From Patulibacter minatonensis DSM 18081 (GTDB taxonomy: Bacteria; Actinomycetota; Thermoleophilia; Solirubrobacterales; Solirubrobacteraceae): a stretch of 63,278 nucleotides of DNA. Position numbers and translations under genes: made by a program. The stretch lies in contig NZ_KI912613.1 in NCBI RefSeq assembly GCF_000519325.1, positions 5,303,578 to 5,366,855 on the forward strand, given 5' to 3'. Shown here one piece after another: positions 1 to 63,278 of the stretch. Numbering within the stretch: the first letter of the stretch is position 1; the number at the start of each line of letters is the position of its first letter. Below the pieces are notes generated by a model, which did not search any database, was not told where the DNA came from, and saw only the letters and a list, made by a program, of their open reading frames with translations.

Positions 1-150
1 CCCGACCCCCGCTACGACCGCGGCCCCGATCCGCGGTACGACCGCGACGCGCCCGACCCCCGCTACGACCGGGGGCGTGACCCGCGGTACGACCGCGGCG
101 CACCCGATCCCCGGTACGACCGCGGCACGCCCGACCCGCGCTACGACCGC
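1..150 (+). repeat. Six tandem DPRYDR-coding repeats
   Basis: Copies start near 1, 25, 52, 79, 103 and 130, with 24-27 nt per unit. Each encodes (P)DPRYDR followed by one or two variable residues. Third-position differences between copies suggest selection on the peptide and not a recent slippage expansion. The array is open on the left edge. Confidence 0.85.
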
Positions 151-477
151 GAGGACCCGCCGCCGCGGCCGTCGTGGCCGGGCCCCGACGACCGGACGCG
201 CCGCGTCCCGGACCCGCGCGATCCCGGGCCCGACTCGCGTCCGCCGTCGCGGTCCTGGGCGTACGACGACGAGGAGCTGCCGCCCCCGCCGCCGGCGGTA
301 CCCCCGTCCCGGCGCCGCCCGACGCCGCCCCGGCCCGCGGAGCCCGACGCGTCCTCCGGGCGACGCCCGGAGGACGCCCCCGCCGAGGAGCCCACCCGGC
401 TCCGGCCGCCGGAGGTCCCGGCACCCGGGTCCGGGAGTCGCTTCGGGCGCCGCCGCCGGCGCCGGGACGACCGCTGA
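1..477 (+). CDS. C-terminal part of a disordered repeat protein (truncated at window edge)
   Basis: An open frame runs from base 1 to a TGA at 475-477; its start lies outside the window. The visible 158 residues begin with six tandem copies of the heptad-like unit DPRYDR (mostly PDPRYDRG) and continue as Pro/Arg/Asp-rich sequence. The protein ends in a strongly basic tail (GRRRRRRDDR). No folded domain or membrane segment is visible, so this looks like an intrinsically disordered C-terminal tail. The synonymous codons vary between copies (gat/gac, cgc/cgg, ccc/ccg) while the amino acids stay fixed, which supports real coding. A hairpin follows the stop directly. Function unknown; such charged tails occur on membrane or cell-division proteins of actinobacteria, but that is only analogy. 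Confidence 0.7.
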   Translation, partial: PDPRYDRGPDPRYDRDAPDPRYDRGRDPRYDRGAPDPRYDRGTPDPRYDREDPPPRPSWPGPDDRTRRVPDPRDPGPDSRPPSRSWAYDDEELPPPPPAVPPSRRRPTPPRPAEPDASSGRRPEDAPAEEPTRLRPPEVPAPGSGSRFGRRRRRRDDR

Positions 478-497
478 GCGACGGCGGCGCCCGTCGC
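478..497. terminator. Hairpin terminator candidate
   Basis: GCGACGG (478-484) pairs perfectly with CCGTCGC (491-497) across a 6-nt loop. It begins one base after the stop of the repeat protein. There is no T-tract, as is usual in such GC-rich genomes. Confidence 0.45.
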
Positions 498-539
498 CGG
501 CGTGGCGCCCGGCCGCGCGACCGGGCCCGCCCCCCGCGG

Positions 540-836
540 CTACGGGTTCTTGTCGACGCCGCGCTCGGCGTCCTGCTTCGCGTCGCCGATCGACCCGTCC
601 GCGGGCGGCAGGCTCGTCGGGCGCAGGGTGTCGGGCGCGGGGCCCGGGGCGTCCTGCCAGGCGCCGAAGCCGCCGATGATCATCCCGAAGGTCGCCAGGA
701 AGAGCAGCACGAGCCCGGTCGCGAGCAGGGACCGCAGCCGGGTCAGGTGGCCGAGGATCGCGAGCACGACGGCGATCGCCATGAGGACGACCACGGTCTG
801 CGCGGAGATCGAGACCGCGAGCGGGAGCGAGGACAC
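540..836 (-). CDS. Small two-helix membrane protein
   Basis: A 98-residue protein starting at GTG 836. Two hydrophobic helices lie at about residues 5-30 (AVSISAQTVVVLMAIAVVLA) and 37-60, followed by a soluble Pro/Asp-rich tail ending in GVDKNP. No family recognised. The frame stays open upstream to 1073, but that part is Arg/Pro-rich and has no obvious coding character, so I chose the GTG just before the first helix. No clear Shine-Dalgarno sequence is seen. It converges on the repeat protein and is divergent from the MoxR gene. Confidence 0.5.
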   Translation of the reverse strand: MSSLPLAVSISAQTVVVLMAIAVVLAILGHLTRLRSLLATGLVLLFLATFGMIIGGFGAWQDAPGPAPDTLRPTSLPPADGSIGDAKQDAERGVDKNP

Positions 837-944
837 GATCCGAGGATCCCACAGGCCCGGCCCGGTGTGCGGCGGACCGCTCCGACCGGCGGGCTCGAAC
901 CGGCGACGGGCCGGAACGGCACGGGCCCCCGGGCGACCGGGTCC

Positions 945-950
945 TATGAT
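945..950 (+). promoter_or_regulatory. -10 element (TATGAT) of the moxR gene
   Basis: TATGAT ends 10 nt before GTG 961, which would put the transcription start within a few bases of the start codon. This argues for GTG 961 over the in-frame ATGs at 946 and 949, which lie inside the -10 element. No good -35 is visible. Confidence 0.45.
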
Positions 951-960
951 GCGGAGGACC

Positions 961-1854
961 GTGTCCGCCGTTCCCTCGACCGTCGACGAGCTCGCCACCG
1001 CACTGCGCGGCGTCGGGTACCTGCCGGGAGCCCGCACCGCGCTGGTCTCCCACCTGGCGGTCCAACTCGACAAGCCGGTCCTCGTCGAGGGGCCCGCCGG
1101 CGTCGGGAAGACCGAGCTCGCGAAGGCCCTGGCCGAGGTCCTCGGCCGCGATCTCGTGCGCCTGCAGTGCTACGAGGGGCTCGACGAGGCCAAGGCCCTC
1201 TACGAGTGGAACTACCGCAAGCAGCTGCTGGCGATCCAGGCGCGCACCGCGGCCGGTGACGGTGCGGCGACGCTCGACGACGACGTCTTCGGCCACGAAT
1301 TCCTGCTCGAGCGGCCGCTGATGCGCGCGATCGCCAGCCCGACGCCGGTGGTCCTGCTGATCGACGAGATCGACAAGACCGACCAGGAGTTCGAGGCGAT
1401 GCTGCTCGAGCTCCTGTCGGACTTCCAGATCACGATCCCCGAGCTCGGCCGGATCGAGGCCACGTCGCAGCCGATCGTGCTGCTGACGTCGAACAACTCG
1501 CGCGAGCTGACCGAGGCGCTGAAGCGCCGCTGCCTCTACCTCTGGCTCGACTACCCCGAACTGGAGCACGAGCTCGAGATCGTCCGCGGCCGCGTGCCCG
1601 GGCTCTCGGCGTCGTTCTCGCGCCGGCTCGTCGAGGTCATCGCGGACGTCCGCGCGCTCGACCTGAAGAAGCCGCCGTCGATCGCGGAGTCCATCGACTG
1701 GGCCCGCGCGCTCCTCCTGCTGGGGGCCGACGACATCGACCAGGACGTCTTCCGCGACACGCTCTCGGTGATCGTCAAGCACCGGACCGACCTCGACCTC
1801 GTGGCCGAGCGCATCGGCCTGCGCCTGCCCGAGTCCGGCGCGACCGCCGGCTGA
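961..1854 (+). CDS. MoxR-family AAA+ ATPase
   Basis: A 297-residue AAA+ chaperone-type ATPase. Walker A is GPAGVGKT at residues 44-51, Walker B is VVLLIDEIDK near 131, and the sensor-1 region IVLLTSNNSREL follows. MoxR ATPases work with VWA-domain partners to remodel or activate protein complexes. The classic examples insert metal cofactors or mature oxidoreductases such as CO dehydrogenase (CoxD). The next gene downstream encodes just such a VWA (CoxE-like) partner, so the two probably act together. No oxidoreductase is present in the window, so the client is unknown. The GTG start is supported by GGAGG at 953-957 (short 3-nt spacing) and by the TATGAT box. Confidence 0.92.
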   Translation: MSAVPSTVDELATALRGVGYLPGARTALVSHLAVQLDKPVLVEGPAGVGKTELAKALAEVLGRDLVRLQCYEGLDEAKALYEWNYRKQLLAIQARTAAGDGAATLDDDVFGHEFLLERPLMRAIASPTPVVLLIDEIDKTDQEFEAMLLELLSDFQITIPELGRIEATSQPIVLLTSNNSRELTEALKRRCLYLWLDYPELEHELEIVRGRVPGLSASFSRRLVEVIADVRALDLKKPPSIAESIDWARALLLLGADDIDQDVFRDTLSVIVKHRTDLDLVAERIGLRLPESGATAG

Positions 1855-2029
1855 CCGCCGGACCCGCGCCGGCAGCGCCGATCCTCCCACCGCCGACCCT
1901 CCGGGCTCCCCGATCTCCCCACCGTCCTCCCGACCCCAGAAGGCCCTGAGCCCGCGGCAGCTGCGGCGCGCGGCGATCCACGCCGACGTCGAGGGGCCGG
2001 TCCCCGGCGGTCTGGCCGGCCAGCTCGTC

Positions 2030-3451
2030 GTGTTCACGGAGGAGCTCCGCGGGGAGGGCATGGCCGTCGGCACCAGCGAGCTGCTCGACGCGACCGTCGC
2101 GCTCGGGGCGATCGGGTGGTCGGCCCGCGAGGACTTCAAGGAGACGCTCGCCGCGACGCTGGCGAAGTCGCCGGAGGACCGCCACGTCTTCGACCTCGTC
2201 TTCGACCGGTTCTTCTTCCGCGCGGCCGAGCTCGAGGCCGTCCGGCACGCCGCCGCCGGGCACGACCCCGAGTCCGACCGCGAGGCGGACGAGGTCTCGG
2301 GCGACGGCGAGGGCGTCGACGGGGAGGGCGAGGGCGAAGGGGACTCCGGGCCGCCCGACCTGGACGCCGTCCGCGAGGCGATCGCGCGCGCGATCGCCGA
2401 CGGCGCCAGCGGCCAGATGGGCGACCTCGCGTCGCTGGCGATCGGCAGCGTCGGCGGCCGCGTCAACGACACCGGCGTGGTCGGCGTCGACGTCCAGCGG
2501 ATCCGGCGCGCGCTGGACCTGAAGCCCGAGGCCGACCCCGAGGCCCCCGAGGGCGACCCGCGGCGTGACGGCCTGCCGCGCGAGGGCATCCGCGAGTTCG
2601 AGCAGGCGCTCCGGCGCGAGCTCGAGCGCCGCAGGATCGAGCGGCTCGGCGAGCTGCCTCCCGCACGGGCCCTGAACCAGATGGACCGCGCCCTGCCCAC
2701 GGGCGCCGGGCAGAGCCTCGCCGACATCCACCGGGTCGTCCGCCAGCTCAAGCGCCGCCTGAACACCCAGGGGCACGAGCTCCGCGGCCAGCGCCGACGG
2801 ACCCAGGTCGACCTGCGCGCCACGATGCGCGCGTCGCTGCAGACCGGCGGCGTCCCCGTCGTCGTCAAGGAGCGCGCGATCCGCCCGCGCCGGCCCGAGA
2901 TCTTCGTGCTCTGCGACGTCTCCACGTCGGTGACGAGCGCCTCGCTGTTCTTCCTCTCCGTGCTCCACGCGCTGCACGACGCGTTCCGGAAGATGCGCTC
3001 GTTCGTGTTCGTGGAGCGGATCTCCGAGGTCACCGAGCTGTTCGAGCGCGAGCGCGACTTCGCGAAGGTGTCGCTCGCCATCGGCCGCGACGCCGGGGTC
3101 GCCGACGTCACGGGCTACACCGACTACGGGCGGGTCTGGCGCGAGTTCCTCGAGCAGACCGAGGACGACCTGAACCCCCGCTCGACGGTCATCGTGCTGG
3201 GCGACGCCCGCACCAACGGCCGCGATCCGGCGGAGGCCGCGTTCGCGCAGATCGCCGAGCGCGCCGGGCGCGCGTTCTGGCTGAACCCGGAGCCCGCGCT
3301 CTACTGGGACTACGGCGACTCGGTGATCAGCCGCTACCGCCCGTACTGCCAGGTCCACGAGTGCTGGACCGCGGACCAGCTCGAGGAGTTCGTCACCGCG
3401 CTCACCTCGAGCGTCGTCACCGCGCCCGCCCCCGGCCGGCCGCCCCGGTAG
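2030..3451 (+). CDS. CoxE-like VWA-domain protein
   Basis: A 473-residue partner of the preceding MoxR ATPase. The middle part is very acidic (EGEGEGDSGPPD near 100). The C-terminal half carries a von Willebrand A fold with a MIDAS metal site, DVSTS at about residues 296-300. It ends in GRPPR. The first usable start is GTG 2030, but the frame remains open and looks coding for roughly 30 codons further upstream (ALSPRQLRRAAIHADVEGP...) without any ATG, GTG or TTG. The true N-terminus may therefore use a non-canonical codon such as CTG (1946 or 2012), or a start may have been lost by a sequence error. The 175-bp gap after moxR is consistent with co-transcription. Confidence 0.85.
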   Translation: MFTEELRGEGMAVGTSELLDATVALGAIGWSAREDFKETLAATLAKSPEDRHVFDLVFDRFFFRAAELEAVRHAAAGHDPESDREADEVSGDGEGVDGEGEGEGDSGPPDLDAVREAIARAIADGASGQMGDLASLAIGSVGGRVNDTGVVGVDVQRIRRALDLKPEADPEAPEGDPRRDGLPREGIREFEQALRRELERRRIERLGELPPARALNQMDRALPTGAGQSLADIHRVVRQLKRRLNTQGHELRGQRRRTQVDLRATMRASLQTGGVPVVVKERAIRPRRPEIFVLCDVSTSVTSASLFFLSVLHALHDAFRKMRSFVFVERISEVTELFERERDFAKVSLAIGRDAGVADVTGYTDYGRVWREFLEQTEDDLNPRSTVIVLGDARTNGRDPAEAAFAQIAERAGRAFWLNPEPALYWDYGDSVISRYRPYCQVHECWTADQLEEFVTALTSSVVTAPAPGRPPR

Positions 3452-3454
3452 GTC

Positions 3455-3474
3455 CGCCGCCGCTCCCGGCGGCG
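3455..3474. terminator. Hairpin terminator candidate
   Basis: CGCCGCCG (3455-3462) pairs perfectly with CGGCGGCG (3467-3474) around CTCC. It starts 4 nt after the VWA gene stop and sits between two convergent genes. Confidence 0.55.
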
Positions 3475-3502
3475 CAGGCCCGGTCCGACGGTCGGGCCCG
3501 GG

Positions 3503-5101
3503 TCAGGGGACCTTGATCCCCGGGAGCCCGACGACCGGCGGGACGGCGACGGTCAGCCCCGACGGGCCGCCGAGCGTCACGGTGCCCGAGCCCTGTCCGG
3601 GGATCGGCACGGCGAGCGTCACGCCGTCGGAGCCCACGGTCACCGTGGGGAGCGCCGGGAGCACGGGTGACGAGGTCGTCGGCGTGGGGGCCGGGCCGGG
3701 ATCCGCGGCCGCCGTCGGGGTGGGCTCCTCGGCGGGCGACGCGACGGTCGGCTCCGTCGGCTCCGTCGTGCCGGGGGCGGGCGACTCGGTCGTGGTGGTC
3801 GGCGCGCTCGGCGTCGCCTCGTCCGTGTCGGTCGTCGTCGGGGGCGTGGGGTCCGTCGTCGCGGTGGGTGCCGGATCGTCCGCGGGTGCCGCGGCGACCG
3901 AGGTCGGACCGGCCGGATCCGTGACGGCGCGGAGCCCGGTGCCGCCGGCCCGCAGCGCCCGCCCGGCGTCGCGGCCCGTCGACCGGAGCGCGCGGCGCGT
4001 CGTCCGCACCGTGGCCCGGCGCTCGGCCGGCGTCGCCGCCGGCGGCGCGGACGCGACCGGCGGGGCGGTGGTCGTCGGCGCGGCCGACGCCTTCCGGTCG
4101 CCGCCGCCGGGCAGCACCGCGGCCGCGGTCGCGACCGCCGCGACGGACGCCACCGCGCCGGTGATGATGCCCGCCTGCGTGCCGATCCCCGCGAGGAGGC
4201 CGCCGAACCCGGACCCTCCCCCGGTCGCGACGGTCGCCGTGCCGCCGACGGACGCCGCCGCGCCGGCGCCGACGACCGACGCCCCGCCGACCGCGGCCGT
4301 CCCTCCCAGCACCGCCGGGACCTGGGTGGCGCTCAGGCCGACCGCGGCCCACGGGAGCACGATCGGCGGGACCGCCGCGCCGATCCCGCGGAGCGCCAGG
4401 ACGCGGGCCCGGCAGCCCGAGCACTCCCGGAGGTGGTCGCGGGCCAGCACGTGGCGCGGACCGCCCTGCTCGAGGACGCCGAGCGCGTAGGCCGTGATCA
4501 GCGACCGCTGGGACGCGCACCACTCGTCGCCGCTGACCTCCTCGACGACCGACCGGACGACCTTCGACGCCCGGTCCATGACCTTCTGCATCCGCGAGGC
4601 GCGGATGCCGAGCTCGTCAGCGGCCTCGTCCCGCGAGTAGCCGTGCAGGTAGCAGAGGACCGCGGCGCGGCGCTCGCGCTCGCCGAGGCGCGCGCGCATG
4701 CCCTCGGCCAGCTCGCGGAGCCGGCGCTCGTCGTCGAGGCGGTCCTCGATGTCGCGGTGCGGCGCGGCGAGCGTCGCGGGATCGACGTCCTCGCGGCGGT
4801 CGCCCCGGCGGCCGCGGTGCTCGTCGACGACCCGGAAGAACGTCGCCTGCGTCAGGAAGCCCGCGGGGTTCTCGACCTCGTCGCCCGACGCGAGCTTCGC
4901 GTACAGGGCCTGCCACGCCAGGTTGTAGGCCGGATCGATGTCCGCGGGGTCGACCCGGGCCCCCAGCCGGCTGAGCTTGCGCTCCACGGCGGAGCACGTC
5001 GCCGCGCGGAGGCGCTCGTAGTCGCGCTCGAGGACCTTGCGGGCCCGGCGCTCCACCCCGTGGGCCCGCTCCCGCGGACGCGGGAGCTCCGGGGCGCTCA
5101 T
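3503..5101 (-). CDS. Membrane-tethered sigma-70-family factor with zinc-finger motif and Thr/Pro-rich tail
   Basis: A 532-residue multi-part protein. Residues about 27-95 resemble sigma region 2 (AWQALYAKLASGDEVENPAG, FFRVVDEHR). Residues about 138-188 form a region-4 helix-turn-helix (CYLHGYSRDEAADELGIRAS). H223-x3-C227-x2-C230 matches the zinc-binding HxxxCxxC of anti-sigma (ZAS) domains. An Ala/Gly-rich hydrophobic stretch with a likely membrane helix at about 306-330 follows, then some 135 residues rich in Thr, Pro and Ala, and a Gly/Val-rich end. Normally the ZAS and membrane parts are on a separate anti-sigma factor; here they are fused to the sigma factor, so release by proteolysis or a conformational switch would be needed. 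No separate anti-sigma gene is adjacent. The start at ATG 5101 is a choice; ATG 5191 is also in frame. Confidence 0.75.
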   Translation of the reverse strand: MSAPELPRPRERAHGVERRARKVLERDYERLRAATCSAVERKLSRLGARVDPADIDPAYNLAWQALYAKLASGDEVENPAGFLTQATFFRVVDEHRGRRGDRREDVDPATLAAPHRDIEDRLDDERRLRELAEGMRARLGERERRAAVLCYLHGYSRDEAADELGIRASRMQKVMDRASKVVRSVVEEVSGDEWCASQRSLITAYALGVLEQGGPRHVLARDHLRECSGCRARVLALRGIGAAVPPIVLPWAAVGLSATQVPAVLGGTAAVGGASVVGAGAAASVGGTATVATGGGSGFGGLLAGIGTQAGIITGAVASVAAVATAAAVLPGGGDRKASAAPTTTAPPVASAPPAATPAERRATVRTTRRALRSTGRDAGRALRAGGTGLRAVTDPAGPTSVAAAPADDPAPTATTDPTPPTTTDTDEATPSAPTTTTESPAPGTTEPTEPTVASPAEEPTPTAAADPGPAPTPTTSSPVLPALPTVTVGSDGVTLAVPIPGQGSGTVTLGGPSGLTVAVPPVVGLPGIKVP

Positions 5102-5277
5102 GGACGGAGGCCGGGCGGGCCGGCTGATCGACGGACGGACATCGGGATCGGGCGTCCCCGTGGACAGGGCCCGCGGAACGGTCCCGTTCATGATGCCCGA
5201 TCCGCGGGCCGCCGTCGCTTCTTCCGTCGCGGCGGCACGGCCCCGTCCCTCGCCCGCGGCGGCGGAACGACGCCCGG

Positions 5278-5283
5278 TAGAGT
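5278..5283 (+). promoter_or_regulatory. -10 element (TAGAGT) of the thioesterase gene
   Basis: TAGAGT ends 7 nt before ATG 5291, predicting a leaderless or nearly leaderless transcript. There is no Shine-Dalgarno sequence in the short interval. Confidence 0.45.
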
Positions 5284-5290
5284 CCGTAGC

Positions 5291-5812
5291 ATGAACGAAC
5301 CCGCCAAGCCGCCGGCTGCTCCCGGGACCCGTCGGAAGACGATCACCTGGGAGGACCCGCTGCTGACCGCCCGCGCCGGCGCCGACCTGCCCGGGCTCGA
5401 GTTCCTCGGTCGCGTGGCCGCCGGCGAGATCCCGCCGCCACCCATCGCCCGCCTGATGGGCTTCGATCTCGGCGAACTCGCCGAGGGCGTCGCCGAGTTC
5501 GTGGGGACGCCCGACGAGTCCGTCTACAACCCGATCGGGATGGTCCACGGCGGCTACGTCTGCACCATGCTCGACTCCGCCCTGGGTTGCGCGGTCCACA
5601 CGACCCTGCCCGCGGGCGTCGCGTACACCTCGATCGAGATCAAGGTGAACTACCTGCGCCCGGCCCACGCAGACGTCGGCGAGCTCCGCGTGCGCGGCCG
5701 GGTCACGAAGGCGGGCCGGCGCGTCGCCTTCGCCGAGGGCGACGTCCGCGACGCCGCGGGACGCGTCTTGGCCACCGCCCAGAGCTCGCTGCTGATCATC
5801 GCCCCCGCGTAG
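5291..5812 (+). CDS. PaaI-family hot-dog thioesterase
   Basis: A 173-residue hot-dog-fold acyl-CoA thioesterase. The family signature NPIGMVHGGYVCTMLDSALG lies near residues 79-98, with the conserved HGG turn and the helix that follows. The strand IEIKVNYLRPA and the ending TAQSSLLII are also typical. These enzymes hydrolyse acyl- or aryl-acyl-CoA in the cytoplasm; the substrate cannot be read from the sequence. It lies 45 bp before the ABC ATPase gene, which has its own -10 box, so co-transcription is possible but not required. Confidence 0.88.
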   Translation: MNEPAKPPAAPGTRRKTITWEDPLLTARAGADLPGLEFLGRVAAGEIPPPPIARLMGFDLGELAEGVAEFVGTPDESVYNPIGMVHGGYVCTMLDSALGCAVHTTLPAGVAYTSIEIKVNYLRPAHADVGELRVRGRVTKAGRRVAFAEGDVRDAAGRVLATAQSSLLIIAPA

Positions 5813-5842
5813 CCGCGCCGGCGGCGCCCCCGGGACGGCCGG

Positions 5843-5848
5843 TACCCT
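5843..5848 (+). promoter_or_regulatory. -10 element (TACCCT) of the ABC importer ATPase/permease genes
   Basis: TACCCT ends 9 nt before GTG 5858, consistent with near-leaderless transcription. No riboswitch fits in the interval, so ATPase and permease seem outside the TPP control seen at 7803. Confidence 0.4.
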
Positions 5849-5857
5849 GGGCCGCCG

Positions 5858-6625
5858 GTGAGCTCCGACGACCTCCCGGCCTCCGGGGCCGCCCCGCTGG
5901 TCGCCCGTAGCGTGTCGCGCAGTCTCGGCGCGCTGCCCGTCCTGGACGGGATCGACCTCGAGATCGGCCCGGGCGAGGTCGTCGCGCTCGTCGGGCCGTC
6001 CGGCTGCGGGAAGTCGACGCTGCTCGAGCTCGTCTGCGGGCTCCAGCCCGCGGACGCCGGGACGGTGACGGCCCGGCCCGCGGCGCTGATGCCCCAGCGG
6101 GACCTGCTGCTCCCCTGGCTCGACGCACGGGACAACGTCGCGCTGCCGCTCCGGATCGCGGGCACCGGCCGCAAGGAGGCCCGCGGGCGCGCCCAGGAGC
6201 TCCTGGACCACGTCGACCTGGGGCGCTTCGCCCGCAGCCGCCCGGACCAGCTCTCCGGGGGCATGCGCCAGCGGGTCGCCTTCCTGCGCGCCCTGGCGAC
6301 CGACCGCGAGCTGCTGTGCCTCGACGAGCCCTTCGGCGCCCTCGACGCCATCACCCGCGAGGAGCTCCGCGCGTGGCTCGCGCGACTCCTGGACGAGCGA
6401 CCGCGCGGCGTGCTGCTCGTGACGCACGACGTCGAGGAGGCCGTCCTGCTCGGCGACCGGGTCGTCGTCCTGTCGCCCCGCCCTGCGCGCGTGACCGGGA
6501 CGTTCGCGGTCGAGGGCGCGCGCTCCGGGCGCGACGTCGCCGACCCGTCGGTGCTGGCGGCCCGGACCGCGGTGCGCGACGCGCTCCACGACGCGATCGC
6601 CGCCGGGCGCGGGGGCATCCCGTGA
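5858..6625 (+). CDS. ABC transporter ATPase, nitrate/sulfonate/thiamine-precursor type
   Basis: A 255-residue nucleotide-binding subunit of the SsuB/TauB/ThiZ group. Walker A is GPSGCGKST (about residues 48-56), the Q-loop is in MPQRDLLLPWLDARDN, the signature is LSGGMRQRVAFLRAL, and Walker B is LLCLDEPFGALDAITRE. The H-loop follows in VTHDVEEA. It powers import by the permease encoded next, whose GTG start overlaps its stop (6622-6625). The nearest binding protein (7939-9033) is of the thiamine-pyrimidine class, so the likely cargo is a thiamine precursor. By homology alone, taurine, sulfonate and nitrate systems cannot be excluded. Confidence 0.93.
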   Translation: MSSDDLPASGAAPLVARSVSRSLGALPVLDGIDLEIGPGEVVALVGPSGCGKSTLLELVCGLQPADAGTVTARPAALMPQRDLLLPWLDARDNVALPLRIAGTGRKEARGRAQELLDHVDLGRFARSRPDQLSGGMRQRVAFLRALATDRELLCLDEPFGALDAITREELRAWLARLLDERPRGVLLVTHDVEEAVLLGDRVVVLSPRPARVTGTFAVEGARSGRDVADPSVLAARTAVRDALHDAIAAGRGGIP

Positions 6626-7434
6626 GCCCCGCGCCCCGCGCGTCGCGGCCGTCCGGCGACCGGCGCCCCCTGCCCCGCGGCGTCCGCGTCCTGCTGGGCG
6701 TGCTCGGCCCGCTGCTGCTCCTCGGCGGCTGGCAGGCGTACGTCCGCCTCGCCGACGTCGACGAGATCCTGCTGCCGGCGCCCACCACCGTGCTCACGGC
6801 GCTGCACGACGACCGCCACCTCCTGTGGCACGCGTTCCAGCGCACCGCGCAGGAGATCCTCCTCGGCCTGGCCATCGCGCTGGTGGTCGGAGCGCTCCTG
6901 GCGATGACGATGCACCTCTCGCGCGTCGTCCGGGCGCTGCTCGGCCCGCTGGTGATCGGCACCCAGGCGATCCCGCTCCCGGTCCTCGCCCCCGTCCTCG
7001 TGTTCTGGCTCGGCTTCGGGCTGGCGCCGAAGCTCGCGATCGTGGCGATCATCTGCTTCTTCCCGGTCACGATCGCGACGCTCGACGCCCTGGAGCGGGT
7101 CGACCCGGAGCTGCCGCGCCTGCTGCGCACGATGGGGGCCTCGCGGCTCCAGCTCCTGCGCTGGGTGGAGCTCCCGGCGGCCCTGCCGGCGGCGCTCTCG
7201 GGAGCGAAGGTGTCGGTCGCCATCGCCGGGATCGCGGCGATCTTCGCGGAGTACGCGGGCTACGAGCAGGGAGAGGGCGGGCTCGGCGGGGTGATCCAGA
7301 CGGCCCAGCTGAACACCGCGCGGGCGTTCGCGGCGGTGGCGATCCTCGCCGTCTTCGCCGTCGTCACGACCGGGGCGCTGGCGGTCCTGCAGCGCCTCGC
7401 GGCGCCCTGGGCGCACAGCGGGCGGCGCGGCTGA
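6622..7434 (+). CDS. ABC transporter permease, ThiX/SsuC type
   Basis: A 270-residue inner-membrane permease of the BPD_transp_1 family with about six hydrophobic helices. The coupling motif, RTMGASRLQLLRWVELPAALP, contains the EAA-like loop that docks on the ATPase. GTG 6622 overlaps the ATPase stop by 4 nt (GTGA), so translation is coupled. The sequence EYAGYEQGEGGLGGVI near the end is typical of the nitrate/sulfonate/thiamine-precursor permeases. A hairpin just after the stop separates this pair from the riboswitch-controlled binding protein. Confidence 0.92.
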   Translation: MSPAPRASRPSGDRRPLPRGVRVLLGVLGPLLLLGGWQAYVRLADVDEILLPAPTTVLTALHDDRHLLWHAFQRTAQEILLGLAIALVVGALLAMTMHLSRVVRALLGPLVIGTQAIPLPVLAPVLVFWLGFGLAPKLAIVAIICFFPVTIATLDALERVDPELPRLLRTMGASRLQLLRWVELPAALPAALSGAKVSVAIAGIAAIFAEYAGYEQGEGGLGGVIQTAQLNTARAFAAVAILAVFAVVTTGALAVLQRLAAPWAHSGRRG

Positions 7435-7441
7435 GCGGACG

Positions 7442-7459
7442 GGCGTCGGGTGCGACGCC
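7442..7459. terminator. Hairpin terminator candidate
   Basis: GGCGTCG (7442-7448) pairs with CGACGCC (7453-7459) around GGTG. It begins 8 nt after the permease stop, making a shared transcript with the binding protein less likely. Confidence 0.45.
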
Positions 7460-7483
7460 GCGATGCCGACCGGGCCGCGGGGA

Positions 7484-7645
7484 CTACCGGCCGGTCGCGG
7501 CGACGCCGGCCCGACGGGCCGGGCGCTCCGCGGCAGCGACCTCGACGACGCGGCGCTGACCTGAACGATCGGCGTAGGCGACGGCCCCGAGGAGCGCGAC
7601 GTTGACGGCGACCCAGGCCACGAGCAGGAGCAGGACGATCAGCAT
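7484..7645 (-). CDS. Small single-helix membrane protein
   Basis: A 53-residue protein starting at ATG 7645. Residues 1-24 form one hydrophobic helix (MLIVLLLLVAWVAVNVALLG) and the rest is a basic/Ala-rich soluble tail. No family recognised. It lies on the opposite strand between the permease and the TPP riboswitch. No convincing ribosome-binding site is visible, so the call rests on the helix and codon character. Confidence 0.4.
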   Translation of the reverse strand: MLIVLLLLVAWVAVNVALLGAVAYADRSGQRRVVEVAAAERPARRAGVAATGR

Positions 7646-7784
7646 GGGATCCAGTGTGGTTGCGCCTCGAACCAAAGCCGGTACGAAACCGTATCGAGCT
7701 GGTGTCTCCGTCATCCGTCCACCGGACTTGCGTCGCCGCCCGGGCCCGGCCCGCGGCGTGCGGCGGGGCGGGCGGTCGAGCCGA

Positions 7785-7790
7785 TACCCT
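7785..7790 (+). promoter_or_regulatory. -10 element (TACCCT) upstream of the TPP riboswitch
   Basis: TACCCT sits about 13 nt before the first conserved riboswitch bases, so transcription would start just 5' of the aptamer, as needed. Confidence 0.5.
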
Positions 7791-7802
7791 CGACGCGTCT
7801 GA

Positions 7803-7890
7803 AGAACCGGGGAGTCCCAGGCGGGGGCTGAGAGGGCGCCGGGTCCGCGCCGACCCGACGACCTGATCCGGCTCATACCGGCGGAGGGAG
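7803..7890 (+). ncRNA. TPP riboswitch (THI element)
   Basis: The conserved aptamer blocks appear in order. They are CGGGGAGTCCC near 7808, GGCTGAGAGG near 7827, a variable GC-rich stem near 7837-7856, and ACCTGATCCGGCTCATACCGGCGGAGGGA at 7861-7889 (cited here as the classic CTGATC...ATACCGGCG...AGGGA block). The 3' purine block GGAGGGAG doubles as a Shine-Dalgarno sequence 4 nt before ATG 7895. Ligand binding would therefore be expected to hide the ribosome site (translational control). It controls the thiamine-precursor-type binding lipoprotein downstream. Confidence 0.95.
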
Positions 7891-7894
7891 CACG

Positions 7895-7942
7895 ATGGAA
7901 CGATCCGACGGACCGCTGAGCACGCGAGGGACCGGCCGATGA
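7895..7942 (+). CDS. Leader ORF between TPP riboswitch and binding lipoprotein
   Basis: ATG 7895 opens a 15-codon frame (MERSDGPLSTRGTGR) that ends at TGA 7940-7942. This stop overlaps the ATG of the lipoprotein gene at 7939 as ATGA. It is the start best placed for the riboswitch purine block GGAGGGAG (7883-7890). The lipoprotein also has a possible site of its own, GAGGG at 7926-7930. The leader may thus couple translation of the transporter gene to the riboswitch state. No peptide function is implied. Confidence 0.5.
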   Translation: MERSDGPLSTRGTGR

Positions 7943-9033
7943 CGCGCCGACCGCTCGTCCTGCTCGCCGCGGTCGCCACGACGCTCGGCCTCGCGGCCTG
8001 CGGCGAGCGCAGCGAGGACGTCGCGGGGACCTCGAAGCCCCCGGCGGCGAAGCTCTCGCTGCTGCTCGACTACCTGCCGAACGCCGACCACGCCGGGATC
8101 TTCCAGGCGCAGAGCAGCGGCGCGTTCACGAAGGCCGGTCTCGACGTCGACGTCAAGACCCCGGACGACCCGGCCACCGTCCTGAAGCTCGTCGAGACCG
8201 GCAAGGTCGACGTCGGCATCTCCTACGAGCCCGAGGTCCTGCTCGCCCGCGCCCAGGGCCAGAACGTCGTGGCGATCGCCGGCGTCGTCCAGCGTCCCCT
8301 GACGTCGCTGATCAGCCTGCCGAAGGCCGGCATCGCGAAGCCCGCCGACCTCGAGGGCAAGACGGTCGGCACGGCCGGGATCCCGTACCAGAACGCCTAC
8401 CTCGACACGATCGCGAAGTCCGCCGGGATCTCCCCGTCGTCGATCAAGCGCGTGGACGTCGGGTTCAACCTCGACCAGGCCCTCGTCTCGGGCAAGGTCG
8501 ACGCCACGCTCGGCGGCTTCTGGAACGTCGAGGGCGTCGAGCTGCAGCAGAAGAAGCGGGATCCGCGGATCACGCCGGTCGACAAGCTCGGGGTGCCGTC
8601 GTACGCGGAGCTCGTCCTCGTCGCCCGCGGGGACACCCTGACGAAGAAGGAGTCCTCGATCCGGCGCCTCGTCCGCGCGATCGGCCAGGGCTACCAGGTG
8701 GTCCGGAAGAACCCGTCGGAGGGCGTGAATCCGCTCCTGAAGGCCAACGAGGACCTCGACCCGAAGCTCCAGGAGGCGGCGGTCGCGAAGACCGTCGACG
8801 CGTTCTTCCCCACCGGCAAGAACGCGAAGCAGCCCTGGGGCTGGCTCGACACCGACCAGTGGGCCGACTACGCCCAGTGGATGCTGCAGAACGGCCTCCT
8901 GAAGAAGCAGCTCCCGCTCGACAACGTCGTCACGACGGACTTCCTCGCCGGTGAGGGCGCGGGCGTCGGCCGCAAGACGCCGGACGGCTCGGCCCGCCCG
9001 GACCAGAGCCTGCCGGGCTACCGCGGCGAGTAG
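7939..9033 (+). CDS. ABC substrate-binding lipoprotein, ThiY/NMT1-like (thiamine pyrimidine precursor)
   Basis: A 364-residue exported lipoprotein. The signal peptide ends in the lipobox LAAC with Cys 21. The mature part is an NMT1/THI5-like binding fold: LLLDYLPNADHAGIFQAQ near residue 40, then VETGKVDVGISYEPEVLLA and the ligand-loop region GTAGIPYQNAYLD. ThiY proteins bind N-formyl-aminopyrimidine or HMP, salvage precursors of thiamine. The TPP riboswitch directly upstream supports this strongly. The matching ATPase and permease are encoded 0.5 kb upstream but appear to have a separate promoter. Confidence 0.92.
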   Translation: MTRRPLVLLAAVATTLGLAACGERSEDVAGTSKPPAAKLSLLLDYLPNADHAGIFQAQSSGAFTKAGLDVDVKTPDDPATVLKLVETGKVDVGISYEPEVLLARAQGQNVVAIAGVVQRPLTSLISLPKAGIAKPADLEGKTVGTAGIPYQNAYLDTIAKSAGISPSSIKRVDVGFNLDQALVSGKVDATLGGFWNVEGVELQQKKRDPRITPVDKLGVPSYAELVLVARGDTLTKKESSIRRLVRAIGQGYQVVRKNPSEGVNPLLKANEDLDPKLQEAAVAKTVDAFFPTGKNAKQPWGWLDTDQWADYAQWMLQNGLLKKQLPLDNVVTTDFLAGEGAGVGRKTPDGSARPDQSLPGYRGE

Positions 9034-9041
9034 CCGCGGGC

Positions 9042-9069
9042 GGGCCGGACGCGCCGGGGCGTCCGGCCC
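9042..9069. terminator. Strong hairpin terminator candidate
   Basis: GGGCCGGACGC (9042-9052) pairs perfectly over 11 bp with GCGTCCGGCCC (9059-9069) around a 6-nt loop. It begins 8 nt after the lipoprotein stop and faces a convergent gene. Confidence 0.65.
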
Positions 9070-9118
9070 CACGCCCGTCGGGCGGTCGCGGTCCCGCGTC
9101 GACGACGCCGCGGCGCGC

Positions 9119-10192
9119 TCAGGCCGCGACGGGCGCCGCGTCCCGCGGGGGCGCCGCGACTCCCGCCGCGACGACGTCCGGGGCCCGGGGCGACGGAGCC
9201 CGCACGACCACCGGCGCCCCGGCCGCCGCGGGATGCCGCGGAGCGCGGGCGGCCCCGGCGGCGGGGACCGTGACGGCGCCCCGGCCCGCGAGGACCTCCG
9301 GGCGCGTGGCCATCACGTGGACCGCCGCCAGCGCCCCGTACGGCGCGTAGCGGTCCAGCCAGGCGTCGACCTCCTGCTCCGGCACCCGGGCCCGGGGGTC
9401 GCCGGTGAGGATCCGCCCGAGCGCCTTGCGGAGGTTGAGGTCACCGGACGGCGGGCGGTCGTGCCGGCCCAGCGCCTGGGAGGCCACGAGCGCGAGGGTC
9501 CACGTGCCGATCTCCGGGAGCCGCCCGAGCCGCAGGAGGACGCGGTCGGGGTCGCAGCCGGGGCCGGCGTCGATGCGGCCCGAGGCGATCTCCCGCGCCG
9601 CGCGATGGAGCGCGACGGCCCGCTTCGGGGCCAGCCCGCAGCCCTCGAGGTGCGCGGGGACGAGGCCGTCGGCCACGGCCTCCGCGTCGGGGGCGTCCCG
9701 GAGCCGGGGGTGGGTCGCGACGTCGGGCGCCCGGACCGTGCCGTGGCGGGCGATCAGGCGCCGCTCGATCCGCACGGCGTCCTCGTAGGCGATCAGCTGC
9801 TCGCACACGGCGCAGAGCAGCGCCTCGAAGACCGACAGCCGCCGGCCCGGACGCAGCCACGGCCGCGTGCGGATCGACGGCCCGATGAGCGGATCGTCCT
9901 TGTGGGCCGCCACGAACGGCGCGAGGTCGAGGTCCACGCCGAGCCCGAAGCGCCAGCGGGCGAGTGCGGACGCGGCGGCCCGCCGAGGATCGCCCTCCCC
10001 TCCCCCGTCCGCCCGGGCGCCGAGCACCACCCGGCCGTCGCGCAGCTGCGCGGCCCGGAGGAGCACGTCGTGCCCGCCGGAGCGCACGTAGCGGAAGAGC
10101 ACGCCGTCCCGACGGCGCAGGAGCCCGTCGGCCGAGGAGCGCGGGAGGCGGTAGGGACCGGCCGGGCCGACCTCGGCACGGACCTCGATCAC
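9119..10192 (-). CDS. AlkA-like DNA-3-methyladenine glycosylase (HhH-GPD)
   Basis: A 357-residue base-excision-repair glycosylase. The helix-hairpin-helix region reads LGRLPEIGTWTLALVASQAL (about residues 226-245). It is followed by PPSGDLNLRKALG, whose Asp is the expected catalytic residue of the AlkA family. An upstream segment, GCGLAPKRAVALHRAAREI, is also typical. The N-terminal 110 residues resemble the AlkA N-domain. The final 50 or so residues are an Ala/Pro-rich extension not usual for the family. The GTG start at 10192 is supported by a TAGCCT -10 box on the same strand, 7 nt upstream. Confidence 0.88.
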   Translation of the reverse strand: MIEVRAEVGPAGPYRLPRSSADGLLRRRDGVLFRYVRSGGHDVLLRAAQLRDGRVVLGARADGGGEGDPRRAAASALARWRFGLGVDLDLAPFVAAHKDDPLIGPSIRTRPWLRPGRRLSVFEALLCAVCEQLIAYEDAVRIERRLIARHGTVRAPDVATHPRLRDAPDAEAVADGLVPAHLEGCGLAPKRAVALHRAAREIASGRIDAGPGCDPDRVLLRLGRLPEIGTWTLALVASQALGRHDRPPSGDLNLRKALGRILTGDPRARVPEQEVDAWLDRYAPYGALAAVHVMATRPEVLAGRGAVTVPAAGAARAPRHPAAAGAPVVVRAPSPRAPDVVAAGVAAPPRDAAPVAA

Positions 10193-10199
10193 GCCGGGC

Positions 10200-10205
10200 A
10201 GGCTA
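10200..10205 (-). promoter_or_regulatory. -10 element (TAGCCT) of the AlkA-like gene
   Basis: On the minus strand TAGCCT ends 7 nt before GTG 10192, predicting a leaderless transcript. Confidence 0.45.
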
Positions 10206-10227
10206 CGCCGCCGGGCGGACGGCGGGG

Positions 10228-10557
10228 TCAGCGGTCGCCGAGCAGGTGCACGTCGACGAGGAACCGCCGGGATCCCACGACGGGGGGCAGGCGCCGGGCG
10301 TCGCGTCGACCGCGGACCGCCGAGACCTTGTGCGAGACGACGGCGGTGGCGATCACCCCCGCCACGAACCCCGTGCCGACGGCCGCGGCGGCCGTCGCGG
10401 CGACCACGGCGGGGTTGCGGCGGGCGAGCTCCCGGACCTCGCTCCGGCCCGTGGTCACCGCGGAGCCCTCGTCGGGCGCCGGGGACACGAGCTCGGCGTC
10501 CACGAGCTCGACGACGACGTCGTCCTGGCCGTTCAGCGCGGTCTCGGGGGGCAGCAC
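10228..10557 (-). CDS. Hypothetical single-pass membrane protein
   Basis: A 109-residue protein if started at GTG 10557. An acidic N-terminal part (DDVVVELVDAELVSPAPDE) precedes one hydrophobic Ala/Val-rich helix at about residues 50-76 and a basic C-terminal tail. No known family. The frame is open further upstream, but that part is low-complexity. It is divergent from the PLP enzyme and just upstream of the glycosylase on the same strand, with 35 bp between. Confidence 0.45.
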   Translation of the reverse strand: MLPPETALNGQDDVVVELVDAELVSPAPDEGSAVTTGRSEVRELARRNPAVVAATAAAAVGTGFVAGVIATAVVSHKVSAVRGRRDARRLPPVVGSRRFLVDVHLLGDR

Positions 10558-10715
10558 GCCGCCGAGGATAGCGGCGCCCGCGGTCGTCCCCGCCGGGCGC
10601 TCGGGAGCCGACGCCGGCGGGGCCGTGCCGGTCGCCCCCGCGCGCCCGTCGTGGGCCCGGGAAGGCCCCTCGGCAGTACCGAAGGCCCCCGGCCGGTGTA
10701 CAACCAAGGAGCGCC

Positions 10716-12017
10716 ATGACCGACTCCTCCGCACCCGCAGCCCCCGTCGACGTCTTCGCCAAGGTCCGCGGCCACGAGCGCGCCGAGCAGCTGGCGGCGG
10801 CGCGTGAGGCCAACCTGCTGCCGTACTTCCACGTGCAGGACAGCCCGGCGCTGCCGGTCGTCACGATGGAGGGTGCCGAGAAGATCCAGCTGGGCTCCAA
10901 CAACTACCTGGGCCTGACCTCGGACCCCCGCGTGATCGCCGCCGCCCACGGCGCGATCGACGCCTACGGCACCGGCCTCACCGGGTCGCGCCTGCTCAAC
11001 GGCACGATCCCGCTCCACGTCCAGCTGGAGGAGGAGATCGCCGACTGGATGGGCACCGAGGAGGCGATCGTCTACTCCACCGGCCACCAGGCGAACGTCG
11101 GCGCGCTCGGGACGATCCTGGCGCCCGGGGACACCGTCGTCGCCGACTCCGGCGACCACGCGTCGATCCTCGACGGCTGCCTGCTGTCGAAGGCGAAGCT
11201 GCGCCCGTTCCGCCACAACAAGCTCGACAAGCTCGAGAAGCAGCTCCAGCGCGCCCAGGGCGACGGCGGCGGCGTCCTCGTCGTCGTCGACGGCGTGTTC
11301 TCCATGGAGGGCGACATCGCCCCGCTTCCCGAGATCGCCGCGCTCTGCGAGCGCTACGGCGCCCGGCTGATGGTCGACGAGGCCCACGGCGCGGGCGTCC
11401 TCGGCGCCCGGGGGGCCGGCACCAGCGAGCTGCTCGGCGTCGAGGAGCAGGTCGACCTCCGGATGGGGACGTTCTCGAAGTCGCTGGCGTCCTGCGGCGG
11501 CTTCATCGCGGGCTCGCACGAGGTCGTCGAGTACCTGCGGATCAGCTCGCGGTCCTTCCTGTTCACCGCATCGGCCGTGCCCGCGGCCGTCGGGGCGGCG
11601 CTCGCGGCGCTCCGGATCGTGCGCTCCGACGAGGGCCCGGCGCTCACCGGCGCCGTCCTCGACAACGGCCGGTACCTGCGCCAGGGGCTCGAGGACCTCG
11701 GCTACGCCGTCCTGCAGCCGCAGCGCGTGAACCCGGCGGGTGCGCCGGAGACCGACATCGTCACGCCGATCGTGACCGTGACCGTCGGCGACGACTGGAA
11801 GGCCGTCCTGCTGTGGCGCGCCCTGTTCGACGCCGGGGTCTTCGTCAACACCGCCCTGCACCCCGCGGTGCCGCCGTCCGGCGCCGCGCTGCGCACGTCG
11901 GTGATGGCGACCCACTCCCGCGAGCACCTCGACCGCGCGCTCGAGATCTTCGGCCGGGTCAAGCGCGACTTCGAGGCCGAGCACGGCGAGCTGCCGGGCC
12001 CGGACCTCCACCGCTGA
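10716..12017 (+). CDS. Alpha-oxoamine synthase (PLP-dependent, KBL/BioF/SPT group)
   Basis: A 433-residue fold-type I PLP enzyme that condenses an amino acid with an acyl-CoA. Signposts are GSNNYLGL (about residue 58), TGSRLLNGT, VDEAHGAGVLG, and the PLP-lysine segment GTFSKSLASCGGF (about residues 250-262). Family members include glycine C-acetyltransferase, 8-amino-7-oxononanoate synthase and serine palmitoyltransferase. The 40-residue N-terminal extension and motif pattern resemble the palmitoyltransferase-like branch, but no bio, tdh or lipid gene is adjacent, so the substrate is left open. AAGGAG five bases before the ATG gives a good ribosome site. Confidence 0.88.
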   Translation: MTDSSAPAAPVDVFAKVRGHERAEQLAAAREANLLPYFHVQDSPALPVVTMEGAEKIQLGSNNYLGLTSDPRVIAAAHGAIDAYGTGLTGSRLLNGTIPLHVQLEEEIADWMGTEEAIVYSTGHQANVGALGTILAPGDTVVADSGDHASILDGCLLSKAKLRPFRHNKLDKLEKQLQRAQGDGGGVLVVVDGVFSMEGDIAPLPEIAALCERYGARLMVDEAHGAGVLGARGAGTSELLGVEEQVDLRMGTFSKSLASCGGFIAGSHEVVEYLRISSRSFLFTASAVPAAVGAALAALRIVRSDEGPALTGAVLDNGRYLRQGLEDLGYAVLQPQRVNPAGAPETDIVTPIVTVTVGDDWKAVLLWRALFDAGVFVNTALHPAVPPSGAALRTSVMATHSREHLDRALEIFGRVKRDFEAEHGELPGPDLHR

Positions 12018-12021
12018 GCGG

Positions 12022-12624
12022 CTAGACGCGGTACGTCAGGCCGCCGCTCTTCTCCTTGAACTTCAGCCGCATCACGCGGAACGTCCCCGCGAAGACGAAG
12101 ATCGCGACGAAGAGCAGCGGCCACTGGGGCAGGCCGACGTTCGCGACGTTCAGGAGCAGGCCCAGGCCGACGGCGCTGACCATCGCGCACACGGCCGAGA
12201 TCAGGGACGAGTGCGAGCGGTAGCCGGCCATGTGCTCGCGCACCGCGAGCTCCAGGGAGCTCAGCACCAGCAGCGCGAGACCGCCGAGCACGAGGCCGGT
12301 GCTCTTGGAGAACAGGCCGACGACGGCCACGACGAGCCCGACGAGGATCAGGACCTCGGTGATCGGCAGCGGGTGCCAGATCGCCTGCGGGGCCTCGCTG
12401 CGGTCGGCCTTCACCGACGGCGGGCCGGGCGCGGCCTTCCGAGCCTCGCGGGCCTTCTGCGCGCGCTGCGCCTGGGTGACCTTCTTCGCCTTCGCCGGCT
12501 GGGGCTTGGGCCCGGGGGCCGCGGTGCCGGACGAGGTCGCCGTCCCCTTGGCCGGCGCGCCGCCTCCGGAGGCCGCGCGGGCGCGCTTGCGGGATCGACG
12601 CTTCTTGTTCTTCGGCTGGGCCAC
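12022..12624 (-). CDS. Four-helix membrane protein with basic N-terminal tail
   Basis: A 200-residue protein. The first 80 residues are Lys/Arg/Ala-rich (PKNKKRRSRKRARAASG) and probably cytoplasmic. Four hydrophobic helices follow (about 88-105, 108-125, 140-160 and 165-185), then a basic end (MRLKFKEKSGG). No family recognised. It lies 12 bp downstream of the redoxin gene, with which it likely forms an operon. Its stop faces the stop of the PLP enzyme only 4 bp away. Confidence 0.7.
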   Translation of the reverse strand: MAQPKNKKRRSRKRARAASGGGAPAKGTATSSGTAAPGPKPQPAKAKKVTQAQRAQKAREARKAAPGPPSVKADRSEAPQAIWHPLPITEVLILVGLVVAVVGLFSKSTGLVLGGLALLVLSSLELAVREHMAGYRSHSSLISAVCAMVSAVGLGLLLNVANVGLPQWPLLFVAIFVFAGTFRVMRLKFKEKSGGLTYRV

Positions 12625-12636
12625 GACGCACCGAGG

Positions 12637-13680
12637 CTATCGGCCGGGAGGGGTCGCGTCGACCGTCGTCGTCGGCGGGGCGGCGGATCGTGCGAGACCG
12701 CGCATCGCACGCACGAGCGCGTCGGTGCTCAGCCGGCCGATGATCCGCTTCTCGACCGTGCCGTCGCGGCGGACGAACAGCACCAGCGGGCACGCCGGGG
12801 CGCCCAGCAGCGCGGAGAAGCCGCGGTCGCGGTCGTAGGCGACGGGGAGCGTCCAGCGCCGGGAGGCGGCGGTCTCGGCCGTCGCGTCGTGCTGCCCCAG
12901 CGTGGCGACCGCCAGCGTCTGCAGCGTCGGGAAGCGGCGGCGCTCGCGGTCGAGCAGGTCGACCGCGTCGACGCACTGCTGGACGCCGCGGCTGAAGAGC
13001 ACGAGGACGAGCGGGCCACGGTCCAGGAGCGCGCAGGAGGTGACGACCGACGGGTTCCTGATCGAGCACGCCGCGTACTTGCCGGCCTCCCCCTGGCCGT
13101 CCTTCTGGGCGACGTTCACGTCGTCCCGGTCGAGCTTCGGCGCGGTCGCGAGCGGGGCCGCGAAGTCGGGGAGCTGCTCGCCCGCGGCGACGTCGCCGCC
13201 GGTCGGGCCGCCGTCCCGGCCCCCGATCAGCGTGGTCACGCCGACGAGGAGCACGAGGACGATGCCCGCCACGGCGAGCCAGCGGACGCCGACGGCCTGG
13301 GCCCGGGCCGACGCGGCCTCGGCGGCCGCGCGGATGCGCGCGGCCTCGTCGTCGGAGCGCCTGGCGGCCGAGGGGCGGCCGCGGCGCCGCCGCCGGGAGG
13401 GGGCTGCGGCGGTGGTGTCGTCGGCGCCGACGGGTGCCACGGCGGGACCGTCGGTCGCGCCGGGCGCGGCGTCCGGCCGGTCGTCCGCGGGCCCTTCGGA
13501 GCCGGGGAACGCGAACGGGTCCTCGTCGGCGGTCCCGCCGGCGTCCCGGGCCCGGTGATCGCCGGGCCCGCCGCCGGACGGACGCGAGTCGTCCGGGAAC
13601 GCGAACGGGTCCTCGTTCCCACCGTCCTCCGACCGCGGGTCGCCGTGCTCGTCCGGCTCGTCGGGGCGCTCGTCGGTCAT
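12637..13680 (-). CDS. Membrane-anchored thioredoxin-fold (redoxin-like) protein
   Basis: A 347-residue protein. The acidic, disordered first 130 residues contain the motif EDPFAFP twice. A basic patch (SRRRRRGRP) and one membrane helix (about 133-152, WLAVAGIVLVLLVGVTTLIG) follow, then an exported domain. That domain looks like a redoxin: VLVLFSRGVQQCVDAVDLLD, then LPVAYDRDRGFSALLGAPACPLVLF and RDGTVEKRIIG. The usual CxxC is missing: a single Cys follows the first strand, and another lies in GAPACP. A classic thiol-disulfide reductase is therefore uncertain; a peroxiredoxin-like or structural role is possible. Confidence 0.7.
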   Translation of the reverse strand: MTDERPDEPDEHGDPRSEDGGNEDPFAFPDDSRPSGGGPGDHRARDAGGTADEDPFAFPGSEGPADDRPDAAPGATDGPAVAPVGADDTTAAAPSRRRRRGRPSAARRSDDEAARIRAAAEAASARAQAVGVRWLAVAGIVLVLLVGVTTLIGGRDGGPTGGDVAAGEQLPDFAAPLATAPKLDRDDVNVAQKDGQGEAGKYAACSIRNPSVVTSCALLDRGPLVLVLFSRGVQQCVDAVDLLDRERRRFPTLQTLAVATLGQHDATAETAASRRWTLPVAYDRDRGFSALLGAPACPLVLFVRRDGTVEKRIIGRLSTDALVRAMRGLARSAAPPTTTVDATPPGR

Positions 13681-13724
13681 CGACGGTCCATCCTCGCGCG
13701 TCGCGGACCTCCGTGGGCCACGAG

Positions 13725-13740
13725 CCCCGCGATCGCGGGG
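13725..13740. terminator. Palindromic hairpin after the Mce operon
   Basis: CCCCGCGATCGCGGGG is a perfect 16-nt palindrome (6-bp stem, GATC loop). It lies 16 nt beyond the last Mce stop and before the redoxin gene on the same strand, so it may end or attenuate the operon transcript. Confidence 0.45.
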
Positions 13741-13756
13741 CGGAGCGTCGTCCCGC

Positions 13757-15208
13757 TCAGCGGTCGGCGGGGACCTTCGGGACGTCCGTGCGGCTGCCGT
13801 CCGCCGCGGTGAACGGCGCCTGCTGCACGCACGGGGGCGCGGCCGTCGCGGTCGCGCCGCCGAGCAGCTGGAGCAGCCCGGACGCCGCGCCGGTCGTGGA
13901 CGTGGAGCGGCCGCACTGCCGGCCCTCGAGCACGGGCAGCCCGGCGCCGAGGCCGGAGAAGACGCCCGGCTGGGCGTAGGCGTTCGGGCGGTTGGTGGGG
14001 AGCCGCTGCCGCTGGACGGCGACGTTCTCCCCGTTGATGGGGGTGATCAGCCGGAGGTAGCCGTAGCGCCGTCCGTCGGCGCCGGTCGACGACGCCTGCA
14101 GCGATGCCGCGGCGTTCGTGAAGAACGAGCGCAGCTCGCCCGGGTAGCGCGCGACGAACGCGGCCGCGGGGTTCGTCTCCCGGAGCAGCGGCTCGAGCTG
14201 CTGGAGGGCGGGCCGGAGCGCGTCGGTGGTGCGCCCGAGCGCCGGGACGCCGGCCGCCGAGGCGTTCACGAGCGGCGACACGTCGCCGAACAGGCCGCGG
14301 AGGTCGGGCGAGAGCCGGCGGAGGTCGTCGAGCGTCGGCGAGAGCTCCTGCGCGACGGGGGCGAGCCGGGCGACGAGCGGGTCGGCCTTGCGCTGGAAGC
14401 GGGCCAGCCGCTCGACGGACCGGCGGGCCTGGCGCTGGAACGGCGCCAGCGCCGTGATCGCCTGGCGCACGCCCGCGGAGCGCCGGTCGGTGATGGCGAA
14501 GAGCCCGTTCGCGTCGTCGATCAGCCCGGCGAGGTCGCCGCGGCGCTCGCTGAGCGCCCCGACGGCCACGCCGCCGTCCCGGACGAGCCGTCGGACGGCC
14601 TGCTCGTGGTCGTCGAGGATCCGGAGCAGCGTCCCGCCGTCCTGCGCGAAGGGCGAGAGCGTGCCGATCGACGCCGAGAGGTCCGCGCCGCGACCCTGGA
14701 GCGCCGTCGCCGAGCTCTGCAGGCCGTCCTGGAGCGCCCGGCGCGTCCGGGGGTCGAAGGTCCTGAGCACCTCGTCGAAGTCGACGGTCTCGCTGACGCG
14801 TCCGGCGCCGAGGGTCCCGCCGTCGGGGACCTTCGCCGCGGTCGCGGTGCCGGGAGAGAGCTCGACGTAGGTCTCGCCGAGCAGCGTCTTGCTCCGCAGC
14901 GTGGCGCGGGTGTCCCGCGGTACGGGCGCGAAGCGCGGCCGGATCTCGAGGACGACGTCGGAGCGCCCGGTCCGCCGGTCGGTGTCGATCGACTTGACCT
15001 TGCCGACCGGCACGCCGGAGATCCGGACGTCGGACTCGGTGACGAGCTGCGCGCCCTCCGTGAAGGTCACGTGCATCCGGTAGCCCTGCGCCCGCAGGGG
15101 GACGGAGCCGCCGAACGACGTCCAGAGGAACAGCAGCAGGCCGAAGCAGGAGCCCGCGAAGGCCACCATCACGAGGATCCGGGCGATCCCGGGCGAGCGC
15201 GTGCTCAT
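13757..15208 (-). CDS. Mce-family protein, sixth of six (MceF position)
   Basis: A 483-residue exported protein: N-terminal membrane helix (about 10-28), MCE/MlaD domain (about 44-125; ESDVRISGVPVGKVKSIDT, KTLLGETYVELSPG), then a long helical region that should form part of the lipid-conducting needle. The C-terminal part has GYLRLITPINGENVAV and a final Cys-containing segment (LEGRQCG, PPCVQQ). ATG 15208 overlaps the previous gene's stop by 4 nt. It is the last Mce of the operon, matching the mycobacterial MceF place. Substrate class (fatty acid, sterol, phospholipid) cannot be told from sequence. Confidence 0.9.
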   Translation of the reverse strand: MSTRSPGIARILVMVAFAGSCFGLLLFLWTSFGGSVPLRAQGYRMHVTFTEGAQLVTESDVRISGVPVGKVKSIDTDRRTGRSDVVLEIRPRFAPVPRDTRATLRSKTLLGETYVELSPGTATAAKVPDGGTLGAGRVSETVDFDEVLRTFDPRTRRALQDGLQSSATALQGRGADLSASIGTLSPFAQDGGTLLRILDDHEQAVRRLVRDGGVAVGALSERRGDLAGLIDDANGLFAITDRRSAGVRQAITALAPFQRQARRSVERLARFQRKADPLVARLAPVAQELSPTLDDLRRLSPDLRGLFGDVSPLVNASAAGVPALGRTTDALRPALQQLEPLLRETNPAAAFVARYPGELRSFFTNAAASLQASSTGADGRRYGYLRLITPINGENVAVQRQRLPTNRPNAYAQPGVFSGLGAGLPVLEGRQCGRSTSTTGAASGLLQLLGGATATAAPPCVQQAPFTAADGSRTDVPKVPADR

Positions 15209-16584
15209 CGGCCGCCCTTCCCGCCCGCGCGGGGCGTCGTCGTCAGATCGGACCCGCCGCCGGGCCCGATCGGGCAGGAGCCGCCCTGCGCGAGGGTCCC
15301 GAAGGCGCCGTCGAGCAGCGACGCGAGGGGGTTGACCTGCCCCACGCCCGCGAGGTCCTTCAGCGTGTCGCAGGTGAACATCAGCTGGCCGCGGCGGATC
15401 GGACCGTTCGCGTCCTGGGTGTTGAAGATCCACGGGGCGAGGTGCGACAGCCACTGCGCCCAGAAGAGGTAGCCCTGCTCGTCGCCGGGCGGGTCGTAGG
15501 CGAGCATGTTCCCGGCCGTGTTCAGCCGCCGGAGCGTCGCCGTCGCGTCCGGGGCGACGGCGTTCGTCGCGGCGACGGCGCTCCGCAGCCGCCGGACGGT
15601 CGGGAGCGTCTCCTCCGTGAGCGGCAGCAGCTGGTCCGTGAGGACAGGCGTCGTCCGCTCGAGGAACGGGTGCGTCGAGCGCAGCGCGGGGGCCAGTGCG
15701 TCGGCGACCGGCAGCAGGGCGCTGGTGGCGGGCCGCAGCTCGGCCGCCAGGCCGGCGGTGTCGGTCAGCGCCGCCTGCGTGGTGCGCAGGGTCGCCGGGA
15801 GGGCGCGCAGCGACGCGCGGAGCTCGGCGCTGCGGTCGGCGACCGTCCCGACGACGGTGTTCGTCGTCTCGACGGCGCGGACGACGTCGGTGCGGCGGCG
15901 CGCGAGCTCGCCGCTGACCAGCCGGAGGCTGCGGACGGCGCGCCTGGTGTTGGCGGCGCGGTCCTCGAGGGCCTCGCCGACCCGGCGCAGGTCGCGCGTG
16001 ACCGGCCCGGTCTCCCGGATCGCCCGGGAGAGGTCGCGGGCGCGCTCCGCCGACCCGACGCCGGTGCCCGTCGAGGAGAGCAGCAGCTGGAGCGCGGACC
16101 GGGTGTCGACGTCGAGCGAGGCGAGGATCTCGTCGGGGTTGACGTTCGGGGTCGTCCGGGACTCGGCGATCGTCGCGCCGGCCCGCACCTTCCGCGCGGA
16201 CGGGGTCCCCGGGTCGAGCTCGAGCACCATGTCGTTGAGGCCGGTCTTCGGGCGCAGCAGCGCGCTGGCGTCGGTGCGCATCATCGCGGCGTACTTCGGG
16301 CGCAGCCGGAACCCGACGCGCGCCCTGCCGTCCTGCACCCGGACGTCGGTGATGTCGCCGACGTCGATCCCGGCGATCGTGACCGTCTGGCCCTGGCCCG
16401 GGGTCAGCGACTGACCGGTCGAGAAGACGGCGTGGAACCCGACGCGGTCCTGGCCGCCCGGGAGCCACGACGGGAAGGCGACGCGCTGCTTGCCGAGGAT
16501 GAAGATCGCGACGCCGGCGGCGAGCAGGACGTTGAAGGCGATCACGGCCACCCAGCGGCCGTGGCTCCGCATCGCGCGCATCAT
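15205..16584 (-). CDS. Mce-family protein, fifth (MceE position)
   Basis: A 459-residue protein starting at the doubled ATGATG at 16584. The membrane helix spans about 10-30 and the MCE domain about 48-130 (QTVTIAGIDVGDITDVRVQD; KTGLNDMVLELDPG). A long helical stretch follows, then a conserved C-terminal block (GDEQGYLFWAQWLSHLAPW, RRGQLMFTCDTLK). MceE proteins of mycobacteria are lipoproteins, but no lipobox Cys is visible here. It overlaps both neighbours as ATGA, indicating tight translational coupling. Confidence 0.9.
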   Translation of the reverse strand: MMRAMRSHGRWVAVIAFNVLLAAGVAIFILGKQRVAFPSWLPGGQDRVGFHAVFSTGQSLTPGQGQTVTIAGIDVGDITDVRVQDGRARVGFRLRPKYAAMMRTDASALLRPKTGLNDMVLELDPGTPSARKVRAGATIAESRTTPNVNPDEILASLDVDTRSALQLLLSSTGTGVGSAERARDLSRAIRETGPVTRDLRRVGEALEDRAANTRRAVRSLRLVSGELARRRTDVVRAVETTNTVVGTVADRSAELRASLRALPATLRTTQAALTDTAGLAAELRPATSALLPVADALAPALRSTHPFLERTTPVLTDQLLPLTEETLPTVRRLRSAVAATNAVAPDATATLRRLNTAGNMLAYDPPGDEQGYLFWAQWLSHLAPWIFNTQDANGPIRRGQLMFTCDTLKDLAGVGQVNPLASLLDGAFGTLAQGGSCPIGPGGGSDLTTTPRAGGKGGR

Positions 16585-18146
16585 CGGTCGTCCTCCTTGC
16601 CGGTGGAGCGCAGCGCGCCGAGCGCCCGGCCGAGGCCGCGGGTCAGGCGCTCGTCGTCGGCGGCGCTGGACGCCCCGACGGCGGCCCGGCCGCGGGGGGC
16701 CGTCCCGTTGGCGCGCCCGACGACCGCGGCGGCGTCGCCGGGTGCGGAACGGGCCGCGTTGGCGTCGGGCACGGGCTGCGTGCGGCACGCCACGTCGTCG
16801 CGGTAGGGCGGACGGGCGCTCGGGCGGACCGGGCGGACGCCAATCGGGGCGTCGGCGGCGGCCGCGAGGAGGTTCCCCTGCTCGCCGACGGGGCCGAAGT
16901 CGAGGAGGTTCGGCCCGAGACCGGTCTGGACGCGGGCGTACGGGCCGTTGCCGTCGCTGTTCTGCCCCTCGCCGGCGAGGCCGACGAGGCCGTGGAAGAA
17001 GCTCTTGTAGAGCTCGCGGCCGGTGGTGAACCTCCCGTCCTCGATCTTCTGGTTGCCGGCCGGGATCACGACGCGGCTCAGGCACAGCGCGGCGTCGTCC
17101 AGCTGCGGGAACAGGGCCCGCCCCTCGGTCGTCAGGCGCGTGAGGACGGGGACCGTGGGGCGCAGCTCGCGGACGAACCCGCGCAGCGCGCCCTTGGCGG
17201 TCAGGCGTCGGGCGGCGGCCACCCACGGCAGGGCGTCGTCGACCGTGGGCCCGGTCTCGCGGACGCCGGGGACGAGGGCACGGGAGAGGCTGCGGACCCC
17301 CGGGAACGCCGCGTCCAGCGCGGTGAACGTGCCGTCGGCGCGCTCCAGCGTCGGTGCGAGCTCGGCCAGAGTGCGCTGCAGCGCCCCGCGGTCGGCGGTC
17401 AGCGCCGCGGTCGTCGTGTCGAGGGCGCGGACGGCGCCCCGCAGCTGCGTGAGCCGCGGGACCAGGCCGGAGGTGACGGCCCCGGTCGAGCGGACCAGCG
17501 CGGAGAGATCGTCCTGCCGCACCCCGCGCAGGGCGTCCAGGTTCGTCCGCGTGGTGCGCAGCGCGACCGGCGCGTCGTCGAAGGTGCGGTTCAGGGCGTC
17601 GGCGGCCGACGGCGGGTCCTCGAGCGCGTCGCCGAAGCCGACGATCGTCCGCCGGAGGTCCCCCCGGACGGTGCTCGGGAGCGCGGTCAGGAGCTGGTCG
17701 GCCTGGACCGCGGACGACGTCCGGGTGATAGGGAGCGTGCCGTTCTCGCCGAGCGCCGGGGCCTGTGGCGAGCCGGGCTGCAGGTCGACGAAGAAGTTGC
17801 CCTCGAGGAAGATCCGGGGCCGGATCTTCAGCGTCGCGTCGGCCCTGATCGACGGGACGTCCTTCGTCAGGTCCATTCGCACGACCGACGTGGTGCCGTC
17901 GCCCCGGGCGTCGACGGCGGTGACCTTGCCGACCGCGATCCCGGCGATGCGGACCGGGGAGCCCTTCGCGATGGCCTGGGTGTCGGCGACGACGGCGTTC
18001 ACGCGCGTGCCGTGGGTGCCCGGGACGTGGCCCTTGGTGACGCCGACGGCGATCACGAGGGCCAGCACGAGCAGGGCGAGGGCGCCCGCCAGGAGCGGGT
18101 TCATGCCGGGCGCCTGGGCGCTGCGGGTCCGTCGGCGGAGGCGCAC
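16581..18146 (-). CDS. Mce-family protein, fourth (MceD position)
   Basis: A 521-residue protein from GTG 18146. The basic N-terminus precedes a helix at about 16-37. The MCE domain (about 45-130) contains SPVRIAGIAVGKVTAVDARG and RIFLEGNFFVDLQPG. The long helical segment is followed by YKSFFHGLVGLAGEGQNSDG and GPYARVQTGLGPN. An approximately 90-residue low-complexity Ala/Arg/Asp tail ends the protein, as in the long MceD proteins of mycobacteria. Only 1 nt separates it from the MceC-position gene. Confidence 0.9.
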   Translation of the reverse strand: MRLRRRTRSAQAPGMNPLLAGALALLVLALVIAVGVTKGHVPGTHGTRVNAVVADTQAIAKGSPVRIAGIAVGKVTAVDARGDGTTSVVRMDLTKDVPSIRADATLKIRPRIFLEGNFFVDLQPGSPQAPALGENGTLPITRTSSAVQADQLLTALPSTVRGDLRRTIVGFGDALEDPPSAADALNRTFDDAPVALRTTRTNLDALRGVRQDDLSALVRSTGAVTSGLVPRLTQLRGAVRALDTTTAALTADRGALQRTLAELAPTLERADGTFTALDAAFPGVRSLSRALVPGVRETGPTVDDALPWVAAARRLTAKGALRGFVRELRPTVPVLTRLTTEGRALFPQLDDAALCLSRVVIPAGNQKIEDGRFTTGRELYKSFFHGLVGLAGEGQNSDGNGPYARVQTGLGPNLLDFGPVGEQGNLLAAAADAPIGVRPVRPSARPPYRDDVACRTQPVPDANAARSAPGDAAAVVGRANGTAPRGRAAVGASSAADDERLTRGLGRALGALRSTGKEDDR

Positions 18147-18147
18147 G

Positions 18148-19527
18148 CTACTTCTCCAGCCCGGGGCTGCGGTCGACGGTCGTGCCCTGGTTCCCGGGCA
18201 CGTTCCCGATCCGACCGCCGGGCGCGAACGGCTCGTTGCCGCTCTCGCACTCGACGGGCGCGCCGGGCTGCCCGACGTTCGGGTAGGGGTCGTAGTTCAG
18301 GTCGGCGGCGGGCTTCGCGGTCGGCGTCGTCTGCTGCGGCGCGAGCATGAAGAGGATCCGCTCCCACGTGCCGTACCTGTTGCCCTCCGACAGGTGGTTC
18401 GCGAGGTTCTTCCCGAACAGCGTGATCGCGTTGCACGTCACCTGCGCGGGCGTCAGCTGGTCGAGGACCGGCGACAGGACCTTCGCCGCGCGCGTCTGCG
18501 CATCGAGGCTCCTCGGCGTCAGCGGGTCCTTCGCGAGCCGGTCTGCGGAGCGCAGGGCGCCGTCGAGCCGGGTGGTCAGCTGCGGCAGGCGCGGGAGCGT
18601 CCGCGTGCCGGTGCCGAGCGCCCCCGCGATGTCCGGCGCCGCAACCCGCAGGGACCGCAGCCCGGGGCGCAGGTCGTTCAGGAGCCTGCGCGTCCGGCGC
18701 ATGAAGGGCCGCAGCTGCGGCGACCGCAGGATCACCGAGCCCTCGAGCGGGGCCGCGGTGCTGACGGCGTCCTGGAGCTCGGGGCGGGCGACCGGGGCCA
18801 GCGGCGTGAGCGTCCCGTCGAGGTGCCGGAGCAGGCTCGCCTGGGTGCCCGCGACGGGTGCGACCTCGCCCGCGGTGCGTCCGAGGAGGCCGATCGTCCC
18901 GGAGAGGGCGGTCGCCGGGTCCGCGAGGTTGCGCATCACGGGCGCGAGGTCGTCGAGGAACGGCCCGAACGCGTCGACGGCCGAGCCGAGCGCCTCGCCG
19001 CGGCCGGCCAGCGCGTCGCCGAGCTCGTGGTTGCCGCGCTGGTACGCGCGACGGGTCCGGTCGTCGAACGCGGCGGTGATCTGGTCGACGTCGACGGGCT
19101 CGACGGTCGCCTGCGCGAGCGTGAGCCCGCCGCCGTCGGGCACGGTCGTGCGCGAGCGCCCGCGGGTCAGCTCGAGGTACTTCAGCCCGAGCGCCGAGCG
19201 CGACCGGACGAGCACGGTGGTGTCGGTCGGGAGCGGCCCCACGCCCTCGTCGAGCTTCAGCTCGAGCGTCGCGTGGATCCGGCCGGTCCGCGGATCGCGG
19301 GTCGGGGTGACGTCGGCCACCTGGCCGACCCGCGCGCCGCCGAGCCGCACGTCGCCGCCGGGGAGCAGGTTCTGGCCGCTCGGCACCTCGGCGCGGATGT
19401 CGTACGTCTTCACGAACGGCAGCCCGCGGTTCGCGTTGTACGCCAGGACGACCGCGACGATCGCCAGGAGCACCGCGGCGGCGCCGATGAGGACCGGGTT
19501 GGCGACGATCGAGCTCTTCCGGCGCAT
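18148..19527 (-). CDS. Mce-family protein, third (MceC position)
   Basis: A 459-residue protein. The helix lies at about 11-30 and the MCE domain at about 40-125 (GGDVRLGGARVGQVADVTPT; RSALGLKYLELTRG). The helical stretch and a C-terminal domain (VTCNAITLFGKNLANHLSEG, RYGTWERILFML) follow. Its last 60 residues carry one Cys (APVECESGNEP), which may pair with VTCN. Start ATG 19527 overlaps the preceding stop by one base (TGATG). Confidence 0.9.
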   Translation of the reverse strand: MRRKSSIVANPVLIGAAAVLLAIVAVVLAYNANRGLPFVKTYDIRAEVPSGQNLLPGGDVRLGGARVGQVADVTPTRDPRTGRIHATLELKLDEGVGPLPTDTTVLVRSRSALGLKYLELTRGRSRTTVPDGGGLTLAQATVEPVDVDQITAAFDDRTRRAYQRGNHELGDALAGRGEALGSAVDAFGPFLDDLAPVMRNLADPATALSGTIGLLGRTAGEVAPVAGTQASLLRHLDGTLTPLAPVARPELQDAVSTAAPLEGSVILRSPQLRPFMRRTRRLLNDLRPGLRSLRVAAPDIAGALGTGTRTLPRLPQLTTRLDGALRSADRLAKDPLTPRSLDAQTRAAKVLSPVLDQLTPAQVTCNAITLFGKNLANHLSEGNRYGTWERILFMLAPQQTTPTAKPAADLNYDPYPNVGQPGAPVECESGNEPFAPGGRIGNVPGNQGTTVDRSPGLEK

Positions 19528-21098
19528 CAGTCGCCCGTCCCGAGGAGGGTGCGCAGGAGCCGCGAGGCGGCGTCGACGGGCGAGGTCGCGCCGGGGATCG
19601 GGTCGTCCTGCACCTCGATCGGCGCGTCCGATCCGCGCGTGGTCGAGCCCGACGTCCGCGGCCGGACGGGGGCCGTCGAGCCGCGCCGGTCGGCGAGCCG
19701 CTCGAGCCGCAGGACCACCTGGCGGAACCGCGCGTCGCCGCGGGCGTCCCGTAGCACCGCTGCGGGCGACTCGCCCGACAGCACGCGGCGGGCGAGCGTC
19801 GCCTCGGGGGTCTCCCCCGCGCGGCGGGCCCTCCCGGCGGCGGACCGCGTCCCCGCGACGTCGCCGTACCGCGCGGAGCAGCCGGCGACGGGCGTCGTCG
19901 CGTAGACGCTGCACGGGCTGACGGTCGCGTTGATCCGCAGGTAGTGGCCGACGTCGTCGAACGCGTTGATCGCGAGGACCTGGAAGTAGCCGTAGTCGAG
20001 GATCCGCTTGAACCCCCCGGTGTCCTCCAGCGACGTCGTCAGCGCGCGGGCGTTCCGCAGCACCGGCGCGGCGGTGCGGGCCACGGTGCCGAGCCGGCGG
20101 ATCGTCGGGTCGGCGTCCTCCAGCGTCGTGCGGGCGCGGTCGGCGGTCCGGCCGAGGTCCTCCACCGGCTCGATCGCCGCCTTCCCGAACGGGTCCAGGG
20201 CGCGCAGCACCTCGAGCCCGGCGGGCGCCGTGCGGCGGAGGTCGCGGGCGACGGGAGCGCCCTGACGCGACAGGCGCGAGAGCTCGCGGGCGGTCGGGCG
20301 CAGCTGCGCGAGCGTCGCGGGCAGGCGCCGCAGGTCGGTGTCCAGGTCGGTCCGACGGTCGGCGACGGCGTCCTGGAGGTCGGCGGCGCGGGAGACGACG
20401 TTCCCGAGCGCCGCCCGTTCCGCGGCGACGGGGCGGAGCGCGCGGTCCCCGTCGGCGGCGAGCCGGCGCAGCCCGTCGCTCTGCGAGCGCAGGAGCGCGA
20501 GGACGCGGTCGGTCTCCCGCAGGCCCGGGAGGGCGGCGCGGATCGCCCGGCGGAGCGCGGGCCCCCGGGCCGCGAGACCGACGCCGAGCTCGTTGAGGAG
20601 GATCGCGGTGCGCTGACGCTCGGGCAGGCGGTTCATGCCGACGACGAGGTCGAGGTCGATCGGCTTCGTCGTGCGCGAGACCGGGAGCAGCTGCTGGTGC
20701 TGCCCGTCGACCGTGACGGTCCGCAGGGGCGCCGGGAGCGTGCTGCCGGTGCCGCGCGGCTGCGTCGGCGTGCACTCGACGTAGCGCTCGCCGATGATCG
20801 ACTGGGGGCGGATCGTGCACTCGGCGTCGGAGCGGAAGTCCTGGAACGCGCGGTCGTCGATCCGGAGCACGAGGACGGCCTTGCGGTCCGGGGTGACGTC
20901 GGTGTCGTCGACCTTGCCCACGCGGGCGCCGGCGACGCGGACCTCCTCGCCCGGGATGACGGCGAACGCGTTGTCGAAGATCGCCCGGACCCGGTAGGCG
21001 CCGTCGTCCCGCCCGTCGTCCGACGAGGACGTGAGCACGACGACGGCGACCGCGAGGACGAGGAGTCCGAGCACGACGGTGAGCGCGCGACGCCTCAT
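19527..21098 (-). CDS. Mce-family protein, second (MceB position)
   Basis: A 523-residue protein with a short N-terminal helix (about 5-23). The MCE domain (about 35-125) contains GEEVRVAGARVGKVDDTDVT and SIIGERYVECTPTQ. Compared with its sisters it has an extra segment (DGQHQQLLPVSRTTKPIDLD) before the helical region. Near residue 395 it has LDYGYFQVLAINAFDDVGHY followed by LRINATVSPCS, probably the distal cap. About 110 charged residues then complete the protein. It is coupled to its neighbour by an ATGA overlap at 21095-21098. Confidence 0.9.
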   Translation of the reverse strand: MRRRALTVVLGLLVLAVAVVVLTSSSDDGRDDGAYRVRAIFDNAFAVIPGEEVRVAGARVGKVDDTDVTPDRKAVLVLRIDDRAFQDFRSDAECTIRPQSIIGERYVECTPTQPRGTGSTLPAPLRTVTVDGQHQQLLPVSRTTKPIDLDLVVGMNRLPERQRTAILLNELGVGLAARGPALRRAIRAALPGLRETDRVLALLRSQSDGLRRLAADGDRALRPVAAERAALGNVVSRAADLQDAVADRRTDLDTDLRRLPATLAQLRPTARELSRLSRQGAPVARDLRRTAPAGLEVLRALDPFGKAAIEPVEDLGRTADRARTTLEDADPTIRRLGTVARTAAPVLRNARALTTSLEDTGGFKRILDYGYFQVLAINAFDDVGHYLRINATVSPCSVYATTPVAGCSARYGDVAGTRSAAGRARRAGETPEATLARRVLSGESPAAVLRDARGDARFRQVVLRLERLADRRGSTAPVRPRTSGSTTRGSDAPIEVQDDPIPGATSPVDAASRLLRTLLGTGD

Positions 21099-22567
21099 GG
21101 GCCGGGGAGCACCGCCTTCTCGTCGCAGTCGAGCGGCTCGTCGCTCTTCGTCGGGTCGTTGGAGCCGTCGGGACGGATCTGGGTGGCGGTGCCGGGGCAG
21201 CGGCGCGCTCCGACGTCCTGCGCCCCGGTGCCGGCGGCCGGCCCGAGCAGGCCGACGAGGCTCCGCACCGCCGGGCCGAGCACGCTGTCGCCGACCACCG
21301 CGTTCTCGTTGATGATCGGCTGGATCCGCGCGTAGTGCCCGTTGGCGTCGTACCCGGCCGACGCCTGGGAGAAGTCGCGCAGCCAGCCGACGAAGTCGGG
21401 CGTGTACGGCCGGACGAACCGGGCCACCGGGCGGGCGGCCGTGGCCGTCGAGGCCGCGTCGCGGAGCGCCGGGACCGCGGCGTCGGCCAGCCCGGGGGTC
21501 CGTCGGAGCAGGTCGATCAGGTCGTTCTCGCGGCCGGGGCTGCGGACGAGCCTCCGCGTGTCGGAGATCGTGGGGACCGCGGCGCGCGCGAGCGGCCGGA
21601 ACCGTCGCAGGAGCGGGGCGAGGCGCCGGGTCGCGGGGAGCGCGGCGTCGACGAGGGGGTCAGCGGTCGCCAGCGTGGTGTTCAGCCCGCCGAGCGTCCG
21701 CTGCCCGGCGCGCAGGGTCCCGGGCAGGCGGTCCAGCGCGGCGTCGACGGCGGACTCCTGCGCGACCACGTCGGCGGCGGTGGTGCGGGCGTGGCCGACG
21801 AGGCCCGTCAGCGTCCCCTTCTCGAGCGCGAGGGCGCCGACGACGCGGGACGAGCTCTCCAGGAACGTCCGGAGCGCCGGGGCGTCCGCCGCGACTTCGG
21901 CGAACAGCGCACGGCCCGAGCGCAGCGCCGGGTTCAGCTGCTCGAGGGTCGCATTCGCGAGCCGCTCGCGCCCGGCGGTCGTCCGCGACGCCCCGCGGAT
22001 CAGCTTCCGCAGCCCGCGGCGGGTCGGCGCGTCGAGGGCCGAGAACAGCTGGTCGACGTCGACGATCTGCGTGACGCGGTCGGGCGCGATCGTGGCGCCG
22101 TCCGCGAGCTCCGGCGCGTTGTTGGGGCCCGGGCTGAGGGAGACGTAACGGTTGGCGATGCCCGACAGCGACGGTGCGCGGACCGTGGCCGTGGTCCCCT
22201 CGTGCAGGGGCGCGACGTCGTCGTCGACGTGCAGGTCGACGAGCGCCGTGCGGTCCCGCGCGAGCCGCAGGTCGCCGATCGTCCCGACGCGCCGGCCACC
22301 GACCCGGACCTCGTCCCCGTTCACGAGCTGCCCGGCGTTCGGCAGGGCCAGCAGGTAGCGGTGTGGTCGGTCGCGCGAGGCGAGCACGAGGACCGCGAGG
22401 ACCGCGACCACGAGGACGGTGAGCGCCGCAGCGGCCCGTGGGCGCCAGGAGGACGCTGGCCCGTCGGGACCGGTCGATGAGGGGGGCGGGGTCGTCGGCA
22501 CCGGTCGGGCGGCCGGGCGTCCGCCGCCCAGCTTCCCTACCGATGGTACGGATCCGCGGAGCCCCAC
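21095..22567 (-). CDS. Mce-family protein, first (MceA position)
   Basis: A 490-residue protein from GTG 22567. A 44-residue Pro-rich cytoplasmic N-terminus precedes one membrane helix (45-64). The MCE domain (about 70-150) contains GDEVRVGGRRVGTIGDLRLA and LSGIANRYVSLSPG. The long helical segment leads to a distal part with SAGYDANGHYARIQPIINEN (near 405-425) and two Cys (ARRCPG, PLDCDE). A 96-bp gap with a small hairpin (22583-22103 region: CGGACGG/CCGTCCG at 22583-22589 and 22597-22603) separates it from the ATPase gene, the only sizeable gap inside the operon. Confidence 0.9.
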   Translation of the reverse strand: MGLRGSVPSVGKLGGGRPAARPVPTTPPPSSTGPDGPASSWRPRAAAALTVLVVAVLAVLVLASRDRPHRYLLALPNAGQLVNGDEVRVGGRRVGTIGDLRLARDRTALVDLHVDDDVAPLHEGTTATVRAPSLSGIANRYVSLSPGPNNAPELADGATIAPDRVTQIVDVDQLFSALDAPTRRGLRKLIRGASRTTAGRERLANATLEQLNPALRSGRALFAEVAADAPALRTFLESSSRVVGALALEKGTLTGLVGHARTTAADVVAQESAVDAALDRLPGTLRAGQRTLGGLNTTLATADPLVDAALPATRRLAPLLRRFRPLARAAVPTISDTRRLVRSPGRENDLIDLLRRTPGLADAAVPALRDAASTATAARPVARFVRPYTPDFVGWLRDFSQASAGYDANGHYARIQPIINENAVVGDSVLGPAVRSLVGLLGPAAGTGAQDVGARRCPGTATQIRPDGSNDPTKSDEPLDCDEKAVLPGP

Positions 22568-22663
22568 TTCCGGGGGGCGTCACGGACGGCGTACGCCCGT
22601 CCGCCGCCGGCCCCGCGCGGACCGCGCGCCCGGGAGGCCCGGACGCGCCGCGCGGGCAGGCGG

Positions 22664-23824
22664 TCAGTTCATGCCGAGCGGGCCCCTTGAGGCGCCCGCG
22701 AGGAACTGGTTGACGAACGCGTTGTCGGAGTCGAACAGCTCGTCCGCCGGACCGGACTCGACGATCCGGCCCTTCCACACGACGTTGATGAACTGCGAGA
22801 CGCGGCGCGCGGTCATGATGTCGTGCGTGATCAGGGTGAAGGCCGGCATGTGCGGCCAGTTCTTCTCCCGCGCGTCCTCCATCGTCTCCTGATGGATCTC
22901 CTGGATCAGCTCGCCCAACAGCGCGGTACGGACCGGGTCCAGACCGGAGTCCGGCTCGTCGAAGAGGACGATCGACGGGTCCAGCACCAGCGCGCGGGCG
23001 AACCCGGCGCGCTTGCGCATCCCGCCGGAGAGCTCGTTGGGGAACTTGTCCCACGCCGCGCCCAGACCGACCTCGTCCATGCGGCGGTCGACGATCTCGA
23101 GGATGTCCTTGTCCGGCTTGTCGGTGTGCTGCCGGAGCGGGAACGCGACGTTGTCGCGGATGTTCATCGACCCGAACAGCGCCCCGTCCTGGAACAGCAC
23201 CCCGAACTTCTGGCGCATCCCGAGCAGGTGGTCCAGCCCCATCGACGGCACCGACTCGCCGTGGACCAGCACGTCGCCGTCGTCGGGGTAGAGCAGCCCG
23301 ACCATGTGCTTGATGCAGACCGACTTGCCGGTGCCGGACGGCCCGAGGATCATCGAGATCATGCCCTCCGGCAGGCCCATGTTCAGGCCGCGGAGGATCT
23401 TGTTGCGACCGAACGCCTTGTGCGTCTCGACGAACTCGACGGCGTCGGGGTTGCCCGTCGGACGACGGATCCCGGTGTGCCACTGGTACTCGTCGTCCGG
23501 ATCCTCCGCCTGCGGCTCCCGCACGACGCTGACGCCGCCTCCGGTTCCGGCCGACGACTCCCTGCGGGACTCCTCGGCGTTCCCGGACAGGCGCGTGAGC
23601 GGCGCCCGCTGGTCGACGTCCTCGGTCCGGTCGTCCGGCAGGTCGAGCTCGGTGTCGTCCGTCGTGGACGCCCGACCCTCGTCGGGGTCGACGAACAGGC
23701 CGGTGTCGTCGGGGACGGCGACGTCGTCCTTCCGGCCGGAGCCCGCCGTCGGGTGGACGGCGGTGTCCTCGGTCTCGGGGCGGTCGTCGTCATCGCGCCC
23801 GCGGCGCTTGGGAATGAACGGCAT
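22664..23824 (-). CDS. MlaF/MceG-like lipid ABC transporter ATPase with acidic N-terminal extension
   Basis: A 386-residue ATPase driving the Mce transporter. The first 115 residues are a highly acidic, low-complexity extension (TTDDTELDLPDDRTEDVD). This is absent from typical MlaF and could bind a partner or regulate activity. The NBD follows: Walker A GPSGTGKS (161-168), signature NELSGGMRKR (near 247), Walker B SIVLFDEPDSGLDP (near 275) and H-loop LITHD. The family hallmark FQDGALFGSMNIRDN is intact. In mycobacteria the MceG ATPase is encoded away from mce operons; here it lies between permeases and Mce genes, 6 bp after the second permease. Confidence 0.94.
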   Translation of the reverse strand: MPFIPKRRGRDDDDRPETEDTAVHPTAGSGRKDDVAVPDDTGLFVDPDEGRASTTDDTELDLPDDRTEDVDQRAPLTRLSGNAEESRRESSAGTGGGVSVVREPQAEDPDDEYQWHTGIRRPTGNPDAVEFVETHKAFGRNKILRGLNMGLPEGMISMILGPSGTGKSVCIKHMVGLLYPDDGDVLVHGESVPSMGLDHLLGMRQKFGVLFQDGALFGSMNIRDNVAFPLRQHTDKPDKDILEIVDRRMDEVGLGAAWDKFPNELSGGMRKRAGFARALVLDPSIVLFDEPDSGLDPVRTALLGELIQEIHQETMEDAREKNWPHMPAFTLITHDIMTARRVSQFINVVWKGRIVESGPADELFDSDNAFVNQFLAGASRGPLGMN

Positions 23825-23830
23825 AGGTCC

Positions 23831-24628
23831 TTAGCCTCCGATCGGAGCGCGCGGGTTGGCGCCCCAGAACAACTGTGTGCCGAGCATCCCGATCAGGTGG
23901 ACCATGATCAGGTTGACGACCATCGACTTCGCCGTCGCCGTGCCGACGCCGACCGGTCCGCCGTTGGCGTTGTAGCCGTAGTAGCAGCCGACGAGCACGA
24001 TCACGGTGGCCATCGACATGGCCTTGATCAGGCTGTACAGCAGGTCGGGCGGGTTCTGGAACATCCAGAAGATCAGCAGGTAGCCACCGGACGAGACGTC
24101 CCCGACCTGCTCCACGACCGTCAGGTACGACGCGAAGAAGCCGGCGCCGATCGCGGCGACGTACATGAACGGCAGCACGAGCCACGACGCGAGGAGGCGG
24201 GTGGCGCAGAGGAACAGCACCGAGTCGAAGCCCATGACCTCGAGGGCGTCGATCTCCTCCGAGATCCGCATCGAGCCGAGCTCGGCCACGATGCCGGTGC
24301 CGACCTTGGCGGCCATCATGTACCCGAAGGCGTACGGCACGAGCTCGCGGAGATCGCACCACGCGGCGAACACGCCGGCGTACGCCGGGGAGCCGATGGA
24401 GCGGGTGAAGTACGCGCCCTCGAGGCCGCACTGCAGGCCGATGATGAAGACGAGCCCCCAGATGACGACCGTCGAGCTGGTGATCAGCACGCCGGCCTGG
24501 CGCAGGGCCTCGCCGAGGAACCGGAGCACCCGCAGCGAGTACACCTGCCCCATGATCTTGGCGGAGAACTTGGCGCCCTCGCCGACGTTGGCGAGGAGGT
24601 CCTTCGGCTGCTCGAGCCACGCGCTCAT
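23831..24628 (-). CDS. MlaE/YrbE-family permease, second (YrbEB position)
   Basis: A 265-residue integral membrane protein, with about five or six helices, of the MlaE family. The signature EEIDALEVMGFDSVLFLCAT lies near residues 125-145. Together with the other permease it should form the heterodimeric membrane core on which the hexameric Mce assembly sits, in the cytoplasmic membrane. It starts at ATG 24628, 34 bp downstream of the first permease gene. Confidence 0.93.
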   Translation of the reverse strand: MSAWLEQPKDLLANVGEGAKFSAKIMGQVYSLRVLRFLGEALRQAGVLITSSTVVIWGLVFIIGLQCGLEGAYFTRSIGSPAYAGVFAAWCDLRELVPYAFGYMMAAKVGTGIVAELGSMRISEEIDALEVMGFDSVLFLCATRLLASWLVLPFMYVAAIGAGFFASYLTVVEQVGDVSSGGYLLIFWMFQNPPDLLYSLIKAMSMATVIVLVGCYYGYNANGGPVGVGTATAKSMVVNLIMVHLIGMLGTQLFWGANPRAPIGG

Positions 24629-24662
24629 CGCACGACCTCCGTCCGGGTGACGCAGCGGGAGG

Positions 24663-25469
24663 TCACTTGATCACCAGCATCTCGGGGTTGGTGGCCAGGA
24701 GCGTCTGGGTGAAGACGTAGTTGAACGCGAAGATGCCGAGGAAGGCGATCACCACCGCCTGGTTCACCGCTCTGCCGACGCCCTCTGCACCGCCCTTCGC
24801 GGTCATGCCCTTGTACGAACAGACCACGGCGATGATGGCGCCGAACAACGTGCATTTGACGAAGGACCCCCACAGGTCGGTCGTCGACGCGTTGCCGAAG
24901 AACGTCGCCCAGAACGGCCCGAGCGGTGCCCCGTTGACCAGGGTCGCGACGATGCCGCCGAAGATGCCGAAGATCAGCGCGTAGACGTCGAAGAGGCCCG
25001 TGACGATCATCAGCGCGAGGAAGCGCGGGACGACGAGGCTCTTGACCGGGTCGACGCCGAGGACCTGCAGGGCGTCGAGCTCCTCGCGGATCTTCCGCGC
25101 GCCGAGGTCGGCGGTGATCGCGGTCCCCGCCACGCCGGCGAGCACGACCGCGGTCACGAACGGCGCGAACTCGCGGATGGACGCGAGCACGAAGAAGCCG
25201 CCCAGGCGGTCCAACGCGCCGAACAGCACGAGGAAGTTCGCCGCCTGGAGGCCCGGGGCGCCGAAGCCGAAGGCCACGGTCGACACCAGCAGCGGGAACC
25301 AGCAGAGCCGGAGCGCGAAGAGGAACTGGTGGACGAACTCGTCGCCGTAGGAGTACGGCGGCCTGACGGCGGAGACGATCGTCTTCCCCGCCAGGATCAT
25401 CATGTCGCCGACCTCTTCCAGAGCTCCCTTGGCGGGATCGAAGACGCGGTTGACGACGGTGGATGCCAT
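24663..25469 (-). CDS. MlaE/YrbE-family permease, first (YrbEA position)
   Basis: A 268-residue membrane permease and first gene of the mce operon. The MlaE signature reads REELDALQVLGVDPVKSLVV (about 137-156), and the conserved ADLGARK segment precedes it. ATG 25469 is preferred because an AGGA lies 9 nt upstream and the longer open frame to 25649 is Arg/Thr-rich without coding look. A TAGGCT -10 box on the same strand at 25518-25513 gives a short leader of about 35 nt. Confidence 0.93.
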   Translation of the reverse strand: MASTVVNRVFDPAKGALEEVGDMMILAGKTIVSAVRPPYSYGDEFVHQFLFALRLCWFPLLVSTVAFGFGAPGLQAANFLVLFGALDRLGGFFVLASIREFAPFVTAVVLAGVAGTAITADLGARKIREELDALQVLGVDPVKSLVVPRFLALMIVTGLFDVYALIFGIFGGIVATLVNGAPLGPFWATFFGNASTTDLWGSFVKCTLFGAIIAVVCSYKGMTAKGGAEGVGRAVNQAVVIAFLGIFAFNYVFTQTLLATNPEMLVIK

Positions 25470-25512
25470 GAAGGTGTTCCTGCTTCCGCGCGGGGCACGA
25501 AGGGACGGCTGC

Positions 25513-25518
25513 AGCCTA
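25513..25518 (-). promoter_or_regulatory. -10 element (TAGGCT) of the mce operon
   Basis: Minus-strand TAGGCT lies 43 nt before ATG 25469. A weak TGGCAC sits at the -35 distance. The rest of the 229-bp gap to the divergent lipoprotein gene shows no strong dyad. Confidence 0.35.
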
Positions 25519-25683
25519 CGCCATGCCATCGCTGTGTGCCACCGACCACACGAAACTCCAGTGCTGGAGCGGGTTTGCAGATGACGCCCGCGGCAGGTTT
25601 GGTTCGTGTTCAGTTTCGGACCGTCGGTCACAACCCGTCTCGGGACCACGTCCGGACCCGCGTTTTCGCCCTCCGCGCTGTGT

Positions 25684-25689
25684 TAGCCT
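25684..25689 (+). promoter_or_regulatory. -10 element (TAGCCT) of the lipoprotein gene
   Basis: TAGCCT ends 9 nt before ATG 25699, consistent with a near-leaderless message. Confidence 0.45.
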
Positions 25690-25698
25690 GCCCGCGCG

Positions 25699-26277
25699 AT
25701 GACGGCCCCTCCCACTCCATCCCGCACGAGGCCGTCCCGCCGGCCGCTCCACGGGGTCCCGGCGCTCGCGCTGGTGGCCTGCGCCGTCGGGCTCACCGCC
25801 TGCGGCGGGGGCGACGGCGAGCTCAAGGACGCGTCGGGTGGCCAGCCGTTCGCGGTCTCCGCGCAGGCGACCTTCGCCAAGGACCAGAAGCTCGCGAACG
25901 TCGAGACGCTGACCGTCACGGTCAAGAACGCCGATCAGCGCGCCCTGCCCGACGTCGCCGTCACGCTCGGGGGCCTGAACCGGTCGATCGCCGTGGCCGA
26001 CAACGGTGCCGGCCGCGTCGCCGATCCGCGTCGTCCGATCTGGGTCGTCGACGAGCCGCCGAAGGGCGGCACCACCGCCTACGTGGGCACCTGGGCGCTG
26101 GGTCGCCTGGCCCCGGGCGCGTCGAAGACGTTCACGTGGAAGCTCACCCCCGCCGTCGCGGGCAGCCACGCGGTGCGTTGGCGCGTCTCGGCCGGCCTCG
26201 ACGAGAACGGCCCGGTGCGGGCGGCGTCCGGCGGCAGCACGAGCGGCACGCTCGACACCGTCGTCTCCGACGACTGA
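25699..26277 (+). CDS. Hypothetical lipoprotein with Ig-like/CARDB-type domain
   Basis: A 192-residue exported lipoprotein. The signal peptide ends in the lipobox LTAC (Cys about 35) followed by Gly-rich sequence. The remainder looks like one beta-sandwich: LTVTVKNADQRALPDVAVTL, then APGASKTFTWKLTPAVAGSH and AVRWRVSAGL. This is reminiscent of CARDB/DUF11-type adhesion-like domains. Specific function unknown. It is divergent from the mce operon, which might hint at a role at the envelope, but this is only context. Confidence 0.7.
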   Translation: MTAPPTPSRTRPSRRPLHGVPALALVACAVGLTACGGGDGELKDASGGQPFAVSAQATFAKDQKLANVETLTVTVKNADQRALPDVAVTLGGLNRSIAVADNGAGRVADPRRPIWVVDEPPKGGTTAYVGTWALGRLAPGASKTFTWKLTPAVAGSHAVRWRVSAGLDENGPVRAASGGSTSGTLDTVVSDD

Positions 26278-26329
26278 CCGCCGACGGGCCGGGCGGCGCG
26301 CGCTCCCGGCGACCGCCCGGAACGACGAC

Positions 26330-26358
26330 GGGCGCCGCCGGGAGAACCGGCGACGCCC
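26330..26358. terminator. Imperfect hairpin between convergent genes
   Basis: GGGCGCCGCCGG (26330-26341) pairs with CCGGCGACGCCC (26347-26358), 11 of 12 pairs, around a 5-nt loop. It lies between the lipoprotein and PII gene stops. Confidence 0.5.
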
Positions 26359-26407
26359 GAGGCGACCGAGGATCGGGACCGGGAGCGTCAGCCCCCGGCC
26401 CTCGTGA

Positions 26408-26779
26408 TCACTTCGGCGGCAGGTCGTCCGTCGAATGGGCCTGCAGCGTCTCGCTGCCGGCCTCGCCCGTGCGGATGCGGTACGACTCGTCGACCGGCAT
26501 CAGGAACACCTTGCCGTCGCCCACGGCACCCGTGCGGGCGTGCTTGAGGATCGAGTCGACGATCGTCTGGACGTCGCCGTCCTCGACGACGCACTCGATC
26601 TTGAGCTTCGGACGCAGGTAGTTCGTCAGCTCGGCGCCGCGGTAGCGCTCCGTGATCCCCTTCTGACGGCCGGAGCCCTTGACCTCGCTCACCGACAGGC
26701 TCGGGAAGCCGAGGTCGAGCAGCTCGCCACGGATCGGCTCGAAAGCCTCGTGGCGGACGTATGCGACGACCATCTTCAT
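26408..26779 (-). CDS. PII signal-transduction protein (GlnB/GlnK family)
   Basis: A 123-residue PII protein, the trimeric sensor of 2-oxoglutarate and ATP/ADP. Hallmarks are GRQKGITERYRGAE (T-loop, residues 37-50) and the C-loop GDGKVFLMPVDESYRIRTGE. Position 51 of the T-loop, normally the Tyr that is uridylylated or adenylylated, is Leu (RGAELTNYLRPK); Tyr 46 is kept and there is a Tyr at 54. Classical covalent modification at Tyr 51 is therefore impossible. The gene overlaps the end of the ammonium transporter gene as ATGA, which fits a GlnK that docks on Amt. Confidence 0.95.
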   Translation of the reverse strand: MKMVVAYVRHEAFEPIRGELLDLGFPSLSVSEVKGSGRQKGITERYRGAELTNYLRPKLKIECVVEDGDVQTIVDSILKHARTGAVGDGKVFLMPVDESYRIRTGEAGSETLQAHSTDDLPPK

Positions 26780-28368
26780 GCGGGAATCTCCTTGCTGGGC
26801 GTGCTCAGCCGGTCCACCGGGGCCGCGTTGGCGGCGCCGATGAGCTCGGCCTCCGGGATGAACTGCTCAGGGTAGCCGTACATGCCGTGCTCGGAGATGT
26901 CGAGGCCGGCGCGCTCGTCCTCGGCGGACACGCGGATGCCGATCGTCATGTCGAGGAGCTTGAAGACCGCGAACGAGACGACGAAGACGAACACGAAGGC
27001 GATGCCGACGGCCGCCGCCTGGGTGCCGAGCTGGCCGAGGCCGCCGCCGTAGAACAGGCCGGTCTGGCCCGGGTCGAGCACGAGGCGGTTCGAGGCGAAG
27101 AGGCCGCAGGCCAGGGTGCCCCAGATGCCGGCCAGACCGTGCGCGGAGGTCGCGCCGACCGGGTCGTCGATCTTCAGCTTGTCGATGCCGAGGACGCCGA
27201 AGACGACGATGACGCCGCCGATGAAGCCGATCGGCACGGCGGCCCAGACCTCGATGAAGCCGGACGGGGCGGTCACGGAGACCAGGCCGGCGATCGCGCC
27301 GTTGCCGATCATGCCGACGTCGAACTTCTTCGTGATGGCGAAGATCGTGATCATCGCCGCGATCGCGCCGGCGCCGGCCGCGAGGTTGGTCGACAGGATC
27401 ACGTGGGCGAAGAACGAGCCGTCGGTGGCGACGGTCGAGGCGCCGTTGAAGCCGAACCAGCCGACCCACAGGACGATCACGCCGATGGCGAAGATCGGCA
27501 TCGAGTGGCCGGGGATCGCCCGCGGCTTGCCGTCCTTGTCGTACTTGCCGATGCGCGGCCCCAGGACGATCGCGGCGGCGAGCGCGGCGGTCGCACCCGT
27601 CAGGTGGACGACGGTCGAGCCGGCGAAGTCCAGCGCGCCGGAGCCGATGTCGGAGAACAGGCCGCCACCGAAGCCCCAGTGGGCGATGACCGGGTAGATG
27701 AACCCGACGAAGACCACGCCGAAGATCGGGTAGACGATGAACTTGATCCGCTCGAGCGTCGAGCCCCAGACGATCGCCAGGGAGACCGCGGCGAACGTGA
27801 ACTGGAAGAACATGAACGCGATGTCGGAGTTCGTCGCGCCGACGCCCTTGAAGTCGGTCCCGTTCTGGAACAGGAAGCCGGATGCGCCGAGCAGCCAGCC
27901 ACCGGGCGCGCCGTCGTCGCCGTTGCCGCCGAAGGCGAGACCGAAGCCGAGCGCCCACCAGACGATGCTGGCGACGGAGAGGTTGACGAAGATCTTGGCC
28001 ACGCCGGAGCCGACGTTCTTGCCCCGCGAGAACCCGACCTCGAGTCCGAGGAAGCCGAGCTGCATCAGGAAGACGAGCGCGCCGCCGAAGATGAGCCAGA
28101 ACATGTTGACCTCGTTCGCGAGGTCCGCGAGCGAGTTGCCGATGTTCTGGACGTTCCCGCCGAAGCCGGGCTCGTCGGGTGCCGCGACCGCCAGGGCGGA
28201 CGCCGGCAGCACGAGGGCCGCGCCGGCTGCGGTGGCCGCGACGGCGGCGAAGCGCCCGCGACGCGAGCGGAGGCCCCGCGCGGGGGCCGCGGGCTCGTCG
28301 GGGGTGGACGGACCTTCTGAGACGGCGGGACCAGGCCCGCCTGTCGACCGGCGTAGGGTCGAAGACAT
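26776..28368 (-). CDS. amt: Ammonium transporter (Amt/AmtB family)
   Basis: A 530-residue ammonium channel with about 11 membrane helices. A basic Ala/Pro-rich N-terminus precedes a signal-like helix (AAVAATAAGAALVLPASALA). The pore signature is present: ALDFAGSTVVHLTGATAALA with the conserved Asp and first pore His, and TSAHGLAGIWGTLACGLFA with the second His. The PII protein overlapping downstream should block the channel under nitrogen-rich conditions. ATG 28368 is preceded by AAGGAG at a 9-nt spacing. It is divergent from glutamine synthetase III across a 267-bp region. Confidence 0.95.
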   Translation of the reverse strand: MSSTLRRSTGGPGPAVSEGPSTPDEPAAPARGLRSRRGRFAAVAATAAGAALVLPASALAVAAPDEPGFGGNVQNIGNSLADLANEVNMFWLIFGGALVFLMQLGFLGLEVGFSRGKNVGSGVAKIFVNLSVASIVWWALGFGLAFGGNGDDGAPGGWLLGASGFLFQNGTDFKGVGATNSDIAFMFFQFTFAAVSLAIVWGSTLERIKFIVYPIFGVVFVGFIYPVIAHWGFGGGLFSDIGSGALDFAGSTVVHLTGATAALAAAIVLGPRIGKYDKDGKPRAIPGHSMPIFAIGVIVLWVGWFGFNGASTVATDGSFFAHVILSTNLAAGAGAIAAMITIFAITKKFDVGMIGNGAIAGLVSVTAPSGFIEVWAAVPIGFIGGVIVVFGVLGIDKLKIDDPVGATSAHGLAGIWGTLACGLFASNRLVLDPGQTGLFYGGGLGQLGTQAAAVGIAFVFVFVVSFAVFKLLDMTIGIRVSAEDERAGLDISEHGMYGYPEQFIPEAELIGAANAAPVDRLSTPSKEIPA

Positions 28369-28528
28369 CGGGAGTTCTCCTTGATCGGACTGACCACAGG
28401 CTCCCGGCCCGGCGTCGAAGGTCCGCTGTCCCGATGGCGAAAGCCCCGATGTACAGATGCTCCACATGGGAGGGGCCCATCCGTCGTGTCGACCGGACGA
28501 ACCGCCCTCTTGGACATCGGGATAAGGT

Positions 28529-28541
28529 CTGGGTCACCCAG
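28529..28541. promoter_or_regulatory. Dyad in the amt/glutamine synthetase divergent promoter region
   Basis: CTGGG-TCA-CCCAG is a perfect 5-bp dyad. It lies just before a possible -10 (TAGTGT, 28549-28554) for the glutamine synthetase gene, so a regulator site between -35 and -10 is possible. Short GC-rich dyads arise often by chance here. Confidence 0.25.
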
Positions 28542-28635
28542 TCGGACCTAGTGTCGCCGCTGGTCCGTACGCGCCGGAGGACTGTGTCCCGCGCGTACGA
28601 CGACGGTCACCGACCCCGAGGAGCACCCGCAGCCC

Positions 28636-30783
28636 ATGACCCATCCCCGCCAGAGGAACGTCTCCGCCGCCCGGTGGAACGCCGACGAGGTCGCGTTCGG
28701 CATCGACGACCTCACACGCCCGCAGAACCAGGTCTTCGGCGTCGACGTCTTCAGCCCCGCCGTCCAGCGGCAGCGCCTTCCGAAGGACGTCTACAAGCGC
28801 CTGCAGCGCACGCTCGAGCGCGGCGAGGCGCTCGACGTCACGCTGGCCGACGCCGTCGCGTCCGCCATGCGGGACTGGGCCCTGGAGAAGGGCGCCAGCC
28901 ACTACACCCACTGGTTCCAGCCGCTGACGGGCCACACGGCCGAGAAGCACGACTCCTTCTTCAACCCCACCGGCGACGGCGGCGCGATCGCCGACTTCTC
29001 CGGCAAGGAGCTGATCCAGGCCGAGCCGGACGCCTCGTCCTTCCCGTCCGGCGGCATCCGCTCGACGTTCGAGGCCCGCGGCTACACCGCGTGGGACCCG
29101 ACGTCGCCGGCGTTCGTCCTCGAGAACCCGAACGGCGCGCTGCTCTGCATCCCGACGGCGTTCACGTCGTGGACCGGCGAGGCGCTGGACACGAAGATCC
29201 CGCTGCTCCGCTCCATGGACGTGCTGTCGCGCTCCGCGATCCGCGCCCTCTCCACGCTGGGCGACGACGACCCGCAGCGCGTGCTGACGACGATCGGCGC
29301 CGAGCAGGAGTACTTCCTGATCGACGAGCAGTACTACTACGAGCGCCCCGACCTCCAGATCACGGGCCGCACGCTGTTCGGCACGAAGCCGCCGAAGGGC
29401 CACGAGCTCGACGACCACTACTTCGGGTCGATCCCGGAGCGCGTGCTGGCGTACATGATGGAGGCCGAGCGCACCCTCGAGAAGCTGGGCGTGCCGATCA
29501 AGACGCGCCACAACGAGGTCGCGCCGGGCCAGTACGAGCTCGCTCCGCTGTTCGAGACCTCGAACGTCGCCGCGGACCACCAGCACCTGGTCATGCAGAT
29601 CATGGCCTCGACGGCCACCCGCTACGGCCTCGTCTGCCTGCTGCACGAGAAGCCGTTCTCGGGCGTCAACGGCTCGGGCAAGCACAACAACTGGTCGATG
29701 GGCACCGACCTGGGCGGCAACCTGCTCGACCCGGGCGACACGCCGCACGGCAACCTCATCTTCCTGTTCTTCTGCTCGGCCGTGATCCAGGCCGTCGACG
29801 AGCACGCCGGCATGCTGCGGGCGACCGCCGCGAACGTCGGCCAGGACTGGCGCCTCGGTGCCAACGAGGCACCGCCGGCGATCATCTCGATGTTCCTGGG
29901 CTCCGAGCTGGAGTCGATCTTCGAGGCCATCGAGGCCGGCGAGGGCGATCCGTCCGCCCCGGGCTCGTTCCTCGGCATGGGCACCCCGGTGCTGCCGCCG
30001 CTTCCGCGCCACGGCGGGGACCGCAACCGCACCTCGCCGTTCGCGTTCACCGGCAACAAGTTCGAGTTCCGCGCGCTGGGCTCGTCCCAGTCGCTCGGCC
30101 TGACGAACACGGTGCTGAACACGATGACCGCCGAGGCCATCGACGACCTCAACGAGCGCCTCGAGGCGAAGCTCGAGGCCGGCACCGAGCTCGCGGCCGC
30201 GGTCACGGAGCTCACGGCCGAGGTCTACAAGGCCCACAAGCGCGTCGTCTTCGGCGGCGACGGCTACTCCCAGGAGTGGCAGGACGAGGCGGCCAAGCGC
30301 GGTCTGCTGAACCACCGCACGACCCCGGACGCGCTCCCCGAGCTCGTCACGGAGAAGTCGATCAAGCTGTTCGAGCGCTACGAGGTCCTCTCGGAGCGCG
30401 AGATCGAGGCCCGCTACGACGTCCTCGTCGAGCAGTACTCGGCGAAGCTGAACATCGAGGCCGAGACCTGCGCCTCGATGGCGCGGACCCTCATCCTGCC
30501 CGCCGGCATCGCGCAGCTCAGCCGGGTCGAGTCGGTCGGGCTCGAGAAGCAGGCCGCCGAGGTCCGGGCGCTCGTCGACACGTTCTACGACAAGATCCTC
30601 CACCTCGAGAAGCTGAACGCGACGGAGGGCGAGCTCGCCGACCTCGAGCACGCGAAGTTCCTCCGCGACGAGGTCCTCCCGGCGATGGAGTCGGTCCGCG
30701 AGACCGCCGACGAGCTCGAGAAGATCGTCGCCGACGACCTGTGGCCGCTGCCGCACTACTCGGAGATGCTCTTCATCAAGTAG
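28636..30783 (+). CDS. glnN: Glutamine synthetase type III
   Basis: A 715-residue enzyme making glutamine from glutamate, ammonium and ATP. Length and the N-terminal sequence ([20 protein letters not shown], then [20 protein letters not shown]) are diagnostic of the large GSIII class, which forms dodecamers. The active-site regions [27 protein letters not shown] and [13 protein letters not shown] are intact. GSIII lacks the adenylylation control of GSI. Being divergent from amt and PII, it completes an ammonium uptake and assimilation unit. Terminator hairpin at 30821. Confidence 0.96.
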
Positions 30784-32038
30784 CGCCTCCTCGCCGGCGA
30801 CCGGCCGGCGACGCAGCACCCGAGGGCCCCGCAGACGCGGGGCCCTCGGTCGTCCGGAGCACGAGCTCCTCCGCGCCGTCCCAGCCCGCCTCCGCCGGCG
30901 CCGGGCGCCCGCGCACGCGGCGGAGGACCTCCCGGGCCCCCGCGAGCGCATCGACGACGGCCAGGCGCGGCCGCCGCCCCCGGAGCGCGACGCGCCAGCG
31001 CCGCCCCTCCCCCGTGGAGAGCGTCCGCTTGTAGTCGACGCCGCCGGGGAGGAAGTCGTAGGTCTCGAGCCCCCGCCTGCGGGCCTCAGCCATCGTCAGG
31101 AGGTCGCCGAGCGCCCCCGGCCGCAGTCGGCCACCACCCGCCGGTGCCAGGCCGGTCTGGTAGCTGCGCAGGTGCCCACCGTCGACGAAGCCGTACGTGG
31201 TCGCGATCGTCCGCCCGTCGCACCGCACGCGGGAGAGCGCGACGCGGCCGTCGGCCACGAGGCGCTCCACCAGCTCCCGGTGGAACGCGAGCACCTCAGG
31301 GCGGGCGAAGGCACCGGGGCGACCGTCGGCGTTCCAGCGCACCTGGTGCAGCCGCACGAGCTCGTCGAGCATCGCGAGCCCCTCGGCCGGCGTCTCGGCC
31401 CAGTCGACCGTGACCTCCCCCGTGCGCTGGAACGCGCGCAGCGTCCGCCGGGCGTTGCGGCGGTGGCTCCGGCGCAGCGACGCGGTCACGTCACCGTCGA
31501 CGGGCTGCCGGCGGAGGTCGTGGAGCGGCGAGGCCAGGCGCTGGGCCCGGACGCGGGAGGCCGGCCAGGTCGTCGCGAACCGCCGGGCGTCGTCGTCGAG
31601 CGCCCCGGTGAGGCGCAGCTCGTCCCAGCCGCCCTCGTCGGCCAGCGCGGCGATGAGGGCCCGGAGCACCGGCGACTCGTGCCCCGGGAGCGCGACCGGA
31701 CCGTTGGCGTCCGGGAACGCCTCCGCCCCTTCGGGGAGGTCCCCGGTGCCGAGCCAGCGGACGTCCAGCGGCACCGGCCCCCGACGCGTCTGTCCGGCGG
31801 TGACCAGCGTCGCCCCGACCGTCCGGCCGCGTGGGTCGACGACGAAGGCGAAGCGGCAGGCGACCTCCGGACCGAACGCGCGCACCCATGCGGACGACCA
31901 CACCCACGAGCGCATCACGGGGACGGGTCCGGCATCGGCCTCGAGCTCGCGCCACCGCCTCCCGGCCTCGTCGAGCGCCGTCGGGGCGAGGAACTCGACC
32001 CGCAGCGGGCCGGGGCCGTCGTCGGAGAAGGACGCCAC
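30776..32038 (-). CDS. GNAT-like acyltransferase (Acetyltransf_6 / CelD-BioF2 type)
   Basis: A 420-residue protein with the two-half GNAT arrangement seen in FemAB/CelD-like proteins. Recognisable parts are [13 protein letters not shown] (about 44-56), [17 protein letters not shown] (about 208-224), [17 protein letters not shown], and the C-terminal acyl-CoA-binding-like [16 protein letters not shown]. Such proteins often act in polysaccharide or cell-envelope acylation. The GTG start at 32038 is the first one before the conserved N-terminus. Its end overlaps the convergent glutamine synthetase stop by 8 bp, and the terminator hairpin at 30821-30848 lies inside its C-terminal codons. Confidence 0.75.
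30821..30848. terminator. Strong hairpin terminator (inside the opposite gene's 3' end)
   Basis: CGAGGGCCCCGC (30821-30832) pairs perfectly over 12 bp with GCGGGGCCCTCG (30837-30848) around AGAC. It is 38 nt after the glutamine synthetase stop and within coding sequence of the convergent acyltransferase. Confidence 0.65.
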
Positions 32039-32237
32039 GCCCGGCAGACTAGACGAGTGGCAACGCGCCACGTTCCGGGAGCGCGACGCCCCGCCCGGTG
32101 CGGGCCCTCCGTGCCCCGAGCCGCCGGGTGCCGGCCGGCCGTGCAGGGCTCCGGTCCCGTCCGTCACGGAGTCGTCACACGCCGTGACGGTCCCGGCACG
32201 ACGATCGCGGGGTCCCATTCCCGAGAAGGAGGCACCG

Positions 32238-32897
32238 ATGCGCTCCCCCAGCATCCGCCGCCCGATCGTCGTCGTCCTCGCGACGGCGGCCACCGCAGTG
32301 ACCCTGACCCCCGCCGTGGCGTCTGCCGCCAGCACGACGCTCAAGGCCGGCGTGTCCGCCCTGCCGGGCGCGACCGAGAGCCGCACGGGCTACGAGCGGT
32401 CGAAGTTCAAGCTCTGGATCGACGCCGACTCCGACGGCTGCGACACGCGCCGCGAGGTCCTGATCGACGAGGCCGTGAAGGCCCCGACGGTCGGCAGCGG
32501 CTGCTCGCTCACGAACGGCAGTTGGACGTCACCGTACGACGGCGAGCGGTGGACGGACATCGCCGACCTCGACATCGACCACGTCGTCCCCCTCGCGGAG
32601 GCGTGGGACTCCGGGGCGTCGAAGTGGACGGCGACCCGCCGTGAGTCCTACGCGAACGACCTGAGCGATCCGCGGACGCTGATCGCGGTCACGGACAGCC
32701 TGAACCAGGCGAAGGGCGACAAGGACCCCGCCGAGTGGGAGCCGCCGCTGACGTCCTACCGCTGCACGTACGCGGCCGAGTGGGTGTCGGTGAAGCTCCG
32801 CTGGGGGCTCACCGTGGACACGGCGGAGCGCAGCGCGCTGGCGTCGCGGGCGGCGGGCTGCCCGTCGACGACGATCACGTACACGCCGGCGGGCTGA
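32238..32897 (+). CDS. Secreted HNH-type nuclease (DUF1524/GmrSD-C-like)
   Basis: A 219-residue exported protein. The signal peptide spans about 1-30 with cleavage near ASAAS. The mature domain carries DLDIDHVVPLAEAWDSGASK (the His-Asp-His metal finger of HNH nucleases), then NDLSDPRTLIAVTDSLNQAK and GDKDPAEWEPP. These are characteristic of extracellular actinobacterial HNH proteins. Four Cys are spaced for disulfides. It likely degrades extracellular nucleic acid. GAAGGAGG five nt before the ATG is one of the best ribosome sites in the window. Confidence 0.88.
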   Translation: MRSPSIRRPIVVVLATAATAVTLTPAVASAASTTLKAGVSALPGATESRTGYERSKFKLWIDADSDGCDTRREVLIDEAVKAPTVGSGCSLTNGSWTSPYDGERWTDIADLDIDHVVPLAEAWDSGASKWTATRRESYANDLSDPRTLIAVTDSLNQAKGDKDPAEWEPPLTSYRCTYAAEWVSVKLRWGLTVDTAERSALASRAAGCPSTTITYTPAG

Positions 32898-32923
32898 TCC
32901 TGGCGGGGACGCGGTGGGCGGGC

Positions 32924-32929
32924 TACGGT
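32924..32929 (+). promoter_or_regulatory. -10 element (TACGGT) before the DUF1963 gene
   Basis: TACGGT ends 8 nt before GTG 32938, which opens a short ORF overlapping the start of the DUF1963 gene. Confidence 0.35.
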
Positions 32930-32937
32930 TGCGGGGC

Positions 32938-32973
32938 GTGTCCCGTCCCGGCCTCCGCCCATCCTCGTCGTGA
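32938..32973 (+). CDS. Possible leaderless 11-codon leader ORF
   Basis: GTG 32938 starts a frame of 11 codons (VSRPGLRPSSS) ending in TGA 32971-32973, overlapping GTG 32970 of the DUF1963 gene as GTGA. Its position 8 nt after a TACGGT box fits leaderless initiation, with the main gene reached by termination-reinitiation. The main gene has no Shine-Dalgarno sequence of its own. The call rests on geometry only. Confidence 0.3.
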   Translation: MSRPGLRPSSS

Positions 32974-33992
32974 CCCCGCGCAGGCCGCCGGTCCTGGTCG
33001 TCGTCGCGTGCGCGGTCGTCGTGCTCGCGCTGCTCGCGCCGGCGGTGCTGCCGCGCGGGCACCGGACCGACCTGCTCCCCATCGACGGCGGCGAGACCGT
33101 CCTCCGGGAGGCGCCGGCACCACGGCCGGCGTCACCCCCGATCGCGGCGGCCGACCGGCCCGGCCCGACGGACGGGCGCGGGACCCGGGCCGCGCTGCGC
33201 CGCCTGCTGGTGGCGCGCGGCGTGCCCGCCCGGGGCGCGAAGCGCCTGGCCCACGACGCGGAGTGGGGCGCGTTCCCCGTGCGCCGGACCGGTCCCGGGC
33301 GCAGCCGCATCGGCGGGCCCCCGGTCCTCCCCCGCGGCACCCGGTGGCCCGTCCGCAAGGGCCGGCCGCTGTCGTTCGTGGCGCTGATCGACCTGGCCGA
33401 GCTGCCGCAGTTCCCCGGTCGCCGGCGGCTCCCCGCGACGGGCACCCTGACGTTCTTCGCCGCCCTGGAGCGCCTGTTCGAGCCCGAGTCGGGCAACCGC
33501 CCCGGACGCCGGCTCCGGGTCCTCTACCGGCCCGCGCGGGTGCCGCTGGAGGACGCCACGAAGCCCCGGCCCACGCGACGCCCGCCGCCGGACGTGGGGA
33601 TCGAGGACGCGACGGTCCCGTCCGTCGCGGTCGGGTTCCGGCCCCGGCTGACGCTGGTCGACAGCCTCTTCCTGGCCGACGCCCCGCGCTACCGGCTCGG
33701 GGAGGCCGGCGAGCGGGCCTACGAACGGACCATCCCCGAGTGGAACCGGCGCTCGGGCGTCCCGTCCTACGACGAGCGCGGGAGCGAGCTGGCGGAGCAC
33801 GCCGTCCTGGGCATCCCGACCACCGCCCAGGACGATCCGCGGGAACCGGGCCAGCTGACGCTCCTGACGCTGCTCCCCGACACCGTCGGCGGATCGTTCC
33901 TCGACGGTGGGAGCGTCAGCTTCCTGATCGACGCGCAGGACCTGAAGGCGCGCCGCTGGAGCCGCATCGAGGTCTACCCCGACAGCGGCTGA
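32970..33992 (+). CDS. DUF1963 (YwqG-like) protein with N-terminal membrane helix
   Basis: A 340-residue protein. An N-terminal hydrophobic helix (about 8-27, VLVVVACAVVVLALLAPAVL) acts as signal or anchor. The DUF1963 domain follows: RIGGPPVLPRGTRWPVRKGR (about 111-130), LSFVALIDLAELPQFP and LPATGTLTFFAALE, ending with LIDAQDLKARRWSRIEVYPDSG. The biochemical role of DUF1963 is not established. Export of a DUF1963 domain is a little unusual since YwqG itself is cytoplasmic. Confidence 0.8.
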   Translation: MTPRRPPVLVVVACAVVVLALLAPAVLPRGHRTDLLPIDGGETVLREAPAPRPASPPIAAADRPGPTDGRGTRAALRRLLVARGVPARGAKRLAHDAEWGAFPVRRTGPGRSRIGGPPVLPRGTRWPVRKGRPLSFVALIDLAELPQFPGRRRLPATGTLTFFAALERLFEPESGNRPGRRLRVLYRPARVPLEDATKPRPTRRPPPDVGIEDATVPSVAVGFRPRLTLVDSLFLADAPRYRLGEAGERAYERTIPEWNRRSGVPSYDERGSELAEHAVLGIPTTAQDDPREPGQLTLLTLLPDTVGGSFLDGGSVSFLIDAQDLKARRWSRIEVYPDSG

Positions 33993-34029
33993 CCGGCGGC
34001 GAGGGCGCCGGGACGGCACCGCCGGTCCG

Positions 34030-34056
34030 CGTCGTCGTCCGCACCGGACGACGACG
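34030..34056. terminator. Hairpin 1 of a triple terminator cluster
   Basis: CGTCGTCGTCCG (34030-34041) pairs perfectly over 12 bp with CGGACGACGACG (34045-34056) around CAC, 38 nt after the DUF1963 gene. Confidence 0.6.
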
Positions 34057-34077
34057 GCCCCCGGGGGTCCGGGGGCC
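34056..34077. terminator. Hairpin 2 of a triple terminator cluster
   Basis: GGCCCCCGG (34056-34064) pairs perfectly with CCGGGGGCC (34069-34077) around GGGT, abutting hairpin 1. Confidence 0.5.
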
Positions 34078-34094
34078 GTGGGTCCTGCGGGTGC

Positions 34095-34114
34095 GCCGGC
34101 CCGGGAGGGCCGGC
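34095..34114. terminator. Hairpin 3 of a triple terminator cluster
   Basis: GCCGGCCC (34095-34102) pairs perfectly with GGGCCGGC (34107-34114) around GGGA, 10 nt beyond the katG stop on the minus strand. Confidence 0.5.
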
Positions 34115-34124
34115 ACCGGGATCG

Positions 34125-36881
<2,757 letters not shown>

Positions 36882-36911
36882 TCACGACGCGTGGCCGGCG
36901 CCGGCCGGGGC

Positions 36912-37364
36912 TCAGAGGTCGTGGACGACGAGCCCGGGGACGCGGTCGGCGAGGCGTTCCACGAGGACCCGTCGGTGGCAGACGGCGGGGTCCGCCTCGA
37001 GGCACATCAGGACGGTCCGGAGCGCATCCGGGGACGCGACCTCCTCGGCGAGGACGTCGAGCGCCGCCGACGGCCCGGCCTCCTCCTCGACCCACCGCTC
37101 CATGCGCTCGCGGCCCGCCGCCACGTGGCCCTGCTTGTAGTCGACGCGGATGTCGGGCGGGGTCCCGAGCTCGCGGCGGTGCTCGTAGGCGATCCGGTGC
37201 TCGCCGAGCAGCAGGCCGAGCTTCGTCTTCGACATGCCGGCGCGGCGCGACTGCGGCCGGTACCGGACGTCGATCAGCCGTTCGATCCCGGTGGCCTCGA
37301 GCTCGGCGACGAGGGCCTCGGGGAGCAGGGTCTCGTAGCCGACGGTCCAGATCTCGGGGGCCAT
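36912..37364 (-). CDS. DUF488-family protein
   Basis: A 150-residue cytoplasmic protein. The DUF488 signature is clear: IWTVGYETL (5-13), GIERLIDVRYRPQSRRAGMS (26-45) and LMCLEADPAVCHRRVLVERL near residues 118-137. Its CxxxxxxxCH segment is highly conserved in the family, but no biochemical role is proven. ATG 37364 is the first sensible start. The gene stands between furA and a membrane protease on the same strand with separate spacing, so an operon is uncertain. Confidence 0.9.
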   Translation of the reverse strand: MAPEIWTVGYETLLPEALVAELEATGIERLIDVRYRPQSRRAGMSKTKLGLLLGEHRIAYEHRRELGTPPDIRVDYKQGHVAAGRERMERWVEEEAGPSAALDVLAEEVASPDALRTVLMCLEADPAVCHRRVLVERLADRVPGLVVHDL

Positions 37365-37427
37365 GGGCGCAGCATCGCACCGGACGGGGTCACGACCTGT
37401 CCGCATCGGGCCGACCGGTGCGACGGG

Positions 37428-38051
37428 TCACCGACCGTACGGACCGAGCGGCCGCCGACGGATCGCGGGCGCGCCGTCCCGCCCGGCGGCCCACCGCCGC
37501 CCGGCGAGGACGCAGACCGCGGTCGCCGCCACGAACGCGGCGATCCCCAGGACGCGCAGGACGAGCGCGATCGGCTCCTCGGCGCCCGGGACGTCCCAGA
37601 TCTCGTAGATCAGCTGCCCCCAGTCGTGGTGGCTGCTGTCGCCGGTGATCAGGGGGAGCTCCCGCGCCCGGGCGTCGGCGACGTACGTCGCGGCCGAGTA
37701 CGCGGAGGTCGACAGCAGCATCAGCACGACGACGAGGGCCCCCGGACGCCGCTCGCGGACCGCGAGTCCCACGAGCACGATCGGGACCAGGAGCTGGAGC
37801 AGCGTGCCGCCGAGCAGGGTCAGCGCGTCCCACCCGAGCGGCGCGAGCAACACGTGCCCGGCCTCGTGGAAGAGGAGGTTCACGGTGTGGGCCACCCGTG
37901 CGATCCACCCGGCGGGCCCGCCGCCGTACTCCACCCCCGGGTCCTCGACCCACAGCCGGAAGGCGAGCAACGCCGCGACGAACCATCCCGCCAGCGCGAT
38001 GACGGGGTGCAGGCCGCGGGGCGCCGGGAGGCGCGTGAGGAGCGGGGCCAT
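37428..38051 (-). CDS. M50B-like membrane metalloprotease-family protein
   Basis: A 207-residue membrane protein with about five helices. The zinc motif HEAGH is in NLLFHEAGHVLLAPLGWDAL (about 58-77), within a helix. Downstream lie LGGTLLQLLVPIVLVGLAVR and the conserved SSHHDWGQLIYEIWDV, which is also typical of this uncharacterised family. The HExxH and buried location suggest an intramembrane (site-2-like) protease, but no substrate is known and some members may be non-proteolytic. Confidence 0.75.
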   Translation of the reverse strand: MAPLLTRLPAPRGLHPVIALAGWFVAALLAFRLWVEDPGVEYGGGPAGWIARVAHTVNLLFHEAGHVLLAPLGWDALTLLGGTLLQLLVPIVLVGLAVRERRPGALVVVLMLLSTSAYSAATYVADARARELPLITGDSSHHDWGQLIYEIWDVPGAEEPIALVLRVLGIAAFVAATAVCVLAGRRWAAGRDGAPAIRRRPLGPYGR

Positions 38052-38181
38052 CCCCCGACCGATCGGCGGTCGGTGGTCGCGCCTCGCGCACGCCCGGCGC
38101 CGCTCGACGGACGGGCCACCGCCGGCATCCGGGGCGCGGTGCCGACGCGTAGCGTGCGCCGTTCCTCCGCCCCCGACGACC

Positions 38182-38211
38182 CCAACCTTGACGCGCTCGT
38201 GTCAAGGTTGG
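38182..38211. promoter_or_regulatory. 11-bp perfect dyad at the metH promoter (candidate operator)
   Basis: CCAACCTTGAC (38182-38192) and GTCAAGGTTGG (38201-38211) are perfect inverted repeats with an 8-nt spacer. The right arm covers the -35 position for the TAGGAT box at 38224. Because the promoter appears leaderless, the dyad would be upstream DNA and not RNA, so a dimeric repressor site (core TTGAC-N8-GTCAA) is the simplest reading. Confidence 0.6.
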
Positions 38212-38223
38212 CCCGCACGTTGC

Positions 38224-38229
38224 TAGGAT
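38224..38229 (+). promoter_or_regulatory. -10 element (TAGGAT) of metH
   Basis: TAGGAT ends 6 nt before ATG 38236, predicting a leaderless metH transcript and leaving no room for a cobalamin or SAM riboswitch in the leader. Confidence 0.5.
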
Positions 38230-38235
38230 CGGTGC

Positions 38236-41200
38236 ATGGCCGAGCGCGATTACCTGGCAGCCGTCCGCGATCACGTCGTGGTGTTCGACGGGTCGATGGG
38301 CGCCCTGCTCGAGGACAAGAACCTCTCGCTCGAGGACGACTACAAGCTCCCCGGGCGCGCCCACGAGGTCCTGGTCCTCAACCGACCGGACGTCATCGAG
38401 GAGCTCCACACCACGATGCTCGACGCCGGCGCCACGGTGCTGGAGACCGACTCGTTCCAGGCCTCGCGGTTGAAGCTCGAGGAGTGGGGCCTCGAGGACC
38501 ACACGCTCGAGATCAACCAGAAGGCCGCCGAGATCGCCCGCAAGGCCGCCGGCCCGGACCGCTACGTCGCCGGCTCGATCGGCCCGACGGGCTACCTGCC
38601 GAGCTCGGACGACCCGACGCTCGGCAACATCATGTTCCGCGACCTCGTGAAGGTCTTCGAGGAGCAGTCGCGCGGCCTGATCCAGGGCGGCTCGGACCTC
38701 CTGATCATCGAGACCGCGCAGGACATCCTCGAGGTCAAGGCCGCCATCTTCGGTGCCCGCGAGGCGTTCAAGTCGACGGGCATCAAGGTCCCGCTGCAGA
38801 TCTCGGTGTCGCTGCTGCCCAACGGCGGCAAGATGCTGCTCGGCACCGACATCGCCTCCGTCGTCACGACGCTCGAGGCCCTGAAGGCCGACGTCATCGG
38901 GCTGAACTGCTCGACCGGCCCGGAGGACATGCGCGACGCGATCCGCTACCTCGGCGAGTACGCCTCGGTGCCGGTCCACTGCATCCCGAACGCCGGCATC
39001 CCGCAGCAGGGCATCAACGGCGAGACCGTCTTCCCCGAGAAGCCGCAGCCCCTGGCCGACGCGCTGGGCACGTTCGTCGACGACTTCGGCGTCGCCATCG
39101 TCGGCGGCTGCTGCGGCACCACGCCGGAGCACATCTCCGCGATCGCCGAGCGCGTCGCGAAGACCGACCCGGGCGCCACGGCGTTCAACGTCGGCGCGAA
39201 CTCGAAGGACAAGCGCGCGATCCAGGTCTCGTCGATGATCGGCGCCGCCGACCTCGTGCAGGAGCCGCGCCCGACGATCGTCGGCGAGCGCGTCAACTCG
39301 CAGGGCTCGCGCAAGGCCAAGGAGCTCCTCCTGGCCGACGACTACGACTCCCTCGTCACGATCGCCGAGGGTCAGGTCGAGGGCGGCGCCCACGTCCTGG
39401 ACGTCTGCGTCGCGCTGACCGAGCGCGCCGACGAGGCCGAGCAGATGCGGCAGGTCGTCAAGAAGATCTCGCTGACGCAGCCCGCGCCGATCCAGATCGA
39501 CTCGACCGAGCCCGACGTCATCTCCATCGCCCTGGACCAGATCCCGGGCCGCGCGATCGTCAACTCGGTCAACCTCGAGGCCGGCCGCGACAAGATGGAC
39601 CTCGTCGTGCCGATGGCGCTCGAGCACGGCGCCGCGGTCATCGCGCTGACCATCGACGAGGTCGGGATGGGCAAGACGGTCGAGCGCAAGCTCGAGATCG
39701 CCGAGCGCATCCACGACATCGCCGTGAAGGAGCACGGCCTCGAGAACGAGGCCCTGATCTTCGACCTCCTGACGTTCACCCTGACCACGGGTGACGAGGA
39801 GTGGCGCGACTCCGCCGTGCAGACGATCGGCGCGATCAAGGAGATCTCGAACCGCCTGCCCGGCGTCAAGACGTCGCTGGGCGTCTCGAACGTCTCCTTC
39901 GGCGTCGGCTTGGCCGCGCGCTCGGTCCTGAACTCCGTCTTCCTCTACCACTGCGTCGAGGCCGGCCTGGACCTCGCGATGGTCAACCCCGCGCACATCA
40001 TCCCGATGGGCGAGATCGACCCGGTCGAGCGCGAGCTGGCCGAGAACCTCGTGTGGAACACGAGCGAGGACGCGCTCGAGAAGTTCATCAACCACTTCGA
40101 GTCCAAGGGCCCCGGCGCGGAGGCCGAGGAGAAGGCCGACCCGACGGCGGAGATGGAGCCCGAGGACGCGCTGCACTTCCGCATCCTCAAGCGCAAGAAG
40201 CAGGGCGTGGAGGCCGACATCGACCGCGCCGTCGAGAAGCTCGGCGCCGTGCCGACGCTGAACGACGTGCTGCTCCCGGCGATGAAGGAGGTCGGCGACA
40301 AGTTCGGCGCCGGCGAGCTCATCCTGCCGTTCGTGCTGCAGTCCGCCGAGGTCATGAAGAAGGCCGTCGCACAGCTCGAGAACTACCTCGAGCGCACCGC
40401 GGACTACACGAAGGGCACCGTCGTCCTGGCGACCGTGTTCGGCGACGTGCACGACATCGGCAAGTCGCTGGTCAACACGATCCTCTCCAACAACGGCTAC
40501 ACCGTCGTCGACCTCGGCAAGCAGGTCCCGGTCGGCACGATCCTCGAGGCCGCCAAGGAGCACAAGGCCACGGCGATCGGCCTGTCGGCCCTGCTCGTCT
40601 CGACGTCGAAGCAGATGCCGCTGGCGATCCAGGAGCTCCACCGCGAGGGCCTCGACTTCCCCGTGCTGCTCGGCGGCGCGGCGATCAACCGCAACTTCTC
40701 CTACCGCGCGCTGCATCCCAACGGGTTCGACGACGACACGACTTACGAGGGCGGCGTCTTCTACTGCAAGGACGCCTTCGAGGGCCTCGGCGTCATGGAC
40801 CGCATGGTCGACAAGGAGGAGCACCCGCAGATGATCGAGGAGATCAAGGCGGGGGCCATCAAGCTGCGCGACCAGGCGAAGAACGAGGAGGAGCTGCCCG
40901 AGACCACCGAGGTCGCGGACTCCCCCGTGGACCGGAACGCACCGGTGCCGGAGCCGCCGTTCTGGGGCGTGCAGGAGGTGCCCGTCGACATGGACGAGCT
41001 CTACCACCACCTCGACACGCACGTGCTCTTCAAGCTCCACTGGGGCGGCAAGGGCATCAAGGGCGACGCCTGGAAGAAGCTCATCGAGGGCGATCCGTCC
41101 GACCCTGAGTCCGAGGAGGGCTTCCGCCACAAGCTCGAGCGCATGTGGAAGGAGCAGGACTACCTGCGCCCGCGCGCCCTGATCGGGTTCTTCCCCTGCT

Positions 41201-41886
41201 ACGCCGACGGCAACGACGTCGTGCTGCTCGACCCGGAGGACCGGAAGACCGAGATCGAGCGCTTCGTCACGCCGCGCCAGCAGAAGGGCGACCGCATGGC
41301 GACGTCGGACTTCTACCGCCCGGGCGTGAAGCAGCCGGACGGCACCGTCGCGCCGCCGGAGGAGCTCGACGTCATCGCCGTGCAGGCGCTGACGGTCGGC
41401 GAGGAGGTCACGGAGCTCATGGCCAAGCTGGAGCAGGACGGCGAGTACGCCGAGCAGCTGTTCGTGCACGGCCTCGGCGTGCAGACCGCCGAGGGCCTCT
41501 CCGAGTGGCTGCACTGGAAGGTCCGCGAGTGGTACGGCATCCCCGTGACCCAGGGCCGCCGCCTGTCCTGGGGCTACGCGGCGATCCCGGACCAGTCCGA
41601 GCACGAGAAGGTCAAGGAGCTCCTCGACATCTCGCAGATCGGCCTGGACATCACCGACGGCTACTCCCCCACGCCGGAGCAGTCGACGCTCGCGATGGTC
41701 GTCCACCACCCGCAGGCCACGTACTACGGCATGCGCAACGGGCGGTTCATGAAGGACGGCACGCCCGACGACGTCATCAAGGACACCGAGCGCGACCCGA
41801 CCCGCATCGAGGCCGACTTCCTCGAGGCCGAGGTCGAGGAGGCTGCCGACACGGTCAACGCGGACGGGACGCCGGCCGCCGCCTGA
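38236..41886 (+). CDS. metH: Cobalamin-dependent methionine synthase
   Basis: A 1216-residue four-module enzyme transferring the methyl group of 5-methyl-tetrahydrofolate to homocysteine. The homocysteine domain has the zinc Cys triad: Cys 225 in GLNCSTGP, and Cys 292 and Cys 293 in GGCCGTTPEH. The folate domain begins near TIVGERVNSQGSRKAKELLL. The cobalamin domain carries DVHDIGKS with His 739 as the cobalt ligand. The C-terminal AdoMet reactivation domain has SWGYAAIPDQSEHEKVKELL. All modules are complete. It stands alone, with a dyad operator and leaderless-type promoter upstream and a hairpin 10 nt after the stop. Confidence 0.97.
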   Translation: MAERDYLAAVRDHVVVFDGSMGALLEDKNLSLEDDYKLPGRAHEVLVLNRPDVIEELHTTMLDAGATVLETDSFQASRLKLEEWGLEDHTLEINQKAAEIARKAAGPDRYVAGSIGPTGYLPSSDDPTLGNIMFRDLVKVFEEQSRGLIQGGSDLLIIETAQDILEVKAAIFGAREAFKSTGIKVPLQISVSLLPNGGKMLLGTDIASVVTTLEALKADVIGLNCSTGPEDMRDAIRYLGEYASVPVHCIPNAGIPQQGINGETVFPEKPQPLADALGTFVDDFGVAIVGGCCGTTPEHISAIAERVAKTDPGATAFNVGANSKDKRAIQVSSMIGAADLVQEPRPTIVGERVNSQGSRKAKELLLADDYDSLVTIAEGQVEGGAHVLDVCVALTERADEAEQMRQVVKKISLTQPAPIQIDSTEPDVISIALDQIPGRAIVNSVNLEAGRDKMDLVVPMALEHGAAVIALTIDEVGMGKTVERKLEIAERIHDIAVKEHGLENEALIFDLLTFTLTTGDEEWRDSAVQTIGAIKEISNRLPGVKTSLGVSNVSFGVGLAARSVLNSVFLYHCVEAGLDLAMVNPAHIIPMGEIDPVERELAENLVWNTSEDALEKFINHFESKGPGAEAEEKADPTAEMEPEDALHFRILKRKKQGVEADIDRAVEKLGAVPTLNDVLLPAMKEVGDKFGAGELILPFVLQSAEVMKKAVAQLENYLERTADYTKGTVVLATVFGDVHDIGKSLVNTILSNNGYTVVDLGKQVPVGTILEAAKEHKATAIGLSALLVSTSKQMPLAIQELHREGLDFPVLLGGAAINRNFSYRALHPNGFDDDTTYEGGVFYCKDAFEGLGVMDRMVDKEEHPQMIEEIKAGAIKLRDQAKNEEELPETTEVADSPVDRNAPVPEPPFWGVQEVPVDMDELYHHLDTHVLFKLHWGGKGIKGDAWKKLIEGDPSDPESEEGFRHKLERMWKEQDYLRPRALIGFFPCYADGNDVVLLDPEDRKTEIERFVTPRQQKGDRMATSDFYRPGVKQPDGTVAPPEELDVIAVQALTVGEEVTELMAKLEQDGEYAEQLFVHGLGVQTAEGLSEWLHWKVREWYGIPVTQGRRLSWGYAAIPDQSEHEKVKELLDISQIGLDITDGYSPTPEQSTLAMVVHHPQATYYGMRNGRFMKDGTPDDVIKDTERDPTRIEADFLEAEVEEAADTVNADGTPAAA

Positions 41887-41895
41887 GGTCCTTGC

Positions 41896-41915
41896 CGGTG
41901 CCCGGACGGGCACCG
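41896..41915. terminator. Hairpin terminator between metH and convergent gene
   Basis: CGGTGCCC (41896-41903) pairs perfectly with GGGCACCG (41908-41915) around GGAC, placed between the two convergent stops. Confidence 0.55.
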
Positions 41916-41923
41916 ACGGCGCG

Positions 41924-42514
41924 TCACCCGCGGCGCCGCCGGCGTCGCGGGACGTCCGGCTGCACCCGCAGCGTCGTCAGCACCGTCGCGAGCATCTCGT
42001 AGTGCCCGACGAGCAGGCAGAGCTCGATCGCCTCCCGCTCGCCGAGGTGCACCCGCAGGAGCGCCCACTCCGCGTCGTCCAGGTCGCGGCGCTCGTGGAG
42101 CGCATCGACGGTCGCCAGGAGGGTGCGCTCCCGGGAGCTCCACCCCGGGACACCCGGGCCCACGGCCACGCGGCGGAGGTCGTCCGGGTCGAGGCCCGCG
42201 CGCCGGCCGAGCCGCTCGTGGTGGGCGACCTCGTACGACGAGCCCGCCAGGTGCGCGACGCGGAGGATCACGAGCTCGGTCTCCCGGCGCGGGAGCAGCC
42301 CGCCGGGCATCAGCCGACCGGCGAAGCGGAGCCACCCGCGGAACAGCCGACGGTGGCGACCGAGCGTCAGGAAGACGTTCGGCGGGCCGGTCCCGGCAAC
42401 GAGGCCGGCGGCGTGCGCGAACGCCCAGCCCGCGGTACCGACGTCCCTCCTGCCGCCGGGGGCGATGCGCGGGCCCGTCGCGGCGCCGGCCGGCCCGGGG
42501 GCGCGCTCAGGCAC
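41924..42514 (-). CDS. Carboxymuconolactone decarboxylase / AhpD-like protein
   Basis: A 196-residue all-helical protein of the CMD family. Recognisable parts are ETELVILRVAHLAGSSYEVA (about 79-98) with HHERLGRRAGL, and ERTLLATVDALHERRDLDDA. The Cys-x-x-Cys of true AhpD peroxidase partners is absent (the region reads SSYEVAHH), so it belongs with the non-redox CMD-like proteins of unclear activity. GTG 42514 overlaps the SDR gene end by 8 bp, so the two are coupled. Confidence 0.8.
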   Translation of the reverse strand: MPERAPGPAGAATGPRIAPGGRRDVGTAGWAFAHAAGLVAGTGPPNVFLTLGRHRRLFRGWLRFAGRLMPGGLLPRRETELVILRVAHLAGSSYEVAHHERLGRRAGLDPDDLRRVAVGPGVPGWSSRERTLLATVDALHERRDLDDAEWALLRVHLGEREAIELCLLVGHYEMLATVLTTLRVQPDVPRRRRRRG

Positions 42515-43379
42515 GCATCCGCTCCGGGGCGTCCGGCTGCTCCGTGGTGAACGGCACCCGTTCGTCGCGCGCGATCCGCAGCGCCTCCGGGACCCCGGCC
42601 CGGAGCCGCCGCGCGACGACGGCCGTCGCAACCGGTGCGATCGCCCGCACCGCCGGGACCCACGCCGGCGACGCGATCCGCCGGGACCGGCGGGCGATCC
42701 CGCGCTCGACGGCATCGACGGCGGGACCGAGCGGTGCGACGCCGGTGAGCGTCAGGCCGGAGAGCGCGGCGCGCGCGGCGTCGGTGTCGAAGCCCCGGCG
42801 CGTCATCTCGGTGTCGAGCTCGGCGAACGACGCGACACCGACACGGGCACCCGTGTGGTGGAGCTCTTGACGCAGCGTCGACGCCAGCGCCTCCACCGCG
42901 GCCTTCGACGCGCTGTACGCCCCCATCAGCGGCAGGTGCACGACGGCGCCGAGGGAGGAGGTCAGGAGCACGTAGCCGCCCGGGTGCGCGACGTGCGGTC
43001 CCGCGGCGTCGATCGTGTTCCCCGTCCCGACGACGTTCACGCGCAGCGTGGTCGCCAGCACGGCGGGGTCGCCGCCGACCAGCGGCAGCTGCCGCCCGAT
43101 GCCGGCGTTGGCGACGACGACGTCCAGACCGCCCAGGCTGCCCGCGAGGTCGTCGATCGCCGCCCTCGTGGCGTGGTGGTCCGCGACGTCGCAGAACCGC
43201 CACGGTGCGTCGCCGGCCTCGGCGGCGGCCTCCTGCAGCCGCTCCGGCTCGAGACCGAGCAGCGCCACGCGCGCCCCGCGCTCGTGCATGTGGACGGCCA
43301 ACGCTCGTCCGATGCCGCGGCCGCCGCCGGTGATCAGCACCCGACGACCGGCGAGAAGCGGGGTGGTGCGGCACAGCAT
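42507..43379 (-). CDS. Short-chain dehydrogenase/reductase
   Basis: A 290-residue NAD(P)-dependent classical SDR. TGGGRGIG (about 17-24) is the cofactor motif, VANAGIG stabilises the fold, and the catalytic Ser-Tyr-Lys is in LTSSLGAVVHLPLMGAYSAS followed by Lys. A 50-residue C-terminal extension follows the core. Start ATG 43379 is just before the first strand. It forms a two-gene operon with the CMD-like gene and is divergent from a TetR regulator, the likely controller. Substrate unknown. Confidence 0.92.
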   Translation of the reverse strand: MLCRTTPLLAGRRVLITGGGRGIGRALAVHMHERGARVALLGLEPERLQEAAAEAGDAPWRFCDVADHHATRAAIDDLAGSLGGLDVVVANAGIGRQLPLVGGDPAVLATTLRVNVVGTGNTIDAAGPHVAHPGGYVLLTSSLGAVVHLPLMGAYSASKAAVEALASTLRQELHHTGARVGVASFAELDTEMTRRGFDTDAARAALSGLTLTGVAPLGPAVDAVERGIARRSRRIASPAWVPAVRAIAPVATAVVARRLRAGVPEALRIARDERVPFTTEQPDAPERMRA

Positions 43380-43472
43380 GCGGGCACCGTAGCACTCGTG
43401 TACGTCGTCGTTCACGGAACGCAGGGTCGGTCCGATGACCCGACGATCCGGTGGTTCGTGGGTTTCCACTGC

Positions 43473-43478
43473 TAGCGT
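43473..43478 (+). promoter_or_regulatory. -10 element (TAGCGT) of the tetR gene
   Basis: TAGCGT ends 6 nt before GTG 43485, consistent with leaderless transcription of the regulator. Confidence 0.4.
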
Positions 43479-43484
43479 GGCCGC

Positions 43485-44162
43485 GTGCCCGACAGCGTCG
43501 CGCCCGACCCGCGCTCCCCGGACCGCCGTGACGACGACCCCACCGTCGACCGCCTGCCCCGTGGCCGGCACGGCCTCTCGCGCGAGGAGGTCGTGCGGTC
43601 GCAGCGCGAGCGGATCATCCACGGCATGGCCGGCGCGATGGCCGTGGACGGCTACGTGGGGACGTCGGTGACCGCGATCCTCAAGCGCGCCGGGGTCTCG
43701 CGACAGACGTTCTACGAGCAGTTCACCTCGAAGGAGGAGTGCTTCGCCGCGACCTACGCGTGGGCGGTGGAGATCGTCCTCGCGCAGACCACGCGGGCCG
43801 CGGAGGCCGGAGGCCCCGGCGCGGATCCGGGCGACCGCGTCGACCGGATGCTCGAGTCCTACCTCGGTGGGCTCGCGTCGAAGCCCCAGTTCGCCCGGGT
43901 CCTCCTGATCGAGACCTACGCCGCCGGACCGACCGCGCTCCAGGCCCGGATCGCGCTGCAGCGGCGCTTCGTCGAGGTCCTCGGCGGCATCCTCGGCGCC
44001 ACGACCCCGGAGGACCTGTTCAGGTGCGAGGTCCTCGTCGGCGCGATCAGCTCGCTGGTCACCGCCCGGCTCGCGACCGGCGACACCGACGGGGTGCTGG
44101 CGCTGCAGGAGCCGCTGTCGCGCCTGCTGCGGCGCGAGGCGGCCGCGTTCGGCGCGGGCTGA
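43485..44162 (+). CDS. TetR-family transcriptional regulator
   Basis: A 225-residue repressor. A 35-residue charged N-terminal tail precedes the TetR DNA-binding domain: RIIHGMAGAMAVDGYVGTSV, then ILKRAGVSRQTFYEQFTSKE (about 64-83). The rest is the helical ligand-binding half. Its start is 105 bp from the divergent SDR gene, so it probably controls the SDR-CMD operon and itself; that spacer holds a weak dyad (GGGTC-N8-GACCC near 43427-43444). Its stop is one base from the convergent second SDR. Confidence 0.93.
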   Translation: MPDSVAPDPRSPDRRDDDPTVDRLPRGRHGLSREEVVRSQRERIIHGMAGAMAVDGYVGTSVTAILKRAGVSRQTFYEQFTSKEECFAATYAWAVEIVLAQTTRAAEAGGPGADPGDRVDRMLESYLGGLASKPQFARVLLIETYAAGPTALQARIALQRRFVEVLGGILGATTPEDLFRCEVLVGAISSLVTARLATGDTDGVLALQEPLSRLLRREAAAFGAG

Positions 44163-44163
44163 T

Positions 44164-44958
44164 CTACGGGATCAGCGCCGGCGCGACGCCGCCGTCGACC
44201 TTGAGCGCGGCACCGGTCGTCGCGGAGGACGCCTCCGAGCCGACGTAGTGCACGAGGCTCGCGACCTCCTCCGGGCGGATCAGGCGCCCCAGGAGCGAGG
44301 TCGGGCGCTCCTCCGCGATGAACCGGCGCTCGGCCTCCTCGAACGAGACGTCGTCGCCGACGCGGTCGCGGATGAACTCCTCCACGCCGGGGGTCAGCGT
44401 CGGCCCCGGGAGCACGGTGTTGACGGTGACGCCGGAGCCCGAGAGCTCCTGCGCCATGCCGCGGGCGACCGCGAGCTGCGCGGTCTTCGTCATCCCGTAG
44501 TGGACCATCTCCGTCGGGATCAGGACGGAGGACTCGCTGCTGATGAAGACCACGCGCCCCCACCCCCGCTCCGCCATGGCGGGCGCGTAGAGGCGGGCCA
44601 GCCGGACCCCGCTGAGGACGTTGACCTCGAAGAACCGGCGCCACTCCTCGTCGGGGATCTCGAAGACCGGCTGCGCGGCGAAGATCCCGAGGTTGTTGAC
44701 GAGGACGTCGACCGCGGGCTCCGCGTCGAGCAGCCGCTGCGCACCCTCCTCCCCCGCGACGTCCGCGGCGACGGGCACGACCTCGCCGGCGCCGCCCGCG
44801 GCCTCCCGGACCCGGACGGCCGCGGCCGCGGTGCGCGCCTCGTCGCGGCCGTTGACGATCACGCGGTCGCCGCCCCGGGCGAACGCGACGGCGATCGCCT
44901 CGCCGATGCCGGCGGTCGATCCGGTGACGAGGACGGTGCGGGGGCTCTGCGGGGGCAT
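44164..44958 (-). CDS. Short-chain dehydrogenase/reductase
   Basis: A 264-residue classical SDR. TGSTAGIG (12-19) binds the cofactor, NNLGIF replaces the usual NNAG, and VVFISSESSVLIPTEMVHYG followed by MTK contains the catalytic Ser, Tyr and Lys. The end VDGGVAPALIP is typical of 3-oxoacyl-ACP reductase-like SDRs. AGGAG lies 4 nt before ATG 44958, and TACGGT (45018-45013 on this strand) gives a leader of about 45 nt. Substrate unknown. Confidence 0.92.
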   Translation of the reverse strand: MPPQSPRTVLVTGSTAGIGEAIAVAFARGGDRVIVNGRDEARTAAAAVRVREAAGGAGEVVPVAADVAGEEGAQRLLDAEPAVDVLVNNLGIFAAQPVFEIPDEEWRRFFEVNVLSGVRLARLYAPAMAERGWGRVVFISSESSVLIPTEMVHYGMTKTAQLAVARGMAQELSGSGVTVNTVLPGPTLTPGVEEFIRDRVGDDVSFEEAERRFIAEERPTSLLGRLIRPEEVASLVHYVGSEASSATTGAALKVDGGVAPALIP

Positions 44959-45083
44959 GGGGCTCCTGGCGCGGGCACGGGCGGCCGGCGCGGATCGGGG
45001 AACGTCCTCCCGACCGTAGAGGACCGCTCCGCCGGGCCCGGGGCGGCGGGGATCCCGGCCGCCGTCCGTGCGACCCTCGACCG

Positions 45084-45908
45084 ATGCGCCCGCCGCTCAG
45101 CAAGGACACCCGCCTCTGCATGTCGCTCTCCGGCCGGCCGGGGTCGTTCGGCACGCGGTTCCACAACCACCTCTACGACCAGCTCCGGCTCGACCTCCTC
45201 TACAAGGCCTTCACGACGACGAACCTGCCCGCCGCGATCGGCGGCGTCCGGGCGCTCGGGATCCGCGGGTGCGCGGTCTCGATGCCGTTCAAGGAGGACG
45301 TGATCGCCCTCGTGGACGAGCTGCACCCGTCCGCGGAGGTGATCGCGTCGGTGAACACGATCGTCAACGACGACGGGCACCTGCGCGCGTTCAACACGGA
45401 CTTCATCGCGGTCGCGACGCTGCTGCGTGAGCGCGAGGTCCCGACCGGCGCCCCGGTGCTCCTGCGGGGCAGCGGCGGGATGGCGAAGGCCGTGGCCCAC
45501 GCGCTGCGGGAGGGCGGGTTCCGGACCGGGACCGTCGTCGCGCGCAACGCGACCGCCGGACGCGCGCTCGCCGACGGCGCCGGGTTCGACTGGGCCGCGG
45601 AGACGCCGGCGGTGGGCGGTCCCGCCCCCGTGCTCGTGAACGCGACGCCGATCGGCATGGAGGGCGGAGACGAGTCGCGCGACCTGCCGTTCCCGGCCGA
45701 GCTCGTCGACGGCGCCGCCGCGGTGTTCGACGTCGTCGCGCTGCCGCCGGAGACCCCGCTGGTCCTCCGGGCCCGGGCGGCGGGCGTCCCGGTCATCACG
45801 GGAGCCGAGGTGATGGTGCTCCAGGCCGTGGAGCAGTTCGTGCTCTACACCGGCGTGCGACCGACCGACGAGCAGGTCGCGGCCGCGGCGGCGCACGCGC
45901 GGGGCTGA
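45084..45908 (+). CDS. Shikimate dehydrogenase-like protein (SDH-L class)
   Basis: A 274-residue AroE-superfamily enzyme. The N-terminus LCMSLSGRPGSFGTRFHNHL (11-30) followed by YKAFTTTNLPAAIGGVRALG matches the SDH-L group typified by Haemophilus HI0607 better than true AroE. The catalytic pair is present: Lys 70 in CAVSMPFKED and Asp 106 in AFNTDFIAV. The Rossmann loop is LLRGSGGMAKAVAHAL. SDH-L enzymes show weak shikimate activity and an uncertain physiological role; no other aromatic-pathway gene is nearby. Confidence 0.88.
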   Translation: MRPPLSKDTRLCMSLSGRPGSFGTRFHNHLYDQLRLDLLYKAFTTTNLPAAIGGVRALGIRGCAVSMPFKEDVIALVDELHPSAEVIASVNTIVNDDGHLRAFNTDFIAVATLLREREVPTGAPVLLRGSGGMAKAVAHALREGGFRTGTVVARNATAGRALADGAGFDWAAETPAVGGPAPVLVNATPIGMEGGDESRDLPFPAELVDGAAAVFDVVALPPETPLVLRARAAGVPVITGAEVMVLQAVEQFVLYTGVRPTDEQVAAAAAHARG

Positions 45909-45921
45909 GGCGGCGGGTCCC

Positions 45922-46776
45922 TCAGTCGGCGCGCGAGGCGGTCTCCAGGGCGACCTCGGCCGCGCGGGCCGGGTCCTCCCAGAAGAACAGGTGCCCGGCA
46001 CCCTCGAAGGTCTCGAGGGTCGCGCCGGGGACCGCCTCGGCGACCTTCAGGCCGTTCGGGTACGGCAGCAGGAGGTCCTCGGTGCCGTGCGCGACGGTCG
46101 TCGGCACCGCGATGCGGCCGAGCCGGTCCACCGTGTCGTGGGTCCCGATCGCCTGCATCTGCTCGGACAGGATCCGCAGCGTCACCCGGTTGGCGAGCGT
46201 CGCCTCGGAGAACTCCTCGAAGCGGTCCTGCCGCTCCTCGGCGAACGCCCGCGAGACGTTGATGCCCCAGCTGGCGCGCAGCGCCTGGCCGGTGTCGCCG
46301 CTCTGCAGCGCGGACACGAGACCCGCCATGTCGGACTGCGCCATCCACGTGGCGGCCGACGCACCGGCCGTGGTGCAGCCGAGGACGAGGGAGCGGACCC
46401 GGCCGGGATGGCGGAGCGCGAGCTCCTGGGCGGTCATGCCGCCCATCGAGATGCCGAACACGTCGACCGGACCGTCGATCCCGAGGGCGTCGAGCGCGGC
46501 GGCCTGGGCGTCCGCCAGGTCGACGATCGAGAACTGCTCCCGTGAGCGGCTCGACCCGGCGACCCCGACGTGGTTGACGGTGATGACCCGGCGACCGGCG
46601 GCGACGAGCCGCTCGAGGAACGGCAGGCCCCAGTGGGCGTGGGTGCCGGAGAGCCCGTGGATGAGGAGGAAGGGCTCGCCCTCACCGAGCTCGAGCACCG
46701 TGCGGTGCGTGCCGTCGGCCAGGTCGATGCGTCGCGTCTCGTACGGGAGGGTCACTGATCCGAGCTCGCTCTGCAT
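45922..46776 (-). CDS. Alpha/beta hydrolase
   Basis: A 284-residue alpha/beta-hydrolase-fold protein. LLIHGLSGTHAHWGLPFLER forms the oxyanion region (about 37-56), the nucleophile elbow is GISMGGMTAQEL (Ser about 103), the acid is in VAHGTEDLLLPYPNG, and the catalytic His is in EGAGHLFFWEDP. The best-known relatives are 3-oxoadipate enol-lactonases and related esterases, but the substrate cannot be fixed. The stop faces the SDH-L gene stop with a 13-bp gap. Confidence 0.9.
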   Translation of the reverse strand: MQSELGSVTLPYETRRIDLADGTHRTVLELGEGEPFLLIHGLSGTHAHWGLPFLERLVAAGRRVITVNHVGVAGSSRSREQFSIVDLADAQAAALDALGIDGPVDVFGISMGGMTAQELALRHPGRVRSLVLGCTTAGASAATWMAQSDMAGLVSALQSGDTGQALRASWGINVSRAFAEERQDRFEEFSEATLANRVTLRILSEQMQAIGTHDTVDRLGRIAVPTTVAHGTEDLLLPYPNGLKVAEAVPGATLETFEGAGHLFFWEDPARAAEVALETASRAD

Positions 46777-46933
46777 GGGCGGTCAACAGTAGATGAGCAC
46801 CCACGCCGCGAACCCGGTTCCGGACCCGCCTCCCGGACGTCCGGCGGGGTCGTCGTGCGCCACGATCCGCCTGCGTCCACCGCGAGCGGCGCGGCGTGTG
46901 CGGGGGGTCACGGTGCGGTGCCGGGTCACCGAG

Positions 46934-48778
46934 TCACCGGGTCAGCGCGAGCCGGCGGGTCCGGGGGCCCGCGCCGTCGGAGGTGGCCGTCGCGACGACG
47001 GTCAGCCGGCGGGTCCGGCGCAGCAGCGCGCGCCCGTCGGAGGTGGGCCGGACGTGCAGCGTCGCCGTCCGGCCCGCCTCGACCGCGTAGGTCGTGCTCA
47101 GGACCACGAACGTGCCCCGTCGGCGGCCGAGCGTCGCGCGCGTCGCCGTCCGGACGCGGACCGACCCGGCGCACGGTGTCGACCCCTTCGGGCACGACAC
47201 CGTCGCTGCGACGCTGCCGCCCTTCAGGCGCAGAGCCTTCGCAGAGACCGCGACCGTGCGCGCGGGCATCGTCCTCGGTGTCGTCGGCACCGGCGTCGTA
47301 GCGGCCGGCGGCGCGGTCGTCGCGGGCGGGGCCGTGACCGTCGCCGGGGGTGCCGCGGTGGTCGTCACCGGCGGGCCCGGGTCGATCGGCGCCGGGGCGA
47401 CGTACGCCTCGGCCGCCGCCCGGTCGAGGAGGTGCCGGCGCACGACGGTGCCGTACGTCGCGGTCGGGGTGCCGCCGTAGTCCTCGATCACCGCCGGACT
47501 GGTGCTGCAGTTCCAGCTCGGGAGGCGCCCGACGGGCTTCGTCTCGTTCCACGTCCAGGCGAGGTAGGAGATCCCGCCGCGTGCCCCGGACCTGGGGCCC
47601 TGGGCATCGGCCCACGTCATGTAGCGCTCCACGTACGCCCCGGCGCAGTCGAACTGCCCGATCTCCCCCGTCACCACCGGGTGCCCGGCCGCGAGGATCG
47701 GGGCGACCTGCTGGTTCCAGCACGTCTCGTACGCGCACCGGGTCTGCGGCGGCGCGTACGCGTGGAAGGAGGCGACGAGCCCACCGTCCGGGTCGGTCGG
47801 CAACGAGGACAGCCAGCCGCTGGCGCCCGACACGAAGGTGCTCGCATATCCGAGCCCGCCGAGCAGGATCGGCTGGTGGGCGCCGGCCTGACGGATGCTG
47901 GTGACGAGCTGCTGCATCCCGGCGGCCTGGTACGCCGGCGTGGGCGTCGAGGTGGGCGGTGGGTCCGTGGACGCGGGATCGGCGGGCGGGTCCGCGGGGT
48001 CCGCCGGATCGAGCAGGCAGCCGTTCCGCCAGCACGCCCACCGCTGTGCGTCGGTGTCACGGACGCCGTCGTCGCCGATGTCGTCGCTGTGCCGCGCGTC
48101 GAAGGCGCCTCCCGTGGTGAGCGTCTCGTCGATGAACGGCTCGTTGTAGGCGTCGAAGACGACGTTGGTCCGGAGCCTGAAGCGGTCCGCGACCTGGGAC
48201 CAGAAGATCGGGGCCCCTTGGGCGGCGGGCAGCGGCCACAACGTGCCGTCGAAGTTCGGGCTGGCGGAGGTGGATGCGACGTGCAGCGAGAGGATCGCGA
48301 CGATCCCGTGGGCCTTCAGCTGGTCGACGTACTGGGCGATCGCGGTCTGGTACGCCGCACCCGAGAACCGTGTCTGGAGCCCCGGGCGCCCGAACCAGCA
48401 GGACTCGCTGAGGGGGATCCGCACCGCGTTGATGCCCCAGGACTCCATCGCCGTGAGCATCGATTCGGGTTGCGTGACGTTCGCGGCCGCGTACGACGGT
48501 CCGTCGAAGATCGAGAACCCGTTGACCGTGGTCGCCGTGCTCCCCGGGACGGTCGGGTCGGCCGGGGTCGTGATCGGCTTCGAGCAGGCGAACTCCGTCC
48601 CGGAGCGGTTCACGCCTCGCAGCTGGAGCGGGGCGCGGTCCGTGCGTGAGGCGTCGACCAGCCGGCCGGACTCGACGCGCGGCTCCGGTGCGGACGGCGT
48701 CGCGGCACCGGCCGGGCCCGCAGTGACGAGCAGCACGACGAACGCGAGCGCGGCGACGAGACGGGCTGGGCGGGACAT
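46934..48778 (-). CDS. Secreted glycoside hydrolase, cellulase-like (GH5-type clan A)
   Basis: A 614-residue exported enzyme. The signal peptide spans about 1-26 and the catalytic domain about 30-430: LQLRGVNRSGTEFACS, WGINAVRIPLSESCW, the acid/base segment FDAYNEPFIDE and the nucleophile region VVTGEIGQFD, as in GH5 endoglucanases. A Thr/Pro/Ala-rich linker (about 435-490) leads to a beta-rich C-terminal domain (VSCPKGSTPCAGSVRVRTA), probably Ig-like with a disulfide. The substrate is likely a beta-glucan or mannan. An insertion of DPADPPADPAS-type repeats lies between the two catalytic residues. Confidence 0.85.
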   Translation of the reverse strand: MSRPARLVAALAFVVLLVTAGPAGAATPSAPEPRVESGRLVDASRTDRAPLQLRGVNRSGTEFACSKPITTPADPTVPGSTATTVNGFSIFDGPSYAAANVTQPESMLTAMESWGINAVRIPLSESCWFGRPGLQTRFSGAAYQTAIAQYVDQLKAHGIVAILSLHVASTSASPNFDGTLWPLPAAQGAPIFWSQVADRFRLRTNVVFDAYNEPFIDETLTTGGAFDARHSDDIGDDGVRDTDAQRWACWRNGCLLDPADPADPPADPASTDPPPTSTPTPAYQAAGMQQLVTSIRQAGAHQPILLGGLGYASTFVSGASGWLSSLPTDPDGGLVASFHAYAPPQTRCAYETCWNQQVAPILAAGHPVVTGEIGQFDCAGAYVERYMTWADAQGPRSGARGGISYLAWTWNETKPVGRLPSWNCSTSPAVIEDYGGTPTATYGTVVRRHLLDRAAAEAYVAPAPIDPGPPVTTTAAPPATVTAPPATTAPPAATTPVPTTPRTMPARTVAVSAKALRLKGGSVAATVSCPKGSTPCAGSVRVRTATRATLGRRRGTFVVLSTTYAVEAGRTATLHVRPTSDGRALLRRTRRLTVVATATSDGAGPRTRRLALTR

Positions 48779-48911
48779 CCCCACCAGTATCGGCCGCAGG
48801 TTCGGAACCTGCGCCGGACGGCGGTCCGACCGGACGGGTGTCCGCAAGAGGTCCGACGTCCCTCGGGCGCCCGACGGCCCGAACCGGCGCGCCGTCACGC
48901 GCCCGGACCGC

Positions 48912-51275
48912 CTACGACTCGATCTCGACGCCGCTGCCGGCGTGCACGCCCTTGGGCAGCGGCGGCAGGTCGACGGGGCTGGCGTGCAGCGCCCGCGTCT
49001 TGATGTCGCGCCAGGTGACGCCCTCGCCGAGCATCGCGGGCATGCCGAGCGCGAGCGCTGTCGCGACCTCGACGGCCTGCAGGATGATCCCGTAGCCCAG
49101 GGCGTCGGCGTAGCTGACGCCGTAGCCGGCGCCGAGCACGGTCACGCACGCGGCCTGGAAGACGCCGAGGTTCGACGGCGTCAGCGGCAGCACGGCCGTG
49201 ACGTTGACGGCGAAGAGCACGGCCGCGGCGGCGCCCAGGCCCTCGTCGATGCCGAACGCCTTCAGGAGCAGGAAGCAGGAGATCCACTGCAGGACCCACG
49301 CGAACAGCTGCGCGCTGACCGCGATCGCCCCGAGCCGCGGGCTGCGGAAGACCCGCAGGCCGGCGCGCAGCGAGTGCGCGAAGTCGCGGAGCTTCGTCTG
49401 GATGCGGTGCAGGCGGCCGCTGCGGTCGCTGGAGCCCCAGCGGACGCGGAGCAGCACCGGGCCGAACAGCAGGACGAGGAGGATGGCCGCCGGGGCGATC
49501 GCCAGCGTGACGAGCGCGCCGTCGTGGCCGCGGAAGATCTTGATCGAGCTGACCATCACGGCGCCGAGGAGGATCAGCGCGAAGACGTTCATCAACGTCT
49601 GGGAGACGAGCGTGCCCACCACGACGGGCAGGCGCTCGCGTGGTCGGCCGATGCGCCGGGCCATGATCAGCGCACGCGACGGCTCGCCGAGGCGGGCCGG
49701 CAGCGTGGCGGACATCATCACCCCGATGGCGGTGGCCCGGAAGGTCTCCATCCGGGTCATCGCGGCCTCGGGGATGGCCGCGCGGAGGATCGCGTGCCAG
49801 GAGATCGCGCGGAAGCCCATGGAGAGGGCCATCACGGCGAGGGCGAAGAGGACCCAGACGGGCGAGCTGCGCAGCAGGCTGTCGCCGATGCTCTCGAGCC
49901 CGATGCGGTTGAGCGCGACCGCGCCCATGCCGACGGTCGCGGCGACGCCGAGGCCGACGAGGCCGCGGCGGGCGAGGCGCCGGCGCTTCTGCGAGCGCTC
50001 GTCGCGGGTCGGCGGCTCGGTCGGGGCGTCCGGCCGTGGCATGCGACGGGCGGGGACCGCGGGGCGACCGTCGGCGGGCTTGAGGCCCCGGTGGACCTGG
50101 AAGCGCTCGAACGCGCCCTCGGGCTCCGGGGCCGTCTGGGCGTCCTCGTAGACCGTCGCGACGCGCGCGGCGATGCGGGACCACTCGTACTTGTGGGCGG
50201 AGCGCGCGGCGACCTCGCTCATCGTCCGGCGGCGCGCGGGGCGGAGGGCGAGATCGCGGAGGGCGTGTGCGAGTGCGAGGGCGTCGCCGGGCGGGACGAG
50301 GATGCCGTCGCGGCCGTGGTCGACGACGTCGCGGTAGCCGACGATGTCGGACGCGACGACCGGGACGCCCTGGGCGAAGGCCTCCGTCAGGACCATGCCG
50401 AAGCTCTCGCCGCCGAGCGACGGGGCGCAGAGGACGTCGCAGTCGGCGAGCTCGCGGTGCTTCGTGTCGTCGTCGACGCGGCCGAGGACGCGGACGCCCT
50501 CCATGCGGTCGTCGAGCGCGAGGCGGCGGACCTCCTGCTCCTCCGGGCCGATCACGACGAGCTCGACGGGCAGCTGCTCGCGCAGGGCGTCGAACGCGCG
50601 GAGCAGGACCGGGAGGCCCTTGCGCTCGACGGCCTGGCCGACGAACGCGATCTTCATCGTGCCGGGCGGGCGCAGCGGGCGCTCGCGGGACGCCTGCTCG
50701 GGCTCGAGCAGGTCGACGCCGTTCGGGATCACGCGGTAGCGCCCGCCGTAGTACCGCTGCCCGGTCCACGCGGCGGCGTCGGAGACGGCGATGCGCTCCG
50801 TCAGGCGGTTCAGGCGACGACGGGCGCCCGCGACGACGCCGAGCCCGTTCGTGAGGTTGTTCGTCGAGTAGCAGTGGAACGTGCCGACGAGCGGGGCCGC
50901 GCGGCAGCCGAGCAGCGTGTACCAGCCGAGCAGCGGGGCGTGGGGCTCGTGCAGGTGGATGACGTCGTAGCCGCCGGCGTCGAGCTCGCGCCGCAGGAGC
51001 GACACGGACGCGGGGCTGATCGAGAGATTGGAGACGCCACCGTTGGCGGGGATGCCCACGGTGCGACCGAGTGGCACGAGCCACTCCGGTGGAGTGCGTT
51101 CCTGGGGCGGGGCACCTTTGTGGAGCCGGGTGGCGAGACGATCGGGCGGATCGAACGGCGCGAGCACCCGGGCGTCGTGCCCCTGCTCGCGAAGTTCCCG
51201 CCCGAGTGCCTCGATGTGCCGGGCCACGCCCCCGGGATACGTCCACGAGTACGGCGAAACCAGCGCAACGCGCAT
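48912..51275 (-). CDS. GT4 glycosyltransferase fused to LPG-synthase-type (flippase-like) membrane domain
   Basis: A 787-residue two-domain protein. The N-terminal 375 residues are a GT-B glycosyltransferase like the mannosyltransferase PimA: MRVALVSPYSWTYPGGVARH, MKIAFVGQAVERKGLPVLLR, and the EX7E donor motif GGESFGMVLTEAFAQGVPVV. A linker (about 375-430) is followed by an approximately 320-residue membrane domain with 7-8 helices of the LPG_synthase_TM/UPF0104 family (SMGFRAISWHAILR, TLPARLGEPSRALIMARRIG, AVLPLTPSNLGVFQAACVTV). The fusion suggests one polypeptide that glycosylates a lipid on the inner face and remains at, or moves it through, the membrane. TACTGT on this strand ends 7 nt before ATG 51275. 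Confidence 0.9.
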   Translation of the reverse strand: MRVALVSPYSWTYPGGVARHIEALGRELREQGHDARVLAPFDPPDRLATRLHKGAPPQERTPPEWLVPLGRTVGIPANGGVSNLSISPASVSLLRRELDAGGYDVIHLHEPHAPLLGWYTLLGCRAAPLVGTFHCYSTNNLTNGLGVVAGARRRLNRLTERIAVSDAAAWTGQRYYGGRYRVIPNGVDLLEPEQASRERPLRPPGTMKIAFVGQAVERKGLPVLLRAFDALREQLPVELVVIGPEEQEVRRLALDDRMEGVRVLGRVDDDTKHRELADCDVLCAPSLGGESFGMVLTEAFAQGVPVVASDIVGYRDVVDHGRDGILVPPGDALALAHALRDLALRPARRRTMSEVAARSAHKYEWSRIAARVATVYEDAQTAPEPEGAFERFQVHRGLKPADGRPAVPARRMPRPDAPTEPPTRDERSQKRRRLARRGLVGLGVAATVGMGAVALNRIGLESIGDSLLRSSPVWVLFALAVMALSMGFRAISWHAILRAAIPEAAMTRMETFRATAIGVMMSATLPARLGEPSRALIMARRIGRPRERLPVVVGTLVSQTLMNVFALILLGAVMVSSIKIFRGHDGALVTLAIAPAAILLVLLFGPVLLRVRWGSSDRSGRLHRIQTKLRDFAHSLRAGLRVFRSPRLGAIAVSAQLFAWVLQWISCFLLLKAFGIDEGLGAAAAVLFAVNVTAVLPLTPSNLGVFQAACVTVLGAGYGVSYADALGYGIILQAVEVATALALGMPAMLGEGVTWRDIKTRALHASPVDLPPLPKGVHAGSGVEIES

Positions 51276-51282
51276 TACCGGC

Positions 51283-51288
51283 ACAGTA
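51283..51288 (-). promoter_or_regulatory. -10 element (TACTGT) of the glycosyltransferase-flippase fusion gene
   Basis: Minus-strand TACTGT ends 7 nt before ATG 51275, predicting a leaderless message. Confidence 0.45.
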
Positions 51289-51449
51289 CACGCGACAGGG
51301 GACGGGGGAACACCGGCTTCCGGGGGGTTCCCCGGATCGTCACCGGGCCGACCACGCGGAAGCCCTGTGAACACCGTGCGATCGGGGCTCGCACGGGCCG
51401 GAACGGGCACTCCGCCGGATGGCGCACAGACGCTCCTGCGGGCGCGACG

Positions 51450-51468
51450 CCACCCGGCGCCCGGGTGG
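51450..51468. terminator. Hairpin terminator after the second glycosidase-like gene
   Basis: CCACCCGG (51450-51457) pairs perfectly with CCGGGTGG (51461-51468) around CGC, 5 nt past the stop of the minus-strand gene ending at 51474. Confidence 0.55.
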
Positions 51469-51473
51469 CCGGC

Positions 51474-52856
51474 TCACCCGGGCGGCGCCGAGGCCGCACC
51501 GTCGTCCGACGGCTCCCGGCAGTCCGCGGGCAGCGCCGGCGCGGGCGCGGCCGGGTCCCGTGCGCCGCCCCAGGCCGCCCAGACCCCCGCGACCGGGAAC
51601 GTCCGCGTGAGCCCCTCGTCGAGGAGGCCGGTCGGGAACGCCGGGTCCTCGCGCACCGCGTACTGGAACGCGGCCGTGACCCGGGGCTCGTGGTACCAGT
51701 GATCGAGCTGGCGGTCCATCAGCCGGCACTCGGCGCGCAGGGTCGACGCCGACGTGTCGCGCTTCCCGCCCGCCCGGGGCGACCCGACCGCGGTCTCGGT
51801 GATCCACGCGGGGCGGTCGTCCAGGCACCGACGGCGGTCGAGCTCGGCGAGCCCGGCGGCGACGGGTTCGCCGCGGCCGCTGCGGGGCCGCGCCTCGAAG
51901 TACCCGTGGAGCGACACGACGTCGGCGCGGCAGAGCACGTCGTCCGGCAGCGCGCGGAGGAACTCGTCCGACGGCACGGACCGCGGTGCCGGGGCGGCCC
52001 AGGCCGCGAGCTCGCCGACGACGAGGCGGTCGTCGCGGGCGGCCGAGCCGGCCGGGGCCGCGGCGCGCAGGCGGTGCAGCTCGCCGTCCATCGCGACGAC
52101 GAGGCGCCCGAACTCCGCGGGCGAGCGGGGCGCGGCGTCGACGGCGCACGACGCGCGCTGCGGATCGAGGAAGTACGGGGCGTTCGGCTCGTTCCACGGG
52201 GTCCAGTCGGCGCCGTCGATGCCGGCCGCGCGCACGGCCTCCCAGACCCGGGCGACGGCCGCGCGGTACGCGGGCTCCTTCCCCGGCGCCAGGGGTCGGG
52301 CGCCGTCGCGGGCCTTCGCGGCGTCGCAGCCCGTGCCGGGTGCGCCCGCCCAGGTCGGCATGCCCCAGAAGCTGATGAGGGGCCGGTAGTGCCCGGGGTG
52401 CGCGACCTGCGCCGCCTTGAGCGCCCCGAGCGTCCGCGCGAGGCTGATCGGGCCGGAGCAGGGCTTGGCGCTCTCGCGCCCGCACCCGTCGCCGATCACG
52501 CGGGCCGGGTCCAGCGGCGTGGCGGCGTCGGGCTGGAGGAGGTCCCAGCGCACGTCGACGCGGACGAACCGCGCGGCGATGCGGTCGGTGACCGCCTGGG
52601 CGGCCGAGAAGTCCGGGACCGGCGTGGCCGGCGGGGTGAGCGCGCCGGCGTCGGTGGTGACGAGCCCGACGGCGAGCGTCGGGGGCCGGACCTCGCGGTC
52701 CGGGGCGGCGCGGTCGGCGGCGGGTGGCGGGTCGCCGCCCTCGTCCGGCGCCGTGGCGCGGCCGACGAACGCGCCGATCGCCAGCAGGAGGAGCGCGGCG
52801 AGCGCCAGGGTCGCGACCCGGCGACGGCCGGGGGCGGACGACGACACGCCGCCCAC
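51474..52856 (-). CDS. Exported glycoside hydrolase-like protein (clan A fold)
   Basis: A 460-residue protein with an N-terminal membrane/signal helix (about 12-32, VATLALAALLLLAIGAFVGR) and then a TIM-barrel-like domain. ADWTPWNEPNAPYFLDPQRA (about 220-239) has the Asn-Glu-Pro acid/base, and RPAWITETAVGSPRA (near 345-359) supplies the likely nucleophile Glu. This pattern is that of GH39/GH5-like clan A enzymes. No linker or carbohydrate-binding module is seen. GTG 52856 and GTG 52847 are both possible starts. It is upstream of the fusion glycosyltransferase on the same strand. Confidence 0.78.
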   Translation of the reverse strand: MGGVSSSAPGRRRVATLALAALLLLAIGAFVGRATAPDEGGDPPPAADRAAPDREVRPPTLAVGLVTTDAGALTPPATPVPDFSAAQAVTDRIAARFVRVDVRWDLLQPDAATPLDPARVIGDGCGRESAKPCSGPISLARTLGALKAAQVAHPGHYRPLISFWGMPTWAGAPGTGCDAAKARDGARPLAPGKEPAYRAAVARVWEAVRAAGIDGADWTPWNEPNAPYFLDPQRASCAVDAAPRSPAEFGRLVVAMDGELHRLRAAAPAGSAARDDRLVVGELAAWAAPAPRSVPSDEFLRALPDDVLCRADVVSLHGYFEARPRSGRGEPVAAGLAELDRRRCLDDRPAWITETAVGSPRAGGKRDTSASTLRAECRLMDRQLDHWYHEPRVTAAFQYAVREDPAFPTGLLDEGLTRTFPVAGVWAAWGGARDPAAPAPALPADCREPSDDGAASAPPG

Positions 52857-52876
52857 GCTAGCGAGCGGCGGCGGGT

Positions 52877-52897
52877 GGGCGCGGCGGTGCCGCGCCC
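52877..52897. terminator. Hairpin terminator after erpA
   Basis: GGGCGCGGC (52877-52885) pairs perfectly with GCCGCGCCC (52889-52897) around GGT, 7 nt beyond the erpA stop on the minus strand. Confidence 0.6.
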
Positions 52898-52904
52898 GGG
52901 CGGG

Positions 52905-53255
52905 TCAGACCGCCGAGACCTCTTCCTCGTCCTGCACGCGGAACGACGAGCCGCAGCCGCAGGCGGCCGTGACGTTCGGGTTCTCGACCTTGAAGCCGGC
53001 GCCGGTCATGGCGTCGAGGTAGTCGATCGTGGAGCCGGTGACGTACGGGAACGACTGGCGGTCGCAGAGGACCGTGATGCCACCCGAGGTGAAGGTCATG
53101 TCGCCGTCGCGCTTCTCGTCGAAGGCGAGGACGTACTGGAAGCCCGAACAGCCGCCGCCGCGGACGCCGACGCGCAGACCGGCCTCGCCCTCCTGCGGGT
53201 TGCTGTCGAGGAACTCGCGGACCTTCTCCGCGCCCTTGTCCGTGATCGTGATCAT
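52905..53255 (-). CDS. erpA: Iron-sulfur cluster insertion protein (ErpA/HesB/IscA family)
   Basis: A 116-residue A-type carrier. The three conserved Cys are in GGGCSGFQYVLAFDE (Cys 36) and ACGCGSSF (two Cys near 99-101). It receives Fe-S clusters from the scaffold and delivers them to apoproteins. GGAGG is 8 nt before ATG 53255. It is divergent from a bolA-glutaredoxin pair, which belongs to the same Fe-S trafficking network. A hairpin follows the stop. Confidence 0.95.
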   Translation of the reverse strand: MITITDKGAEKVREFLDSNPQEGEAGLRVGVRGGGCSGFQYVLAFDEKRDGDMTFTSGGITVLCDRQSFPYVTGSTIDYLDAMTGAGFKVENPNVTAACGCGSSFRVQDEEEVSAV

Positions 53256-53444
53256 GCGTGGTCCTCCGAAGCGGTGTGGGGCCTCTGGGCCCCAATGCTT
53301 CAACAAGTGTAGCGACCCCGGACCCCGGTCCGGCAGCGTCCGTCGGTCACCGCGTCCGCGGGCGATCCCGGCGCCGCGACGGCTCCTCCCCCGGCCAGGG
53401 GCGGCGCCGCACCGCACCCCCGCGGGGCCGGGCCCCCGGCCCGC

Positions 53445-53450
53445 TACCCT
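53445..53450 (+). promoter_or_regulatory. -10 element (TACCCT) of the bolA-glutaredoxin genes
   Basis: TACCCT ends 7 nt before ATG 53458, again a leaderless-type spacing. Confidence 0.45.
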
Positions 53451-53457
53451 TGGCGGA

Positions 53458-53682
53458 ATGCCCAGTGCCGAGGACATCAAGCAGCGCATCGAGGCCGCGC
53501 TCCCGGACGCCTCCGCCCAGGTCGAGGGCGCCGACGGCGTCCACTTCCAGGCCGTGGTGACGTCACCGGCGTTCGCGGGCAAGACCCGCGTCGCCCAGCA
53601 CCGGATGGTGATGGACGTCTTCGCCGGCGAGCTCGGCGGCTCGATCCACGCCATGGCCCTCACCACCAAGACCCCGTCCTGA
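53458..53682 (+). CDS. bolA: BolA-family protein
   Basis: A 74-residue BolA-like protein starting at ATG 53458. Typical segments are AEDIKQRIEAALPDASAQVE, GVHFQAVVTSPAFAGKTRVA and QHRMVMDVFAGELGGSIHAM. The His in the AQHRMV turn (usually RH) is the conserved cluster ligand used when BolA pairs with a CGFS glutaredoxin. That glutaredoxin gene starts 11 bp downstream, so the two proteins likely form a [2Fe-2S] complex. The sensed or delivered target is unknown. Confidence 0.92.
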   Translation: MPSAEDIKQRIEAALPDASAQVEGADGVHFQAVVTSPAFAGKTRVAQHRMVMDVFAGELGGSIHAMALTTKTPS

Positions 53683-53693
53683 AGGACAGCGAC

Positions 53694-54092
53694 ATGAGCG
53701 AGAACCAGCTCCGCGACGCCATCTCCGAGGCGATCACGGACAACGAGATCATCCTCTTCATGAAGGGCACGCCCGAGCAGCCGGCGTGCGGCTTCTCCGC
53801 CCGCACCGTCGGGGTGATGCAGGCGCTCGACGTGTCGTTCGCGAGCGTCGACATCCTCCCCGACCCGCGGATCCGCCAGGAGCTCTCGGCGCTCTCGCAG
53901 TGGCCGACGATCCCGCAGCTCTTCGTCCGCGGTGAGCTCGTCGGCGGGTGCGACATCGTGATGGAGATGTACGAGAGCGGCGAGCTCGCCGGGCTCGTCG
54001 GCGCGGAGGCCGCGGCCCCCGCCGCCCCGGAGGCGCCCGACGCCCCGGTCGGGCAGGACGGGCTGCTGCAGCCCGAGAACCGGCTGGCCTGA
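53694..54092 (+). CDS. grxD: Monothiol glutaredoxin (CGFS type, Grx4/GrxD-like)
   Basis: A 132-residue monothiol glutaredoxin. The CGFS active site is in GTPEQPACGFSARTVGVMQA (Cys 32), followed by WPTIPQLFVRGELVGGCDIV with the glutathione-binding TIPQ. An approximately 25-residue Ala/Pro-rich tail is added at the C-terminus. These proteins carry [2Fe-2S] clusters together with glutathione (or another low-molecular-weight thiol) and BolA. AAGGA precedes ATG 53694. The name grxD is used by function, not by orthology proof. Confidence 0.94.
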   Translation: MSENQLRDAISEAITDNEIILFMKGTPEQPACGFSARTVGVMQALDVSFASVDILPDPRIRQELSALSQWPTIPQLFVRGELVGGCDIVMEMYESGELAGLVGAEAAAPAAPEAPDAPVGQDGLLQPENRLA

Positions 54093-54110
54093 GCCACGGG
54101 CGGCGGGGTC

Positions 54111-56489
54111 GTGCCGGGTCGCGCCCCACGCCGCGCCCTCCCGCTGGTCGCCGCGCTCGCCGCGCTGCCGGTCGGTGTGGCCCTCCTCGCGCCGTCGGGC
54201 ACCGCGGCCGGCGCGGGGGGCCGCGCGACGACCTGCCCCGCCGTCGCGGGTGCCGCCGCCCTGCCGACGGCCGACGCCGTGCTCGGGCGTCCGCTCGACG
54301 CCGCGCCCCTCTCCCCCGAGGACGCCGACCGCTATCTCCTCGCCCTCGACGCCGCGTCCGCGCGGATCGTGACGGGCGTCGCCGGGCGCTCGGTCCAGGG
54401 CCGGCCGCTGCGGTACGCCCTGGTCGGCGACCCGCGCGCGCTCGCGCCCGCGAGGCGTCGTGCGATCTCCGCGGCGCTGCGGGCCGTCCGGCGCGGGGAT
54501 CTCGACACCCGGGCGGTCGACCGCGCCGCCGCCGGCCCCGCCGTCGTCTGGATCGGCGCCGGGGTGCACGCCAACGAGCCGTCGGGCACGACCGCGTCCC
54601 TGGCGCTGCTCCGGCGCCTGGGCACCGACGACTCGTGCGCGACCCGGCGCACCCTCCGCGCGACCCTCGCGGTGGTCGTGCCGGACCAGAACCCCGACGG
54701 TCGCGCGATCGGCACCCGGACCAACGCCGCCGACGTCGACCTCAACCGCGACTGGTTCGCCGGCAGCCAGCCGGAGACCACGGCCCGCACCGAGCTCCTC
54801 TCGCGGTTCCCGCCGACCGTCGCCCTCGACGCCCACGAGCAGACCGGGACGGGGTACTTCGTCCCGCCGTACGCCGCGCCCGTGGTCGCCGGGCTCCCGC
54901 ACGCGACCCGGCGCCTGGCCGACCGCACGGTGAGCGGCGCGATCGACCGCGCCCTCGGACGCATCGGGACGACCCCCGACCACGGGGACTACGACCTGCT
55001 CTTCCCCGGCTACGCCGACTCGGCCACGAGCCTCCTCTTCGGCGCGGGCGGGATGACCCTCGAGCAGGGCTCCGACGTCCCGCTCCCCGAGAAGGCCCGC
55101 CGCCACGAGACCGCCATGCTCGCCGCGCTGGAGGCCGTCGGGCGCCGCCCCGAGGCCGCGATCCGCGACTGGGCGGCGGGGTTCGCCGCCGCCGAGCGCG
55201 CCGGGCGCGAGGGTCGGGGCACCGTCGGCGACCGGTCCTTCGGCTGGGCGCTCAGGACCGACCACCACGGCGCGGACGCGACCGCCCTGGCGCTGCGGCT
55301 GCGCCGGCAGGGCGTGCACGTGCGCGTCCTCCGTCGTCCCGCGCGCCTGCGGCTCGATCCGCTGGGGCCCGCGCCGACCGCGGCGACGACGCTGCCCGCG
55401 GGGACGATCGTCGTGCCCGCCGCCCAGCCGCTCGCGCGGTGGGCGGACGTCCTGCTCGGCCGCGACGCCGACGAGGCCGGCGCCGCGTCGGCGGGTGCGG
55501 ACACGTGGTCGGTGCCCCGGGCCGCCGGCGTCGACGCCGCCGTGGTCCGCTCGCCGCTGCCGACCGACGACCTCGCCCGGTTCGGTGGCCCCGCCACGTC
55601 GCCCGCGGCGTCCGGGTCCGCGGTCGCGTTCGACGCCGACAGCGCCGCCGGGTCCCGGGCGGCGCTCGCCGCGCTCGCCGCCGGGCGTCCGGTCACCCGC
55701 ACCACGGGCGGCAACTTCCGCACGAGCGCAGACCCCGCGTGGTCGGCGGCCGCGGCGGCGGCCGGCGTCGAGGTCCGCGCGTCCGGCGGGCCCGCGGCCG
55801 GCGACGTCGCCGTCCCGCCCGTGCACGTCGTCGTCCCGGAGGACCCGACGCCCCTGATGACCGGGACCCCGGCGCAGCTCCCGGTCCAGGACCGTCCGGA
55901 GGGCTGGGTGACCGGGGCGCTCCGGGCCGGGCACGCCGCGCCGACCGTCGTCACCGGTGCCGCGCTCGCCGCGGGAGTCCCGTCGGGCACGACCCACCTG
56001 GTCCTCGGGCCCGCCGCGCTGACCGGCGGCGCGACCCCCGAGGTCCGCGCGTCGGTCGACGCGTTCGTGCGCGGAGGCGGGACCGTCGTCGCGCTCGGGG
56101 CGCAGGGCGTCGCCGCGACGCGGGCGCTGGGCCTCAGCGGCGTGACCACCGAGCCGGCCCCCGGATCCGGTGCGGTGGCGGTCCGCGCGGTCCCCGGCGC
56201 CGACCGGGTGGGGCACGCGATCGGCTCCCCGACGTCGGTCACGATCGCGGGGGAGCCGCTGCTGTCCGCCCCCGCGGGCGCCGCGGTGTCGCTCCGGGCC
56301 GGCACCGGGGACGCGCTCGCGCCGTCCGGTGCCGCCGGGGCCGGGCGCGGCCTGGCGGGACGCCCGCTGGTCGTCGACGAGACCGTCGGTGCGGGCCACG
56401 TGCTGAGCGTCGGCTTCTCCCCCGCGTTCCGCCGCCAGTCGGACGGCGGCGAGCACGTCCTCCTGGCGCTGCTGCTCGCCGGGCGCTGA
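54111..56489 (+). CDS. Secreted M14-family zinc carboxypeptidase
   Basis: A 792-residue exported metalloprotease. The signal peptide spans about 1-33. The M14 domain follows: zinc ligands His and Glu in GAGVHANEPSGTTA (near 148-161), LNRDWFAGSQPET (substrate Arg region), third ligand His in ALDAHEQTGTG and the proposed catalytic Glu in GGMTLEQGSD. The C-terminal 450 residues are Ala/Val/Gly-rich repetitive beta-like sequence of unknown fold. GTG 54111 lies 18 bp after the glutaredoxin stop, but the role is unrelated to Fe-S clusters; it presumably digests external peptides or cell-wall stems. Confidence 0.88.
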   Translation: MPGRAPRRALPLVAALAALPVGVALLAPSGTAAGAGGRATTCPAVAGAAALPTADAVLGRPLDAAPLSPEDADRYLLALDAASARIVTGVAGRSVQGRPLRYALVGDPRALAPARRRAISAALRAVRRGDLDTRAVDRAAAGPAVVWIGAGVHANEPSGTTASLALLRRLGTDDSCATRRTLRATLAVVVPDQNPDGRAIGTRTNAADVDLNRDWFAGSQPETTARTELLSRFPPTVALDAHEQTGTGYFVPPYAAPVVAGLPHATRRLADRTVSGAIDRALGRIGTTPDHGDYDLLFPGYADSATSLLFGAGGMTLEQGSDVPLPEKARRHETAMLAALEAVGRRPEAAIRDWAAGFAAAERAGREGRGTVGDRSFGWALRTDHHGADATALALRLRRQGVHVRVLRRPARLRLDPLGPAPTAATTLPAGTIVVPAAQPLARWADVLLGRDADEAGAASAGADTWSVPRAAGVDAAVVRSPLPTDDLARFGGPATSPAASGSAVAFDADSAAGSRAALAALAAGRPVTRTTGGNFRTSADPAWSAAAAAAGVEVRASGGPAAGDVAVPPVHVVVPEDPTPLMTGTPAQLPVQDRPEGWVTGALRAGHAAPTVVTGAALAAGVPSGTTHLVLGPAALTGGATPEVRASVDAFVRGGGTVVALGAQGVAATRALGLSGVTTEPAPGSGAVAVRAVPGADRVGHAIGSPTSVTIAGEPLLSAPAGAAVSLRAGTGDALAPSGAAGAGRGLAGRPLVVDETVGAGHVLSVGFSPAFRRQSDGGEHVLLALLLAGR

Positions 56490-56601
56490 GGACCGGCCCG
56501 GCCGCGGTGCCCACCGGCCGGCGCGCGCCCGCTGCTACCGACGGTCGGATCGCGGGTCGCGGGCGCGCCGCACCGCCCCGGGCTCCGCCCAACCGACCAT
56601 C

Positions 56602-56607
56602 TAGGCT
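56602..56607 (+). promoter_or_regulatory. -10 element (TAGGCT) of the degV gene
   Basis: TAGGCT ends 6 nt before ATG 56614, matching the leaderless pattern. Confidence 0.5.
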
Positions 56608-56613
56608 GGCGGG

Positions 56614-57486
56614 ATGTCCGTCGCGGTCGTCACCGATTCCACGCACTACCTCCCCCGGGAGCTCGTCGCCGAGCACGGGATCCACGAGGTCAGCCTGTAC
56701 GTGACGCGCGGCGAGAGCGCCGAGCGGGAGCTCGACATCACCGACCTCGACGCGTTCTACGCCGGGCTCCGCGACCAGCAGGACCTGCCGTCGACGTCGC
56801 AGCCGTCGCCGGGCGACTTCCTCGCGGTCTACGAGCCGCTCCTGGCCGCCGGGCACGACATCGTGTCGATCCACCTGGCCGGCGGCATCTCGGGGACCTA
56901 CGAGGGCGCGCGACAGGCCGCGGAGATCGCGGTCGAGAACGCCGGTGGGAGCGCCCGCATCGAGGTCGTCGACTCCCGGCTGGCCTGCGGCGCGCTCGGG
57001 TTCCCGGTGCTCGCCGCCGCCGCGGTCGCGACGGCCGGCGGCGACCTCGACTCGGCGGTCCGCCGCGCGAACGAGACCGTCCAGAACATGCAGCGCAAGT
57101 TCGTCTTCGCGGTCGACACTCTCGAGTACCTGCGGCGCGGCGGGCGCGTCGGCAGCGCCCAGGCGTGGATCGGCGGGGCCCTGAAGATCAAGCCGATCCT
57201 CACGTTGGACGGCGAGATCACGCCGATCGAGAAGGTCCGCACGTCGCGCCGGGCGTTCGACCGGATGGTCCAGGTCGCCGAGGCCCTGAAGGCCGACGGG
57301 AAGGACGTCTGGTGCGTCCAGCACATCCAGGCGCCCGGCGAGGCCCGTCGCCTGGCCGACGCCGCGGAGGCGGTCATCGGGACCCCGCCGCTCTTCATCA
57401 GCGAGGTCGGCCCGGTGATCGGCGCGCACGTGGGCCCGGGCCTGCTCGGGGTCGGCGGCGTGCCGGCCTCGCTGTTGCAGGGCTGA
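56614..57486 (+). CDS. DegV-family fatty-acid-binding protein
   Basis: A 290-residue DegV/FakB-type protein. VAVVTDSTHYLPRELVAEHG (3-22), the first lipid-contact segment STSQPSPGDFLAVYEPLLAA (about 59-78) and IEVVDSRLACGALGFPVLAA follow the family pattern. FLEYLRRGGRVG-type sequence (LEYLRRGGRVGSAQ) marks the second domain. In firmicutes FakB proteins present fatty acids to the kinase FakA; no fakA is seen here, so the partner is unknown. A 13-bp hairpin follows the stop. Confidence 0.93.
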   Translation: MSVAVVTDSTHYLPRELVAEHGIHEVSLYVTRGESAERELDITDLDAFYAGLRDQQDLPSTSQPSPGDFLAVYEPLLAAGHDIVSIHLAGGISGTYEGARQAAEIAVENAGGSARIEVVDSRLACGALGFPVLAAAAVATAGGDLDSAVRRANETVQNMQRKFVFAVDTLEYLRRGGRVGSAQAWIGGALKIKPILTLDGEITPIEKVRTSRRAFDRMVQVAEALKADGKDVWCVQHIQAPGEARRLADAAEAVIGTPPLFISEVGPVIGAHVGPGLLGVGGVPASLLQG

Positions 57487-57492
57487 GCACGA

Positions 57493-57521
57493 CCGCGGCC
57501 CGCTCGAAGAGCGGGCCGCGG
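57493..57521. terminator. Bidirectional terminator hairpin
   Basis: CCGCGGCCCGCTC (57493-57505) pairs perfectly over 13 bp with GAGCGGGCCGCGG (57509-57521) around GAA. It is 6 nt after degV and lies between two convergent genes. It is among the most stable hairpins in the window. Confidence 0.75.
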
Positions 57522-57549
57522 AGGTCCCCGTGCGCCTCAGGTGCGTCCG

Positions 57550-57774
57550 CTACCGGCGGCGGAGGAGGCCCGTGAGGCCGCCGATGCCGCCCGCGAGGAC
57601 GAAGCCCGCGACGGCGACGCCGATCACGGCCGCCTTCTGGTTGCGCCGGACGTGACCGCGCCAGTCGGAGAGCTCCGTGACGTCGCTCTTGAGGAGCTCG
57701 ATGGAGTTCGTGAGCTCCTTGCGGTTCTCCTCGAGGGAGCGCCGGATCTCCTCCGGCGTGCGGCTAGGACTCAT
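57550..57774 (-). CDS. DUF3618-family small membrane protein
   Basis: A 74-residue protein. RTPEEIRRSLEENRKELTNS (about 5-24) is the DUF3618 helix, followed by WRGHVRRNQKAAVIGVAVAG and one membrane helix before the basic end. ATG 57774 is supported by GGGAGG five nt upstream and overlaps the preceding gene's end by 11 bp. It is the last gene of a four-gene membrane operon. Role unknown. Confidence 0.85.
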   Translation of the reverse strand: MSPSRTPEEIRRSLEENRKELTNSIELLKSDVTELSDWRGHVRRNQKAAVIGVAVAGFVLAGGIGGLTGLLRRR

Positions 57775-58474
57775 CGGAGCCTCCCTTGGGGGTGTCACCG
57801 GCGTCGGACGACCCGTCGGCCTTCGGGGCCTCGGGCTTCGGGGCCCCCGTCTTCGGGGCGTCGGCCTTCGGCTCGTCCACGCTGGTGGGGAGCACCGTGG
57901 CGACGGGCTTCTGCACCGCGGAGGTCGAGGCCTCAGGCGCGGCGGGCTTCGGCGGGGCGGACGACTCGGCGCGGCGGGCGCCCGGGGTGCCGAGCGTCCG
58001 CGACGGGCCGTGCTGCGGCTCGGGCGGCTGCCTCGCCGCCGCGCCCTGCACGCTCTCGCGGATCAGCTTGGCCTCGTCGATCGCCATCGTCGGGACCGGC
58101 GGGGCGCCCTTCTTGACGAACTTCCAGGCCAGGAACCCACCGACACCGGCGAGCACGAACAGGAGGAGCGCGGTGATGAAGTAGCCCCAGAAGATCTGGT
58201 CGCCCGGGAATCCGAACGCGTACCAGAAGAAGAACGACAGGCCGTGCAGGAAGAACAGGCCGCCGAGCGCGATGAAGACGCCCGCCGCGCCGCCGACGGC
58301 GACGCCGCGGCCGATCGAGCCGACCTTCTGCGCGACCTCGGCCTTCGCGAGCTCGATCTCGTCGCGGACGATGTGCTGCGACCGCTCCGTGACGTTGGCG
58401 AGATGCTCGACGACGGACTTCAGCGAGGCCTCGCGCGCGGCGTCGTCGCGCCGCCGCTGGTCAGCGCCGCGCAA
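57764..58474 (-). CDS. Holin-superfamily-like membrane protein (DUF1469, Phage_holin_3_6 type)
   Basis: A 236-residue protein from TTG 58474. The N-terminal amphipathic part SVVEHLANVTERSQHIVRDE is followed by IELAKAEVAQKVG, which is typical of this actinobacterial family. Two membrane helices follow (about 58-80 and 95-118). A 105-residue Ala/Pro/Lys-rich tail with AP-K repeats (EPKADAPKTGAPKPEAPKAD) is unusual. The phage-holin name is only a family label; no phage gene is nearby. The start overlaps the previous gene's end. Confidence 0.82.
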   Translation of the reverse strand: MRGADQRRRDDAAREASLKSVVEHLANVTERSQHIVRDEIELAKAEVAQKVGSIGRGVAVGGAAGVFIALGGLFFLHGLSFFFWYAFGFPGDQIFWGYFITALLLFVLAGVGGFLAWKFVKKGAPPVPTMAIDEAKLIRESVQGAAARQPPEPQHGPSRTLGTPGARRAESSAPPKPAAPEASTSAVQKPVATVLPTSVDEPKADAPKTGAPKPEAPKADGSSDAGDTPKGGSDES

Positions 58475-59102
58475 GGGTCCGGAGGAGGATCGCGGTCAGC
58501 ACGCCGCCCGCGAGGGCGGCGCCGAGGAGGACCTCGGGACGGTCCTCGGGGGCCAGGCCCCAGAGGTTCGAGATGTCGTTCGTCGGCTCGGGGCCCGTGG
58601 TGGCGGCGGCCGCGGTGGCGGCGGGGTCGCCCCACTGCGGCGGCAGGCCGGCCGCGGGCGGCGTCTTCCACGCCGGGGGCTCCGACGGGGACGGCGCGCC
58701 GGCGGGCGGGACGGAGGCCCCGGACGGTGCGGCCCCGGTGGCCTTCGAGGGCGCGGGCTCCGGCGGGTCCGCGGGCTTCGGCGTCACGATGGGGTGCGAC
58801 GTCGTCGCGGCCGCAGCCGGAGGGGCGTCGACCTGCGGCGCGGAGCCGGTGGTGGCCGCTGCGGCCTCCGGCTCGTCGTCGGCCGCGGGCTCGTCGGTCG
58901 CCTGGGGGGCCGACCCCGTCGTCGGGGCGTCCTCCCCCGCGGTCGCGGAGGGGGCGGGCTCCTCGTCGGGCTCGAGCGGGCCGCTGATCGGCTCGACGCC
59001 CTCGGGCTGCACCGCGGCGAACTCCGTCGTGGGCGGGACGGGCTGCTCCGCGGAGGGCACCCACCCGCCCTCGTCGTCCGTCTTCTCGGTCTTGTCGCTC
59101 AC
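58461..59102 (-). CDS. Low-complexity Ala/Pro/Glu-rich protein with C-terminal membrane helix
   Basis: A 213-residue protein from GTG 59102. Residues 1-175 are acidic, Pro/Ala/Thr-rich and probably disordered, with the phrase ATTGSAPQ occurring in two near-copies (PTTGSAPQ, ATTGSAPQ). A short ordered segment (NDISNLWGLAPEDRPE) precedes a single C-terminal helix (VLLGAALAGGVLTAILLRTL). The tail-anchored layout suggests it presents a disordered cytoplasmic domain. It overlaps the upstream gene by 4 nt (GTGA). Function unknown. Confidence 0.7.
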   Translation of the reverse strand: MSDKTEKTDDEGGWVPSAEQPVPPTTEFAAVQPEGVEPISGPLEPDEEPAPSATAGEDAPTTGSAPQATDEPAADDEPEAAAATTGSAPQVDAPPAAAATTSHPIVTPKPADPPEPAPSKATGAAPSGASVPPAGAPSPSEPPAWKTPPAAGLPPQWGDPAATAAAATTGPEPTNDISNLWGLAPEDRPEVLLGAALAGGVLTAILLRTLARR

Positions 59103-59233
59103 TCGGGCGGCTCCTCTCCGAACACACGGCGCCAGATCAGTGCGGCCACGCGCTGCGCGACCAGGCTGCTGGCGACACCGAGGCCGGCGACCAGGCCGGA
59201 CCAGGCGAGTCGCTTGACGAGCTCGTTCTCCAT
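59099..59233 (-). CDS. DUF4235-like small membrane protein
   Basis: A 44-residue protein, first gene of the operon. One helix (about 8-32, LAWSGLVAGLGVASSLVAQR) precedes the DUF4235-like end WRRVFGEEPPE. It is shorter than usual for the family (70-90 residues) and may be a minimal version. ATG 59233 follows a minus-strand TAGGAT box by 7 nt, which supports this start. Confidence 0.6.
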   Translation of the reverse strand: MENELVKRLAWSGLVAGLGVASSLVAQRVAALIWRRVFGEEPPE

Positions 59234-59240
59234 GACGTCG

Positions 59241-59246
59241 ATCCTA
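59241..59246 (-). promoter_or_regulatory. -10 element (TAGGAT) of the DUF4235-holin-DUF3618 operon
   Basis: Minus-strand TAGGAT ends 7 nt before ATG 59233; leaderless spacing. Confidence 0.5.
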
Positions 59247-59384
59247 CCCGTGGGTACGGCGAAGCACACTCGCGACGGTGCGGTCGCGGTCCTGATCCAC
59301 CCGGCCGCGGGGGCCCGCGACGCCCCGCGCGTGACCGGGGTCACGGGTGCGCGAGCTACCGGCGGTCGGAAATCCGGCGGGTGC

Positions 59385-59996
59385 TCAGCGCGGGTCGAGG
59401 CCGCCGCAGATCGTCTCGACGAGGTTCGAGACGGCCGCGCGGCGGTCGTCCGGCGTCGACGGCGCGGTGTCGAAGATCCACGACGTCAGGACCTGCTCGA
59501 TGCCGCCGTAGAAGACGATCGCGGCGAACGACGGGGGGATGTCGCCGCGCAGTTCGCCCGACTCCTGCGCCCGCTCGACGATCCGGGCCAGGCCGGCGTG
59601 GGCGTCCTGGATCGTCGCCCAGTGCTTGCGCCCGAAGGTGTTGGCCTGCCGGGTGACCTCGACGATCACGACCTGCATGACGTCCGGGTGACGCCCGTAG
59701 CTCTCGACGATGAACGTCGCGACCTTCGCCAGGCGGTCCCGGACGCTCAGCGCGTCGTCCCCGGCGGCCTCCTCGATCACCTCGAGCATCAGCGCCCAGC
59801 GCTCGAGGAAGACCTCGTCGAGGATGCCGTCCTTGCTCTTGAAGTAGTGGTAGACGAGGCCGTAGGCGACCCCGGCCTCGTCGGCGATGTCGGAGACGCG
59901 GCAGTGGTTGAAGCCACGCTCGGCGAAGACGCGGACCGCGGCGTCGAGGATCGCGCGGCGCTTCTCGGCGCTCGCGGCGGTGGTGCGGGGCGGCAT
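59385..59996 (-). CDS. TetR-family regulator of the nitrilase operon
   Basis: A 203-residue TetR repressor. The DNA-binding domain is canonical: AILDAAVRVFAERGFNHCRV, then IADEAGVAYGLVYHYFKSKD (about 37-56). The C-terminal part resembles FadR/AcrR-type regulators that bind acyl-CoA or hydrophobic ligands, but that is a loose match. ATG 59996 overlaps the nitrilase stop (ATGA), so it is the second gene of that operon. The perfect palindrome at 60917-60932 is its probable operator, giving autoregulation. Confidence 0.92.
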   Translation of the reverse strand: MPPRTTAASAEKRRAILDAAVRVFAERGFNHCRVSDIADEAGVAYGLVYHYFKSKDGILDEVFLERWALMLEVIEEAAGDDALSVRDRLAKVATFIVESYGRHPDVMQVVIVEVTRQANTFGRKHWATIQDAHAGLARIVERAQESGELRGDIPPSFAAIVFYGGIEQVLTSWIFDTAPSTPDDRRAAVSNLVETICGGLDPR

Positions 59997-60895
59997 CAGC
60001 GGCCCTCCCCGGACCGGACGGCCTCGTCGGGCGCGGCGACCGGCCAGGCCGCGGCGAGGTCCCCCGACTCCTCCGCCGCCAGCGCGGCGGCGACGTCCGC
60101 GCGGCGCTGACGCAGCACGGGCAGGCCCTCGCGGACCTCGTCGACCCGGCCCAGGTCGAGGTCGGCGACGACGACCGCCTCGTCCACGTCCGGGGCCTCC
60201 GCGAGGACCGTGCCCCACGGGTCGACGATCATCGACCGGCCGCCGGAGCGGATCCCCGGCGCGTGCTCGCCGTGCTGGTTGGCGGCGAGGACGAACGCCC
60301 CGTTCTCGATCGCCCGCGCGCGGAGCAGGACCTCCCAGTGCGCGGCGGTCGTGCGCTCGGTGAACGCCGCCGGCACGGTGATGATCCGCGCGCCCCGGAC
60401 GGCGAGCGCGCGGTGGAGCTCCGGGAATCGCAGGTCGTAGCAGACGGTCATCCCCACGCCGGTCGCCGCGTCATCCGCCAGGGCGGAGACGACGAGCCCG
60501 TCGCCCGCGATCTCGCGGTCGGACTCGCGGTACCGGCGGCCGGCGACGTCCGCGTCGAAGAGGTGGAGCTTCCCGTAGACCGCCAGTCGCCCGTCGGGGG
60601 CGGCGTGGAGCGCCGTGTTCTGCTGACGGCCGTCGGCCCGCGTGATCGCCACGGAGCCCGCGAACAGGTCGATGCCGAGCTCGACCGCGATCCGCCGGGC
60701 CCACGTGACGGCCGGGCCGTCGAGCGGCTGGGCCCCCGCGGCGACGTCGGCGTCGCGCCCGCAGACCAACCACTTCTCGGGCAGCAGGACGACCCGGGCG
60801 CCCGCGCCGGCGGCGCGGCGGACCAGCCGGTCGGCCACGGCCTGCGCGGCCGCGACGTCGGAGGTGGCGAGGAGTTGGACGACGGCAGCGCGCAC
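59996..60895 (-). CDS. Nitrilase-superfamily carbon-nitrogen hydrolase
   Basis: A 299-residue cytoplasmic amidase/nitrilase-fold enzyme. The Glu-Lys-Cys triad is complete: Glu in VVLLPEKWLV (about 40), Lys in YGKLHLFD (about 108) and Cys in MTVCYDLRFPELHRALA (about 151). RFPE and LARAIEN-like sequence (LRARAIENGAFVLAANQHG) place it near the Nit/omega-amidase-like branch; true nitrile hydrolysis is not implied. The GTG start at 60895 gives the usual family length. It is co-transcribed with its TetR regulator. Confidence 0.9.
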   Translation of the reverse strand: MRAAVVQLLATSDVAAAQAVADRLVRRAAGAGARVVLLPEKWLVCGRDADVAAGAQPLDGPAVTWARRIAVELGIDLFAGSVAITRADGRQQNTALHAAPDGRLAVYGKLHLFDADVAGRRYRESDREIAGDGLVVSALADDAATGVGMTVCYDLRFPELHRALAVRGARIITVPAAFTERTTAAHWEVLLRARAIENGAFVLAANQHGEHAPGIRSGGRSMIVDPWGTVLAEAPDVDEAVVVADLDLGRVDEVREGLPVLRQRRADVAAALAAEESGDLAAAWPVAAPDEAVRSGEGR

Positions 60896-60916
60896 GGTGA
60901 GGGAGGACGGTCGGTT

Positions 60917-60932
60917 GATTGACCAGTCAATC
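60917..60932. promoter_or_regulatory. Palindromic TetR operator candidate
   Basis: GATTGAC-CA-GTCAATC is a perfect 7-bp dyad with a 2-nt centre. It is relatively AT-rich against a very GC-rich background. It lies just downstream of the TATAGT -10 box (60942-60937, minus strand) and covers the expected transcription start of the nitrilase-tetR operon, the classic position for TetR repression. Confidence 0.7.
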
Positions 60933-60936
60933 GGGA

Positions 60937-60942
60937 ACTATA
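60937..60942 (-). promoter_or_regulatory. -10 element (TATAGT) of the nitrilase-tetR operon
   Basis: Minus-strand TATAGT gives a leader of about 35 nt before GTG 60895, with the palindromic operator at the start site. Confidence 0.5.
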
Positions 60943-61024
60943 TCCGCTCCGCGCCCGCGCGTTCCGGGCGCCGCCAGGGTCCCAGATCGGCCCGGGCCCC
61001 GCCACGGCCGGGTCGAGCATGGCG

Positions 61025-61044
61025 GGCGGCCACGGGAGGCCGCC
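61025..61044. terminator. Hairpin terminator after the racemase-merR operon
   Basis: GGCGGCC (61025-61031) pairs perfectly with GGCCGCC (61038-61044), directly after the merR stop on the minus strand. Confidence 0.5.
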
Positions 61045-61045
61045 G

Positions 61046-61789
61046 TCAGTCCGTGCGGCGCTCGCGCTCGAGCTCGCGCCGCAGCACGTGGCCGTGGACC
61101 GCGCCCACGAGCTCGCGGAGCGGGTCGGTGGCCGACAGCATCAGCTCGACCGCGCGCTCGGGGTCGACGTCGCGGTCGACCATCCGGTGCAGGAACGTCT
61201 GGGTCTCCTCACGCACCAGCGGCTCCAGCGCCTCGACGTACCGCAGCGCGTCGTAGACCGTGAAGCCGAGCTCGTCGCCGAAGCCCGTGTCGCGGAACCG
61301 CAGGAACGCCTGGACGATCCGGACCTCGTCGGGGTCGTAGCCGCGCACCCCGTCCCCCATCACCCGCAGCTCGGCGAACTTGTCGAGCACGGACGCCGGT
61401 ACCCCGGTCGACGCGATCAGGTCCGCGCGGGGCGTGAGCTCGTCGCCGTCGCGCCGGGACAGGGCCCGCTCGATGATCTCGTCGCGGCGCCCCACGAGCT
61501 CCCGCGCGCGGTCCGGCCCGTCGGAGAGGACCTCGCGGATCGCGCGCAGGGGCATGAAGCGCTCCTCCTGCAGGCGCCGCACCAAGCGGATCCGCTCGAC
61601 GAACGCCGGCGGGTAGTACGCCATGTTCCGGGAGGTCCGGACGATCGCGACGCCGTTCTCGGCGTCTGATTCGCTCTCGAGCAGCCCCTCGCGCAGGTAG
61701 TGCTTGACGGTCGCGGGGCTGACGCCCGCCTGGTCGGCGAGGTCCCCCATCCGCAGGAGGCCCGTGATGTCGGGTGCCTCGGCGCTCAT
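61046..61789 (-). CDS. MerR-family transcriptional regulator
   Basis: A 247-residue regulator. The MerR winged helix begins MGDLADQAGVSPATVKHYLR (about 14-33), followed by SRNMAYYPPAFVERIRLVRR and the coiled dimer helix. The long C-terminal part (VRIVQAFLRFRDTGFGDELG onward) lacks metal-binding Cys, so a small-molecule or acyl-CoA ligand is more likely than a metal. ATG 61789 overlaps the racemase stop (ATGA). The paired dyads near 63000-63038 may be its operator. Confidence 0.9.
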   Translation of the reverse strand: MSAEAPDITGLLRMGDLADQAGVSPATVKHYLREGLLESESDAENGVAIVRTSRNMAYYPPAFVERIRLVRRLQEERFMPLRAIREVLSDGPDRARELVGRRDEIIERALSRRDGDELTPRADLIASTGVPASVLDKFAELRVMGDGVRGYDPDEVRIVQAFLRFRDTGFGDELGFTVYDALRYVEALEPLVREETQTFLHRMVDRDVDPERAVELMLSATDPLRELVGAVHGHVLRRELERERRTD

Positions 61790-62991
61790 CCCTTCAGCGT
61801 CCCCGCCGCCCCGGACGCGACGAGCTCCGCGATCCGGGCGTCGTCGAACCCGGCCTCGCGCAGCACCTCCTCGGTGTGCTCGCCGAGCCCCGGGGCCGGG
61901 CGCCGGTGGACGTCGCCCGGGGTGCCCGAGAGCTTGATCGGCACGCCGAGCGCCCGGACCGGCGTGGTCGCCCCCGGCTGGTCGAGCTCCACGACCATCT
62001 CGCGCTCGCGCACGAGGCCGGACTCCAGGGCCTCCTCGAGCTCCCACACCGGCTCGAGGCACGCGTCGTGCTGCTCCCCGAACGCCGCCCACTCCGCGCG
62101 GGTCCGCGAGCGCGCGATCTCGGCGACCTGGGCGTGCGCGTCGGAGCCGGGCGGGTCGAACTGGTGCGGGACGAGGTCGGTGCGGTCGACGCCGGTGCAG
62201 AACGCGAGCCAGAACTTGGGCTCCAGCGCACCGATCGTGATCCACCCGTCCTGGCACTCGTACGGCAGGTAGCAGAGGTGCCTGCCGGTCAGCAGCGTGT
62301 GGCCGCGCCGCGGCTTCTCGCCCTGCAGCGCGGCCGCGGACTCCATCGCCGTCCACGAGAGCGCGCCGTCGGTCATCGACACGTCGACCGACTGGCCCTC
62401 CCCCGTCCGCTCGGCGTGCCGCAGCGCGGTGAGGATCCCGATCACGGCCATCTGCGCCCCGCCGCCGAGGTCGGCGACCTGCACGCCGCCGAGCACCGGG
62501 GCGCCGTCGCGATTGCCGTTGAGCGCGAAGACGCCGCCGAGCGCCAGGTAGTTCATGTCGTGCCCGGGCCGCTGGGTCAGCGGGCCGGTCTGCCCGAACC
62601 CGCTGATCGCGCAGTGGACGATCGCCGGGTTGCGGGCGCGGAGCGCGTCGAGGCCGAGGCCGAGGCGCTCCATGACGCCGGGCCGGAAGGACTCGAGCAC
62701 GACGTGGGCGTCGTCGACCAGGGCGAGCAGCGCCTCGCGGCCCGCCGGCGCCTTCAGGTCCAGCCGGATCGACCGCTTGTTGCGGTTCAGCGCGATGAAC
62801 GGCGCCGACTTCGCGGACTCCGCCACGCCGTCGACGTACGGCGGGGCCGCCCGCGCGTAGTCGCCCGCCCCGGTGTCCTCGACCTTGACGACGTCGGCGC
62901 CGAAGTCGGCGAGGAGCAACGACGCGAACGGTCCGGGGAGGAGACGGGAGAGGTCCAGGACGCGGACGCCCTCGAGCGGGAGCGAGGTCAT
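61786..62991 (-). CDS. CaiB/BaiF-family CoA enzyme, alpha-methylacyl-CoA racemase-like
   Basis: A 401-residue class III CoA-transferase-fold protein. LEGVRVLDLSRLLPGPFASL (7-26) and ADVVKVEDTGAGDYAR are general family motifs. RPGHDMNYLALGGVFALNG (His 144) and VQVADLGGGAQM (Asp 174) match the His/Asp acid-base pair of alpha-methylacyl-CoA racemase, not the formyl-CoA transferase Asp. It should invert methyl-branched acyl-CoA thioesters before beta-oxidation. ATG 62991 follows a TACCCT box by 10 nt. It is translationally coupled to merR. Confidence 0.88.
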   Translation of the reverse strand: MTSLPLEGVRVLDLSRLLPGPFASLLLADFGADVVKVEDTGAGDYARAAPPYVDGVAESAKSAPFIALNRNKRSIRLDLKAPAGREALLALVDDAHVVLESFRPGVMERLGLGLDALRARNPAIVHCAISGFGQTGPLTQRPGHDMNYLALGGVFALNGNRDGAPVLGGVQVADLGGGAQMAVIGILTALRHAERTGEGQSVDVSMTDGALSWTAMESAAALQGEKPRRGHTLLTGRHLCYLPYECQDGWITIGALEPKFWLAFCTGVDRTDLVPHQFDPPGSDAHAQVAEIARSRTRAEWAAFGEQHDACLEPVWELEEALESGLVREREMVVELDQPGATTPVRALGVPIKLSGTPGDVHRRPAPGLGEHTEEVLREAGFDDARIAELVASGAAGTLKG

Positions 62992-62999
62992 GAGGAGGT

Positions 63000-63015
63000 C
63001 GAGGGTACTACCTCG
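63000..63015. promoter_or_regulatory. Dyad overlapping the racemase -10 box
   Basis: CGAGG (63000-63004) and CCTCG (63011-63015) flank GTACTA. The minus-strand -10 TACCCT (63007-63002) lies inside. It shares the core GGTNCTACCTC with the second dyad at 63026. Confidence 0.45.
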
Positions 63016-63025
63016 CACGGTGTCG

Positions 63026-63038
63026 GAGGTTCTACCTC
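63026..63038. promoter_or_regulatory. Second dyad of a tandem operator at the racemase promoter
   Basis: GAGGT-TCT-ACCTC is a perfect 5-bp dyad. Together with 63000-63015 it forms two direct copies of a dyad spaced about 24 bp apart, i.e. near two helical turns, upstream of and over the -10 box. Confidence 0.5.
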
Positions 63039-63170
63039 TCACTTCCGACGGGGAGCGTGCGCGGGAACCGGTCGAGGCGGGGCGGGCGGGCGGGGCGGTC
63101 GGGGCGCCGGCCGGGCGGACGAGATCCGGCGGGGTGCGCGAGCGCACGCCGGGCCGGGGCGACCGGCGGA

Positions 63171-63213
63171 CTGGCGCGCATTGCTGCGGCGGGGGCGCAG
63201 GAACGAACGCCAG
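63171..63213. repeat. Structured 43-nt tandem repeat, copy 1
   Basis: Outer stem CTGGCG (63171-63176) with CGCCAG (63208-63213); internal loop CGCATTG / GAACGAA; inner stem CTGCG (63184-63188) with CGCAG (63196-63200); 7-nt loop GCGGGGG. Copy 2 starts 62 nt later with the same architecture. The intervening GGCCGGG-CG-CCGGC spacer is also similar to the sequence preceding copy 1. Confidence 0.75.
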
Positions 63214-63232
63214 GGCCGGGTCGGCCGGCAGG

Positions 63233-63275
63233 CCGGCGCGCATTGCTGCGGCCGGAGCGCAGGAATGAACGCCGG
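63233..63275. repeat. Structured 43-nt tandem repeat, copy 2 (array continues past window?)
   Basis: Outer stem CCGGCG (63233-63238) with CGCCGG (63270-63275); internal loop CGCATTG / GAATGAA; inner stem CTGCG (63246-63250) with CGCAG (63258-63262); loop GCCGGAG. Relative to copy 1 the outer stem has a compensated T:A to C:G change. The other differences fall in loops. The window ends 3 nt later. Confidence 0.75.
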
Positions 63276-63278
63276 CTC

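What the first reader, a model, noticed from the sequence alone, without database searches (positions are those of the whole stretch)
7785..9033. TPP riboswitch acts through a 15-codon leader ORF overlapping the binding-protein start
The aptamer's 3' purine block GGAGGGAG is spaced for ATG 7895, not for the lipoprotein ATG at 7939. The leader ORF ends at TGA 7940-7942, overlapping the lipoprotein start as ATGA. Riboswitch control may thus be passed on by translational coupling.
Basis: seen in the sequence. Interest (0 to 1): 0.55.

Follow-up and report, generated by a model that had tools for sequence, protein, structure and literature searches.

The report
Vitamin B1 switch with relay uORF
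A vitamin B1-sensing RNA switch in the bacterium Patulibacter appears to have been copied from another vitamin B1 gene together with that gene's start codon, so it now starts a 15-codon mini-gene whose end overlaps the start of the real transporter gene and probably hands ribosomes on to it.

Summary
A TPP riboswitch (60 bits, 7798-7906) ends in a Shine-Dalgarno block spaced for ATG 7895. That ATG opens a 15-codon ORF ending in an ATGA overlap with a ThiY-like (NMT1/THI5) binding-protein gene at 7939. Coupling is the best reading, but unproven. At 129 of 150 TPP sites in the family (72 of 82 above Rfam's cut-off) the aptamer's purine block directly serves the main gene's start, so ATG 7895 sits where such a riboswitch normally starts its gene. 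In Patulibacter, 4 of 6 close orthologues carry the riboswitch: three have the ATGA relay (15, 15, 14 codons), one has the start in frame with the protein. Aptamer and first leader codons match the genus's own thiC riboswitch and thiC start: the leader looks like a captured thiC start. In P. medicamentivorans, without riboswitch, the gene overlaps the permease gene as ATGA, so coupling may be ancestral. Another genus shows a second relay, made by a repeat insertion. Nearest precedent: B12 riboswitch-uPPE2-PPE2 of M. tuberculosis. One such overlap alone has about a 28% chance.

The parts
5858..6625 (+). ABC transporter ATPase gene beside it (GTG start; upstream of the riboswitch)
   Evidence: PF00005 E 4.8e-28; ORF
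6616..7434 (+). ABC permease gene (start approximate)
   Evidence: PF00528 E 6.9e-24; ORF
7785..7790 (+). TACCCT, -10-like TAnnnT element just before the aptamer: possible own promoter
   Evidence: TAnnnT is concentrated 11-35 nt before the aptamer's G-run across family sites; no sigma-70 consensus hit, so a lead only
7798..7906 (+). TPP riboswitch aptamer (Rfam match; it includes the leader start)
   Evidence: RF00059 60 bits, E 2.8e-9
7883..7887 (+). SD1 GGAGG inside the aptamer; 7885-7887 pair with 7862-7864 in the Rfam fold
   Evidence: base pairs from the Rfam alignment
7895..7942 (+). 15-codon leader ORF MERSDGPLSTRGTGR*
   Evidence: homologous leaders in G085 and G052
7926..7931 (+). 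SD2 GAGGGA, seven bases before the binding-protein ATG, within the leader ORF
   Evidence: opening cost 9.7-10.8 kcal/mol
7924..7958 (+). predicted hairpin holding SD2 in its stem and AUGA in its 4-nt apical loop
   Evidence: MFE folds
7939..7942 (+). ATGA stop/start overlap
7939..9033 (+). ThiY-like (NMT1/THI5) substrate-binding lipoprotein gene
   Evidence: PF09084 E 1.7e-63; best solved match 3ix1, N-formyl-4-amino-5-aminomethyl-2-methylpyrimidine binding protein, E 1.6e-45; lipoprotein signal read by eye

Best explanation
This is a translational OFF-type TPP riboswitch whose Shine-Dalgarno sequence lies inside the aptamer. It controls the ThiY-like binding protein through a relay ORF. With TPP bound, the SD (GGAGG) is paired in the aptamer and ribosomes cannot start at ATG 7895. 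Without TPP, ribosomes start at 7895 and translate 15 codons. They melt the hairpin that hides the gene's own SD and stop at the TGA of ATGA. They, or others using the freed SD2, then start the binding protein at 7939. The leader ATG and first codons are a captured piece of thiC: the riboswitch was copied from in front of the genus's thiC together with the thiC start codon, because SD and start come with this aptamer type. Shown from sequence: the parts, their conservation and the kinship with thiC. Inferred: ligand binding, translation of the leader, reinitiation, and the direction of copying.
For: Direct use of the aptamer's purine block as SD is the family habit: at 129 of 150 TPP sites (89 genomes) a start codon 2-14 nt after it opens an ORF of at least 100 codons; 5 open a short ORF, 3 are cut by contig ends, 13 had no standard start or no anchor in the script. 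Counting only the 82 sites over Rfam's cut-off, it is 72 of 82, with 3 short, 2 cut and 5 none. Three of the 5 short ones are these Patulibacter leaders. Genus: of 8 genomes, 6 have a close orthologue (63-100% identity, own included); 4 of those 6 have the riboswitch. Three of 4 have an ATGA relay (MERSDGPLSTRGTGR, MERFDGPQPTRGTTR, MERHDAPHERRRLA); 1 of 4 (P. americanus) has the start in frame with the binding protein. Between G000 and G085 all four changed leader codons change the amino acid, so frame and overlap persist while the peptide drifts. In P. medicamentivorans (G065), without riboswitch, the permease frame runs into the ATGA of the binding-protein start (the last codon and stop read by eye). 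SD2 opening costs: 9.7-10.7 (G000), 8.8-9.3 (G052), 3.7-7.8 (G085) kcal/mol, against 4.2-5.2 in the two orthologues without riboswitch; it is the costliest of 12 SD-preceded starts that a crude filter found in the window. thiC origin: for each of the 4 aptamers the three others and then exactly the five thiC aptamers of MERHVF type are the eight nearest (a score tie at rank 3 for the window's own). The five proteins are ThiC by NCBIfam. The nine aptamers form one clade, support 0.975, in a tree of 149. The 12 bases after the start match four Patulibacter thiC genes at 8, 8 and 10 of 12 in the three relay leaders, against means of 2.3-2.9 and maxima of 5-6 at 128 other sites. Second case: G007, a 38-codon ORF ending in ATGA at an ABC ATPase ORF, containing a repeat found at four places over 135-156 of 156 bases in that genome. 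Precedent: uPPE2/PPE2 (PMC11260477).
Against: One ATGA overlap has about a 28% chance, and the close species are not independent. Since the gene already starts ATGA in a relative without riboswitch, the ATG-A itself need not have been selected for the relay. SD2 exists, so the gene could be started without the leader. The P. americanus leader start is GTG and its next 12 bases do not match thiC better than other sites (4 of 12; others up to 7); the fifth thiC (G030) scores 2-3 of 12 because the script took an ATG three bases upstream. The G052 aptamer is 0.1 bit under Rfam's cut-off and the G007 one well under it (54.2 and 45 against 54.3). The SD2 barrier in G085 falls to 3.7 kcal/mol in the longest window, and its background is only 12 starts. 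The fold of the region is not better than shuffles (z +1.7); only 2 of 5 P1 pairs are canonical. No expression data were available.
Confidence: 0.7

Rival explanations
1. The binding protein starts independently at its own SD (GAGGGA 7926-7931). The leader ORF is a passive relic of the copied thiC start, and the riboswitch affects this gene only weakly or indirectly.
For: SD2 is present with good spacing, and an SD-like block stands before the ATG in orthologues without riboswitch too, GGAGAC in G065 and G094. ATGA overlap has about a 28% chance.
Against: SD2 is predicted to be strongly occluded in G000 and G052. A riboswitch with no target would be expected to decay, yet it is found in 4 of the 6 species with the gene. 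P. americanus has the riboswitch start in frame with the gene.
Confidence: 0.17
2. Control acts on the transcript: when TPP blocks leader translation, Rho or RNA decay removes the untranslated mRNA, and the leader ORF only protects the 5' end.
For: In the M. tuberculosis metE B12 switch, mRNA loss accompanies SD masking (PMC11260477 Discussion). No intrinsic terminator was found in 7400-9300.
Against: Not exclusive of coupling. The SD-start spacing seen across the family points to translation as the primary step.
Confidence: 0.1
3. The leader encodes a functional peptide or a classical attenuation peptide.
For: Its first three residues recur in three species.
Against: All four codon differences between G000 and G085 change the residue. 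The recurring MER(H) is explained by thiC homology. By eye no codon run typical of attenuation is seen.
Confidence: 0.03

Closest known systems
B12 (cobalamin) riboswitch - uPPE2 - PPE2 relay of Mycobacterium tuberculosis (PMC11260477; abstract and sections 20, 22, 23 read)
   Same: A riboswitch controls the SD of a short uORF; the uORF overlaps the main gene as AUGA in another frame; main-gene translation there depends on uORF translation, mainly by termination-reinitiation.
   Different: Different riboswitch class and unrelated genes. The SD here is inside the aptamer. ppe2 has no obvious SD of its own, whereas this gene has a buried one. The leader here resembles the start of thiC. There is no experiment here.
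TPP riboswitch (RF00059) with SD inside the aptamer, directly upstream of thiC, thiO or ABC genes in the same family
   Same: Same aptamer, same purine-block SD, same start spacing; thiC and thiO confirmed for seven proteins.
   Different: There the start opens the main gene itself; here it opens a relay ORF.
Fungal TPP riboswitches linked to uORFs through splicing (recalled; PMC5882874 seen only as a listing)
   Same: TPP riboswitch and uORF work together.
   Different: Acts by alternative splicing in eukaryotes (recalled); no ATGA relay.
ThiXYZ-type pyrimidine-precursor ABC transporter (name and Bacillus halodurans origin of PDB 3ix1 recalled)
   Same: Binding protein is a sequence relative of 3ix1 (E 1.6e-45) beside ABC ATPase and permease genes.
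   Different: The riboswitch sits between permease and binding protein. Ligand untested.

Membership tests
TPP riboswitch RF00059 | Covariance-model score above gathering threshold | tested here: met
   60.0 against 54.3 bits over all 105 model positions
TPP riboswitch RF00059 | Conserved core: CUGAGA and ACCUGAU segments and the pairing of ACCU with the purine block (motifs recalled) | tested here: met
   CUGAGA and ACCUGAU present in the alignment; 7862-7864 pair with 7885-7887, fourth pair G-G not canonical; 23 of 27 pairs canonical in all
TPP riboswitch RF00059 | Closed P1 helix | tested here: inconclusive
   2 of 5 P1 pairs canonical
TPP riboswitch RF00059 | Binding of TPP | not testable with these tools
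   needs in-line probing or calorimetry
Riboswitch-uORF relay (uPPE2-like) | Riboswitch-controlled SD serves a short uORF, not the main gene | tested here: met
   by spacing only: 7 to ATG 7895, 51 to ATG 7939; same start position as main genes at 129 of 150 family sites
Riboswitch-uORF relay (uPPE2-like) | AUGA stop/start overlap, kept in relatives | tested here: met
   3 of 4 riboswitch-bearing orthologues in the genus, own included; the fourth is an in-frame fusion
Riboswitch-uORF relay (uPPE2-like) | Main gene lacks an accessible SD of its own | tested here: inconclusive
   SD2 present but predicted occluded
Riboswitch-uORF relay (uPPE2-like) | Main-gene output depends on uORF translation | not testable with these tools
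   needs reporter fusions
ThiY / NMT1-THI5 binding proteins | NMT1 domain above cut-off | tested here: met
   214.9 against 20.5 bits
ThiY / NMT1-THI5 binding proteins | Binds formylaminopyrimidine or HMP | not tested
   inferred from the 3ix1 relative and the TPP riboswitch

The most novel reading that the evidence does not exclude
Riboswitches whose SD lies inside the aptamer are transplanted together with the donor gene's start codon ('start-codon capture'). The new host gene is then reconnected either by an AUGA relay ORF or by in-frame fusion. Patulibacter shows both outcomes at one gene, and the repeat-element case in G007 shows a relay made by a different route. Relay uORFs behind riboswitches would thus be a recurrent evolutionary product of compact riboswitches.
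Probability: 0.5. Interest if true: 0.62.

Novelty: new variant of a known kind. Interest (0 to 1): 0.5.

Why it matters
It offers a second riboswitch class (TPP) with a probable uORF relay and suggests how such relays arise: a compact riboswitch cannot be moved without the start codon it controls. Annotation that assigns the riboswitch to the next long ORF would misread the controlled start here. The Patulibacter species with relay, fusion, and permease overlap without riboswitch form a ready natural series for testing termination-reinitiation under ligand control.

Tried and rejected
Intrinsic terminator or sigma-70 consensus promoter near the riboswitch: none found by the scan. A second TPP element before the ATPase gene: none in 5000-9200 at E up to 5. 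Peptide function of the leader: judged unlikely because the four codon differences between G000 and G085 are all amino-acid changes.

Other relays by pattern. In the phylum sample 17 of 396 genomes matched. Of their 18 loci Rfam called TPP in 2: this locus and an ordinary in-frame, thiC-like gene (by eye) in G349. G209 looks TPP-like by motif and its 8-codon ORF overlaps a 115-codon ORF, but the ATGA lies inside a hairpin followed by a T-run, read by eye as a terminator. In the held order, two patterns matched 29 of 232 and 27 of 232 genomes; 15 of the 45 places got no locus and were read only as printed. All 58 loci obtained (L214-L271) were scanned with Rfam: TPP was called in L236 (the G085 relay) and in L262 and L271 (one in-frame site of G012). 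Rfam's cut-off misses weaker sites: it missed the G052 relay (L237) and the G007 locus (L207) there. Among overlaps with an ORF of at least 100 codons in the 83 loci, L203, L205, L232 and L268 had no Rfam TPP match. The third P5 form (CCAGCG) was not searched outside the 101 family genomes, and leaders longer than about 50 nt escape the patterns. The short ORF at L093 (G054) is read as a remnant of the thiC C-terminus, not a relay: its MCGPKYCPMHNF matches the end of the thiC-like ORF in L003 (no Pfam hit for the 48 residues).

Literature: eight searches, on riboswitch with uORF, translational coupling and overlap; TPP riboswitch with leader peptide and translational coupling; TPP riboswitch with Shine-Dalgarno, Actinobacteria, thiC and translation; riboswitch with upstream open reading frame, reinitiation and bacteria; TPP riboswitch with uORF; THI element with ribosome binding site, Actinobacteria and thiamin; Patulibacter with riboswitch; TPP riboswitch with mycobacteri, Shine-Dalgarno and thiC. 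By title and start of abstract, none of the listed papers was about a bacterial TPP riboswitch acting through a uORF relay. The library holds open-licence papers only and most listed papers were seen as listings. In PMC6429828 only passages were seen.

Full report
What is there. The window lies in a single-contig genome (G000, 5.52 Mb). An ABC ATPase gene (5858-6625) and a permease gene (about 6616-7434) precede a TPP riboswitch (7798-7906, 60 bits), which is followed by an NMT1/THI5 binding-protein gene (7939-9033). The best solved relative of that protein is the formylaminopyrimidine-binding protein 3ix1 (E 1.6e-45). A TAnnnT element (TACCCT, 7785-7790) stands just before the aptamer. In the family, 138 of the 144 TAnnnT elements counted in the 120 nt before the aptamer's G-run lie 11-35 nt before it, so a transcript starting just before the aptamer is plausible; the sigma-70 consensus scan found nothing.

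The junction. GGAGG (7883-7887) is seven bases before ATG 7895, which opens MERSDGPLSTRGTGR*, ending in ATGA over the start of the binding protein. In the Rfam fold, 7885-7887 of this SD pair with 7862-7864 of the aptamer, so ligand binding itself would mask the SD. ViennaRNA puts it in a hairpin (7924-7958) with AUGA as the apical loop. Freeing it costs 9.7-10.8 kcal/mol, with or without the aptamer fold. In the relay orthologues G052 and G085 the cost is 8.8-9.3 and 3.7-7.8; in the two orthologues without a riboswitch it is 4.2-5.2. Among 12 SD-preceded starts that a crude filter found in the window, this one was the most costly. These are predictions on few sequences.

The family habit. In 101 genomes drawn from the family, 89 had TPP matches at E up to 0.001, 150 sites in all, of which 82 (in 61 genomes) reach Rfam's cut-off. 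All 150 junctions were fetched and printed. At 129 of 150 a start codon 2-14 nt after the aptamer's purine block opens an ORF of at least 100 codons; among the 82 strong sites, 72. Three are cut by contig ends. Thirteen had no standard start or no anchor in the script; two of those (L105, L108) show an ATG by eye. Five open a short ORF: three Patulibacter leaders, a thiC remnant (L093) and one further relay (L153). The aptamer-SD-start unit is thus the usual expression platform of this family, and ATG 7895 occupies its place.

The genus. Of 8 held genomes, 6 have a close orthologue of the binding protein (63-100% identity, own included). Four of the 6 have the riboswitch directly upstream; in G065 and G094 it is absent and a permease-like frame stands there instead. 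In G065 that frame runs into the ATGA of the binding-protein start; in G094 it stops about 75 bases earlier. So translational coupling to the upstream gene may be the older state, and the ATGA start older than the riboswitch. Of the 4 with riboswitch, three have the relay: G000 and G085 with 15 codons, G052 with 14. In P. americanus the corresponding start is GTG and lies in frame with the binding protein, giving an N-terminal extension. Two of the three possible frames would connect the riboswitch start to the gene, so the frame alone is weak evidence. What counts more is that the relay persists while all four changed codons between G000 and G085 alter the peptide and while the G052 leader differs by three bases in length. 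The chance of one such overlap is about 28%.

Where the leader came from. For each of the four binding-protein aptamers, the eight nearest of the family's aptamers are the other three and then exactly the five whose protein begins MERHVF (four Patulibacter, one G030; a tie at rank 3 for the window's own). All five proteins are ThiC by NCBIfam. The nine form one clade with support 0.975 in a tree of 149 aptamers; L021 (G037) and L129 (G094, thiO), other TPP sites of the genus, are not among the nine. Inside the clade the branching does not settle who gave and who received. The likeness continues past the start codon: 8, 8 and 10 of the next 12 bases match four Patulibacter thiC genes in the three relay leaders, against means of 2.3-2.9 and maxima of 5-6 at 128 other sites. 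The fifth thiC (G030) scores 2 of 12 with these three because the script took an ATG three bases upstream. P. americanus (GTG leader) does not show the match (4 of 12, other sites up to 7). The simplest reading is that the thiC riboswitch, with thiC's start and first codons, was copied in front of the binding-protein gene; the direction is inferred from thiC being the gene to which MERH belongs, also in G030 of another genus.

A second relay. In G007, of another genus, a weaker TPP site (45 bits, E 1.8e-7) starts 38 codons ending in ATGA over an ABC ATPase ORF. Two of seven related ATPases printed begin MATE directly behind their riboswitch. The G007 leader keeps MATE and then runs into a 156-base inverted-repeat sequence that matches four places of that genome, this one included, over 135-156 bases at 90-100% identity. 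A repeat insertion therefore seems to have separated start and gene, with an ATGA reconnecting them. No further TPP relay was found by pattern in the 232 genomes of the order or in 396 of the phylum, within the limits told under Tried and rejected.

Compared with the known. The closest system is uPPE2/PPE2 of M. tuberculosis, where a B12 riboswitch controls a uORF with an AUGA overlap and PPE2 is made mainly by termination-reinitiation (PMC11260477, abstract and sections 20, 22, 23). The Patulibacter case works like it on paper but is a different riboswitch class, has its SD inside the aptamer and has a recognisable origin. Leader translation, ligand binding and coupling remain untested.

Verdict. 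It is a new variant of a known kind, of moderate interest mainly for the start-codon-capture origin.

Noticed in passing
L153 / L207 (G007:C25:3699-3854): A 156-base inverted-repeat element matching four places over most of its length, and more in part, in G007; here it lies after the fourth codon behind a TPP riboswitch, before an ABC ATPase ORF.
   Followed up: partly
L093 (G054:C5:283669-283780 and downstream): A TPP riboswitch followed by a 48-codon ORF that reads like the C-terminal end of thiC; the rest of the gene is not there.
   Followed up: partly
L066, L084, L089, L101 (genus g25): Peptide-type binding proteins directly behind a TPP riboswitch (SBP_bac_5, E 1.5e-18 for L066; the other three look alike by eye): an unusual candidate thiamine-related transporter.
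   Followed up: partly
L021 (G037:C17:52311-52406): TPP riboswitch match in P. americanus about 100 nt before a short-chain dehydrogenase gene, with no start at the usual spacing; regulon member unexplained.
   Followed up: partly
L058, L091, L133, L151 and others of the 13 sites without a standard start: TPP sites where the position spaced for the aptamer SD seems to carry ATC, ATT or ATA instead of ATG/GTG/TTG, in front of what looks by eye like an intact gene; possible non-standard start codons.
   Followed up: no
L037 (G065) and L038 (G094): Orthologous binding-protein genes with no riboswitch; in G065 the permease frame overlaps the start as ATGA, in G094 it does not.
   Followed up: partly

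What the first reader, a model, noticed from the sequence alone, without database searches (positions are those of the whole stretch)
63110..63278. Tandem hairpin element with a compensated stem change at the right edge
Two 43-nt units, 62 nt apart, share the same two-stem architecture. The outer stem changes from CTGGCG/CGCCAG to CCGGCG/CGCCGG, a T:A to C:G covariation. The inner stem CTGCG/CGCAG and the loop CGCATTG are unchanged, and the remaining differences sit in loops (GCGGGGG vs GCCGGAG; GAACGAA vs GAATGAA). The sequence before copy 1 (ACGCCGGGCCGGGGCGACCGGC) looks like the end of a decayed earlier unit. Selection on structure is implied. It could be a REP/BIME-like mobile repeat family, an array of small structured RNAs or a protein-binding array. 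I recognise no described family.
Basis: partly seen in the sequence, partly recalled or inferred. Interest (0 to 1): 0.75.

Follow-up and report, generated by a model that had tools for sequence, protein, structure and literature searches.

The report
Dispersed tandem inverted-repeat arrays, REPIN-like
The window's right edge cuts into one of about 20 copies of a short inverted-repeat array scattered between genes of one Patulibacter species; it resembles the hairpin repeats known as REP/REPIN elements, but its genus lacks the transposase that spreads those, and the stem covariation that drew attention does not hold up.

Summary
The repeat is real. The genome (genus Patulibacter) holds 60 units at about 20 intergenic loci. 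The true unit is not the 43-nt hairpin described. It is two inverted 16-nt half-sites, CGCAGGAACGAACGCC and its complement GGCGTTCGTTCCTGCG, around a 20-26-nt spacer. Units repeat head to tail with a linker of exactly 7 nt (32 of 32), period ~61 bp. Half-sites are conserved between loci (83%), spacer interiors unrelated (50%, shuffled 49%). Over 38 junctions and 45 units the stems show no compensatory change. No unit was found in 7 congeneric species, 231 other genomes of the order, or by exact pattern in 84,980 species. Sister families in the same genome share the ~61-bp geometry with other half-sites. The closest known kind is the REPIN (two inverted REPs around a highly diverse spacer), but the RAYT domain is absent from all 8 genus genomes and the GTAG/CGTC tag is missing. 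Best reading: a RAYT-less, REPIN-like dispersed repeat family whose half-sites are recognised by an unidentified DNA-binding or DNA-processing protein.

The parts
63135..63188 (+). Unit 1 (decayed): left half-site TGCGCGAGCGCACGCC (63135-63150), 22-nt spacer (63151-63172), right half-site GGCGCGCATTGCTGCG (63173-63188)
   Evidence: Half-site parsing; covariance-model hit at G000:5366712-5366765, E 9.4e-5
63189..63195 (.).
   Evidence: Linkers are exactly 7 nt in 32 of 32 adjacent unit pairs
63196..63250 (+). Unit 2: left half-site CGCAGGAACGAACGCC (63196-63211), 23-nt spacer (63212-63234), right half-site GGCGCGCATTGCTGCG (63235-63250)
   Evidence: Covariance-model hit at G000:5366773-5366827, E 1.0e-11 (a model member, so matched partly by construction); parsing
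63251..63257 (.).
63258..63278 (+). Start of unit 3: left half-site CGCAGGAATGAACGCC (63258-63273) and the first 5 nt of its spacer; cut off by a 100-nt run of N just after the window
   Evidence: N run located
63171..63213 (.).
   Evidence: folds at -21.4 kcal/mol, z -2.4
63233..63275 (.).
   Evidence: folds at -26.6 kcal/mol, z -3.6

Best explanation
This is one copy of a dispersed family of REPIN-like elements. Each element is two inverted 16-nt half-sites around a short spacer whose sequence does not matter, so it can form a hairpin as single-stranded DNA. It has spread to about 20 intergenic loci and been amplified locally into tandem arrays, typically of three units. What is recognised is the half-site; spacer and linker act as spacing only. 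I infer that an unidentified DNA-binding or DNA-processing protein, not a RAYT, binds the half-sites and moves or maintains the elements. Shown: unit anatomy, dispersal, intergenic position, array boundaries, half-site conservation against free spacers, restriction to one species among those searched, absence of the RAYT domain. Inferred: mobility, hairpin formation in vivo, and the existence of the recognising protein.
For: 60 units at about 20 loci in the genome. In the 17 loci examined in detail all arrays are intergenic, between functionally unrelated genes. Unit boundaries: arrays start and end at half-sites; right flanks score at background where a partner half-site would be (mean 4.5 of 16, background 4.9), and a lone unit exists at 58286. 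Half-sites 83% identical between loci, spacer interiors 50% against 49% shuffled. In adjacent units of an array, half-sites change less than spacers (7.2% against 18.7%, Fisher 4e-9) and linkers change most (36%) yet always keep 7 nt. [quoted passage not shown] tandem REPIN clusters are described (PMC3116915). At the locus 2523541-2523932 the flanking genes are syntenic in congener G037, which has no array there.
Against: No RAYT (PF01797) in the genome or genus and no other mobiliser identified. No target-site duplication is apparent at array ends (flanks, by inspection). Published tandem REPIN clusters repeat nearly identical units with flanks (PMC3116915), whereas spacers here often differ between neighbours. 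The half-site has no evident internal palindrome, unlike a REP. The 7-nt linker is held more strictly than simple amplification predicts. The between-loci half-site identity is partly a selection effect, because units were found by their half-sites.
Confidence: 0.55

Rival explanations
1. Arrays of double-stranded binding sites for a host DNA-binding protein (nucleoid or chromosome-organising factor, or a transcription factor). Half-sites are protein contacts; the fixed 7-nt linker and the ~61-bp period (roughly 6 helical turns) place bound proteins in register.
For: Linker length invariant (32/32) while linker sequence is the least conserved part; the half-site extends to flanking R/S and Y positions; no covariation, as expected for duplex recognition; half-sites conserved against spacers within arrays; the ~61-bp period recurs in families with other half-sites.
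Against: Flanking genes share no function and arrays show no fixed relation to promoters or gene ends. None found in any congener, including G019 whose LepA is 99% identical, which is odd for a conserved host function.
Confidence: 0.28
2. Core sites of a tyrosine recombinase: inverted ~16-bp arms flanking a 7-bp overlap, in tandem, letting the arrays expand and contract or serve as integration sites.
For: Arm-7-arm geometry with a variable central sequence resembles recombinase core sites (knowledge of the families). The genome has 6 Phage_integrase-domain genes.
Against: None of the 6 lies next to an array (nearest is about 18 kb away, comparing). Arrays end in lone half-sites and a single unit exists without a junction. 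There is nothing of gene length between sites to excise or invert.
Confidence: 0.07
3. Tandem array of small structured RNAs or RNA-level hairpins (processing or termination signals).
For: Some units and junctions fold far better than shuffles (z -5.6 to -8.3 for three sequences from other loci).
Against: No compensatory change in 45 units or 38 junctions; pairing below all 500 and below 492 of 500 shuffles. Arrays lie in codirectional, convergent and divergent gaps alike. The window stretch as a whole folds little better than shuffles (z -1.1). No Rfam match.
Confidence: 0.08
4. Degenerate CRISPR-like arrays (palindromic repeat of 39 nt, unique spacers of ~22 nt).
For: Conserved inverted repeats regularly interspaced with unique spacers.
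Against: The 'repeat' contains a freely varying 7-nt centre, arrays begin and end with half a repeat, some neighbouring spacers are plain duplicates, there are about 20 dispersed small arrays, and spacers match about 10% of the own genome no better than shuffles. cas genes were not searched for.
Confidence: 0.02

Closest known systems
REPIN (REP doublet forming hairpins; PMC3116915, PMC8049555)
   Same: Two inverted conserved ~16-mers around a short, highly diverse spacer; dispersed in intergenic DNA; several families per genome; tandem clusters occur.
   Different: No RAYT in the genome or genus; the half-site is not itself an imperfect palindrome; arrays with fixed 7-nt linkers are the usual form and a single unit is rare.
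BIME / REP (PU) elements, and GTAG- and CGTC-tagged REPs (PMC3733652)
   Same: Intergenic palindromic repeats in tandem groups; CGTC REPs also lack a dedicated transposase.
   Different: No GTAG or CGTC tag in the half-site consensus; period about 61 bp; found here in an actinobacterial genus (the word 'Actinobacteria' does not occur in that survey's main text).
MITEs (miniature inverted-repeat transposable elements)
   Same: Terminal inverted repeats around non-coding DNA, multi-copy.
   Different: Interior is not shared between copies, no target-site duplication seen, no parent insertion sequence found.

Membership tests
REPIN / REP | Two inverted conserved sequences separated by a short diverse spacer | tested here: met
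   16-nt arms 83% identical between loci, spacers 20-26 nt with unrelated interiors
REPIN / REP | Multiple copies in intergenic DNA | tested here: met
   60 units; all arrays intergenic in the 17 loci examined
REPIN / REP | Associated RAYT (Y1_Tnp, PF01797) transposase in the genome | tested here: not met
   none in this genome or in the other 7 of the genus; controls positive; 29 of 232 genomes of the order have a match
REPIN / REP | Each REP is an imperfect palindrome tagged with GTAG or CGTC | tested here: not met
   Half-site consensus CGCAGGAAYGMRCGCC with flanking R-S contains no tag and, by inspection, no internal hairpin
REPIN / REP | Evidence of transposition (copy-number change, excision) | not testable with these tools
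   Needs strains of the same species or deep sequencing; absence of the array from a syntenic gap in G037 is suggestive only
Structured RNA family | Compensatory base-pair changes in the stem | tested here: not met
Structured RNA family | Match to a described family | tested here: not met
   the only gathering-level hit in the window is a TPP riboswitch elsewhere; only sub-threshold hits
MITE | Target-site duplication at element ends | tested here: not met
   7-nt flanks left and right of arrays listed do not match (inspection; old duplications could have drifted)
CRISPR | Identical repeats | tested here: not met
   The centre of the repeat varies freely, and arrays end in half-repeats

The most novel reading that the evidence does not exclude
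A class of palindromic elements defined by geometry (two inverted half-sites, a 7-nt linker, ~61-bp period) rather than by sequence: several families with unrelated half-sites share this geometry within one genome, and other tandem-hairpin families with a ~59-60-bp period occur in another Patulibacter. The sequence families turn over rapidly between close species under the action of a protein that is not a RAYT.
Probability: 0.27. Interest if true: 0.65.

Novelty: new variant of a known kind. Interest (0 to 1): 0.42.

Why it matters
REPIN-like elements are thought to depend on RAYT transposases. A genus with several such families but no RAYT, and with a shared strict geometry, is a place to look for another way of spreading or maintaining short palindromic repeats. 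It also warns that a single compensated pair in two copies is weak evidence for a conserved RNA: the same family at 38 junctions shows none.

Tried and rejected
Structured RNA: rejected on covariation and Rfam. RAYT-driven REP: domain absent. Wider occurrence: the exact unit pattern gave 0 hits in genome contigs and viral contigs and 0 in 231 other genomes of the order; those collection scans may leave out near-identical records. Spacers as captured DNA: best matches to 563 kb of the own genome are no better than shuffles (only about a tenth of the genome). Regulon idea: flanking genes unrelated. Asymmetric units (one A-type, one B-type half): suggestive only, Fisher p 0.06-0.07. A conserved array position between species: downstream of one shared gene G052 carries an array of another family, but the other-side gene differs and arrays are common in G052, so I treat it as possibly chance. 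The first lepA alignment used wrongly oriented loci and was redone. 13-mer enrichment was swamped by GC-rich coding repeats.

Full report
Setting. The window is C1:5303578-5366855 of a 5.52-Mb single-scaffold genome with N gaps. Named relatives of one of its proteins are mostly Patulibacter, so the genus is Patulibacter, by inference. The finding lies at the right edge, upstream of a CoA-transferase-like gene; beyond a 100-nt run of N and some 280 bases of sequence a ParA-like gene follows.

The observation. The two 43-nt copies exist as stated, and the pattern is not expected by chance in the window. Searching the genome with them gives many further places. A covariance model built from 45 units finds 60 units (119 strand hits, since the unit is nearly palindromic) at about 20 loci, and none in the seven other species of the genus. 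The model was built from units of this genome, so most of these match by construction; the new ones were a lone unit at 58286, a three-unit array at 4758375 and a few partial or decayed units. The first look scored at most 150 candidates per genome, and several arrays run into N gaps, so 60 is a lower bound.

Anatomy. Reading half-sites along each locus, the order is left half-site CGCAGGAACGAACGCC, spacer of 20-26 nt (22 or 23 in 44 of 51 units), right half-site GGCGTTCGTTCCTGCG, then a linker, then the next unit. The linker is 7 nt in all 32 adjacent pairs. Arrays begin with a left and end with a right half-site. At 11 array right ends the place where a partner would sit scores 4.5 of 16 against a background of 4.9; at 14 left ends it scores 5.9 against 4.9, the excess coming mainly from three places (L024, L031, L033) that look like decayed further units. 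A partial copy at 2566257 starts inside a spacer, so truncation occurs.

Conservation. Between loci, half-sites are 83% identical, spacer interiors 50% (shuffled 49%) and linkers 41%. The loci were found through their half-sites, so that first figure is partly a consequence of selection; the comparison within arrays is less exposed to it. Among 22 adjacent pairs with recognisable spacers, half-sites differ at 7.2% of positions, spacers at 18.7%, linkers at 36% (half against spacer, Fisher 4e-9). With a stricter spacer cut-off of 0.8 identity the difference is no longer significant (10 pairs, p 0.17).

Structure. Several units and junctions can fold into very stable hairpins, others hardly better than shuffles. 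Across 45 units the stem forms standard pairs in 81.9% of cells, below all 500 shuffles (mean 83.5%); across 38 junctions 79.2%, below 492 of 500 (mean 80.6%). Selection for base pairing is not supported; the small deficit could reflect avoidance of perfect palindromes, an inference.

Context. The 17 loci studied in detail are all intergenic; by the simple gene caller used, gaps are codirectional in 11, convergent in 3 and divergent in 3 (counted by me; the window locus was read by hand because the caller over-extended a gene there). Twenty flanking proteins were scanned with Pfam; those with hits have unrelated functions and none is a transposase. At the locus 2523541-2523932 both flanking genes are syntenic in G037, whose gap of similar size holds other sequence and no array.

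Related families. Next to this family's arrays in the same genome lie others with the same layout and other half-sites. One is a 116-bp element at about seven loci; another has GGCAGCGATTCGTGCG-type half-sites, 7-nt linkers and a 60-61-bp period at four loci. A scan for tandem inverted repeats finds 10 loci in 500 kb of this genome, 19 in 500 kb of congener G052 and 3 in 340 kb of G037, against 1, 0 and 0 in locally shuffled sequence. In G052 the families seen have other sequences and periods, among them ~59-60 bp. The scan accepts a wide range of loops and periods, so these counts do not by themselves show one class.

What it is. [quoted passage not shown] It fails two tests of membership: no RAYT domain in any of 8 genus genomes and no GTAG or CGTC tag. 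I therefore call it REPIN-like, not a REPIN. The free but length-fixed linker is the feature that this reading explains least, and it keeps the binding-array rival alive.

Noticed in passing
window 7798-7906 (+): TPP riboswitch, the only Rfam match at gathering score in the window.
   Followed up: no
L060:2711-2826 (G000:2730010-2730125) and about six further loci: A second family: 116-bp element of two units with half-sites like CTGCAGGAACCGACA, conserved arms and unrelated ~10-nt interiors; two loci carry a variant with CGGGA-type outer arms.
   Followed up: partly
L064:2742-2903 (G000:2523541-2523702), L148, L149: A third family with GGCAGCGATTCGTGCG-type half-sites, 7-nt linkers and 60-61-bp period; its arrays start with the right-hand type of half-site, unlike the main family.
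   Followed up: partly
G052 C1, L095-L114: Tandem hairpin arrays of other sequences (for example GTTCCGGCTGAGG...CCTCAGCCGGAAC, period about 59), one of them downstream of a gene whose homologue in this genome also borders an array.
   Followed up: partly
L021, L023, L025, L036: 100-nt runs of N directly beside arrays, consistent with the assembly breaking at them; unit counts are lower bounds.
   Followed up: no
several families in G000 and G052: Many half-sites contain GGAAC or its complement; may be chance, not tested.
   Followed up: no
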